Shown here one piece after another: positions 1-35,921 of a DNA stretch of 35,921 bases (positions are counted from its first letter, which is position 1; each line of letters begins with the position of its first letter). The notes under the pieces are model-generated. The model ran no database searches, had not been told where the DNA came from, and saw nothing but the letters and a program-made list of their open reading frames with translations. Source of the DNA: Rickettsiales bacterium. Its GTDB lineage: Bacteria; Pseudomonadota; Alphaproteobacteria; Rs-D84. The stretch covers positions 1 to 35,921 of the forward strand of contig JAITJD010000003.1 in NCBI GenBank assembly GCA_031279085.1. The letters run 5' to 3'. The position numbers and the translations under genes were made by a program.

Positions 1-1424
1 CAGCCGGCCACAACCTGGCCGCCGACACTGCAACTGATATCTTCAAATCCGCCCTTGACCTGGTTCTTCTTTATGACATTGCTGGTTATCAAGCCGCCGG
101 CCGTGCCCAATACCACGCCTGCAACAGAATCCGATATCAGGCGCGATGTGTTGAACTTGCCTTCCGCATTCTTCCATACGCTGGAATCAAAGCCGGATAG
201 TACCGTGTTGATCTCGTTAAATGTTGATTGAATTTCAGCAGAAATATATTCTGCGGAAGAATCACATATCTTTCTATCTGGATACCAAACATGATTGCTA
301 TTATTACAGACACATATGGTGCCCACCATATGGCCGCCGCCCGCAATGCATATTTCTGCTTCTTCCGCTGCTATTGTGGCGGACGTTTTCTCACAAGACG
401 AGCCATTCCATTCATATTTTGGATCTTTGCATTTACAAACTTTATTCACATTATCCCAAGTCGCTTCAGGGTTTCTCGCTGCGTTGCATTTATCCATTTG
501 GTCTTGGTTAGGATCCGGACATGTGCCGACATTATTTTCAACCACCAAAGGAAATCCGTTATTGCACACGCATTGTCCATTTTTCCAATTAAATAAGACC
601 CCGAAATTTTTAAGATTCTGACAATTTTTCTGGTCCTGAGGGATTGGAGGTGCGTCACATCTGGTTTTTGCAGAGTTTTCCACTTTGCCATTAGCGCATC
701 GACAAATCTTCTTGTTTGAATCCCATACATAGCCTGCATTAGATTTTTTAGCACACTTGGCTTTCTCTTCTTCTATTAAATCTTCAGCGCCGACACACTT
801 TGTTTTATCCGGTGTTTCATTTTTACCCGCATCTTTGCAAACACATTTGCCGCCTTCCCATTTCATATGCGGTCTTTTTTTGCATTCCGCTTCGTTCTTT
901 GCCTTTTCAGCATTTACTTGGCTGACGCATTTTCCATTAACTTCGGTATATCCATCTTTACACAAAAAATAATAGCATCCCGTTGAGCCTGTTGTTGCGA
1001 CCGGGTAATTGCCTCCGGTACTATAAGTATTTATAGTTGTTGGTGATAAAGAATAAAATTTATAAGCATTGGCTACTTCTATTACAGTTGAATCATCACA
1101 TATTGTGCCAGGATCGAAATTTCGCCATATATCATACGTGCCCAATATATCGATACATTTATATACATTTACTATGCGACCGACATTATCAATAGTTCCA
1201 ACAATAGAATCATACTTGCATTCCTCATCATTATTGTTAAAATCATTAGAATCACAAGAAAAACATTGATTTCCTCCCTGAGAAACCTTGACATATTCTT
1301 TATCTTCGCCTATAAAAAAATTACTTTTTGGGCATGTTGACGGGATACATTTCGCTGCTATGCCATCTTGTGCAAATAAAGTAAATATCAACAACAGTGC
1401 TGGAAAAATAACAAATTTTCTCAT
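1..1424 (-). CDS. Cysteine-rich secreted repeat protein, C-terminus cut by window edge
   Basis: The frame stays open from the ATG at 1424 to the left edge (474 codons, no stop), so the C-terminus is missing. The protein starts with a signal peptide (MRKFVIFPALLLIFTLFAQ) and carries about 31 cysteines. The middle holds at least four degenerate repeats in which a tryptophan is followed by a CxC motif (for example WEGGKCVCKD and WKNGQCVCNN), suggesting a disulfide-bonded surface or periplasmic protein. Near the visible end a glycine-rich hydrophobic stretch (SVAGVVLGTAGGLITSNVI) resembles segments in the secreted proteins at 4585, 31210 and 32694. A strong AGGAGG Shine-Dalgarno lies just upstream, preceded by the structured leader at 1461-1634. 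The base composition is visibly more A/T-rich than the housekeeping genes. I do not recognise a characterised family; the function is unknown. Confidence 0.85.
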   Translation of the reverse strand, partial: MRKFVIFPALLLIFTLFAQDGIAAKCIPSTCPKSNFFIGEDKEYVKVSQGGNQCFSCDSNDFNNNDEECKYDSIVGTIDNVGRIVNVYKCIDILGTYDIWRNFDPGTICDDSTVIEVANAYKFYSLSPTTINTYSTGGNYPVATTGSTGCYYFLCKDGYTEVNGKCVSQVNAEKAKNEAECKKRPHMKWEGGKCVCKDAGKNETPDKTKCVGAEDLIEEEKAKCAKKSNAGYVWDSNKKICRCANGKVENSAKTRCDAPPIPQDQKNCQNLKNFGVLFNWKNGQCVCNNGFPLVVENNVGTCPDPNQDQMDKCNAARNPEATWDNVNKVCKCKDPKYEWNGSSCEKTSATIAAEEAEICIAGGGHMVGTICVCNNSNHVWYPDRKICDSSAEYISAEIQSTFNEINTVLSGFDSSVWKNAEGKFNTSRLISDSVAGVVLGTAGGLITSNVIKKNQVKGGFEDISCSVGGQVVAG

Positions 1425-1460
1425 TATGAATCCTCCTAATCATTAATAAGCCCCGCAAAA

Positions 1461-1634
1461 AGCGCGATAGCGCGAAAGGCGGTTGGAGGTTAGTTGCAAT
1501 TTTTTGGGAAAATGTGCCATACTTTCAATATGCAATACATTTCTTCCAACTTGTCCGACCGGAGTTTTCACCGTCTCCCTCGGACGCCCAAAACCAAAGG
1601 CAACTACACCACATCACAAGAATTATCTTGCAAT
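1461..1634 (-). ncRNA. Structured leader element, copy A (diverged)
   Basis: On the minus strand the predicted RNA runs from just after the -10 box to a GC-rich hairpin with a short T run (1461-1484). The outer closing stem pairs 1600-1606 with 1491-1497 (TAGTTGC/GCAACTA) and 1587-1593 with 1502-1508 (TTTTGGG/CCCAAAA). An inner stem pairs 1580-1585 with 1553-1558 (GTCCGA/TCGGAC). The plus-strand block 1478-1490 (GGCGGTTGGAGGT) matches the blocks at 16257 and 33088. It precedes the secreted gene starting at 1424 by about 35 nt. The 306-base stretch 1425-1730 holds only this element and its promoter. Transcript ends are inferred, not measured. Confidence 0.55.
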
Positions 1635-1640
1635 AACATG

Positions 1641-1646
1641 AGTATA
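1641..1646 (-). promoter_or_regulatory. -10 box of leader A promoter
   Basis: The minus strand reads TATACT inside TTTTGTGATATACTCATG. This context is nearly identical to the -10 region of leader C (TTTTGTGATATACTTATG). The -35 is weak (TTTATC or TTTTAT around 1663-1669). It would start transcription near 1634, at the edge of the structured leader. Confidence 0.5.
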
Positions 1647-1730
1647 TCACAAAAGCAAAATTGATAAAAGAAAAAATTAAGATTCTGTTGCGGACGCGGC
1701 ATTGGGCACGGCTGGCGGCTTGACAATTCA

Positions 1731-3026
1731 TCACCTGCATTCTTCAATCATCTGACTGATTTCCGCAGACAGAATCAAATCAGAGGCGCGCGCCTTTTCA
1801 ATCTGCGCAAGCGCATACAGAACAGTGGCATGGTCGCGGTCGCCGACCAGCCTGCCGATTTCTGTCAAAGACAATTTCGTCGCGGACTTCAACGCGGACA
1901 TCATTATCTGGCGCGCGCGCACAAGCATGCGGGCCCGCCCCGACCCGCAGACTTCATCGTATGAAACGCCCAGCTTGTCGCACATGGTTTTGACCATGGA
2001 AAGTGGAGTCTTGTTTTTCTGCAAGGTATCCGCCAGCAGTCTTTCCGCAATATCAATAGTGATTTTTTCCCCCATTAACTCCGCGTATGCGTTTATCTTT
2101 TTGGCAACGCCGGCAACCAGATGCCCGTCCGCGCCAATGCGCCCCGACAGCATTTCCGCAACTTCCAAAGAAACATCAGCGCGCGCCAGCATGGCTTTCT
2201 TGACATTTTTGTTCGGCGCGGCAATATCCGCAACCAAACCGGACGCCAGCAAAGACTGCATCCGACGGTCAAAGCCGCCCAAATTGCCCGGCGCGGCATT
2301 CGCGGTCAGAACTATATGCCGGCCGGACGCGCGCAGGTCTAAAATCAGCTGCAAGAATTCGTCCATCGTGGCGCGCTTGCCAGCCAGAACGTGCACATCG
2401 TCTAAGATAAATGTATCGCAGTTGCGGCAAAAGTCTTTGAACGCGAAAACAGAATGCTCTCGCATGGCGCGCAGAAATTCGGACACAAACTGGCCGCCCG
2501 TCATCATCAATGTGCGCCCGCATGCTTCGGAACTTATGCAGCCCGCCAGCAGGCTTTTGCCGCATCCCGACGGGCCATAGATGAACAACGGCGAAAACAA
2601 AGCCCCGCCGCCAGCCAGCTTTTTGCAGGCGGACAATACGAAAGCATTTTCTTCCGAAGCTATAAAGGCATCAAACGCGGCATGCTTTGAGGCAATCGGC
2701 GCGCTGGGCACAAAAGTCTTTGATTCGTTGTCGTTCGCGCCCCGCGCGATTGGCTGGGCGCGGTATCCGGCCCCGATATGAAGCCCCAGTCCGAAATCTG
2801 ACGCGGCGGATTCAAGAATATTCAAATAAACGCTTTTGATAAAATCGACTGAGAATTGATTTGGCGCGATCAGGGAAACAATTTTGTCGCAGACAGTTAT
2901 TTTTAATGGCGCAATCCAAGACTGAAAAGCATCGGAATCCATTCTTGCCGCTATTGCCATTTTGACAGACTCCGGGCTTGCCGCGACTGGCTCAACCGCC
3001 GTCATTTTTTTTACTGCTGCATGCAT
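1731..3026 (-). CDS. dnaA: Chromosomal replication initiator DnaA, divergent AAA+ module
   Basis: DnaA binds DnaA boxes at the origin and opens DNA for replication. The 431-residue product has the N-terminal domain I pattern (QSWIAPLKITVCDK, about 35-48), Walker A GPSGCGKS (151-158), Walker B FILDD (206-210) and the C-terminal DnaA-box-binding signature GDRDHATVLYA (about 395-405). The start is set at 3026 because AAGGAGG lies 5-6 nt upstream; the same frame is open further, to 3263, but without DnaA similarity. Oddities: where E. coli DnaA has the arginine-finger motif RLKSRF, this protein has RMQSLL, so the finger position is Leu259. The sensor I Asp aligns with Asn243 and the sensor II Arg with Gly301. 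It could be the sole DnaA with altered nucleotide control, or a paralogue. Its proximity to rpsT fits an alphaproteobacterial dnaA locus. Confidence 0.9.
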   Translation of the reverse strand: MHAAVKKMTAVEPVAASPESVKMAIAARMDSDAFQSWIAPLKITVCDKIVSLIAPNQFSVDFIKSVYLNILESAASDFGLGLHIGAGYRAQPIARGANDNESKTFVPSAPIASKHAAFDAFIASEENAFVLSACKKLAGGGALFSPLFIYGPSGCGKSLLAGCISSEACGRTLMMTGGQFVSEFLRAMREHSVFAFKDFCRNCDTFILDDVHVLAGKRATMDEFLQLILDLRASGRHIVLTANAAPGNLGGFDRRMQSLLASGLVADIAAPNKNVKKAMLARADVSLEVAEMLSGRIGADGHLVAGVAKKINAYAELMGEKITIDIAERLLADTLQKNKTPLSMVKTMCDKLGVSYDEVCGSGRARMLVRARQIMMSALKSATKLSLTEIGRLVGDRDHATVLYALAQIEKARASDLILSAEISQMIEECR

Positions 3027-3455
3027 GCCGTTCCTCCTTATCCTTTCATATAGCGCCATCATCAAAAGCTTTCCGGCAATGGCGCGAATAAAAACGCCCC
3101 GCCAAACTCTTATGCTGTGCCACCGCGCGCCACGTTGTTTTTCCTTTCGCAACCGCCGCATGAAACCTTTGGCAGAGAAGCCGGAGATTTTCTGCGGCGC
3201 AGAATACAAAAGCCACCCACGCACAAACGATAAATTCCACTTTGCATTCATAGAATTTATCATCTATGCGATATCCTCTCTCTCTGATATTCGGATTGAT
3301 TTCTCAACCGCTTGGATACGATAGTTAAGTTATAAGATATTTTTCAATTTGCAACTATTGTTTGCTAAATTTTCTCACATTTATTTTTTGACATCGATTC
3401 GTTTTTTTGCCAGATTTCTGCATATTGTATAGACACTGTATTGACACCGGCATTA
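3027..3455. other. Region upstream of dnaA, no supported gene
   Basis: This 429-base stretch lies between the dnaA start and the dprA stop. Bases 3027-3263 are an open continuation of the dnaA frame with no recognisable protein pattern, so I treat them as 5' untranslated region. Bases 3300-3460 are strongly A/T-rich, as expected for a promoter region, and TATAAC on the minus strand near 3330 is a possible -10. I found no convincing DnaA boxes (TTATNCACA) and do not call an origin. Confidence 0.4.
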
Positions 3456-4472
3456 CTATATTCTAACATATCCGCCGTCTCGTTTTGCAATCAGTCCCTG
3501 CAATTCCAACAGAACAAGAGAGCGTTTTATTTCCGCAATGCTTTTTTTGACAAGTCCTGCCAATACAGATTCTGACAGCGGAATTATTCCTAATTTATCA
3601 ATCAGCTCATTTTCGGATTTATTTTTTTTCAAGTCGGGCTGATTTTTATTTGAAACATTGCCAAAAAAATCCTCAATTCCGGAACATAATCCGGCGGCGC
3701 CGCTTTTTATAAGGCTATTTGGGCCCGCCGCCCTAGAATCGGCCGGATGCGAAGGAATTGCAAACAAATCCAATCCGTAATCAATTGCGAATCGCGCCGT
3801 CGCCATGCTGCCTGATTTTAAGTCCGCCTCCCCCAGTATCAATTTTTGGGAAAGACCGGCCACCCATCTGTTTCTTTGAATAAAGTTTGTGGCGACAGGC
3901 TGAAATCCGACGGGCATTTCGCTGACAACGGCGCCACGTTCTATTATTTCATAATAAAGAGATTCGTTTTCCAGCGGCCATATATAATCCGCGCCGCCCG
4001 CCAAGACAGCGATTGTCTTCGAATCCCCGGGAGCTCTCAACGCCCCCGCATGCGCCGCGCTGTCGGTGCCGATTGCCATTCCGGAAACAACAGCATGTCC
4101 GTTTTTCGCAAAAGATTCGGCTAGTTCGCTAACAAGTCTCATTCCGGCCGCGGTCGCATGACGCGTTCCCACGATTGCGACGGATTTTTTTGAAAAGACA
4201 TCAATGTTGCCGCGCACAGTCAAGACAACCGGATGATTTTTTATGTTCCGCAATATCGGCGGATACAAAGGGCTGTCATCGGCCAGATATTTTATCCCCA
4301 GTTTTGCGGCTGCTTCCAGCTCGCGCAGGACGGAATCCCGAATCGCGTCGCCAGGCGCCAAGAAATCGGCGGCGGCGGCCGGGTTTTCAAATCTGCGAAT
4401 CAATTCGGCATATTTGACCGGGCCTATGCCTGGCGTGCGCAAAATCAAAAGCTTGTCAAATAAATCTTCCAT
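3456..4472 (-). CDS. dprA: DNA processing protein DprA
   Basis: DprA binds single-stranded DNA entering the cell and loads RecA during transformation or recombination. The 338-residue protein starts with a helix-hairpin-helix-like segment (LRTPGIGPVKYAELIRRF). It continues into the DprA Rossmann fold: SVAIVGTRHAT, then VVSGMAIGTDSAAHAGAL, VLAGGADYIWP and FIQRNRWVAGLS, the last matching the conserved P-x-RNR-x-IAGLS region. A C-terminal winged-helix-like tail follows (LSESVLAGLVKKSIAEIKRSLVLLELQGLI). The length is normal. No strong Shine-Dalgarno is visible before the ATG at 4472. dprA commonly follows plsY directly; here a secreted protein gene (4585-5403) sits between the two. Confidence 0.93.
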   Translation of the reverse strand: MEDLFDKLLILRTPGIGPVKYAELIRRFENPAAAADFLAPGDAIRDSVLRELEAAAKLGIKYLADDSPLYPPILRNIKNHPVVLTVRGNIDVFSKKSVAIVGTRHATAAGMRLVSELAESFAKNGHAVVSGMAIGTDSAAHAGALRAPGDSKTIAVLAGGADYIWPLENESLYYEIIERGAVVSEMPVGFQPVATNFIQRNRWVAGLSQKLILGEADLKSGSMATARFAIDYGLDLFAIPSHPADSRAAGPNSLIKSGAAGLCSGIEDFFGNVSNKNQPDLKKNKSENELIDKLGIIPLSESVLAGLVKKSIAEIKRSLVLLELQGLIAKRDGGYVRI

Positions 4473-4584
4473 GAATCATACTATAACGCACGATGCAAAA
4501 AAACCAAGCGGCATTTAAAACCGAACCGATGCTGGCTTTCACATCAAATAAATTGAATTTCACGAACAGTGTATAAACGATTTT

Positions 4585-5403
4585 TTATAACATTCGTACC
4601 AAGACTTCATAATTTGCGGACGTACATTCTAATGGTTTTGGTTTGCCACTAAATTCTCCGCTCGCTTCAAATTTATCGCACTCTTTTTTCAAGGTCCGCA
4701 AATTTGACATGAACAAATCATATTGCGCCGGCTCTTTATCTTTCAGCACCAGCAGCTGGGAACGCAGCAATTCATTCTGATTCAGTCCCTTCTGTCCTTG
4801 GACCGAGCCGCCGATAAGTTTGTTTCCGAACAGTTCCATCGCGCCGACGCCGATGCCCGCGCCACCGACAACGCCTGCGACCGTGCCCCAGGTTCTGGCG
4901 GATTTTTTGGCATCCAGTATGCGGCTTTCAATCTTTTTGCTGTCCGTCCAAGATCCGCATGTTATATTGCGCCCCATTTCATAATAAACAGCCGGTATGT
5001 CGGACACATTAATCTTCGAATCATCAGATTTTAATTCGACGCGGACAAAACATACATTATTTGCGAAATTCTCGGTATCCTCAACCATAGACGAATAATC
5101 ATTAGTATTGCTATAACGCGAAGCCCAGACAAAAGTATTTCCTATGCCGATATTGTTTGCTATGCAGGCCTGCTTTTCCTTGTCGCGCCTGTCCGGCGGC
5201 ACCGGCGCCGACGGGGTTTCTGCCTTGATGCTCGACTTATCGACAGTCGCCGCCGCTGTAGCCTGTATTTGATTTTTTGATGCGGTCGCGCGCGGAGCGT
5301 TGCTGAATTGAGACACCATGCTGACCCTTTCTCGCGATGGACTTGCCGCCAAAGCAGCCGTGCTAACGATGGCAATCATAAAAAAGACAAAAAAGTTTTT
5401 CAT
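4585..5403 (-). CDS. Secreted protein with glycine-zipper-like segment, unknown function
   Basis: The 272-residue product has a clear signal peptide (MKNFFVFFMIAIVSTAALAAS), then a Ser/Ala/Pro-rich low-complexity stretch to about residue 70, five cysteines in the mature part, and a glycine-rich hydrophobic segment (TWGTVAGVVGGAGIGVGAMEL, 171-191) that could form a membrane hairpin. Similar segments occur in the proteins at 1, 31210 and 32694. The last 70 residues are charged and helical. An AGAGG Shine-Dalgarno precedes the ATG. The gene lies between plsY and dprA on the same strand, 95 and 112 bases from them, splitting a common pair. No family is recognised; an envelope role is inferred only from the export signal. 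Confidence 0.8.
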   Translation of the reverse strand: MKNFFVFFMIAIVSTAALAASPSRERVSMVSQFSNAPRATASKNQIQATAAATVDKSSIKAETPSAPVPPDRRDKEKQACIANNIGIGNTFVWASRYSNTNDYSSMVEDTENFANNVCFVRVELKSDDSKINVSDIPAVYYEMGRNITCGSWTDSKKIESRILDAKKSARTWGTVAGVVGGAGIGVGAMELFGNKLIGGSVQGQKGLNQNELLRSQLLVLKDKEPAQYDLFMSNLRTLKKECDKFEASGEFSGKPKPLECTSANYEVLVRML

Positions 5404-5498
5404 TTAAAACCTCTGCTAATAATGGCTTTATTATATCATAAATTTGCTTTATAAAAAAGCGCAAATATCATAAAGCAAAACATTTTGTGCGTAAATCT

Positions 5499-6086
5499 TC
5501 ACTTTTTCCACTTCCATTCAATTTTTGATTCGGTTCCTTTCGCCAGCCTTGCGATATTTTCACGATGACGCCACAGGCACAATGCCGAAATCGCGACAAA
5601 TGCCCAGCCCACATTGAATCCGATTGCAAAGCCAAGAAAAGGAACGGTCAGAAACCCGACGATCGCGCCGGCCGAAGAGTATCCGGCGACCAAAACAACC
5701 AGCAGCCATTCCAATCCGCATACAACAAAAGACAGCGGGCTGACGGCCAGCAGCACCCCGAACATTGAAGAAGTGCCCTTGCCCCCCCTGAATTTCAGCC
5801 ATACGGGATAGCAGTGCCCGATTATTGCGAAAAATCCGCACAGCGCGGCAAAACCTTCCCCCGCCAAAAAATATCCAAGAACCACAGCCGCGCTCGCTTT
5901 CAGCATATCCAGAATCCAGACCAATCCGGCCAGCTTTAATCCGCCCGCGCGCATGACATTTGTCGCGCCGATGTTTCCGCTGCCAAGTTTTCGCAAGTCG
6001 CCCTTGCCGGCTAGTTTAGAAATCAGCAGTCCGAACGGCATGCTGCCCAAAAGATATGAAATTATGACGCCCGCTGCATAAATCAT
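5499..6086 (-). CDS. plsY: Acyl-phosphate:glycerol-3-phosphate acyltransferase PlsY
   Basis: PlsY is the inner-membrane enzyme that transfers the acyl group from acyl-phosphate to glycerol-3-phosphate, the first step of phospholipid synthesis. The 195-residue protein is highly hydrophobic with several membrane spans and shows the three family motifs: LLGSMPFGLLISK near the N-terminus with GSGNIGATNVMRAGG soon after, GHCYPVWLKFRGGKGTSSMFG in the middle, and a final basic tail with HRENIARL. Length and motif order are as usual. It is divergent from rpsT, with about 70 A/T-rich bases between them carrying the rpsT promoter. Confidence 0.95.
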   Translation of the reverse strand: MIYAAGVIISYLLGSMPFGLLISKLAGKGDLRKLGSGNIGATNVMRAGGLKLAGLVWILDMLKASAAVVLGYFLAGEGFAALCGFFAIIGHCYPVWLKFRGGKGTSSMFGVLLAVSPLSFVVCGLEWLLVVLVAGYSSAGAIVGFLTVPFLGFAIGFNVGWAFVAISALCLWRHRENIARLAKGTESKIEWKWKK

Positions 6087-6097
6087 TTTATTTTTTC

Positions 6098-6125
6098 TTG
6101 ATTTTATCTTTAATTTTTATAAAAT
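6098..6125 (+). promoter_or_regulatory. Probable sigma-70 promoter of rpsT
   Basis: TTGATT at 6098-6103 and TAAAAT at 6120-6125 are separated by 16 bases. They lie 35 bases before the rpsT start, in an A/T-rich divergent intergenic region. Confidence 0.5.
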
Positions 6126-6159
6126 AGCATAAAACATGTTTAATTAAAAGGAAAATAAA

Positions 6160-6420
6160 GTGGCAAATCACAAGTCGTCAAAAAAGAGAATCCTGGTAAA
6201 CGAAAAAAAGAATATCGTCAATACGGCGCGGCGCTCTATTGTCAAAACTGCCGTGAAGAAAGCTGTGAAAGCAATTGAGGCCGGCGATAAAGCGGCCGCA
6301 AGCTTGGAATTTCGCCGGACAGAAAGCAAAATCATGAAAGCCGCGTGTAAGGTCATGCCGAAAAAACGCGCCAGCCGCAAAGTGTCCCGACTTGCGAAAA
6401 AGGCGAATAAAATGGCATGA
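6160..6420 (+). CDS. rpsT: 30S ribosomal protein S20
   Basis: S20 is a small basic helical protein that binds 16S rRNA early in 30S assembly. The 86-residue product begins MANHKSSKKRILVNEKKN, contains the typical NTARRSIVKTAVKKAVKAIEAG helix region, and ends in the K/R-rich ASRKVSRLAKKANKMA. The length is standard. The start codon is GTG, with AAGG upstream (AAAAGGAAAATAAA), and a Rho-independent terminator follows, so it is probably transcribed alone. rpsT close to dnaA is a common alphaproteobacterial arrangement. Confidence 0.96.
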   Translation: MANHKSSKKRILVNEKKNIVNTARRSIVKTAVKKAVKAIEAGDKAAASLEFRRTESKIMKAACKVMPKKRASRKVSRLAKKANKMA

Positions 6421-6441
6421 TGCCGTTTTTATAAAAATTAT

Positions 6442-6471
6442 CCGCCGGGACTAAAACCTCGGCGGTTTCTT
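6442..6471 (+). terminator. Rho-independent terminator after rpsT
   Basis: CCGCCG (6442-6447) pairs with CGGCGG (6460-6465), and the hairpin is followed by TTTCTTT. Confidence 0.8.
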
Positions 6472-6516
6472 TATAATCAAATCAAAATTCCACTATTATA
6501 AGCAAAAGAAAAAAAC

Positions 6517-6708
6517 ATGACAAAAGAAAAAATTTCGAATATAGATAGCAAAGCTATAAAAATCGCTTTTATACTTTGGGCTTCATTCGTTGCGGACAAC
6601 AATCCCTACTTGCCCGTCAATGAAAAAAAAGCCGAAGAATTATGGCAGAATTATGAGAGATGCATTAAAAAATACGAATATTCAAATGCCTCCCATGTCA
6701 GAGATTAA
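6517..6708 (+). CDS. Small hypothetical protein
   Basis: A 63-residue ORF (MTKEKISNIDSKAIKIAFIL...) lies between the rpsT terminator and the convergent secretin gene. It is A/T-rich, with a short hydrophobic stretch (IKIAFILWASFVA) followed by a charged helical part (EKKAEELWQNYERCIKKYEY). The upstream sequence AAAAGAAAAAAAC is purine-rich but not a clear Shine-Dalgarno. The composition looks protein-like rather than random, but no family is recognised and it may not be expressed. Confidence 0.45.
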   Translation: MTKEKISNIDSKAIKIAFILWASFVADNNPYLPVNEKKAEELWQNYERCIKKYEYSNASHVRD

Positions 6709-6799
6709 CCGGACAGAAAATCCTGGTAAGCGTCCGGAATTTTCTCCAAAAGCCCTATAAGCGGCATGCGATGAGATTTAATATATTTGCCAATAACGG

Positions 6800-8416
6800 C
6801 TAGTTCAGCGGCGCGCCCCAATGCTGTTGGATATTGCGCTCTACATCCATCGGGCTGACCAAAACCTGCGGCGTCAGTATGACGACCAGAACATCTCTTT
6901 GAGACTGCGTTTCGCGCGAACCGGACAGAGCCATAAAATCAGGGTCGCCCAGCCCGTATCTGGTATCATTGTTCGTCTGCTTTTCAAATCCGGACACAAC
7001 CAGCATCTGGCCGGATTCCATAATAACCTCCTGCATAAAGCTACGTTCTTCAACCTCTGGCAATTGCAGTGTCACCTCGCCTATTGTCTGGGTGGACATG
7101 GTCAGCAGCTCGCGCACAGACATCTTGAACAGCAGCAGTATCCTGCCATTTTCCAACACATTCGGCAGCAGCTGCATGGAAAATCCCGTTTCCAAATCAT
7201 CTTGGTCAACCGTGCTGGATTCAACGGTCGTGAAGTTGCGTGATTCAAACCGCTTGATGTATCCGGTTGTCTTCGTGTTGCTTACTGGCGCGACGCGGTT
7301 GTTGCGCGTTGTCACGCCCACATTGGTGACCAAGGACACCTTGCCCTGCTTTGCCAGCGCATTAATCAAAGCGGTGCTGCCGGCCACGCCCGACAAAGAC
7401 CCGTTCACGATTTGATCCTGGGTGTAGGCGCCGGTAATTTCCGTTCCGCCTTCCATATGCGTCGCGCCGGTCAGGGACGATACCGCGTTTGACAAGACAG
7501 CTATGTTCATGCTGCTGGCCTCGGTGGTGGTCAGATTATTTTTAGGATTCGCGACAATGTTTATGCCGGATGCGGAATTTATCGCGGCGGCCAGATTCAA
7601 TCCGAACGCGGAATTGTTGGAAATTGAGACTTGCAGAACTTTCACATCGATTGTAACCAGCTGGGACAGCCGCTTGTTTTGCTTTGCGATATAATCCGCG
7701 ATGCGCGTCTGAACGGACGGCGGCGCGGTGACGGTTATCGTTCCCAGGCTCTGCGACACATTGAAGTTCGCGTTTTCAGTTTTGCCTATGATGGAGCTTA
7801 TAGCTTTTTCAATTTCCTCCCATTCTTTCAATGTCGATTCTAACGAAACCTGATTTCCGTCGTCAGTGCGTATAGATGACTGATAGGAAACATCCGTCCC
7901 CAGCGCATATAATGTGAATGTCTTGGTTTCCGTTTCATAGAACACGATCGAGCTCTTGTCATAATACCACAGCAGGTCCAGATCGGTCGCAACCTGGGAC
8001 AGTAGTCCGGACAATTTTCCAGTATAGGCCACATTCACCGTCTTTTTTAATTTTTCGGTGTTGATCTGGCTGTCTATTTTCACCGGTATGTCGGATATTG
8101 AATGTATATTGTTGGCCAAAACCTGCAAGGACACGGGCTCGCTGAGCAAAATTGTTATGCCGGTATCCGATTCGAACTTCGAAGGAAGATTATTTTTATG
8201 CTCCAACACTGTGGATTTGTTCCCCAGCCACACTCCCTCGGACATGGACACCGTGTCTCCGCTGGTAACTTTTGCGCGGGGATTTTTCGCCATTTCGAAA
8301 GCGTCGTATGCGTTTATGAAGTTTTGGTCCACCTCCGCTGCTACATACGTGGACTCTTTTTTCGCGCATGCGCAGAACAAAAGAACAAAAAAACAAAGAA
8401 CAAATGTTTTTCTCAT
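6800..8416 (-). CDS. PilN/TcpC-type lipoprotein secretin of a type IVb pilus-like system
   Basis: Secretins form the outer-membrane ring through which pili or secreted proteins pass. The 538-residue product has a lipoprotein signal (MRKTFVLCFFVLLFCACAKK). An N-terminal region suits small periplasmic ring domains (VSLQVLANNIHSISDIPVKID and LSGLLSQVATDLDLLWYY). The C-terminal secretin domain has LVTIDVKVLQVSISNNSAFG, GFSMQLLPNVLENGRILLLF, QSGQ-like ESGQMLVVSGFE and the closing VLVVILTPQVL. The start at 8416 is chosen over an in-frame ATG at 8431 because GAGAGAGG lies 5 bases upstream of it. The neighbour at 8506-9408 carries a TcpQ-like domain, matching the tcpQ-tcpC order of type IVb pilus operons. 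No pilin, ATPase or inner-membrane platform gene is in the window. Confidence 0.88.
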   Translation of the reverse strand: MRKTFVLCFFVLLFCACAKKESTYVAAEVDQNFINAYDAFEMAKNPRAKVTSGDTVSMSEGVWLGNKSTVLEHKNNLPSKFESDTGITILLSEPVSLQVLANNIHSISDIPVKIDSQINTEKLKKTVNVAYTGKLSGLLSQVATDLDLLWYYDKSSIVFYETETKTFTLYALGTDVSYQSSIRTDDGNQVSLESTLKEWEEIEKAISSIIGKTENANFNVSQSLGTITVTAPPSVQTRIADYIAKQNKRLSQLVTIDVKVLQVSISNNSAFGLNLAAAINSASGINIVANPKNNLTTTEASSMNIAVLSNAVSSLTGATHMEGGTEITGAYTQDQIVNGSLSGVAGSTALINALAKQGKVSLVTNVGVTTRNNRVAPVSNTKTTGYIKRFESRNFTTVESSTVDQDDLETGFSMQLLPNVLENGRILLLFKMSVRELLTMSTQTIGEVTLQLPEVEERSFMQEVIMESGQMLVVSGFEKQTNNDTRYGLGDPDFMALSGSRETQSQRDVLVVILTPQVLVSPMDVERNIQQHWGAPLN

Positions 8417-8505
8417 AAAAACCTCTCTCAATTAATATTCAAGAGTCCGAACCGCAAGCGCAAAGAACAGTTCGGTCTTTGGCTTTTGGTTTTTGCTCTT
8501 TGATT

Positions 8506-9408
8506 TTACTCTTCCGTGGTCGACACAACCAGCACCCTGTTTCCTTTATAGAATTTCGCGTACGGTATTGGAATCGCGCGGCCGAAATTGCGCACCAAGG
8601 CTGAGGCCACATCGACAAAACGGCCCTTGAAAACCGCGCTTGCCTCGATTGGATATTCGCGCGCCGCGGCCCAGACCAAATCCCAGCCTTCCTTGTCGCA
8701 CCAGTCTTGCAAAACTTCGCGCAGAGTTTTTCCGCTGGCGACAACCCAGGAACGTACCTGGTCTTGCAGTTCTCTGGGCGCTTCGGCATCCGCGGATTGG
8801 TCGACGGATATTTCGCCGTCTCGCGATATTTCAGACGCCTCTGCTTTTTCGGCGAATACGGCAGCTTCCTCCAACCCCCTTCCGGCGCATTTTTTCCGCG
8901 AGCTGCGGGACACCGTCAAAACCTCGCCCCCGTCGTCTTCCAGCATTTCCCGATGCATCAGCGGCATGTCTGACGCCACATTGCATTCGTCGTCAAAGCC
9001 GGCTGGCATCTGGCTTCCGTGCAGCATGTTCGCGCCGCCGGACCAGCCGCTGAAATCGCCGCGCGCGCCGCCCATATTAAAATTATTCTCAACCACCAAA
9101 TCGGCGCCTATTTTGGAAACAATTCTTATATTGTCGCCTTGTTTTTTACCGCATGACGCGGAGCCGTTGCACGAAACCTCTACATCCGCGTCCGATCCAG
9201 GCAACGGCCATGCCGGCACTTGGGTTAAAGATTTTGAAATATCCACATCATGCCTTTCTTCACTTTCTTCATAATAGCTGTAATCCGCCGCAGGCTCTTC
9301 TTTTGTATAAAAAACCTCTGACGTCACGACCTGGGGCAGATTTTCAGCGGCAAAACAATACCCAGCGGCAGTCGCGAACATGGCCATTATTAAAATCTTG
9401 CGGAACAT
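8506..9408 (-). CDS. Periplasmic protein with C-terminal TcpQ/PilL-like domain
   Basis: The 300-residue product has a signal peptide (MFRKILIMAMFATAAGYCFA), a long acidic, poorly conserved-looking middle, and a C-terminal domain from about residue 215 (WVVASGKTLREVLQDWCDKEGWDL..., ending KGNRVLVVS). This pattern, with G-x-SLR-x2-L-x2-W, a YPI-x-A stretch and a final NRVLVV, is that of the TcpQ/PilL C-terminal family. In Vibrio cholerae, TcpQ localises and stabilises the TcpC secretin; the secretin gene lies 89 bases downstream here on the same strand. The middle region has several cysteines. GGAAG precedes the ATG at 9408. Confidence 0.78.
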   Translation of the reverse strand: MFRKILIMAMFATAAGYCFAAENLPQVVTSEVFYTKEEPAADYSYYEESEERHDVDISKSLTQVPAWPLPGSDADVEVSCNGSASCGKKQGDNIRIVSKIGADLVVENNFNMGGARGDFSGWSGGANMLHGSQMPAGFDDECNVASDMPLMHREMLEDDGGEVLTVSRSSRKKCAGRGLEEAAVFAEKAEASEISRDGEISVDQSADAEAPRELQDQVRSWVVASGKTLREVLQDWCDKEGWDLVWAAAREYPIEASAVFKGRFVDVASALVRNFGRAIPIPYAKFYKGNRVLVVSTTEE

Positions 9409-9589
9409 TAAAGCTTCCTTTTTTAGTCTTTTGCACTATTATGTAAATATTATAACAATTTGACCGAATCTGTGCAAGACCTAAAAAAACGGCTCGGCTG
9501 ATAAAAGCTTAAATCGGGATGTCGGATAAATTCGCACGAATCGCGAAAAGATGTTATAGTGGCAATCAGTTCGTCTTATGGAGCAGAAA

Positions 9590-10124
9590 ATGCGCGACAT
9601 TCTTATTTTATCTTTCACGGGCTTGACCGCTTTGGGAATCATCGGTCTGGCTTTTTTCATATCAGTAATAAATTTCAGGCTGAAACAGCTGGCTAAAACA
9701 TTATCGCATCAATACGCGCTGATTGTCAAAATGCAGTCTGTTTTAAAAAGCAGGCATGCGACCAATGTCGTTGCTGAAAATGCGGAAATGATTTACCAAG
9801 ACTTGCTGCAAAACCTGATACCGGTTATGGCGGCCATAGACATAATGCCAAGAAATACCGCCGAACATCCATTGTGGCGCGCGCTGGGCGGGATTATGGA
9901 CGAGTATGCGAAAAACCCATTCGCGCTTGAAAAGCTGCGTCGGGCTATAAAGCTGGACTCGGAAACAGCGCGCAGCATTGACAACTATCTGAATCGGGCG
10001 GACGGATTCCTGCGGCATCTAAACAGCACTGATCCGGACGGAATTTTATCCGCGGCATTCACAGACGGGCTGCTGGGGCAGTCTATTACGTTTTTCGGAC
10101 AGGCAAAGCAGCTGGCGGGCAATC

Positions 10125-10132
<8 letters not shown>
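9590..10132 (+). CDS. Membrane-anchored protein of unknown function
   Basis: The 180-residue product has one N-terminal transmembrane helix (ILILSFTGLTALGIIGLAFFISVI) followed by a long helical, mostly hydrophilic domain. The start at 9590 is preferred over an in-frame ATG at 9578 because GGAG sits 6 bases before it. TATAGT at about 9555 is a possible -10. The stop overlaps the presumed TTG start of sufB by 8 bases, suggesting co-translation with sufB. No motif links it to iron-sulfur assembly and no family is recognised. Confidence 0.7.
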
Positions 10133-11438
<1,306 letters not shown>

Positions 11439-11453
11439 CAAGTTTGTCTCGTA

Positions 11454-12173
11454 TTATTCTCGACCTTCATTTTTTGCAAGCATCGCCGCATTAGATTCCT
11501 GCCTGACTTTATATTGAAAATCTCTTACTCTATACCCCGCCAGGAATATTTTGCCACTGTTTGTTTCTATTTCTACCTTTTCATTGTAATTATTGACGCT
11601 CATGACTTTTTCAAAAGATATTCCCAGCAAACCAAACAGTTTTTGTGTTTCATCCAATGAAAATATCGGAACGCTCATAATAATATCTCCCAAGGGATTT
11701 TCGGATTTTTCCCGCTTGCCGCGCAAATTTTCATAAAAATCCCTGTCGTATTTCCCCTTGGAGTATTTGATAAGCAATTGAAGATATTTCGCGGTTCTAG
11801 AACTATTGTAAGGAATCTGATCTATAAGCAGAGCCGCATTGCTGAAAGCAATATCATCTATGCCGCGATTTTTCAACTCATTTAAAATTTTCTCAAAATT
11901 TTTGCTGTTGTGTAAAAATGAGGCCATATAAATAAAAGTTGAAACATCCAAGCCTGTTCCAAAAGACCTTCCTAACCGCTCTCTGGGATTTCCGGATATT
12001 ATTGGCGTGGATTTGTTTATCAAATCAGCAACTTTCATCAGCCGCGCAAATCTTCGTTCCTCAAGCTGCGGATCATCGGATTCTTTAATTGAATGTGTCC
12101 ATTCGATAAATTCAGAAAAGCTATCTTTGAAGTTTTTATTTTGCAAGTTATTTATTCCTTTCGAAAAATTCAT
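11454..12173 (-). CDS. Hypothetical cytoplasmic protein between sufB and sufC
   Basis: The 239-residue product begins MNFSKGINNLQNKNFKDSFSEF and is rich in Lys, Asn, Ile and Phe, with no signal peptide or membrane span. It looks largely alpha-helical, with a more beta-like C-terminus (KVEIETNSGKIFLAGYRVRDF). The start at 12173 is chosen because AAGGAA lies 6 bases upstream; an in-frame ATG at 12218 lacks such a site and lies upstream of the promoter. The gene is A/T-richer than the suf genes around it and runs opposite to them, ending 15 bases from sufB, so it looks like an insertion into a suf operon. No family is recognised. Confidence 0.72.
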   Translation of the reverse strand: MNFSKGINNLQNKNFKDSFSEFIEWTHSIKESDDPQLEERRFARLMKVADLINKSTPIISGNPRERLGRSFGTGLDVSTFIYMASFLHNSKNFEKILNELKNRGIDDIAFSNAALLIDQIPYNSSRTAKYLQLLIKYSKGKYDRDFYENLRGKREKSENPLGDIIMSVPIFSLDETQKLFGLLGISFEKVMSVNNYNEKVEIETNSGKIFLAGYRVRDFQYKVRQESNAAMLAKNEGRE

Positions 12174-12196
12174 GAACAATTCCTTTTTATTAAATA

Positions 12197-12225
12197 ATTT
12201 TATCACAAAAATATGCAATTTTCAA
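12197..12225 (-). promoter_or_regulatory. Promoter of the hypothetical gene at 11454-12173
   Basis: On the minus strand TTGAAA (12220-12225) and TAAAAT (12197-12202) are 17 bases apart, and the start codon is 24 bases downstream of the -10. Confidence 0.6.
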
Positions 12226-12234
12226 ATATTATGT

Positions 12235-12240
12235 TATAAT
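12235..12240 (+). promoter_or_regulatory. -10 box for sufC
   Basis: TATAAT lies 30 bases before the sufC start. The -35 is poor (a TATGCAA region near 12212). It suggests that sufC has its own promoter, consistent with its separation from sufB. Confidence 0.4.
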
Positions 12241-12269
12241 ACGACCATAATTGTTAACGGATATTTGAA

Positions 12270-12944
12270 ATGTTGAAAATAAAAAACCTTACCGTGTCGC
12301 TGGGCGGGAAAAAATTGCTGACAGATATAAATCTGACGGTCGCCAGCGGGGCGCGCCACTTGCTGACCGGCCATAATGGCAGCGGAAAATCCACTTTGGC
12401 GCAAACCATTGCGGGCAATCCAGATTATACGATTGATAATGGCCAGATTATTTTCGACGCCCGTGATATCACGGGCGAAAGCGCGACAAGGCGCGCATTG
12501 CTGGGGGTTTTTCTGGGCGCGCAGAATGTGCCGGAAATACCGGGCCTTACGATAATAAGCTTTTTGAAGCATTCGGCGGCCGCGCACAGTCGCTTTCAAA
12601 CAGGCAAAGACCTTTCCATGGGCGAATTTCTGGCCATGCTTGAATCGGCGCGCGCGCGACTGGATATTCCAAAGGAATGGCTGAACCGCAGCATCAATGT
12701 GGGCTTTTCGGGCGGCGAAAGAAAAAGACTTATGCTGCTGCGCCTTTTGATGGCAAAACCTGTCCTGGCTGTTTTGGACGAGCCTGATTCAGGCGCGGAC
12801 GCATCGGTGCAGCAGCTTATCGCAAGTGTTATGAAAGAGCTTGAAGACACAAGCTTTCTGTTCATAAGTCATCAGGATGCGTTTGCAAAACTGGCAAATC
12901 CGACGCAAACAACCAGTTTGTCTTCCGGAAAAATTATGATATAA
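12270..12944 (+). CDS. sufC: Fe-S cluster assembly ATPase SufC
   Basis: SufC is the ABC-type ATPase of the SufBCD scaffold. The 224-residue protein has Walker A GHNGSGKST (about 34-42), a Q-loop region FLGAQNVPEIPG matching the SufC pattern with EIPG, the ABC signature FSGGERKR, Walker B LAVLDEPDSGAD and the switch histidine in FISHQDAF. The DSG after Walker B is a SufC hallmark, although the usual LDETDSGLD reads LDEPDSGAD. It is about 20 residues shorter than typical SufC. It follows its own -10 box and precedes two membrane protein genes on the same strand. Confidence 0.92.
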   Translation: MLKIKNLTVSLGGKKLLTDINLTVASGARHLLTGHNGSGKSTLAQTIAGNPDYTIDNGQIIFDARDITGESATRRALLGVFLGAQNVPEIPGLTIISFLKHSAAAHSRFQTGKDLSMGEFLAMLESARARLDIPKEWLNRSINVGFSGGERKRLMLLRLLMAKPVLAVLDEPDSGADASVQQLIASVMKELEDTSFLFISHQDAFAKLANPTQTTSLSSGKIMI

Positions 12945-12978
12945 TTAAAATCAAATGCTAAAAAAAGGATTGAGAATC

Positions 12979-13947
12979 ATGTCAAAAAAAACAACGGCGG
13001 ATAATAAATCAAATTTGGTTTCGTGGATTTTTACAAAGCCCGCCAAATTTTCATTATTATTATTATTATCATTCGCATTAATTACCCTCCTGTCCGTCTT
13101 GTGGATTGCAGTAGTACACGGTCTGAACAAGTTTGCCGTCATGGAGCCCATGAATATGATAGGCCTGTTCATTATAATGGCGGCCGCTTTCGTATTTTCG
13201 GTTTTCAAGCTGATAAAATGGCTGCCCAAAGATAATCTTGACCGGCGCAGCTTCATTGCCGTAAACAACGGGCTGTCGATTACATGCTTTATATTCACAT
13301 TGCCTGCAATCCTGCTGACTACCAGCGGCGCGGCATTCCGGACTATGATCTGGCTGCAATTTAATTCGCCGGCGCTGTTCATGCTGGTCACGGCTTTTCT
13401 CGTATTGTTTTTTCTGTATGTAGTCGGCTTATCTGTTTCAAATATATGCTCGATATACCGCCGCGCGGCTGCGATGGGCGTTTCCGGTTGGAAAATACTG
13501 CTGTCGTTTCCGTTCGGATTTTACCTATTTTGGTTTCCGGGATACCTGCTGCCGGAAGACGGCAAGCCAAAGCCGGCGATAGCAATAAAATCAAAATGGT
13601 ATTCCGCCTTTACGGACTGGGTCGTCGGACGGCCGATCAACACGATCCTGACATGCGCGCTTGTATTGATTCTGATGTTTCCGGCGTATGGTGGCGCGCC
13701 TATCTGGATTGTTTTTTTGGGGCTGGTATTCTGCGTATGGCTGCTGATTGCCGGCAAAAAGAAATTCATCAAAAACATTGGGGGAGTGTTCGCCACTTTT
13801 GCCGCGTCGTTAAACATCGCGCTTATCTTGCTGGTCATCGGGATTTTTGGGCTTGCGATAAGTCGGCATGATACGCGCGCCGTCGATGCAGCGCCTTTGA
13901 TTGAATCAGAAATAAAAATGACGGAAACAAGTCAAACAAGGCATTGA
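12979..13947 (+). CDS. Polytopic membrane protein, unknown function
   Basis: The 322-residue product has about eight hydrophobic spans (for example LLLLLSFALITLLSVLWIAVV, FIIMAAAFVFSVF, IWIVFLGLVFCVWLLIA and a last one near ALILLVIGIFGLAI) and a short polar C-terminal tail. The start at 12979 has AAAGGA about 9 bases upstream; an in-frame ATG at 12955 has no such site. The stop is one base before the start of the AI-2E family gene, so the two are almost certainly one transcript, possibly continuing from sufC. No family motif is recognised. Confidence 0.75.
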   Translation: MSKKTTADNKSNLVSWIFTKPAKFSLLLLLSFALITLLSVLWIAVVHGLNKFAVMEPMNMIGLFIIMAAAFVFSVFKLIKWLPKDNLDRRSFIAVNNGLSITCFIFTLPAILLTTSGAAFRTMIWLQFNSPALFMLVTAFLVLFFLYVVGLSVSNICSIYRRAAAMGVSGWKILLSFPFGFYLFWFPGYLLPEDGKPKPAIAIKSKWYSAFTDWVVGRPINTILTCALVLILMFPAYGGAPIWIVFLGLVFCVWLLIAGKKKFIKNIGGVFATFAASLNIALILLVIGIFGLAISRHDTRAVDAAPLIESEIKMTETSQTRH

Positions 13948-13948
13948 A

Positions 13949-14995
13949 ATGAACGAACTGGCTTTATTTGTGGGCGTGATATTTATTCTCTGGCTGGGCA
14001 AGACAATATTCGTTCCAATCATGATAGCGGCGTTTTTATGGTATCTGATAAACGCCATGTCCGCTTATTACCGCAAAATTATGCCTTTCAAACATTCTTC
14101 GGCCAAAAAGATTTTCGGAATACCAAAGCTGTTCGACTGGATTTCCAATATTCTTTCGCTGGCGACATTCGGCGTGGTGATTTACTTGTTCATCACGCAG
14201 ATACGGCCCATGTTTGCGGAATTGACGGCCGCCCTGCCTGAAATTCAGCACAAGCTGCTTTTGCTGGGCGACTATCTGCTGGGCTTTTTCGGCCTGTCGT
14301 TCAATCCGGATAATCTGCCGAACATACCGGGCGTTATTGCCAACATAGGATATTCGGCCGCCGGAATCGCGACAACGGCCGGAATGGTTTTAGTGTACAT
14401 ATTCTTTATGTTCATAGAGCAAAGCACTTTCAACACAAAATTCGCGGCTTTATTTCCTAATAAAACGCGCTCGAAAAAAATGCGCTATATATTAAGCAGC
14501 ATCGACGAGAACATGAAGAAATACATGTTTATGAAAACGCTCATTTCGGCAATCACCGGCGTATTGTCGTATTTCTGGCTGCATTACATAGGATTGGAAT
14601 TCGCGGGCATCTGGGCGTTCATAGTTTTTATCACAAGCTATATCCCGACCATAGGCGCAATTGTCGCATGCTCGCTGCCAATCATATATTCTGTTGCGAC
14701 AGCGGACACGATGAATATTCCGATTCTTACGGCGGCCGGGCTGATCGGATTGCAAATATTGCTGGGAAATTTGATAGAGCCAAAACTTACCGGCAAAACA
14801 TTGAATCTGTCAACTCTGGCGATTTTGATAAATTTGGTCTTTTGGGGAATGCTGTGGGGTGTCGCCGGAATGTTTTTCAGCGTGCCGCTGCTGGTTGCGA
14901 CATTCATAATCACGGCTCAGTTTGACTCTACGCGCTGGATAGCGGTTCTGCTGTCTGCCAACGGCGAGATACCCGAAAAGAAAGACGAGGAATAA
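13949..14995 (+). CDS. AI-2E family transporter (YdiK/PerM type)
   Basis: The family is a group of inner-membrane proteins of about 350 residues; some export small molecules or act as Na+/H+ antiporters, and the autoinducer-2 role holds for only a few members. This 348-residue protein shows the family layout: paired N-terminal spans, a central soluble stretch (about 75-130), then spans containing FITSYIPTIGAIVACSLPI and the C-terminal hallmark GNLIEPKLTGKTLNLSTLAILINLVFWGMLWGVAG split over two helices. It follows the preceding gene by one base and ends 5 bases from the convergent gene at 15001. The substrate cannot be told from the sequence. Confidence 0.85.
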   Translation: MNELALFVGVIFILWLGKTIFVPIMIAAFLWYLINAMSAYYRKIMPFKHSSAKKIFGIPKLFDWISNILSLATFGVVIYLFITQIRPMFAELTAALPEIQHKLLLLGDYLLGFFGLSFNPDNLPNIPGVIANIGYSAAGIATTAGMVLVYIFFMFIEQSTFNTKFAALFPNKTRSKKMRYILSSIDENMKKYMFMKTLISAITGVLSYFWLHYIGLEFAGIWAFIVFITSYIPTIGAIVACSLPIIYSVATADTMNIPILTAAGLIGLQILLGNLIEPKLTGKTLNLSTLAILINLVFWGMLWGVAGMFFSVPLLVATFIITAQFDSTRWIAVLLSANGEIPEKKDEE

Positions 14996-15000
14996 GCTTT

Positions 15001-16209
15001 CTATTTCACTTCATTTTTCACTTCATTTTCCTTTTTGACGCACTTTAAATATTCATCTGGACTAATAATTGTCCAGCATTGCTTATTCAGTTCGGCATTA
15101 TGGTCATTGCCTTTCCCGAAAGCCAGTTCCTGGTTGCTATACTTGATCGCTGTTCTGCAATAAGCGGGCGCGTATTCCGTTTTGTCAGAAAAAAGCTTTC
15201 CTGTTTCGCAATTGACGCAAACGCCGGTATCCGGATTCGCTCCATTCTTTGGATTGCCTTTGCATTCGACGCATGTTTTGTCCGCATCTGACTTGAATGC
15301 ATATCCCGCCAGGCATCTGTATTTATAGCATTTTGCGGTGTCGTCATATTTCGGCTCATGCGCTGCGGCGTTAAAATCTTTCCAATCCGCGCATAAGTCC
15401 GCGTCGGTCAAAGTGCATTTGGTCGGATCCACCGGATCGCAATCATCCTTTGCGTAATTCGCCTTGTACCCGTTTTTGCAAAGCAATGTCGGGGTGCCGA
15501 CCTTCATCACTGTCGCGGTGGACACCATATCTTCCCAGCCGCTACGTTCTGCGCGCACCACCATGGGCTGCACAAGCGCGCCGTGCCCCCTGGGCAGCCA
15601 GCCGGATACAGCCAGAACCATATCGTGCTCTTGGGTTTTGTTTAATCCGCACCCCACAGGGTCATTCATATAAAACATTGAAATTTGACTTTCAATATTC
15701 GCACCTTGGGTCGCTATTTTGTAATTTGCAAACTTCGCCTTGGTTATTAATGTGGAATCGCAAAAGTTGTCGTCGCGCGGAGTTGTGCATCCGTCGCCGC
15801 CATAATTTTCCTTGCAGAGCCAAAAACACTCGCCCAATCCACCCTCAGGCTCGAAATAAATTGTAAGTGCATTGCCTTTGTTTTTGTTCGTGCCCTGCGC
15901 CTGGGTTACGCAAAACTTTGCGCCGTTGGCATTAACATCGCGCGCAATCAACAGCAATATCGCCATTTCATCGTCGGAAGTTCCACGATTCGGCTGATTG
16001 TGCGCGGCCCCGTTCCAATTTTTGCAACCTGCAAGACTATTGCCTACGCATGCATCTCCCACGTTGTGGCTTTTGCAGAGACGTTGATTATTCGACAAGC
16101 CAGACGCGCCCCATGAGGACCTCAAACCGGATATATTTATTCCGCCTCCAACGGCGGGAATGAAGAACAAGCACCCAAGAAGAATTATTATAGTTTTCAA
16201 GCAGTTCAT
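15001..16209 (-). CDS. Cysteine-rich secreted protein, unknown function
   Basis: The 402-residue product has a signal peptide (MNCLKTIIILLGCLFFIPAVGGG) and many cysteines throughout. Several stretches resemble growth-factor-receptor-like cysteine spacing (CLAGYAFKSDADKTCVECKG and CVNCETGKLF), plus GYKANYAKDDCDP. The C-terminus is lysine- and glutamate-rich (KKENEVKNEVK). It is the same general type as the protein at 1-1424 and probably disulfide-bonded at the cell surface or in the periplasm. GGAG lies about 8 bases upstream of the ATG, and the structured leader with terminator (16235-16399) lies immediately before it, so expression probably depends on read-through or refolding of that leader. 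No characterised family is recognised. Confidence 0.82.
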   Translation of the reverse strand: MNCLKTIIILLGCLFFIPAVGGGINISGLRSSWGASGLSNNQRLCKSHNVGDACVGNSLAGCKNWNGAAHNQPNRGTSDDEMAILLLIARDVNANGAKFCVTQAQGTNKNKGNALTIYFEPEGGLGECFWLCKENYGGDGCTTPRDDNFCDSTLITKAKFANYKIATQGANIESQISMFYMNDPVGCGLNKTQEHDMVLAVSGWLPRGHGALVQPMVVRAERSGWEDMVSTATVMKVGTPTLLCKNGYKANYAKDDCDPVDPTKCTLTDADLCADWKDFNAAAHEPKYDDTAKCYKYRCLAGYAFKSDADKTCVECKGNPKNGANPDTGVCVNCETGKLFSDKTEYAPAYCRTAIKYSNQELAFGKGNDHNAELNKQCWTIISPDEYLKCVKKENEVKNEVK

Positions 16210-16234
16210 TTTTTATGCTCCAAAGTTTTATATG

Positions 16235-16399
16235 CAAAAAAACCACCGGAGAATCTGGTGGTTGGAGCTTTCTAACAATCTACTGAATTGCGTGGCTTAT
16301 TCAATATATTCGCCACACTCCAACCTTGGTTGGAATGCCTTCATCCTTGCGGATGCAGTAGACTGGGTTAGAAAGCCCAATGCAGAAACACTCTGCATT
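16235..16399 (-). ncRNA. Structured leader element, copy B (clearest)
   Basis: The predicted minus-strand RNA of about 165 nt begins with a hairpin (AATGCAGA/TCTGCATT). A two-part closing stem pairs 16367-16375 with 16268-16276 (CTTTCTAAC/GTTAGAAAG) and 16356-16362 with 16279-16285 (TCTACTG/CAGTAGA). Inside it are three hairpins: CATCC-GCAA-GGATG (a GNRA loop), CATTCCAAC/GTTGGAGTG and GTGGC/GCCAC. It ends in a Rho-independent terminator. Compared with copy C, bases 16257-16276 match 33088-33107 at 17 of 20 positions while the other stems change sequence but keep pairing. It is the leader of the gene starting at 16209. It may act as a cis-regulator or as a free small RNA; the ligand or target is unknown. 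Confidence 0.65.
16236..16263 (-). terminator. Terminator at the end of leader B
   Basis: On the minus strand AACCACC (16257-16263) pairs with GGTGGTT (16241-16247) and runs into seven T residues. It lies only 26 bases before the start codon at 16209, an attenuator-like position. Confidence 0.75.
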
Positions 16400-16405
16400 A
16401 CTCAA

Positions 16406-16434
16406 ATTATAATAATATGCACATATAAAGTAAA
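16406..16434 (-). promoter_or_regulatory. Promoter of leader B
   Basis: TTTACT (16429-16434) and TATAAT (16406-16411) on the minus strand are 17 bases apart. Transcription would start near 16399, right at the first hairpin of the leader. Confidence 0.65.
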
Positions 16435-16499
16435 TGAGAAATTACAAGGCCGCCGATTAATCGCGGAATGACGAGAAAAAAAGAATAAGACCAAACCAG

Positions 16500-17465
16500 C
16501 TAACAGTTAATTCCGGCAAATGCTTCGATTATTGTTTCCTTGGCGCTTTGCAGGTTCATATTAAGGTTCACGGCGGCGGCAAAATCATGCCCGCCCCCGC
16601 CCAGCTTTTCCGCCACACTGCGCACGACGACCGTTTCGCTGCGCAAGGAGACATAAATTTCGGACGATTTGGCTTCCTTTAAAACAGCCAGGACTTTGAC
16701 CCCTTTGACATTGCGCAGACACATTACCAGGGCCGTTTCGCCTGAATCCAGCTTTTTATACGATTTGTTCGGAATCTCCGCAATCGCCAGCGCGCCGCCG
16801 TAAAAGAATTCCGCATTGGCCAGCGCCTGTCCCTGCGCGGCTATATCCCAGCGAGTGCACATGTTGATGTTCGGCAGAATCGCGCGCGCATCCGCGCCTA
16901 GATCAACCAGCGACGCGGCGACGCGCAGCGCGTTTCCATTGTCGATATAATTGAACCCGCCGGTATCGGTATAAATCCCCGCATACAGGCAATTCGCGGC
17001 ATTCGCGCTGATTTTCCAATTCGCGCTCTTTGCGATTTCATAAATTATTTCCGCAGTCGCGACAAAATCGCCGGCATGGATATTCAGATTTGCATAATCG
17101 TCGTTTTCGCCGGTCTTGTGATGATCTATCTTCACAGTGTCGCGCGCCGAATTAAAAAAAGACAATTGCGCGGCGCCGATTTGTTTTATTGACGGCGAAT
17201 CCAACGATATGGCCAAATCGTATTTTTTCGCCGGCATTTTCCCTGCATACATCATATCGCCGCGGCCAGGAATAAAGTCATACTTAAACGGCAGGTTTCC
17301 GTCATAAATCACATCAGCTTTCTTATCAAGACTATCCGCGATCAGAAAACGCAGGCCCAGCGCGGCCGACAGCGCGTCCCCGTCCGGATTCTTGTGCCCA
17401 AAAATCAGGATAGTTTTTGCATCCGCGATTTTTTTAGCCAATAAATTTATTTTCTCTTCATTCAT
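16500..17465 (-). CDS. DHH/DHHA1 phosphoesterase, NrnA-like
   Basis: NrnA-type enzymes degrade short oligoribonucleotides or pAp with Mn2+ in the cytoplasm. The 321-residue protein has DHH motifs in order: FGHKNPDGDALSAAL (motif I), SLDSPSIKQIG (motif II aspartate), KIDHHKTGENDD (the DHH itself), YTDTGGFNY (motif IV) and the C-terminal DHHA1 glycine-rich GGGGHDFAAAV. The start is placed at 17465, where ATGA overlaps the ruvX stop by 4 bases; the longer frame to 17624 would read through ruvX in another frame and has no family similarity. Together with ruvX it forms a compact two-gene unit in RNA or nucleotide turnover. Confidence 0.88.
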   Translation of the reverse strand: MNEEKINLLAKKIADAKTILIFGHKNPDGDALSAALGLRFLIADSLDKKADVIYDGNLPFKYDFIPGRGDMMYAGKMPAKKYDLAISLDSPSIKQIGAAQLSFFNSARDTVKIDHHKTGENDDYANLNIHAGDFVATAEIIYEIAKSANWKISANAANCLYAGIYTDTGGFNYIDNGNALRVAASLVDLGADARAILPNINMCTRWDIAAQGQALANAEFFYGGALAIAEIPNKSYKKLDSGETALVMCLRNVKGVKVLAVLKEAKSSEIYVSLRSETVVVRSVAEKLGGGGHDFAAAVNLNMNLQSAKETIIEAFAGINC

Positions 17466-17914
17466 AATTTCAGTCTCTTTATCATCGAAATTGCGTTTTC
17501 TAAAATTATCGCGGCTGATTCTGAATCCAGATCCGCGTTTTTTATTCCGCTGTCTTTTATCTTTTCGCCGGCCGCGACGCTTGTCAGATTTTCTTCCATG
17601 AAAACAATCGGCAAATCCGTGCATGCGGCCAAATCCGCCGCAAAGCGACGCACGGATTTTGTAGTTTCGGAATCGCTGCCGTCCGAACGCACCGGCAGTC
17701 CGACCACGATTCCGGCCGCTTTTTCTTCCATAGCGATTTGCGCGATCAGCTTTTCGGCAGGCATCAAGCCGGATTTGCCGATATCAATTCGTGGACGCGA
17801 AAACAAAAATTCCTGCCTTTCGTCCGAGACGGCCAGCCCTATGCGCCGACGCCCCCAATCTATTCCCAAAAGCCGTCCGGCGCGCGGAAAATCCTTGAAA
17901 TCTGCCAAAATCAT
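17462..17914 (-). CDS. ruvX: RuvX/YqgF-type Holliday junction resolvase-like, pre-16S rRNA nuclease
   Basis: YqgF-family proteins have an RNase H fold and trim the 5' end of 16S rRNA. The 150-residue product has LLGIDWGRRRIGLAVSD near the N-terminus (metal-binding Asp in GIDWG), the central GIVVGLPVRSDGS and FMEENLTSVAA (matching the family E-x-LT-S), and LDSESAAIILENAI at the end (D-x-x-AA-x-ILE). The frame is open upstream into gatC, but family similarity starts at MILADFKDFPRAGRLLGIDWG, so 17914 is chosen. No Shine-Dalgarno is evident. The promoter region is shared with divergent gatC. Confidence 0.9.
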   Translation of the reverse strand: MILADFKDFPRAGRLLGIDWGRRRIGLAVSDERQEFLFSRPRIDIGKSGLMPAEKLIAQIAMEEKAAGIVVGLPVRSDGSDSETTKSVRRFAADLAACTDLPIVFMEENLTSVAAGEKIKDSGIKNADLDSESAAIILENAISMIKRLKL

Positions 17915-17922
17915 TGTATAAT
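17895..17922 (+). promoter_or_regulatory. Promoter of gatC-gatA
   Basis: TTGAAA (17895-17900) and TATAAT (17917-17922) are 16 bases apart, 29 bases before the gatC start. The -35 lies inside the first codons of divergent ruvX. Confidence 0.6.
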
Positions 17923-17951
17923 GCCTTGTTGATTGAATCATAGGATACGAA

Positions 17952-18245
17952 ATGTCATTTAGCAAGCAGCAATTGCAGAAATTCGCCAATCTTATCAGGA
18001 TAGAAATCTCGGACGAAAAGCTGGAGGAAATGAATATAGACTCCATTATCGAATGGCTGGACAAATTGCAAAAGATAGACACGCGCGGGGTCGAACCGAT
18101 GCTCAGCCCGTCCGAACATCCCCTGCCCCGACGCGCGGATATTGTAAAAGACGGCGGCTTGCGCGATGCGGTCTTGGCGAACGCGCCGGACAAGACGGGC
18201 GCGTCGCGCGGATATTTCGCCGTTCCCAAGGTTATTGATGAATAA
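17952..18245 (+). CDS. gatC: Asp-tRNA(Asn)/Glu-tRNA(Gln) amidotransferase subunit C
   Basis: GatC stabilises the GatCAB complex that converts Glu-tRNA(Gln) to Gln-tRNA(Gln), or Asp-tRNA(Asn) to Asn-tRNA(Asn). The 97-residue product has the family pattern: an N-terminal helix QQLQKFANLIRIEISDEKLEEM, then WLDKLQKIDTRGVEPMLSP, RADIV and a closing GYFAVPKVIDE. The length is standard. AGGA precedes the ATG. gatA starts 18 bases downstream. Confidence 0.95.
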   Translation: MSFSKQQLQKFANLIRIEISDEKLEEMNIDSIIEWLDKLQKIDTRGVEPMLSPSEHPLPRRADIVKDGGLRDAVLANAPDKTGASRGYFAVPKVIDE

Positions 18246-18263
18246 AAACAAATAAAGCGAAAG

Positions 18264-19727
18264 ATGATGATTGATCTGACCATTACCGAAGCCCTTGCAA
18301 AATTAAAATCCGGCGAAATCAGCGCAACGGAATTAACGCGCGCATATCTGGCGCGGATTGAAAAATATGGCAAGGAATTAAACTGCTACATCACTTTGAC
18401 GCCGGAACGCGCGTTGGCCGACGCGGCAGCCAGCGATGCGCGATATGCGGCCGGAAATCCGCTGCCTTTGGACGGGATTCCCATCGGAATGAAGGATTTG
18501 TTCGCCACGCGCGGCATTCGCACGACCGCAGCGTCGCGCATGCTGGAAAACTTTATTCCGGAATACGAATCGACCGTTTCACAAAAGTTTATTGATTCTG
18601 GAACCGTTTTGCTGGGCAAAACAAACCTAGACGAATTCGCGATGGGAACATTTTCCAAGACAAGTTTCTTTGGCGCGCCGGTAAATCCGTACCAGATGGA
18701 AAGGAAATTAACAGCCGGCGGATCGTCGGGCGGCGCGACATCTGCAATCGCGGGCGGTCTGGCAATCGGCGGAACCGGAACCGACACGGGCGGCTCGATA
18801 CGTTTTCCGGCCGCAATCACCGGATTGGTCGGCATGAAGCCGACATACGGATTATGCTCGCGCTGGGGTTGCGTCGCGTTCGCATCCAGCCTGGATACGC
18901 CGGGGCCAATCGCCCGCACGGTCGACGACGCGGCGCTGCTGCTGTCAGCCATGGCCGGTCATGATGACAAAGATTCAACCAGCGCAAACGCGGGCTTTCA
19001 CATTGAAAACGGTTTGCAAAATATTGGACTGAATAAATTGCGCGTCGGCATAATTAAAGAACTTGCAAATGTCGAGATATCGGCAGACATGAAAAAACTG
19101 TTCGACGCGCGCGTCGCTGATTTTAAAGCGGCCGGCGCAGAAATTGTAGAGATATCTATTCCAAACATCCTGGATGCGCTGGCCGCATATTATGTAATTG
19201 CGCCGGCCGAGGCCAGCTCTAACCTGGCGCGCTACGACGGCATGAGGTACGGCCTGCGCGTCGAAGGCGCCGACTTAATCGACACATACAAGAAAACCCG
19301 CGCGGCCGGATTCGGCGAAGAGGTCCAGCGCCGCATGGTTGTCGGCACCGCAGTTTTATCATCGGAATCCTATGAAGTTTATTTCATGCAGGCCGCGCGC
19401 GTGCGCAGGCTGATTGCCGACGCATTCGGCCGCGCGTTCGGGCAATGCGATTTGATTGTATGCCCGTCGGGCGCCGGACCGGCATTGCCGCTGGATTCAG
19501 ATTTGACACCTTTGGAATATTACGCGCTGGATTTATTCACAGTCGCGATGAATCTGGCTGGCGTGCCCGCATGCAACGTTCCATGCGGACGCGCTTCAAA
19601 CGGCCTGCCGCTGGGCATGCAGGTTGTCGGAAACAAATTCGACGATATGCGCGTCTTGCAGCTGGCCAAGCATATTGAAGGCTTTGCCGGCCTGGACAAC
19701 AGACCGACCAAGGTCATGGGGAGATAA
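18264..19727 (+). CDS. gatA: Glutamyl-tRNA(Gln) amidotransferase subunit A
   Basis: GatA is the amidase subunit that releases ammonia from glutamine for the transamidation. The 487-residue protein belongs to the amidase-signature family and keeps the Ser-cis-Ser-Lys triad: Lys in GIPIGMKDLFAT, serines in LTAGGSSGGATSAIAGG and the nucleophile in GTDTGGSIRFPAAITG (usually SIRQPAA; the Q is F here). The C-terminus contains NLAGVPACNVPCG and LPLGMQVVGN, both typical. Length is normal. A second ATG directly follows the first, so the start could be 18267. gatB is 192 bases downstream, with tRNA-Phe antisense in the gap. Confidence 0.96.
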   Translation: MMIDLTITEALAKLKSGEISATELTRAYLARIEKYGKELNCYITLTPERALADAAASDARYAAGNPLPLDGIPIGMKDLFATRGIRTTAASRMLENFIPEYESTVSQKFIDSGTVLLGKTNLDEFAMGTFSKTSFFGAPVNPYQMERKLTAGGSSGGATSAIAGGLAIGGTGTDTGGSIRFPAAITGLVGMKPTYGLCSRWGCVAFASSLDTPGPIARTVDDAALLLSAMAGHDDKDSTSANAGFHIENGLQNIGLNKLRVGIIKELANVEISADMKKLFDARVADFKAAGAEIVEISIPNILDALAAYYVIAPAEASSNLARYDGMRYGLRVEGADLIDTYKKTRAAGFGEEVQRRMVVGTAVLSSESYEVYFMQAARVRRLIADAFGRAFGQCDLIVCPSGAGPALPLDSDLTPLEYYALDLFTVAMNLAGVPACNVPCGRASNGLPLGMQVVGNKFDDMRVLQLAKHIEGFAGLDNRPTKVMGR

Positions 19728-19789
19728 AGAGCCCGCGCCGAGCAGTGGGATTTTAAGGTGAATTGTCTATGTTAAGGTTAAGTTTGTTT

Positions 19790-19865
19790 TGGTGGCTAGG
19801 GACGGAATCGAACCGCCGACACAGGGATTTTCAGTCCCTTGCTCTACCAACTGAGCTACCTAGCC
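19790..19865 (-). tRNA. tRNA-Phe (anticodon GAA), CCA encoded
   Basis: A complete 76-nt cloverleaf is readable on the minus strand: acceptor GGCTAGG/CCTAGCC, D-arm AGCTCAGTTGGTAGAGC, anticodon arm AGGGA-CTGAAAA-TCCCT with GAA, T-arm with GGTTCGATTCC, discriminator A and encoded CCA. A36 and A37 make it a standard substrate for i6A and ms2i6A modification, the job of MiaB encoded nearby. It lies antisense between gatA and gatB. Confidence 0.97.
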
Positions 19866-19877
19866 AAGGCGAAAGAG

Positions 19878-19906
19878 ATAATAAGGCACGCGAATAAAAA
19901 AATCAA
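19878..19906 (-). promoter_or_regulatory. Promoter of tRNA-Phe
   Basis: TTGATT (19901-19906) and TATTAT (19878-19883) on the minus strand are 17 bases apart, 12 bases before the tRNA 5' end. The site overlaps the leader of gatB on the other strand. Confidence 0.6.
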
Positions 19907-19919
19907 GGGGAAATAAAAT

Positions 19920-21443
19920 ATGTTCATGATAAAAGGCAAAACCGGCGATTGGGAACTGGTAATTGGATTGGAAACTCATATTGAGGTTCTGTCGGAATCA
20001 AAACTGTTCAGCGGCGCGTCTGCGGACTATAACCCAACCGTATCCCCAAACACCCAGGTATCTATGGTGGATGTCGCCATGCCAGGCATGCTGCCAGTGC
20101 TGAATGAATACTGTGTTGAACAGGCGATTCGCATGGGGCTGGGGCTGAATGCGGAAATATCGCGGCTCTCGCGGTTCGCGCGCAAGCAATACTTTTACCC
20201 CGACCTGCCCCAGGGATATCAGATTTCCCAGCCAGCCGAAGAACCGCCTGTCGTCGGTCGTGGCCATGTCGAAATCATTGGCGACGATGGCAATCCAAAG
20301 AAAATCTTTATTGAACGCGCGCACTTGGAACAAGACGCCGGAAAATTGAAACACGACGCGCACCCGACGAAATCTTTCGCGGACTATAACCGAACGGGGG
20401 TCGCGCTGTTGGAAATAGTAACATTTTTGGATGTTAAAAATCCTGAAAACAACTCTTATATCACATCTCCGGACGAGGCGGAAAAATACCTGCGCGAGAT
20501 TCGCGAAATCGCGCGCGCATTGGGCGTATCCAAGGCAAATATGGAAGAAGGCAGCATGCGCGCGGACGTGAACGTGTCTGTGCGCAAAGTTGGCGAGACA
20601 GGATTCCGCACGCGCACGGAAACCAAAAACATGGTGTCTTTCAAATTCATAAAGACCGCGATTGAATTCGAGGCTCGCCGTCAAATCGAAATCTATGAAA
20701 ACGGCGGAACGGTATCCCAAGACACGATGCACTATAACCAAGATTCTGGCACAACAACCGTTGCGCGCAGCAAAGAAGACGCGCTGGATTACCGTTATTT
20801 TCCAGACCCTGACCTGCTGCCGCTGATTATAGAAGAAGAAACAATTGAACGAATACGCGCCGCATTGCCGGAATTGCCGTCCGCGCGCCGCGGGCGCTAT
20901 ATCGGCAATTTCGGCCTGTCCGAATACGATGCGGCGCGACTGACCGAATCGGCCGACATATCGAAATGGTTTGACGCGGCCGTCGGGGATAAGCCGGAAC
21001 GCGCTAAACCGATTGCGAACTGGCTTATCAGCGAGCTGTTCGCGCACCCCGAACATTGGACGACAGAAAACTCTGTCGATGCAGCTGAGCGCGGCATAGC
21101 GCGGATTATCACTCCATCGGATCTGGCCGAATTGGTCGATATGATTACGGCAAATGAAATCAACGGCAAGCAGGCCAAAGACATATTTATAAAAATGTTG
21201 GATAACGAATCAGGATCGCCGCGCGAAATCGCGAACCGATTCGGAATGAAGCAAATCACGGACACGGGCGCGATAGAGGCGGCAATCGACGAAATCATCG
21301 CCGCCAACGCCGGACAAGTCGAGCAGTATCGCAGCGGCAAGACCGGCCTGATGGGCTTCTTTGTCGGCCAGGTCATGAAGGCAACCAACGGCGCGGCAAA
21401 TCCGGCGACAGTCAACGAAATATTAAAAAATAAACTGAATTGA
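19920..21443 (+). CDS. gatB: Aspartyl/glutamyl-tRNA amidotransferase subunit B
   Basis: GatB binds the misacylated tRNA and activates the amino acid side chain with ATP in GatCAB. The 507-residue protein shows the family features: VIGLETHIEVLSESKLFSGAS, LSRFARKQYFYPDLPQGYQISQ, HLEQDAGKL, FADYNRTGVALLEIVT, GSMRADVNVSVR and TRTETKNMVSFKF. A YqeY-like C-terminal tail ends in GFFVGQVMKATNGAANPATVNEILKNKL. Length is normal. AGGGGA precedes the ATG at 19920; an in-frame ATG at 19926 is possible. It is separated from gatCA by an antisense tRNA and probably depends on its own promoter or on read-through. Confidence 0.96.
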   Translation: MFMIKGKTGDWELVIGLETHIEVLSESKLFSGASADYNPTVSPNTQVSMVDVAMPGMLPVLNEYCVEQAIRMGLGLNAEISRLSRFARKQYFYPDLPQGYQISQPAEEPPVVGRGHVEIIGDDGNPKKIFIERAHLEQDAGKLKHDAHPTKSFADYNRTGVALLEIVTFLDVKNPENNSYITSPDEAEKYLREIREIARALGVSKANMEEGSMRADVNVSVRKVGETGFRTRTETKNMVSFKFIKTAIEFEARRQIEIYENGGTVSQDTMHYNQDSGTTTVARSKEDALDYRYFPDPDLLPLIIEEETIERIRAALPELPSARRGRYIGNFGLSEYDAARLTESADISKWFDAAVGDKPERAKPIANWLISELFAHPEHWTTENSVDAAERGIARIITPSDLAELVDMITANEINGKQAKDIFIKMLDNESGSPREIANRFGMKQITDTGAIEAAIDEIIAANAGQVEQYRSGKTGLMGFFVGQVMKATNGAANPATVNEILKNKLN

Positions 21444-21457
21444 ACAAAGGATTCGCC

Positions 21458-21628
21458 ATGAGCGCACCTATAAAAATTATAAAAGACCCGGCATACTTTA
21501 TAACCGGAATTTGCCAATTTGATTTTACTCCGCCAGATGGACGCGAATCGCAGAAAAAACAGACATCAGAAAAAATATGCTCATCGACCAGCCCCCAGAC
21601 GCGCTTTGCCGTACGGGCTGCGCATTAG
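21458..21628 (+). CDS. Possible small protein between gatB and the Nudix gene
   Basis: A 56-residue ORF (MSAPIKIIKDPAYFITGICQF...) begins 15 bases after gatB with AAGGA at good distance and stops 20 bases before the Nudix start. The first 25 residues look protein-like, the rest low-complexity and polar. It may be a genuine small protein in the gatB-miaB transcript, a remnant of a larger gene, or chance. No family is recognised. Confidence 0.35.
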   Translation: MSAPIKIIKDPAYFITGICQFDFTPPDGRESQKKQTSEKICSSTSPQTRFAVRAAH

Positions 21629-21647
21629 AAAAAACGATAAGATAGAC

Positions 21648-22238
21648 ATGCTTGCAATCGAATACCTTTTGACCAAATACAAGCCATTCGATGATTTGGA
21701 AAAAGGCGACCTGAATCGCCTGGCTTTGTTCGTGTCAAAATACGGCGAAAAAATTTATAACCGCGCGCCCGGCCAGCCGGTCATAACGGCCAGCGCGGTT
21801 GTGGTCAATCCTGATTTTACAAAAATACTGATAATGCGCCACAAGCTGCACGGATTCTACAAGCAATTCGGAGGGCATGCCGACGGAAACTCCGATTTGA
21901 CCGCCGTTGCTGAATCAGAGCTATGGCAGGAATCCGGCGCGCGTGGAAAACTGATGGATAAAAATCCTTACGATTTGATTCGATGGAATTTTCCAGACCG
22001 CCAGAAAAACAATATTTTTTATCCCGCGCACGACTGCTTTGACATAGCGTTTTTATTTATGATTTCCGATACCGCAAAAATAAATCACAACAAGAAAGAA
22101 GTCTTGGACACAAAATGGGTGCGGCTTTCGGACTGGCGCGATTATTCCGACATGTCTAATCCCGTATACAGGGATAACCTGCAAAACATGGATTACCAGC
22201 AGAGAATTTACAAAAAGATAAAATTGCTCAACCGATGA
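21648..22238 (+). CDS. Nudix hydrolase with degenerate Nudix box
   Basis: Nudix enzymes hydrolyse nucleoside diphosphates linked to another group. The 196-residue protein has the fold's typical order: VITASAVVVNPDFTKILIMRHKLHGFYKQFGGHADGNSDL, split over strands, then AVAESELWQESGARGK as the Nudix helix and later VLDTKWVRLSDWRDY. Against GX5EX7REUXEEXGU the box has D for the first E, S for the R and Q for one of the metal-binding glutamates, so the activity may be altered. The start at 21648 is where the recognisable fold begins; no good Shine-Dalgarno is seen. Its stop overlaps the miaB start by 4 bases (ATGA). Confidence 0.78.
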   Translation: MLAIEYLLTKYKPFDDLEKGDLNRLALFVSKYGEKIYNRAPGQPVITASAVVVNPDFTKILIMRHKLHGFYKQFGGHADGNSDLTAVAESELWQESGARGKLMDKNPYDLIRWNFPDRQKNNIFYPAHDCFDIAFLFMISDTAKINHNKKEVLDTKWVRLSDWRDYSDMSNPVYRDNLQNMDYQQRIYKKIKLLNR

Positions 22239-23527
22239 AAAGATTCCATATCCAAACTTTCGGCTGCCAGATGAATGTCTATGACGGCCAGCGAATTGCA
22301 AACATGCTGGGCGCGCGCGGCTGGACGCCGACAGATGACTTGGCGGTTGCGGATTTGATTATTCTAAACACATGCAGCGTCCGCGAGAAAGCCACAAATA
22401 AAGTATTTTCGGCCCTGGGCCGAATCCGCAGAAACAAAAAGAAAAACGCTCTGTTTGGCATCGTCGGGTGCGTCGCGCGCGAATCGGGCGCGGACGCTTT
22501 CCGCCGCATACCGGAATTGAACTTTGTCCTGGGGCCGCAAAGCTATCACAAGCTGCCCGAAATCTTGGATAACCCTGATGCCAAATTATTAAATATTGAT
22601 CTTACGGGGCTGGAAAAATTCGACGAAGTTTATGCGCCGACTGCCCGCGCGGAGGCAACGACAAGCCCCTTGGCTTATATCCCAATCCAAGAGGGCTGCG
22701 ATCATTGCTGCACTTACTGCATTGTACCGTTCACACGCGGGCGCGAATTGTCCCGCCCATTCAATGATGTGATGCGCGATGTCCGGCATGCCGCGGACGC
22801 CGGCGCGATAGAAATCTGTTTTCTGGGTCAGAATGTGAACGGATATAAGTATTCGCTGGCGAATCTTATCCGCGAAACGGCCGCCCTGCCCGGCATCAAA
22901 CGAATCAGATTCACCAGCAGCTACCCGACGGAAATGACCGACGATCTGATAGACTTGTTCCGCACCGAGCCAAAACTTCTGCCGTTTTTAAACCTGCCGA
23001 TACAAAGCGGATCGCCTGATGTGCTGACAAGAATGAACCGTCCATACAGTCTGGATTTATATATGGATATTATAGAAAAACTTCGCAAAGCGCGGCCCGA
23101 CATTCAAATTTCCAGCGATTTTATCGTAGGCTTCCCGGGCGAGACTGACGCGGATTTTGAACAAACGGTTGAAATCGCCAAGCGCGTTAAATACATAAAT
23201 TCCTATTCATTCAAATACAGTCCGCGGCCGCATACGGCGGCGGCGCTTATGAAAGACCAGATTCCGGATAACATAAAGCGCGAGCGGCTAAAAATTCTGG
23301 ACGGATGCTTGAACGAGCTGCAAAGGAATTTCAACGAATCATGCGTTGGGGAAACCATGCCCTGTTTGCTGGAAGGCGCGGACAAAAGCGGCGGAAATTT
23401 GGTATTCCGCACGCCTTATATGCAGCAATGCATAGTCATGAATCATGAAAAAGAGAAAAATGCCGCGCTTGTCATGATAACAATCACATCCGCAACCAAA
23501 TCGTCCCTGCGCGGAAAACCAGCTTAA
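22235..23527 (+). CDS. miaB: tRNA-2-methylthio-N6-dimethylallyladenosine synthase MiaB
   Basis: MiaB is a radical-SAM enzyme that adds a methylthio group to i6A37 in tRNAs reading UNN codons. The 430-residue protein has the N-terminal cluster cysteines C11 (FGCQMN), C47 (NTCSVREKA) and C79 (GIVGCVA), the radical-SAM CxxxCxxC in EGCDHCCTYCIVPFTRGRE, then FLGQNVNGY, LPIQSGS and DFIVGFPGETDADF, all typical of MiaB, and a C-terminal TRAM-like part. Length is normal. Its start overlaps the Nudix stop by 4 bases. A likely substrate, tRNA-Phe(GAA), lies 2.4 kb upstream. It ends 3 bases from the convergent autotransporter-like gene. Confidence 0.96.
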   Translation: MKRFHIQTFGCQMNVYDGQRIANMLGARGWTPTDDLAVADLIILNTCSVREKATNKVFSALGRIRRNKKKNALFGIVGCVARESGADAFRRIPELNFVLGPQSYHKLPEILDNPDAKLLNIDLTGLEKFDEVYAPTARAEATTSPLAYIPIQEGCDHCCTYCIVPFTRGRELSRPFNDVMRDVRHAADAGAIEICFLGQNVNGYKYSLANLIRETAALPGIKRIRFTSSYPTEMTDDLIDLFRTEPKLLPFLNLPIQSGSPDVLTRMNRPYSLDLYMDIIEKLRKARPDIQISSDFIVGFPGETDADFEQTVEIAKRVKYINSYSFKYSPRPHTAAALMKDQIPDNIKRERLKILDGCLNELQRNFNESCVGETMPCLLEGADKSGGNLVFRTPYMQQCIVMNHEKEKNAALVMITITSATKSSLRGKPA

Positions 23528-23530
23528 CCG

Positions 23531-25093
23531 TCAGAAAATGAATCTGACATTCGCCGACAATTTATGGCTGATTCCGACATTATCCATCATCATCTCGTAC
23601 GAAAAGCCGCATCCGGCAGAATCCGATATCGACCAAAAGTCCGCGTTCGCCCCGATGCTTTTAATGCCGCCGGTTCCAACGCTCATGAAAAGCTGATAGT
23701 TGTTTTTAATGCCGGCATATTTGCTGCTGAATCCCGCGATGCCGCCCGCATGAGCCGACAAGCCGAATTCTGAGAAATTAAGAACCTTTTCATATTCCAG
23801 CCATGCGCCCGCGAAAGGCGAAATGTAAAAGTCGTCGCCGGCATCAAATTTTACTCCGATATCCGAAACTCCATAAAAAGAAAATCCGTCAGGGTTGCGC
23901 GCGGCGCCGAATCCGTCAAAAAGCATGCCGGTTTCAAATTTTGACATGGTGAATCCCGCCACAGAGTCTATCCACAAAGTTTTGCCGCTGAAAATCCACC
24001 TAATGTTTCCGCCATACAGCGCGCCGGAAAACTCATTCATATCGCCAGAATTTTCAAGCCTGCCGAAATAGCCCGTCGCGGACAAACTCCAATCACCAAT
24101 CAAAGCGCCGGCCGATGCCGACGCCCAATACAAATCGGAATCTTTTGACAGGGCATAAGACGCCCCGAAAGACGCGCCGTCTGATTTTCGCAGCAATCTC
24201 GCGGCGCCGGTCGCAAAGCGATTGAAGGCTTTGACCGGTTTCATCAAATTTATCGGATTCAGCGACACTGAACGTTTCATAATGTCTTGAAGCTCTTGCA
24301 TTGTCTTTGCGCTGTTCATCGCCGTTATAGTCGGATCGTGGAGAGATGCCATTCTGTTCACAAATCCGCCCATCGACGACCCCAGTATTTTTTTATAATC
24401 TGTCTCACGTTGAATATTCAGATAAATGCCGCCGTCGCGCTTAATTGCGCTGGCGGAATACAAAGGCCCCAGCCCGCTGGTATTAATCGACACGGTTCCA
24501 TCTCCAACTACATTGGACAAAACAAGACTTTCATCAAGCTTGCCGATGTCTTTAACATTGATTACAATATTTCCAACCAGCTCGATTTCCAGCTGCGCGC
24601 CACTTATCTGCATTGTATCCGAGCTATTATCAAAAACGATTATCGAATTGTCCAGTATCAACAAATCCGCCGATTCGGCAATGCTCATTATATCCGAGAA
24701 CCGCAATCCATCAGCATTCTGAACCAATATTGAAAATTTCGCGCCATCTTCAACGTCAAGTTTCGTCATGTCGGAATACGTTTTGACTATCTGCGTCAAT
24801 TCGGCGCTTTCGCCGACATGAATCTTCCCCGAGATTATTCCGCTGTTGCGCAGCTGCAAAACGCATCCGGCGCAGATAAAGAAATCCCCTTCGATACTGC
24901 CCATATTATGAAAATAAACGGTATTGGCAATATTTACGTTCTCAGCATTTATAACAGACCATTCAGAAACGACAAGGTCCTGATACACATTCCAGTTTTC
25001 CGTATTGATTATCGAATCGACATACAGGGGAGATGATGCCAAAGTCCCCCCACAGATAACCCACACCGCAAAAAATGCAGCTATTGTTCTCAT
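23531..25093 (-). CDS. Autotransporter-like outer-membrane protein
   Basis: The 520-residue product starts with a signal peptide (MRTIAAFFAVWVICGGTLAS). A passenger-like region of short beta repeats follows (VNIANTVYFHNMGSIEGDFF, LQLRNSGIISGKI) to about residue 225. The rest (about 280-520) looks like a 12-strand beta-barrel: alternating hydrophobic residues (LYWASASAGALIGDWSLSATGYFGRL) and a C-terminal strand ending HKLSANVRFIF with the terminal phenylalanine recognised by BAM. Known autotransporter barrels are about 250-300 residues, which fits. The passenger is short and has only two close cysteines (CAGC). The AGGAG before the ATG has essentially no spacer and a stop (TAG) lies two codons upstream, so initiation is unusual. 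Confidence 0.8.
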   Translation of the reverse strand: MRTIAAFFAVWVICGGTLASSPLYVDSIINTENWNVYQDLVVSEWSVINAENVNIANTVYFHNMGSIEGDFFICAGCVLQLRNSGIISGKIHVGESAELTQIVKTYSDMTKLDVEDGAKFSILVQNADGLRFSDIMSIAESADLLILDNSIIVFDNSSDTMQISGAQLEIELVGNIVINVKDIGKLDESLVLSNVVGDGTVSINTSGLGPLYSASAIKRDGGIYLNIQRETDYKKILGSSMGGFVNRMASLHDPTITAMNSAKTMQELQDIMKRSVSLNPINLMKPVKAFNRFATGAARLLRKSDGASFGASYALSKDSDLYWASASAGALIGDWSLSATGYFGRLENSGDMNEFSGALYGGNIRWIFSGKTLWIDSVAGFTMSKFETGMLFDGFGAARNPDGFSFYGVSDIGVKFDAGDDFYISPFAGAWLEYEKVLNFSEFGLSAHAGGIAGFSSKYAGIKNNYQLFMSVGTGGIKSIGANADFWSISDSAGCGFSYEMMMDNVGISHKLSANVRFIF

Positions 25094-25162
25094 CTCCTAA
25101 ATAAGAAGATTAGCAAATAAGAATCTATTCACAAATACATTTTTGCAAATTTCGATAACTCC

Positions 25163-25195
25163 TTGAAAAAAAATTTATATATGACTAAATATAAT
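25163..25195 (+). promoter_or_regulatory. Possible promoter of the gene at 25224
   Basis: TTGAAA (25163-25168) is 21 bases from TATAAT (25190-25195), longer than ideal; a weaker TAAATA at the 17-base position is an alternative -10. The gene starts 29 bases after TATAAT. Confidence 0.35.
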
Positions 25196-25223
25196 GCACA
25201 AGGTATAAGCCAAGGAGAAAAAC

Positions 25224-25661
25224 ATGAATTTCTTTAAAAAGGCAGGAAACAAGATTTCTGCAAAGAAAGACTTGAATATTATCGTATCTTACATGAAATC
25301 AAGATTAAAATTCGAGCTTGATTGCGCAAGATACGCAAAGAATACAAGGTTTGTTATCGACGCGAACGACAGCCAGCTGGTTCAGGCGTCAAATCTGGCC
25401 GATTCTGTCATAACCGACTTTGACGAAATAAAAAGGCGAACGGAGCTGCAAAAGAAAAACGCGATAAAAAACAAGAACGGCGCCGAATTGTCCCCTGACG
25501 AGATTTTTATGATAGACATGTCGGCATTAAGGGATATAAAGAAAGCGGGGCTGAAAAAGCCTCTGACGCCGGATGAAAGAAAAACGATAAGGTCGGCCGT
25601 GCAAAAATTCGGGCAGATTTACTCAGAACAGATAAGGATTTACAATGCACGGGGAAGATAA
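25224..25661 (+). CDS. Hypothetical helical cytoplasmic protein
   Basis: The 145-residue product (MNFFKKAGNKISAKKDLN...) is strongly charged, lysine- and arginine-rich and predicted helical throughout, with no signal peptide or membrane span. AAGGAG lies 6 bases before the ATG and a clear terminator follows the stop, so it is a well-formed single-gene transcription unit. The sequence DLNIIVSYMKSRLKFELDCARYAK may be an amphipathic helix. No family is recognised. Confidence 0.75.
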   Translation: MNFFKKAGNKISAKKDLNIIVSYMKSRLKFELDCARYAKNTRFVIDANDSQLVQASNLADSVITDFDEIKRRTELQKKNAIKNKNGAELSPDEIFMIDMSALRDIKKAGLKKPLTPDERKTIRSAVQKFGQIYSEQIRIYNARGR

Positions 25662-25669
25662 TTTATGAT

Positions 25670-25699
25670 AATCCCCGGTGAAACCGGGGATTTTATTTT
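25670..25699 (+). terminator. Rho-independent terminator after the 25224 gene
   Basis: AATCCCCGGT (25670-25679) pairs with ACCGGGGATT (25683-25692), followed by TTATTTTT. Confidence 0.85.
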
Positions 25700-25797
25700 T
25701 AAAATATATTTTTCTTTTCCAACCTGCCCCAGCCGACGTCCACTTTGCTTATTATGCGAATGTATTTTATCTCGATTTTAGAAAATTCCAGAATGGT

Positions 25798-25826
25798 TTG
25801 ACTTCCTAGGGATACAGACCTATACA
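25798..25826 (+). promoter_or_regulatory. Promoter of the Dps-like gene
   Basis: TTGACT (25798-25803) and TATACA (25821-25826) are exactly 17 bases apart, a good sigma-70 match, 58 bases before the start codon. I see nothing else between the terminator at 25699 and this site. Confidence 0.6.
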
Positions 25827-25883
25827 CACCGGAAAAAGATGATGGTATTTTTAATTTGCGCGAACAAAAGCAAAGGATGAGAA

Positions 25884-26240
25884 ATGTTCAAATTACTGCA
25901 ACACCTGATAGCATTCAAATACGCATGCAAGCTGAATCACTGGCAGACCGATTCTTATTCGGAACACCTGCTGTTTGACCGGCTGGCCGAAGGCATTGAC
26001 AATTCGGCGGATGATATAGCCGAGAAATATTTTATGGCCGCCGACGATAAAAAAACTTTAAAGCCAGAACTGCTGAATCCCAAAATGATAAACAAGGATT
26101 TGGTAAAAATGTGCCATGACATAATAGAGCATCTGGAAGAACTGCAAAATGACGGCACACTTGACAAAGGCATGGATTCATTGCTAAGCGGAATAGAAGA
26201 AGATTTTTTAACAAAACTGGCTTTGGCGAAAATGGTCTGA
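25884..26240 (+). CDS. Small Dps-like (ferritin-like) protein
   Basis: Dps proteins oxidise and store iron and protect DNA. The 118-residue product has a Dps-style helix pair: LNHWQTDSYSEHLLFDRLAEGIDNSADDIAEKY written across helices 1-2. The second His is followed by Asp at +15 and Glu at +19, the same spacing as the ferroxidase residues of Dps (H63, D78, E82 in E. coli numbering); the HW to H gap is three residues shorter. At 118 residues it is well short of Dps (about 150-170) and closer to small phage Dps-like proteins. AGGATGAGAA precedes the ATG and a good promoter lies upstream. Iron handling is inferred from the motif only. Confidence 0.6.
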   Translation: MFKLLQHLIAFKYACKLNHWQTDSYSEHLLFDRLAEGIDNSADDIAEKYFMAADDKKTLKPELLNPKMINKDLVKMCHDIIEHLEELQNDGTLDKGMDSLLSGIEEDFLTKLALAKMV

Positions 26241-26290
26241 CTTTATATAGATTAGGCATATATTCTGAAATACCGACAAATTACAACCGC

Positions 26291-26318
26291 TTGATTGCGA
26301 CGGCTTTTGTGTTATAAT
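26291..26318 (+). promoter_or_regulatory. Promoter of the recJ-lolA-tat cluster
   Basis: TTGATT (26291-26296) and TATAAT (26313-26318) are 16 bases apart, 20 bases before the GTG of recJ. It is the only clear promoter seen before the run of six same-strand genes to 31161. Confidence 0.6.
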
Positions 26319-26338
26319 AGCAATAAAAAGAGATCGTT

Positions 26339-28111
26339 GTGAGAAAGATAGTGGATAAATCCATAATGGGAAACACGTGGTTTGTGGCTTTGGCTCCAGA
26401 TGAAGCGGCTCTAAGCCCGATCGCTTCAAAAAATAATGATTTGATACATCAAATATTAATCCGGCGCGGCATAACAAAAGATGCGGATATCGTCAAATTT
26501 TTAAAGCCCAGCGTAAAGGAATACATGCCGAACCCGAATGTGCTGGCGGATATGGACAAGGCTGCCCGAATAATCGCCGATTCTGTGAAAAACGGTGAAA
26601 AAATCGCAATATATGGCGATTATGATGTCGACGGCATAACATCTACGGCTGTTTTTGTAAAATATCTGCGCGATCTGGGCGCGAATCCGATATGGCACCT
26701 GCCGACGCGCGAAGGCGAAGGATACGGCCTGAACATAAGCGCCATAAACGAGATAGCAAGCCAAGGCGCAAACCTCGTGATAACCGTGGATTGCGGAATC
26801 AGCGGCATGCAAGAGGTCGAGCATGCGAAAAAGCTGGGCATGCGGCTGGTGGTCACAGACCATCACTCGCCCGATGCATCGCTGCCGAATGCCGATGCGA
26901 TTGTAAATCCAAAACGTCGGGACGACACATCGGGGCTTTCTTACCTTGCCGGCGTCGGCGTCGCTTTTCTGACTTTGGTCGCGATTAACCGCGAACTGCG
27001 CGCAACCGCGCAGACGGCGGAGGAAAAAAACCGCGTCGAAAGCATAAATTTGCTGAACTATCTGGATTTGGTGGCCTTGGGGACAATATGCGACACGATG
27101 CCGCTGGTCGGACTTAACCGCGCGTTTGTCGCCACGGGATTAAAAGTGCTGGGGCTACGAAACAATCTGGGATTGAGCGTTTTGATGGATGTCGCCGGTA
27201 TAAAAAAGCCTTCCGTTTATGCGGCTGGTTTTGCAATCGGCCCACGTCTGAATGCGGCCGGCCGATTGGATTCTGCGGCGCCGGCGCTGGAATTGCTGCT
27301 GACTGACAATATTCTGATCGCGCGCGATTTGGCCGGCCGGTTGAATAAAATGAATCACGAGCGCATAGATATTCAGAATTCAATAATGCTGAGCGCATCG
27401 GATATTGCGCAAAAATGCTGCGAATCAGGCAAATGCAGCCTGTTTGTATGCGGCGACAACTGGCACGGCGGCGTCATGGGGATAATCGCCGGACGCCTGA
27501 AAGACAAATATAATCTGCCCGCGTGCGTGGCCACTAAATCAGACGGCGTCATAAATGGTTCCGGGCGCTCTATTCCGGGCGTTGACCTGGGGAAAATAAT
27601 TCACGATGCTCTGGCTGCGGACGTGATCTCCGAAGGCGGCGGCCATTCCGCCGCCGCCGGGTTCACTTTATCCGCCGACAAAGAAGATGAGTTTTGCAAA
27701 TTTCTGGAACAGTCGGTATGTGCTCAATTAAACGGCGAAGTTCCGGGTCATGAGCTTGTGGCGGATGCCGAATTGGACGCCGGCGGCGCCAATATTGAAT
27801 TAATAGAAAAACTTTCCTTGCTGGAACCTTTCGGACAAGGCAATCCGGAACCGACCCTGATTCTGAACGGCGCAAGCCTAAGGGGCGCATCAACAATGGG
27901 AAACGGCGCGCATTTGCGCGGGACTGTCAGCACAAGCGCCGGAACCGCGCTGGCGTTTGTCGGATTTAATTTATCGGGAACGTCTGTCGGCGATTTTTTG
28001 CTGGACGATTCGAATACGAATACTAAAATAAAAATGCTGGGCAAATTGAAAGAGAACGAATATCAAGGCCGGGTGTCCGCGCAGTTTGTTTTGGAAGACA
28101 TAGCCTTGTGA
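26339..28111 (+). CDS. recJ: Single-stranded-DNA-specific exonuclease RecJ
   Basis: RecJ degrades single-stranded DNA 5' to 3' in recombination and repair. The 590-residue protein has all core DHH motifs: IYGDYDVDGITSTA (motif I), VITVDCGISG (motif II), VVTDHHSPD (the DHH), DLVALGTICDTMPL (motif IV), then GPRLNAAGRLDSA and the DHHA1 motif SEGGGHSAAAGF, with the OB-fold region after LLEPFGQGNPEP. The start codon is GTG at 26339 with AAAGAGA upstream; an internal ATG at 26366 has no such site. Length is normal. lolA follows after 31 bases. Confidence 0.95.
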   Translation: MRKIVDKSIMGNTWFVALAPDEAALSPIASKNNDLIHQILIRRGITKDADIVKFLKPSVKEYMPNPNVLADMDKAARIIADSVKNGEKIAIYGDYDVDGITSTAVFVKYLRDLGANPIWHLPTREGEGYGLNISAINEIASQGANLVITVDCGISGMQEVEHAKKLGMRLVVTDHHSPDASLPNADAIVNPKRRDDTSGLSYLAGVGVAFLTLVAINRELRATAQTAEEKNRVESINLLNYLDLVALGTICDTMPLVGLNRAFVATGLKVLGLRNNLGLSVLMDVAGIKKPSVYAAGFAIGPRLNAAGRLDSAAPALELLLTDNILIARDLAGRLNKMNHERIDIQNSIMLSASDIAQKCCESGKCSLFVCGDNWHGGVMGIIAGRLKDKYNLPACVATKSDGVINGSGRSIPGVDLGKIIHDALAADVISEGGGHSAAAGFTLSADKEDEFCKFLEQSVCAQLNGEVPGHELVADAELDAGGANIELIEKLSLLEPFGQGNPEPTLILNGASLRGASTMGNGAHLRGTVSTSAGTALAFVGFNLSGTSVGDFLLDDSNTNTKIKMLGKLKENEYQGRVSAQFVLEDIAL

Positions 28112-28142
28112 TTGCAAATTAAAGAACAAAGGATTGGAAAAA

Positions 28143-28775
28143 ATGATCAAGAAAATGAGTTTTGCAAAACTTGTCTTTTGCTCTTTATTCTTTTTTATCT
28201 CGCATGCGGCGCATGCGGCCGTTGACGAATCGCTTGTGGCGAATGCGGAGAAATATCTGAATTCCATCACGGGCCTGTCCGGCGGATTCACGCAGGTTGC
28301 GAATGGCAAGAAAGAATCGGGAACTTTTTCCATGCTGCGCCCGGGGCGCGTCCGGCTGGACTATGACGACATGCCGGTCCAGTTGATTTCGGACGGCAAG
28401 GATTTGTACTTTTTTGACAAATCGCTGGATCAGATAACAACGGTGCCGCTGACCAGCACGCCGGCCGGAATCCTGGTCAGGAAAAATATAAATCTGCGCA
28501 ACGCGGATATAGCCGTATCAGACACCCTGCAAGGCAAGGACACTTTTTCGTTAAAAATGAATCTGCGCGGGAATGAGGGCGTCGGCAGCATGACGGTCGT
28601 GTTTGACCGCAATCCGGTAAAGCTGAATTCCTGGACGGTCGTGGACGCCACCGGAAGCAAGACGGAGGTCGCTTTCAGCGGCTTGAAAGAAAAAAGAGAC
28701 TTTGGAAAGAATTATTTTCAAATCCAGCGACACAAGACGGTATCCGTGGCCGGCGGCGATTCGTATTACGAATAG
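28143..28775 (+). CDS. lolA: LolA-like outer-membrane lipoprotein carrier
   Basis: LolA carries lipoproteins through the periplasm from the LolCDE transporter to the outer membrane. The 210-residue product has a signal peptide (MIKKMSFAKLVFCSLFFFISHAAHA) and the LolA pattern: a helix AEKYLNSITGLSGGFTQV, then SGTFSMLRPGRVRLDY, VQLISDGKDLYFFDKSLDQITTVPL and a C-terminal beta region VVFDRNPVKLNSWTVVDATG. The start at 28143 has AAAGGA about 8 bases upstream. It fits alphaproteobacterial LolA-family proteins; the exact substrates are not visible. An intergenic gap of 52 bases leads to the M23 gene. Confidence 0.88.
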   Translation: MIKKMSFAKLVFCSLFFFISHAAHAAVDESLVANAEKYLNSITGLSGGFTQVANGKKESGTFSMLRPGRVRLDYDDMPVQLISDGKDLYFFDKSLDQITTVPLTSTPAGILVRKNINLRNADIAVSDTLQGKDTFSLKMNLRGNEGVGSMTVVFDRNPVKLNSWTVVDATGSKTEVAFSGLKEKRDFGKNYFQIQRHKTVSVAGGDSYYE

Positions 28776-28827
28776 GATTTCGGTCTTGCGGTTTTCGTTG
28801 CCGGATTTATGAATGCTGAGTTGCCAG

Positions 28828-29730
28828 ATGAAAAAATTATTGGCTTTTTTATCGGATGTCAGATGCGGACTTGTGCTCTGCATTCTGCTGTGCATGCATG
28901 CCGGCGCGGGGTCGGGCGATTTTTCGTCTGATAAGAAATGTAAAATCAGCGGCGACAAACCTAATGCCCCGAAAGCATGCGGCGCGGCATGGCAAGGCGG
29001 AATGCTGTATGGGCGCGCCGATGGAATGGAGGTTTTTTATGACGGCAAAAAGATTTCCTTGAACGATGTCTTTGTCGTCGGATTTGGGCGCGACGCGCCA
29101 GATACGGTCAAATTGAGTTTCTGCAAGACCGGCTGCAAAGATTGCAAGGATTATTCCTATGCGATAGAAAAACGCAAGTATCGTGAACAAGAAATCAAAG
29201 TTCCCGACAAATACACCGAATACCCGCCTGAAATCGAAAAGCGAATCGCGCGCGAAAATGCGGAAATCGCCGCGGCTCGGTCTGGCGCGGCCGCCGACAC
29301 CGCAACTTATTTCATGAATTTGCGCCTGCCGGAAAATCTGCATGATATCAGGATTTCCGGCGTGTACGGGTCTGGCAGGAAGTTTAACGGCCAGGTAAAA
29401 TCGCCGCACAAGGGCGTTGATTGGGCCGCGCCGACCGGCACATTGGTTTATTCTTTCGCGCCCGGCCGGGTCGTCCTGGCTGCCGATCATTACATGAACG
29501 GCAAGATAGTCATCATTGCGCACGGACACGACATTACGACATCATACTTGCATTTTTCGAAAATAAATGTGAAAGTCGGGGATAAAGTCGGCTATGACAC
29601 TGTTATTGGCGAAGTCGGCGGCACCGGACGCGCATCCGGCCCGCACTTGCATGCGCAGCTGAACTGGGGCTCGGTCGCGATAGATTTGGGCTTGTTCGTA
29701 TTGGGCGAAAAGAAAAGCGATGAAAAATAA
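28828..29730 (+). CDS. Secreted M23-family peptidoglycan endopeptidase
   Basis: M23 (LytM) peptidases cut peptide cross-links of peptidoglycan using zinc. The 300-residue product has a signal-like hydrophobic N-terminus (MKKLLAFLSDVRCGLVLCILLCMHAGAG), a cysteine-containing middle region (CKTGCKDCKDY) and a C-terminal M23 domain with intact zinc ligands: H and D in HKGVDWAAPTGT, and the H-x-H of GPHLHAQLNWG; HGHDITTSYLHFSKI also fits the active site. It therefore looks active, unlike the NlpD-like protein at 33339. An in-frame ATG at 28813 is an alternative start; neither has a strong Shine-Dalgarno. The stop overlaps the tatB start by one base (TAATG). Confidence 0.88.
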   Translation: MKKLLAFLSDVRCGLVLCILLCMHAGAGSGDFSSDKKCKISGDKPNAPKACGAAWQGGMLYGRADGMEVFYDGKKISLNDVFVVGFGRDAPDTVKLSFCKTGCKDCKDYSYAIEKRKYREQEIKVPDKYTEYPPEIEKRIARENAEIAAARSGAAADTATYFMNLRLPENLHDIRISGVYGSGRKFNGQVKSPHKGVDWAAPTGTLVYSFAPGRVVLAADHYMNGKIVIIAHGHDITTSYLHFSKINVKVGDKVGYDTVIGEVGGTGRASGPHLHAQLNWGSVAIDLGLFVLGEKKSDEK

Positions 29731-30005
29731 TGTTCGGAATTAGTATTTGGGAATTTTTGGTGATAGTTCTGGTTGCATTGCTGGTGATTCCGGCATCGCA
29801 ATGGCCCGATGTCGCTAAATTTCTGGCCAGATGCGTCAAGTTCATACGCAATCTTGTTTGGAAAATCACCGACGCGACCGAGCAAATCAAAGAGCGGGTA
29901 GAACGCGAATTGCCGATCGATCAGATTGTAAAAAAGACCACGGACGATATGCGCGCCGCATTTTCGACGCCGTTAAAGAAACGCGGGAAAAAGGATAAAA
30001 AATGA
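29730..30005 (+). CDS. tatB: Sec-independent translocase subunit TatB-like
   Basis: TatB, with TatC, recognises twin-arginine signal peptides of folded proteins for export across the inner membrane. The 91-residue product has the TatA/B architecture: a short N-terminal transmembrane helix with an early glutamate (MFGISIWEFLVIVLVALLVI), a hinge, an amphipathic helix and a charged lysine-rich tail (LKKRGKKDKK). The glutamate at residue 8 and length favour TatB over TatA. No separate tatA is in the window. It overlaps its neighbours on both sides by 1 and 4 bases, so it is co-translated with them. Confidence 0.82.
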   Translation: MFGISIWEFLVIVLVALLVIPASQWPDVAKFLARCVKFIRNLVWKITDATEQIKERVERELPIDQIVKKTTDDMRAAFSTPLKKRGKKDKK

Positions 30006-30445
30006 AAATCTCTGAAATATTGACTTTTTTTGACAAACAGGCCGCAATCATGCTGGGGACGCTTAATGAGGTTGGCGCACCTGAAATCCGGGCGCTAATC
30101 AACATCCGTAATAAGGATGTCGCCCCTCATCTGACCGATTTTTTCAAGCGAAATGAGCGTCTGTTGCTGATAACAAACACCCATTCCGATAAAATCGGCC
30201 AAATTCGTGCCAATTCGTCAGCGGCGCTGTATGCATTTGATCAGCAATTCAACGGGCTGTTGCTGACAGGCAAGGTTTTGGAGATTGCAGACAATGCTGT
30301 CAAAGACGCGCTTTGGGATGATTCTTGGAAGATGTATTATCCGGCCGGCAAAGACGGCGGCGACTTTTCTGTTTTGGAATTTATTCCGTCCGAATACAAG
30401 TCTTACGTTGACTTCAATGTGAACAAAGGGCAAGTGCGAGAATAA
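30002..30445 (+). CDS. PPOx-fold (pyridoxamine oxidase-like) flavoprotein family member
   Basis: The 147-residue product has the split-barrel pattern of general-stress-protein-26/PPOx-like flavin-binding proteins: AAIMLGTLNEVGAPEIRALINI at the N-terminus, then RLLLITNTHSDKIGQIRANSSAALYAFD and FNGLLLTGKVLEI, and a closing FIPSEYKSYVDFNV. Such proteins bind FMN, F420 or haem-related ligands; which one cannot be told here. It overlaps tatB by 4 bases (ATGA) and tatC by 1 base (TAATG), so it is placed inside the tat operon, an unusual position that may hint at a link to export of a cofactor-containing substrate. That link is inference only. Confidence 0.8.
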   Translation: MKISEILTFFDKQAAIMLGTLNEVGAPEIRALINIRNKDVAPHLTDFFKRNERLLLITNTHSDKIGQIRANSSAALYAFDQQFNGLLLTGKVLEIADNAVKDALWDDSWKMYYPAGKDGGDFSVLEFIPSEYKSYVDFNVNKGQVRE

Positions 30446-31161
30446 TGCCTGAAAAGAAAATGACCCTTCTTCAGCATTTTGCAGAGCTTCGGCGGCGGCT
30501 GCTCTGGCTCTTGCTGATTTTTGCGGCCGCGTTTGGGCTGGGCTGGCTGATAGCGCCCGTATTGCAAGAATTTCTAACAACGCCGCTGATGTCGGTGTGG
30601 CCCGACGGCGCTATGCTTTACACAGGCCTGGCCGACGGATTGCTGATACAATTCTCGCTGGCGACATTGGTTGCCGCCATTGCCATAATGCCGGCTGTCT
30701 TATGGCATATCTGGGCATTCGCCGCGCCGGGTCTGCACGAAAACGAAAAGCGCTTTGTTTTGCCGATTTTAATCTTATCACCGGCGCTGTTTTTGCTGGG
30801 GGCCGCGTTCGCTTTTTATATATTATTCCCCGCGGCATTCAAATTTTTCGTTGAAATGAACCAATCTGAATATGTGCCGACAGTCATGCTGCCGGCCATG
30901 AAGGACTATTTGTCTTTTTCCATCGGACTGCTGAGAGTTTTCGGCATAGCTTTTCAACTGCCTTTGGTGCTGGTGTTGCTGAACAGACTGGGTGTTTTGT
31001 CCCGCAAACTTGTCATAAAAGCCCGCCGATACGCGCTTGTTGGGATTTTCGCGCTGTCCGCGATTTTGACGCCGCCGGATATTGTCTCGCAGTTTCTGCT
31101 GGCGCTGCCGATGTGGGCGCTGTTCGAAATCAGCGTGTTGTTTATGAAAAAAGACAAATGA
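30445..31161 (+). CDS. tatC: Sec-independent translocase core TatC
   Basis: TatC is the multispan core of the twin-arginine translocase and the first binding site for the signal peptide. The 238-residue protein begins with the conserved LLQHFAELRRRLLW (with the key Glu) and has the loop motif FAAPGLHENEKRF (second conserved Glu), six hydrophobic spans including VFGIAFQLPLVLVLLNRLGVLS, and the LTPPDIVSQ turn near the end. Length and order are standard. It is the last gene of the recJ-lolA-M23-tatB-PPOx-tatC run and is followed by a GC-rich hairpin. Confidence 0.96.
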   Translation: MPEKKMTLLQHFAELRRRLLWLLLIFAAAFGLGWLIAPVLQEFLTTPLMSVWPDGAMLYTGLADGLLIQFSLATLVAAIAIMPAVLWHIWAFAAPGLHENEKRFVLPILILSPALFLLGAAFAFYILFPAAFKFFVEMNQSEYVPTVMLPAMKDYLSFSIGLLRVFGIAFQLPLVLVLLNRLGVLSRKLVIKARRYALVGIFALSAILTPPDIVSQFLLALPMWALFEISVLFMKKDK

Positions 31162-31169
31162 TTCAAATT

Positions 31170-31193
31170 CAAGGCGGCAAAGGCGCCGCCTTG
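31170..31193. terminator. GC-rich hairpin between tatC and the convergent gene
   Basis: CAAGGCGGC (31170-31178) pairs perfectly with GCCGCCTTG (31185-31193). No T run follows on either strand, so it may be a weak bidirectional terminator or an mRNA end protector. Confidence 0.5.
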
Positions 31194-31209
31194 GATAATT
31201 TATAACCAT

Positions 31210-32682
31210 TTAAAATCCGATCGAGTTTATTTCTGACACTAGGTTATTGATTTCATTATTGATTGCATCAATTTCTCTCTGGATAGGAGGCGCAAAAGGA
31301 CTGTCTTCTTTATATTCTTTCAGCTGTGATTTGCGCTCATTCAATCTTGTTCTCAGTTCTTTGATTTTCTGCTGCAAAGGCGCACGCTTTGCCGCCAAGG
31401 CGGCTTGTCGCTGGTTTTCAGCTTTCTCCGCGGCTTCTTTTGCTTCTTTTTCGGCGCGTTTTTCATCTTTTTCTGCCTGCTTCTCGGCTTTGGCCTTATT
31501 GTCAATTTCTTTTATGACGGCATTAAGATCTTCTATATACTGATTGTTTTCGGATATCTTATCATTGTTGGAATTCCAAACCTCGGTGCCGGCAGCCATT
31601 TGTTGTTGAAAAACTTCATCGCGATTACCGTTGTTTCGAAGTTCTCTGGCTTGCGTTGCCAGCTCTGTCTGCTCTTTTTCAATATTGCGGGTATCTTTCC
31701 GCAAATCTGAAATCATATTTTTCAAGTCTTTTTTTCTCTCCTTGTCCGAGGGCTGGTATGTAGGCATAGTAGACGCATTAATAAGTTTTGAGGGCTGATA
31801 TGTAGGCACATTAATGGATATGCTTTGCAATGGCGGTGTTGGCATCGCCTGAATTTTCAGTTCCGCCGGCCTTGCAGTTTGCGATTCGGGGGGCTGTTCA
31901 ACAGAAGGCTGTTGTGAAGGCGCATCATCAGTTTTGACCGGAGTATTGACATTTGCCTGAGGAGGAACCTTTACCGGTGTTGGCGACGCTGCGGGGACTT
32001 GCGGCACTGCGGGTGCATTTGCAACCGGCTGTGCCGTATTATGGGGCGACGGCTGGGGTTGAGGGGAAACAGGTTGCGGAGCCGCATTGTTATTCGCAAT
32101 TGGCGGATTGGCGGGATTCGCCGGATTTGCAGTGGATTGACCGCCGCTTGTACCGCCGGATGTTGTTGGCGCCTGTCCTTGCGTGTTTTGCTGCGAATCT
32201 TGCCCTGCCGCAGATTCGGGCATTTTTTCCGCTATTTTATATATTCCGTTGTATAATAGCACGCAGTATTGATTTGATTTAGACAAAGTCATTTCACAAG
32301 CCGATCTTGCTTCGCTATCCGCCTTTGCCGCTTCCAACGCCTGCTTTTCCCGTATAAGCGATTCGCGTCTGATGCGGTCGTTTTCCTGAGATATTTCTTG
32401 TTCCTTGCTAGCAATCTGTTTGTTCAGATTACTGATTTTGGTCGCTTGGACTATATTCACAGTGCCCAGCACCGCGGTGCCGGCTAGTGTCGCGATGCCA
32501 GCGATCTTGAACCCATTCACGGATTTTGCGCATGATTCCAGGTCAGCTTGTTTTTTATCCCGTTCTGGCTTTAATTTCGATATTTCGTGTTGAAGCATCT
32601 GGATTTGAATGTCAACCGACGCCGCGAATGCGCCTTGGGCGCATAAAGCGAAAACAATGGAATAAAAGGCGGATTTTTTCAT
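31210..32682 (-). CDS. Secreted coiled-coil protein with proline/glutamine-rich linker
   Basis: The 490-residue product has a signal peptide (MKKSAFYSIVFALCAQGAFA), an N-terminal coiled coil (IQMLQHEISKLKPERDKKQADLESC), a glycine-containing hydrophobic segment (IAGIATLAGTAVLGTVNIVQA, 60-80) and a second coiled coil. A long Pro/Gln/Ala/Asn-rich linker (about 155-280) leads to two TYQPS copies and a final long K/E-rich coiled coil. The region C-x6-G-aromatic followed by the hydrophobic segment and ending IVQ aligns with the protein at 32694-33029, which lies 11 bases upstream in the same operon. AAAGGAA precedes the ATG. It resembles cell-envelope tether or spacer proteins only in composition; no family is recognised. 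Confidence 0.82.
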   Translation of the reverse strand: MKKSAFYSIVFALCAQGAFAASVDIQIQMLQHEISKLKPERDKKQADLESCAKSVNGFKIAGIATLAGTAVLGTVNIVQATKISNLNKQIASKEQEISQENDRIRRESLIREKQALEAAKADSEARSACEMTLSKSNQYCVLLYNGIYKIAEKMPESAAGQDSQQNTQGQAPTTSGGTSGGQSTANPANPANPPIANNNAAPQPVSPQPQPSPHNTAQPVANAPAVPQVPAASPTPVKVPPQANVNTPVKTDDAPSQQPSVEQPPESQTARPAELKIQAMPTPPLQSISINVPTYQPSKLINASTMPTYQPSDKERKKDLKNMISDLRKDTRNIEKEQTELATQARELRNNGNRDEVFQQQMAAGTEVWNSNNDKISENNQYIEDLNAVIKEIDNKAKAEKQAEKDEKRAEKEAKEAAEKAENQRQAALAAKRAPLQQKIKELRTRLNERKSQLKEYKEDSPFAPPIQREIDAINNEINNLVSEINSIGF

Positions 32683-32693
32683 GATGTATTCCT

Positions 32694-33029
32694 TTATTGC
32701 TGTTTCAGCTGATTGAGCTTTTCTTTGTTATCGCCCAGTTCTTCTTTTTTATTCTTGATCGCGTTGCCTTGAACGATCGCGCCGATTCCGGTTCCCACCA
32801 CGCCGATGCTGCCGACCACGGTGGCCGCCGTCCAGCCGGTTTTCTGCTTTTTGCACCGCGCCTGTTCCGCGTCGATCGCCGCAATCTGTTCTTTCAGCGC
32901 GTCGCGTTCTGCCGTTAATTGCACCAATAGAAATTCGGGTTCAATACTGTTTTGATTTTGAATCGATATGCCGGCCTGCGCCGCGCAAACGGCCAGAACA
33001 AGACAAACGGAAACAGATAGCTTTTTCAT
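32694..33029 (-). CDS. Small secreted coiled-coil protein with glycine-rich segment
   Basis: The 111-residue product has a signal peptide (MKKLSVSVCLVLAVCAAQAG), a coiled coil (LTAERDALKEQIAAIDAEQ), a glycine-zipper-like hydrophobic stretch (TAATVVGSIGVVGTGIGAIV, 67-86) and a lysine/glutamine-rich coiled-coil tail. Its core aligns with residues 50-90 of the downstream partner at 31210-32682, so the pair probably arose by duplication. The start at 33029 is preferred over an in-frame ATG at 33068 because the signal peptide begins there and AAGG is suitably placed. It is the first gene of a two-gene operon behind structured leader C. Function unknown; assembly into the envelope with its partner is inferred. 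Confidence 0.8.
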   Translation of the reverse strand: MKKLSVSVCLVLAVCAAQAGISIQNQNSIEPEFLLVQLTAERDALKEQIAAIDAEQARCKKQKTGWTAATVVGSIGVVGTGIGAIVQGNAIKNKKEELGDNKEKLNQLKQQ

Positions 33030-33061
33030 ATAGAAACCTTTTTGTTTTGCGATACTGCAAT

Positions 33062-33237
33062 TTGCCACCGAAACGCCAATAGCGTCAGGTGGTTGGAGGT
33101 TCTAAACAATCTTCATGAAATTGCGCCGCGCCTTCAATGTATAACGCAAGCCCTCCAACCGACGGTTGGAGCTTTTCGTCGCTTTCGACGCATGAAGAGA
33201 GGTTTAGATGCCTCAATGCGGAACAGAATCCCGCATC
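33062..33237 (-). ncRNA. Structured leader element, copy C
   Basis: The predicted minus-strand RNA has a first hairpin (ATGCGG/CCGCAT, 33216-33236). A two-part closing stem pairs 33202-33208 with 33101-33107 (TCTAAAC/GTTTAGA) and 33191-33197 with 33111-33117 (CTTCATG/CATGAAG). Three inner hairpins follow: CGTCG-AAAG-CGACG, CTCCAACC-GTC-GGTTGGAG (33153-33171) and TTGCG/CGCAA (33121-33149). The last hairpin is CCACC/GGTGG with an inner ACGC/GCGT (33065-33092). The last hairpin lacks a T run, unlike copy B. It precedes the secreted gene at 33029 by 33 bases. The fold was worked out by eye. Confidence 0.62.
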
Positions 33238-33243
33238 GGCATA

Positions 33244-33272
33244 AGTATATCACAAAATTCCCCCATGTTGAA
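33244..33272 (-). promoter_or_regulatory. Promoter of leader C and the coiled-coil operon
   Basis: TTCAAC (33267-33272) and TATACT (33244-33249) on the minus strand are 17 bases apart. The -10 context TTTTGTGATATACT is shared with leader A. Confidence 0.6.
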
Positions 33273-33303
33273 ATGGAAAATTTACGCATGTTATTCCCCG
33301 GCT

Positions 33304-33331
33304 TTGTTTGATTTGTTTTTTGTGATATAAT
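33304..33331 (+). promoter_or_regulatory. Promoter giving a probably leaderless mRNA
   Basis: TTGTTT (33304-33309) and TATAAT (33326-33331) are 16 bases apart. The ATG at 33339 is only 7 bases after the -10, so transcription would begin at or next to the start codon. No Shine-Dalgarno is present, consistent with a leaderless transcript. Confidence 0.6.
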
Positions 33332-33338
33332 TTTATTT

Positions 33339-34583
33339 ATGAATAAAAGCAAAATCTTTGCCATTTGCTATGCGCTATTTACGCTATGCGCCGGCGCGGG
33401 GTGCGATTTGCAGCCAAAGATAGCTTCGCTGCCCGATTCTGTCGGCGACTTTATCTCATCGCGTTATCCCGCATTGCTGGCCGACCCCGAAAAGGAAGCG
33501 GAAATATATAATTCCGCCGCAACCGACTACGGAGTCTATGCGTCGCCCGAACTTTACGGCACCGACAACGTTGCCGACTATGTCTTGTATTCCAGCATTG
33601 ACGATTATACATTAAAGCCGGAAAGCTCGGTAATGTGGGAGCCCTTGGTTTTGACAAGCGACGGTTCCGCAGATTATTTGAAAATACCTGATCGCGAATC
33701 TGGCGCGCCGACGGAAATAAGAGTTGAAAAAGGCGACACTCTTTATTCATTGGCTAAAAAGTATTCGCTCTCTGTCAACGAGCTGGCTGAAATGAATAAT
33801 TTATCCGCACCTTATGCGTTGGCCATAGGACAAAAATTAAAGCTTGCAAAAAAAGCCGCCGCAGTCGAATCGGGCGCGGCGCCGATTCCAACACTTATTG
33901 CCGCCAAGGTGGAAATAGAAGAAATAGCCGTCGGGACGGGCGACACACTTTATTCGCTTTCTAGAAAATATTCCATACCAATCAATGATCTGGCGGTCAT
34001 GAACAAATTGTCCGCGCCTTTTGCATTAAAGGTCGGACAAAAGCTGAAAGTGCCGAAGCTAAAAGCCGCCCCGGACAAGCCGCAGACAACATCGAAAGTC
34101 GTCCAGGCGCCAATCGAGCCCAAGTCGTCCGCGCCTTTGGAAAAGCCAAAAGAAAAAATCTCTTCGGATCCGACAAAAGCGCTGCCAACTATTGCCGCGC
34201 GTTCTTCTTCGAAGTTCAGCTGGCCTGTCCGCGGGAAAATTTTGTCCGCTTTCGGCGCAAAATCAAACGGGCTTTACAACGACGGAATTAATATCATCGC
34301 AAAACAAGGCGACAAAATCGCCGCTGCGGAAAACGGAGTGGTCGCCTACGCCGGCAATGAAGTGAAAGGAATGGGAAATTTGGTGATTATCCAGCACTCT
34401 GGCGGCTGGATGACAGTTTACGCCCACATGGATAAAATGTCGGTTCGCCGCGGCGTCAAAATAACGGTAGGACAGCAAATCGGAACAGTCGGACAGACCG
34501 GCAAAGTGGACAAGCCTCAGCTGCACTTTGAAATCCGCAAAGGCACCAAGGCTTACGACCCATCGTCATATTTAAAAAAATAA
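33339..34583 (+). CDS. NlpD-like protein, two LysM domains and a degenerate M23 domain
   Basis: NlpD/EnvC-type proteins bind peptidoglycan and activate cell-division amidases. The 414-residue product has a signal-like N-terminus with a possible lipidated cysteine (CAGAGCDLQ, weak lipobox). Two LysM domains follow (127-170 and 196-240), both containing GDTLYSL and KYS. A Pro/Lys-rich linker leads to a C-terminal M23 domain (about 290-414). The zinc site is altered: the usual H-x3-D reads NDGIN (YNDGINII), and the late H-x-H reads LHFE, as in catalytically inactive NlpD. An activator role is therefore more likely than cleavage. It lies near tatC, as in other alphaproteobacteria, but two unrelated genes are in between. 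Confidence 0.88.
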   Translation: MNKSKIFAICYALFTLCAGAGCDLQPKIASLPDSVGDFISSRYPALLADPEKEAEIYNSAATDYGVYASPELYGTDNVADYVLYSSIDDYTLKPESSVMWEPLVLTSDGSADYLKIPDRESGAPTEIRVEKGDTLYSLAKKYSLSVNELAEMNNLSAPYALAIGQKLKLAKKAAAVESGAAPIPTLIAAKVEIEEIAVGTGDTLYSLSRKYSIPINDLAVMNKLSAPFALKVGQKLKVPKLKAAPDKPQTTSKVVQAPIEPKSSAPLEKPKEKISSDPTKALPTIAARSSSKFSWPVRGKILSAFGAKSNGLYNDGINIIAKQGDKIAAAENGVVAYAGNEVKGMGNLVIIQHSGGWMTVYAHMDKMSVRRGVKITVGQQIGTVGQTGKVDKPQLHFEIRKGTKAYDPSSYLKK

Positions 34584-34669
34584 TGCCAATACATTGTGTA
34601 TATACATAAATATGTAAGCATATCTTTGTTTGTCTAATTATGCGGGGGCGTTTGTCGAATAAGAAAAAC

Positions 34670-34697
34670 TTGCAATTTGTTGAAAAATGTATATAAT
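34670..34697 (+). promoter_or_regulatory. Promoter of tRNA-Lys
   Basis: TTGCAA (34670-34675) and TATAAT (34692-34697) are 16 bases apart and 22 bases before the tRNA 5' end. Confidence 0.65.
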
Positions 34698-34719
34698 CGG
34701 CAAGACTTTTATAAGACCC

Positions 34720-34795
34720 GGGTGCGTAGCTCAGTTGGTAGAGCAACTGACTCTTAATCAGTGGGTCTGGGGTTCGAATCCCCACGCGCCCACCA
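34720..34795 (+). tRNA. tRNA-Lys (anticodon CTT), CCA encoded
   Basis: A complete 76-nt cloverleaf: acceptor GGGTGCG/CGCGCCC (one T-G pair), D-arm AGCTCAGTTGGTAGAGC, anticodon arm ACTGA-CTCTTAA-TCAGT with CTT, T-arm GGGGTTCGAATCCCC, discriminator A and encoded CCA. Confidence 0.97.
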
Positions 34796-34829
34796 AGTTC
34801 AAACCGCCGCAATCGCGGCGGCAAAACTT
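34795..34829 (+). terminator. Hairpin directly after tRNA-Lys
   Basis: CCGCCGC (34804-34810) pairs with GCGGCGG (34815-34821), nested in AAGTT/AACTT. No T run follows; it could serve processing or termination of the tRNA transcript. Confidence 0.5.
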
Positions 34830-34843
34830 GAATACCTCTCTCA

Positions 34844-34866
34844 TTGGGGCGGGGAACCCGCCCCAA
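34844..34866. terminator. Strong GC-rich hairpin between tRNA-Lys and the convergent gene
   Basis: TTGGGGCGGG (34844-34853) pairs perfectly with CCCGCCCCAA (34857-34866) around a 3-base loop. It lies between convergent transcripts; no T run is present. Confidence 0.5.
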
Positions 34867-34907
34867 ACCCCACCCTGCTTCGGCCTGTTCGCTATGCTCA
34901 CAGGCAT

Positions 34908-35372
34908 TCAAACCCCGAGCCCCGAAAACAGCGCCGACCGTAAGTCGGAATAGCTCCTGGCGACGGACGCGCAGTAGCTAGTGCAATTGTCCGCGCAATT
35001 AGACGAGGAGCTGTCGCCGGCGAAGACCCACGAACCCCACACAGAACCCAAGTCTGTTCCGTACATCCTGCACCAACAATACTGTCCGACGCTGGAATTA
35101 AATGTTGGATTTCCTGCAACAGCAACACTTCCAGGTGTAGCAGAGCAACCGCTGGCGCCGTAAAATAATCTTACATTGCTGCCGGTGCAGCCAAAAACAG
35201 CCCAGCCGCCTGTGTAGAAGGTGCTTGTATAACCACTGCACGAAGTCGGACTTGTCGGTGTTGAAGAATAACACGCATAACCTGTTGCGCCATTCGCCGT
35301 GCTAACCGACACCGCAACAGCCATAATCATGCACAAAATTGTACATAACAAACCACCCTTTGGATTAGGCAT
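34908..35372 (-). CDS. Small secreted cysteine-rich protein
   Basis: The 154-residue product has a signal peptide (MPNPKGGLLCTILCMIMAVAVSVSTANGA). The mature part is rich in Ser, Gly, Thr and Cys, with a motif block VGQYCWCRMYG, then WVFAGDSSSSNCADNCTSYCA and a closing FRSA-like LRSALFSGLG. Spaced cysteines suggest a disulfide-stabilised fold. No good Shine-Dalgarno precedes the ATG at 35372; GGGTGG lies before an internal TTG, an alternative start about 7 codons in. The first 14 bases (ATGCCTAATCCAAA) are repeated upstream at 35444-35457. I do not recognise a characterised family; it looks like a member of a lineage-specific secreted family. Confidence 0.75.
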   Translation of the reverse strand: MPNPKGGLLCTILCMIMAVAVSVSTANGATGYACYSSTPTSPTSCSGYTSTFYTGGWAVFGCTGSNVRLFYGASGCSATPGSVAVAGNPTFNSSVGQYCWCRMYGTDLGSVWGSWVFAGDSSSSNCADNCTSYCASVARSYSDLRSALFSGLGV

Positions 35373-35457
35373 ATCGGGGGGATTAAAATGTCGCAGAAAT
35401 CAAGGATTTTTAAAAATAAAAAAACGCCGAAAATAAACGGTGGTTTGGATTAGGCAT
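35359..35457 (-). repeat. Direct repeat of a start-codon segment
   Basis: ATGCCTAATCCAAA occurs on the minus strand at 35359-35372 (start of the secreted gene) and at 35444-35457. The upstream copy opens a 15-codon ORF (MPNPNHRLFSAFFYF, then stop). GGTGGTTT (35439-35446) and AAACCACC (35350-35357) form an inverted repeat around the interval. Confidence 0.6.
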
Positions 35458-35519
35458 AGTTTTATAGAACTTTTATGGCCATATTATGCGCTGTTTTCAG
35501 ACTGTTGTCAATTGAGAAA

Positions 35520-35640
35520 TTGTCCCCCTTGGTAAAGAGGGACTAATCCGAACGTGGGGTTAGCCCCTCTTGATAAAGAGGGGAGAAAAGCTGGGAGCTT
35601 GCGCCAGCCAAGCGACCCAAGCTTTTCAGGGAGATTTCTG
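35520..35640 (+). repeat. Interspersed palindromic repeat, copy 1
   Basis: The unit contains two hairpins, GTCCCCCTT-AAGAGGGAC (35522-35543) and CCCCTCTTGATAAAGAGGGG (35564-35583), a variable middle, and ends in GGGAGATTTCT. Copy 2 is the same type of unit in the opposite orientation. The stretch 35373-35921 holds no gene that I can support, only the repeat at 35444 and these two units. Confidence 0.75.
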
Positions 35641-35764
35641 GTTAAAGGTTGGCACTAATAGAATTTGGTTTATACGAAGGATTTATTCTTAATAATAAAA
35701 AAACAAATATTCTTTTCTTATAAACAAAAATACAAAGAAAAATCTTCTCTGTTATAATTAAAAA

Positions 35765-35878
35765 GAAATCTCCCCGCTTTTCCGGCAATCAAGCTTGCTC
35801 GTAAAACCTCCCCTCTTTATCAAGAGGGGCACAACTCCCCGCAAGCTCGGATTTGTCCCCCTTGGTAAAGGGGGACAG
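35765..35878 (-). repeat. Interspersed palindromic repeat, copy 2 (inverted)
   Basis: Reverse-complemented, this stretch reads GTCCCCCTTTACCAAGGGGGAC, a short variable part, GCCCCTCTTGATAAAGAGGGG, a variable middle and GGGGAGATTTCT, matching copy 1 block by block. The two copies face each other across 124 bases of A/T-rich sequence without an ORF. Further similar sequence (ending CTCTTGGGGGA) continues to the right edge. Confidence 0.75.
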
Positions 35879-35921
35879 AGTTTATTGGCGAGCACAGCGA
35901 GCCTAGAAACTCTTGGGGGAT

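Follow-up and report, generated by a model that had tools for sequence, protein, structure and literature searches.

The window, that is, the whole stretch of 35,921 nucleotides analysed here, carries on its minus strand a gene for a 402-amino-acid cysteine-rich protein with a signal peptide (15001..16209, ATG at 16209). Ahead of this gene, on the same strand, lies a structured element extending from a promoter to a U tract (16236-16434), hereafter leader B. No Pfam family was found for the protein, and 21 of 60 related genomes encode relatives of it. A C homopolymer (L028:1487-1497) that adjoins one paralogue at its 3' end is possibly a phase-variable tract or an assembly artefact. The promoter consists of a -35 hexamer TTTACT (16429..16434) and a -10 hexamer TATAAT (16406..16411) with a 17-nt spacer, as expected from the sigma-70 promoter that the first-pass annotation had placed here. 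Its hexamers match at 10 of 12 positions and about one equal site is expected in shuffled sequences, so the better evidence comes from conservation across copies: an A+T-rich -10 box stands at a fixed distance ahead of nearly all copies of the leader.

All elements of leader B are read on the minus strand. At the expected transcription start (~16399) a 5' hairpin is formed (16379..16399), in which all nine pairs show two-sided changes. It is followed by a two-part long stem enclosing three hairpins. The outer helix, P1, joins GGGCUUUCUAAC (16367..16378) to GUUAGAAAGCUC (16265..16276), and the inner helix a joins UCUACUG (16356..16362) to CAGUAGA (16279..16285), with two-sided changes in seven of seven pairs; both helices were seen in the fold as well as in covariation, and so was hairpin 1 with its GCAA (GNRA) tetraloop (16342..16355). 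The 3' arm of hairpin 2 (UCCAACC-AA-GGUUGGA, 16319..16334) is the putative switching strand, as it has in common with this hairpin the 5' strand of an antiterminator helix, GGUUGGAGU (16317..16325). Hairpin 3 (~16290..16318) contains a conserved internal loop, GAAUA...GAAUA. Two short strands, b (CAAUU, 16286..16290) and b' (AUUG, 16276..16279), make up a pseudoknot, and a pivot box, GCUCCAACC (16260..16268), runs into the terminator hairpin AACCACC...GGUGGUU (16241..16263), the first four nucleotides of which are shared with the antiterminator helix. The U tract occupies 16236..16242, and the Shine-Dalgarno sequence UUGGAGC (16217..16223) is complementary to the pivot box. Thus the hairpin at the start site, the two-part stem, the T-tailed terminator 26 nt upstream of the ATG (T run to 16236) and the cysteine-rich secreted protein, all of which had been described from the sequence alone, were located as proposed.

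With GC content taken into account, leader B is the most stable 180-nt segment of the window. Its minimum free energy is -73.6 kcal/mol versus -46.0 ± 4.4 kcal/mol for shuffled sequences (z = -6.25), and none of 200 shuffles reached it. The terminator hairpin folded on its own has -9.6 kcal/mol; a simple terminator scan of the window did not call it because its loop is 9 nt long.

Two further copies are found in the window, both on the minus strand. Leader A (1455..1646) precedes the gene of a secreted cysteine-rich protein (474 amino acids, running off the contig), and leader C (33067..33249 from promoter to hairpin) precedes the genes of a 111-residue secreted protein and a 490-residue secreted coiled-coil-like protein. 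The T runs behind the hairpins of A and C are weak or displaced, leaving B as the only window copy with a clear U tract, and in A the antiterminator, like hairpin 2, is weak. Additional copies were found by BLAST of the genome itself, and a covariance model run against this 809-kb (0.81-Mb) genome gave 15 strong copies (E 6e-52 to 2e-8), so that the three copies marked earlier are real and have 12 others elsewhere in the genome. Seven weak matches (E 8e-4 to 5e-7), some of them antisense to true copies, are omitted from the scripted counts. The model also found the leader in 43 of the 60 related genomes, with at least 42 copies in one genome of 1.1 Mb; 44 candidates were scored per genome, and these copy numbers are lower bounds. 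With a refined model, 179 of the 190 genomes from the order Rs-D84 had matches, as did about two dozen genomes of other Alphaproteobacteria. The carriers recovered from GTDB by a sequence-pattern scan are uncultured gut Alphaproteobacteria of ruminants, chicken and other animals, including Candidatus Enterousia, a genus within the GTDB order Rs-D84, whose bacteria have reduced genomes and are considered obligate symbionts or parasites (PMC12306168). A search of plasmid sequences with the window copy gave no match. Three IMG/VR contigs (L281-L283) bear leaders of the Rs-D84 type, two identical ones ahead of a secreted-protein gene and one ahead of a transporter-like gene; a viral origin of the leader was rejected, given hundreds of chromosomal copies against these three contigs. 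In some cases two leaders lie within 100 nt of each other, in tandem or divergently (L153:1668-2089, L046:459-868, L155:1691-2184 and L119:1991-2425), an arrangement like that of tandem riboswitches or recent duplications.

The leader RNA is real and covaries strongly. Already in five aligned copies, 24 of 49 pairs showed two-sided changes and 87% of the cells were paired, compared with at most 48% in slid controls. In the alignment of 117 matches, compensatory changes on both sides were found in 44 of the 49 modelled pairs and 96.4% of the cells were paired; slid controls did not exceed 50%, and the observed values were reached in 0 of 500 shuffles. The earlier reading was to be given up if homologues lacked covariation, and on this point it holds firmly. 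Outside the model, CAAU before the 3' strand of helix a pairs with AUUG after it, and at one pair of this b:b' interaction A-U was found in 62 sequences and U-A in 47. With a linker of 1-2 nt and a helix of 6-7 bp, b:b' fits the geometry of an H-type pseudoknot. The internal loop of hairpin 3 occurs in two versions within one genome, GAAUA/GAAUA and UUAUA/GAAAG (A2/A3; window positions 16310-16297 and 33143-33133), which possibly represent two specificities.

The first-pass annotation overlooked both the antiterminator helix and the relation to sRNA-Xcc1 described below. The pivot box, CCUCCAACC, directly upstream of the terminator can base-pair with GGUUGGAGG, the 3' arm of hairpin 2, and the two vary jointly between copies, as in GCAGGAGG/CCUCCUGC, UCAGGAGG/CCUCCUGA and GCGGGAGG/CCUCCCGC. 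With further matched types such as UUUGGAGG/CCUCCAAA and GUUGGAGU/ACUCCAAC, about ten types are known in all. On the shared strand, covariation amounted to 96% for hairpin 2 and 91.5% for the antiterminator, with slid controls below 64%; hairpin 2 covaries as well as the antiterminator, and therefore the shared strand has two selected partners. Of 132 copies, 124 have an antiterminator helix of 9 bp or more, and in 110 this helix overlaps the 5' arm of the terminator, 104 of them with an overlap of 3-7 nt; by the criterion applied, the overlap is absent in ~17% of copies. At least five T within 8 nt behind the terminator stem were present in 103 of the 132. In 36 distant copies, found with a model that included hairpin 2 and left out the antiterminator, this helix was kept in nearly all, with new sequences (for example GGCAGGAAG/CUUCCUGCC, UGACUGGAAG/CUUCCAGUC and GGUCGGGGAG/CUCCCCGACU). 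Since the two mutually exclusive pairings each covary, and since the antiterminator overlaps the terminator, the arrangement points to a terminator/antiterminator switch. Two features by which riboswitches are recognised, a conserved structured core with covariation and an expression platform of mutually exclusive terminator and antiterminator, are present. As far as sequence comparison can establish them, the helices, their mutual exclusion, the overlap with the terminator, the placement and the copy number are demonstrated. In copy B before the terminator is made, the summed nearest-neighbour energies, which leave out pseudoknot costs, were -26.4 kcal/mol for P1 with hairpin 2 versus -25.7 kcal/mol for the P1 core with the antiterminator. 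The two states are thus nearly balanced at this stage, and completion of the terminator favours OFF.

An open reading frame lies behind 133 of 134 leader copies, mostly 10-35 nt from the end of the element. By a simple rule, signal peptides were called in 91 of 105 leader genes (those of at least 100 amino acids) versus 25 of 108 other open reading frames of the same loci (p = 9e-22), and the median cysteine content was 6.3% in leader genes versus 1.0% in neighbouring frames. Pfam families are rare among the leader genes (single trypsin, outer-membrane and hydrolase matches, and two HTH regulators), and no enzyme or pathway is common to the genes from which a ligand or protein could be guessed.

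The Shine-Dalgarno regions fit the P1-3'/pivot strand of their own leader better than that of other leaders, both in the Rs-D84 type (p = 2e-6) and in the sRNA-Xcc1 type (p = 1.5e-7). The complementarity in the Rs-D84 type is modest, with a median score of 18 versus 16 in sequences that are GGAGG-like anyway; that of copy B, UUGGAGC, is able to pair with the pivot box. An extreme case comes from a copy in the same genome, L355, in which UUUUUCAACUCC in the P1-3'/pivot strand faces GGAGUUGAAAAUG at the Shine-Dalgarno sequence and start codon. This leader (L355:860-1150, equal to G000:C13:3860-4150) is of the sRNA-Xcc1 type, scores 43.6 bits against the Rfam family sRNA-Xcc1 (RF02221), precedes the gene of a cysteine-rich secreted protein, and is a bridge between the two branches.

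The first-pass annotation knew of no named RNA family with this layout, which is true of the window copy and not of the family. Compared with Rfam at the gathering cut-off and at E up to 10, the window copy gave noise only (sroD at 13 bits, a snoRNA); it had no match to RF02221 up to E = 10, did not reach the gathering score of that family (53 bits), and did not reach that of any Rfam riboswitch or leader family. However, the distant copy L303 scores 56.2 bits against RF02221, above the cut-off, and matches below it were given by two other distant copies (L313, 51.7 bits; L317, 43.5 bits) and by two further leaders from the genome of the window, with 43.6 and 38.8 bits. A model built from Rs-D84 leaders only finds sRNA-Xcc1-type loci at full length, with E values of 1.7e-8 and 6.5e-7, and of 1.3e-6 for an E. 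coli phage. Three elements stand in the same order in both: the outer helix of RF02221 corresponds to the antiterminator helix of the Rs-D84 leaders, its inner hairpin to hairpin 3, whose AAUA...GAAUA loop it shares, and its second hairpin to b:b'. The RF02221 model, filed under gene/sRNA and not as cis-regulatory, spans 87 nt and covers the 3' half only, without P1, helix a, hairpins 1-2, the 5' end and the terminator. The sRNA-Xcc1 loci nevertheless share the larger layout, with P1, helix a, the antiterminator and the position ahead of an open reading frame, and their P1 strands score a median of 16 against their own partner versus 12 for mismatched loci. Rs-D84 leaders differ from them in a shorter hairpin 1-2 region and in their targets, the secreted-protein genes. 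By sequence relationship, then, the Rs-D84 leaders are no isolated new family: they represent the sRNA-Xcc1 family at full length and make up a large, divergent branch of it.

RF02221 matches were found in 51 of 299 Pseudomonadota genomes, and BLAST gave matches in 161 of 5,426 E. coli genomes. The frames led by such loci encode BRO-N, KilA-N, P22-type antirepressor, Rha and SymE proteins; one full-length relative lies upstream of ant in a Rac-type phage of E. coli, and another lies, again ahead of ant, within a small inverted unit amid Vibrio phage tail genes. E. coli GMM060 (L353, NZ_CM183920.1 194226-199460) has 13 matches, and the copy viewed stands ahead of a P22AR-domain gene and adjoins an ISL3 transposase that interrupts bcsE; the insertion sequence may carry the leader. 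At sRNA-Xcc1-type loci a second copy of the 5' strands of P1 and helix a often flanks the Shine-Dalgarno sequence and would compete for the 3' strands of the leader. In the literature, sRNA-Xcc1 is treated as a small regulatory RNA (PMC2996969, PMC12444791, PMC12189769): a transcript of ~88 nt supported by Northern blotting and RACE (PMC2996969), an RNA of Xanthomonas integron cassettes upstream of symE (PMC12444791), and present in seven copies in Xylella (PMC12189769). Chen et al. 2011 name it trans-acting in their title, as cited in PMC12444791. Literature searches for orphan riboswitches and for attenuators that precede antirepressor genes returned nothing on the leader family.

From these results, leader B is probably an attenuator RNA that acts in cis through exchange of its pivot strand; it belongs to the full-length, Rs-D84-type relatives of the sRNA-Xcc1 family. 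The pivot strand, (C)CUCCNNCC, has four alternative pairings. In the first, it would pair with the G-rich base of P1 and leave its end to the terminator, so that an RNA of ~163 nt is released (OFF); in the second, it would pair over 9-10 bp with the 3' arm of hairpin 2, disrupting hairpin 2, the base of P1 and the base of the terminator and allowing RNA polymerase to read through (ON). In the third it would lie inside the terminator hairpin, and in the fourth, in the read-through mRNA, it would bind the Shine-Dalgarno GGAG(G) and block translation unless the second state is adopted, which probably adds a translational layer of control to attenuation. The pseudoknotted core (P1, helix a, b:b' and hairpins 1-3) would choose between the first two states on a putative signal, and one signal could control 15 or more mostly secreted-protein genes jointly. 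We infer that the leader is transcribed and that the switch runs in this direction, and likewise infer the existence and nature of the signal. The earlier reading as a transcription attenuator or riboswitch is well supported in its layout by the covariation, the fixed placement before the start codon and the antiterminator; taken as a whole interpretation, it stands in part. More tentatively, and with somewhat more doubt than belief, we suggest that these leaders form a new and very widespread class of ligand- or factor-responsive attenuators, with a pseudoknotted leader of ~160-230 nt whose single pivot strand controls transcription termination as well as access of the ribosome. Phages and integron cassettes would use it for antirepressor and SymE genes, and in the sub-megabase Rs-D84 bacteria it would have expanded to a master control of the secretome (at least 42 copies in 1.1 Mb).

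The same attenuator might be switched not by a small molecule but by an RNA-binding protein or the transcription machinery (an antitermination factor). This special case of the preferred explanation is a serious possibility, although we would not yet put it first: the downstream genes (secreted proteins, HTH regulators, phage antirepressors, SymE) have no metabolite in common, and the conserved GAAUA/GAAUA loop of hairpin 3 could be a protein site. That the leaders are primarily terminated small RNAs acting in trans, their position before genes being secondary, seems rather unlikely. The 88-nt transcript and the trans-acting label cited above speak for it, as do the U-tracted terminators of most copies and the strand copies flanking Shine-Dalgarno sequences, with which the 3' strands of P1 and helix a of the sRNA-Xcc1 type could pair, so that the released RNA could repress the neighbouring gene or its paralogues. 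However, a free RNA needs neither a start codon 10-35 nt past the terminator, as nearly all copies have, nor an antiterminator covarying inside each copy. Still less probable is a passive leader, in which a strong promoter and an mRNA-protecting 5' structure give constitutive partial read-through with no switching; the promoter and 5' hairpin are fixed in position in nearly all copies and the default fold is very stable, but two exclusive covarying helices on one strand and a conserved pseudoknot would then be superfluous. A mobile DNA element or recombination site misread as RNA, suggested by relatives in phages and in Xanthomonas integron cassettes (PMC12444791), is hardly credible, since the elements precede start codons with their own -10 box and are dispersed and not arrayed, P1 varies freely in sequence with covariation, and crossing helices are a feature of RNA; an integron attC site in particular, an idea taken from the inverted repeats and the literature link, was judged unlikely on layout only.

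As a probable attenuator, leader B resembles transcription-attenuating riboswitches in being a 5' leader with a pseudoknotted core and a predicted terminator/antiterminator strand exchange; it differs in having no Rfam riboswitch match and in its own 9-10-bp pivot that also matches the Shine-Dalgarno sequence. The c-di-GMP riboswitches include transcription-attenuating examples and occur in many copies per genome, and riboswitches of this type resemble the leaders in standing in many copies ahead of surface and secreted genes. The identity suggested by this copy number was rejected, as there was no Rfam match to the c-di-GMP riboswitch, the conserved nucleotides of which differ from those of the leader. 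Rfam gave no support for a tRNA or T-box either, and a type III toxin-antitoxin system (pseudoknot RNA, terminator, toxin) was discarded because the downstream proteins have no common family. The isrK and C4 RNAs are structured leaders upstream of phage antirepressor (ant) genes in prophages. The sRNA-Xcc1-type relatives likewise precede ant, KilA-N, BRO and Rha genes, whereas the leader has no Rfam match to isrK or C4 and its fold differs.

If the attenuator reading holds, a poorly understood 88-nt 'trans-acting sRNA' would turn out to be the 3' half of an mRNA leader that is conserved, able to switch and open to mechanistic testing, and a regulatory handle would be gained on the proteins secreted by a reduced-genome order that is abundant, uncultured and host-associated. 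Because full-length relatives precede antirepressor genes in E. coli prophages, the switch can be dissected in laboratory E. coli, which may expose a signal sensed by prophages and gut symbionts alike. Apart from the leaders, the end of the contig (window positions 35521-35877) contains an inverted repeat of 39 nt (TGTCCCCCTTGGTAAAG...); it is probably of a dispersed kind, at which the assembly broke off.
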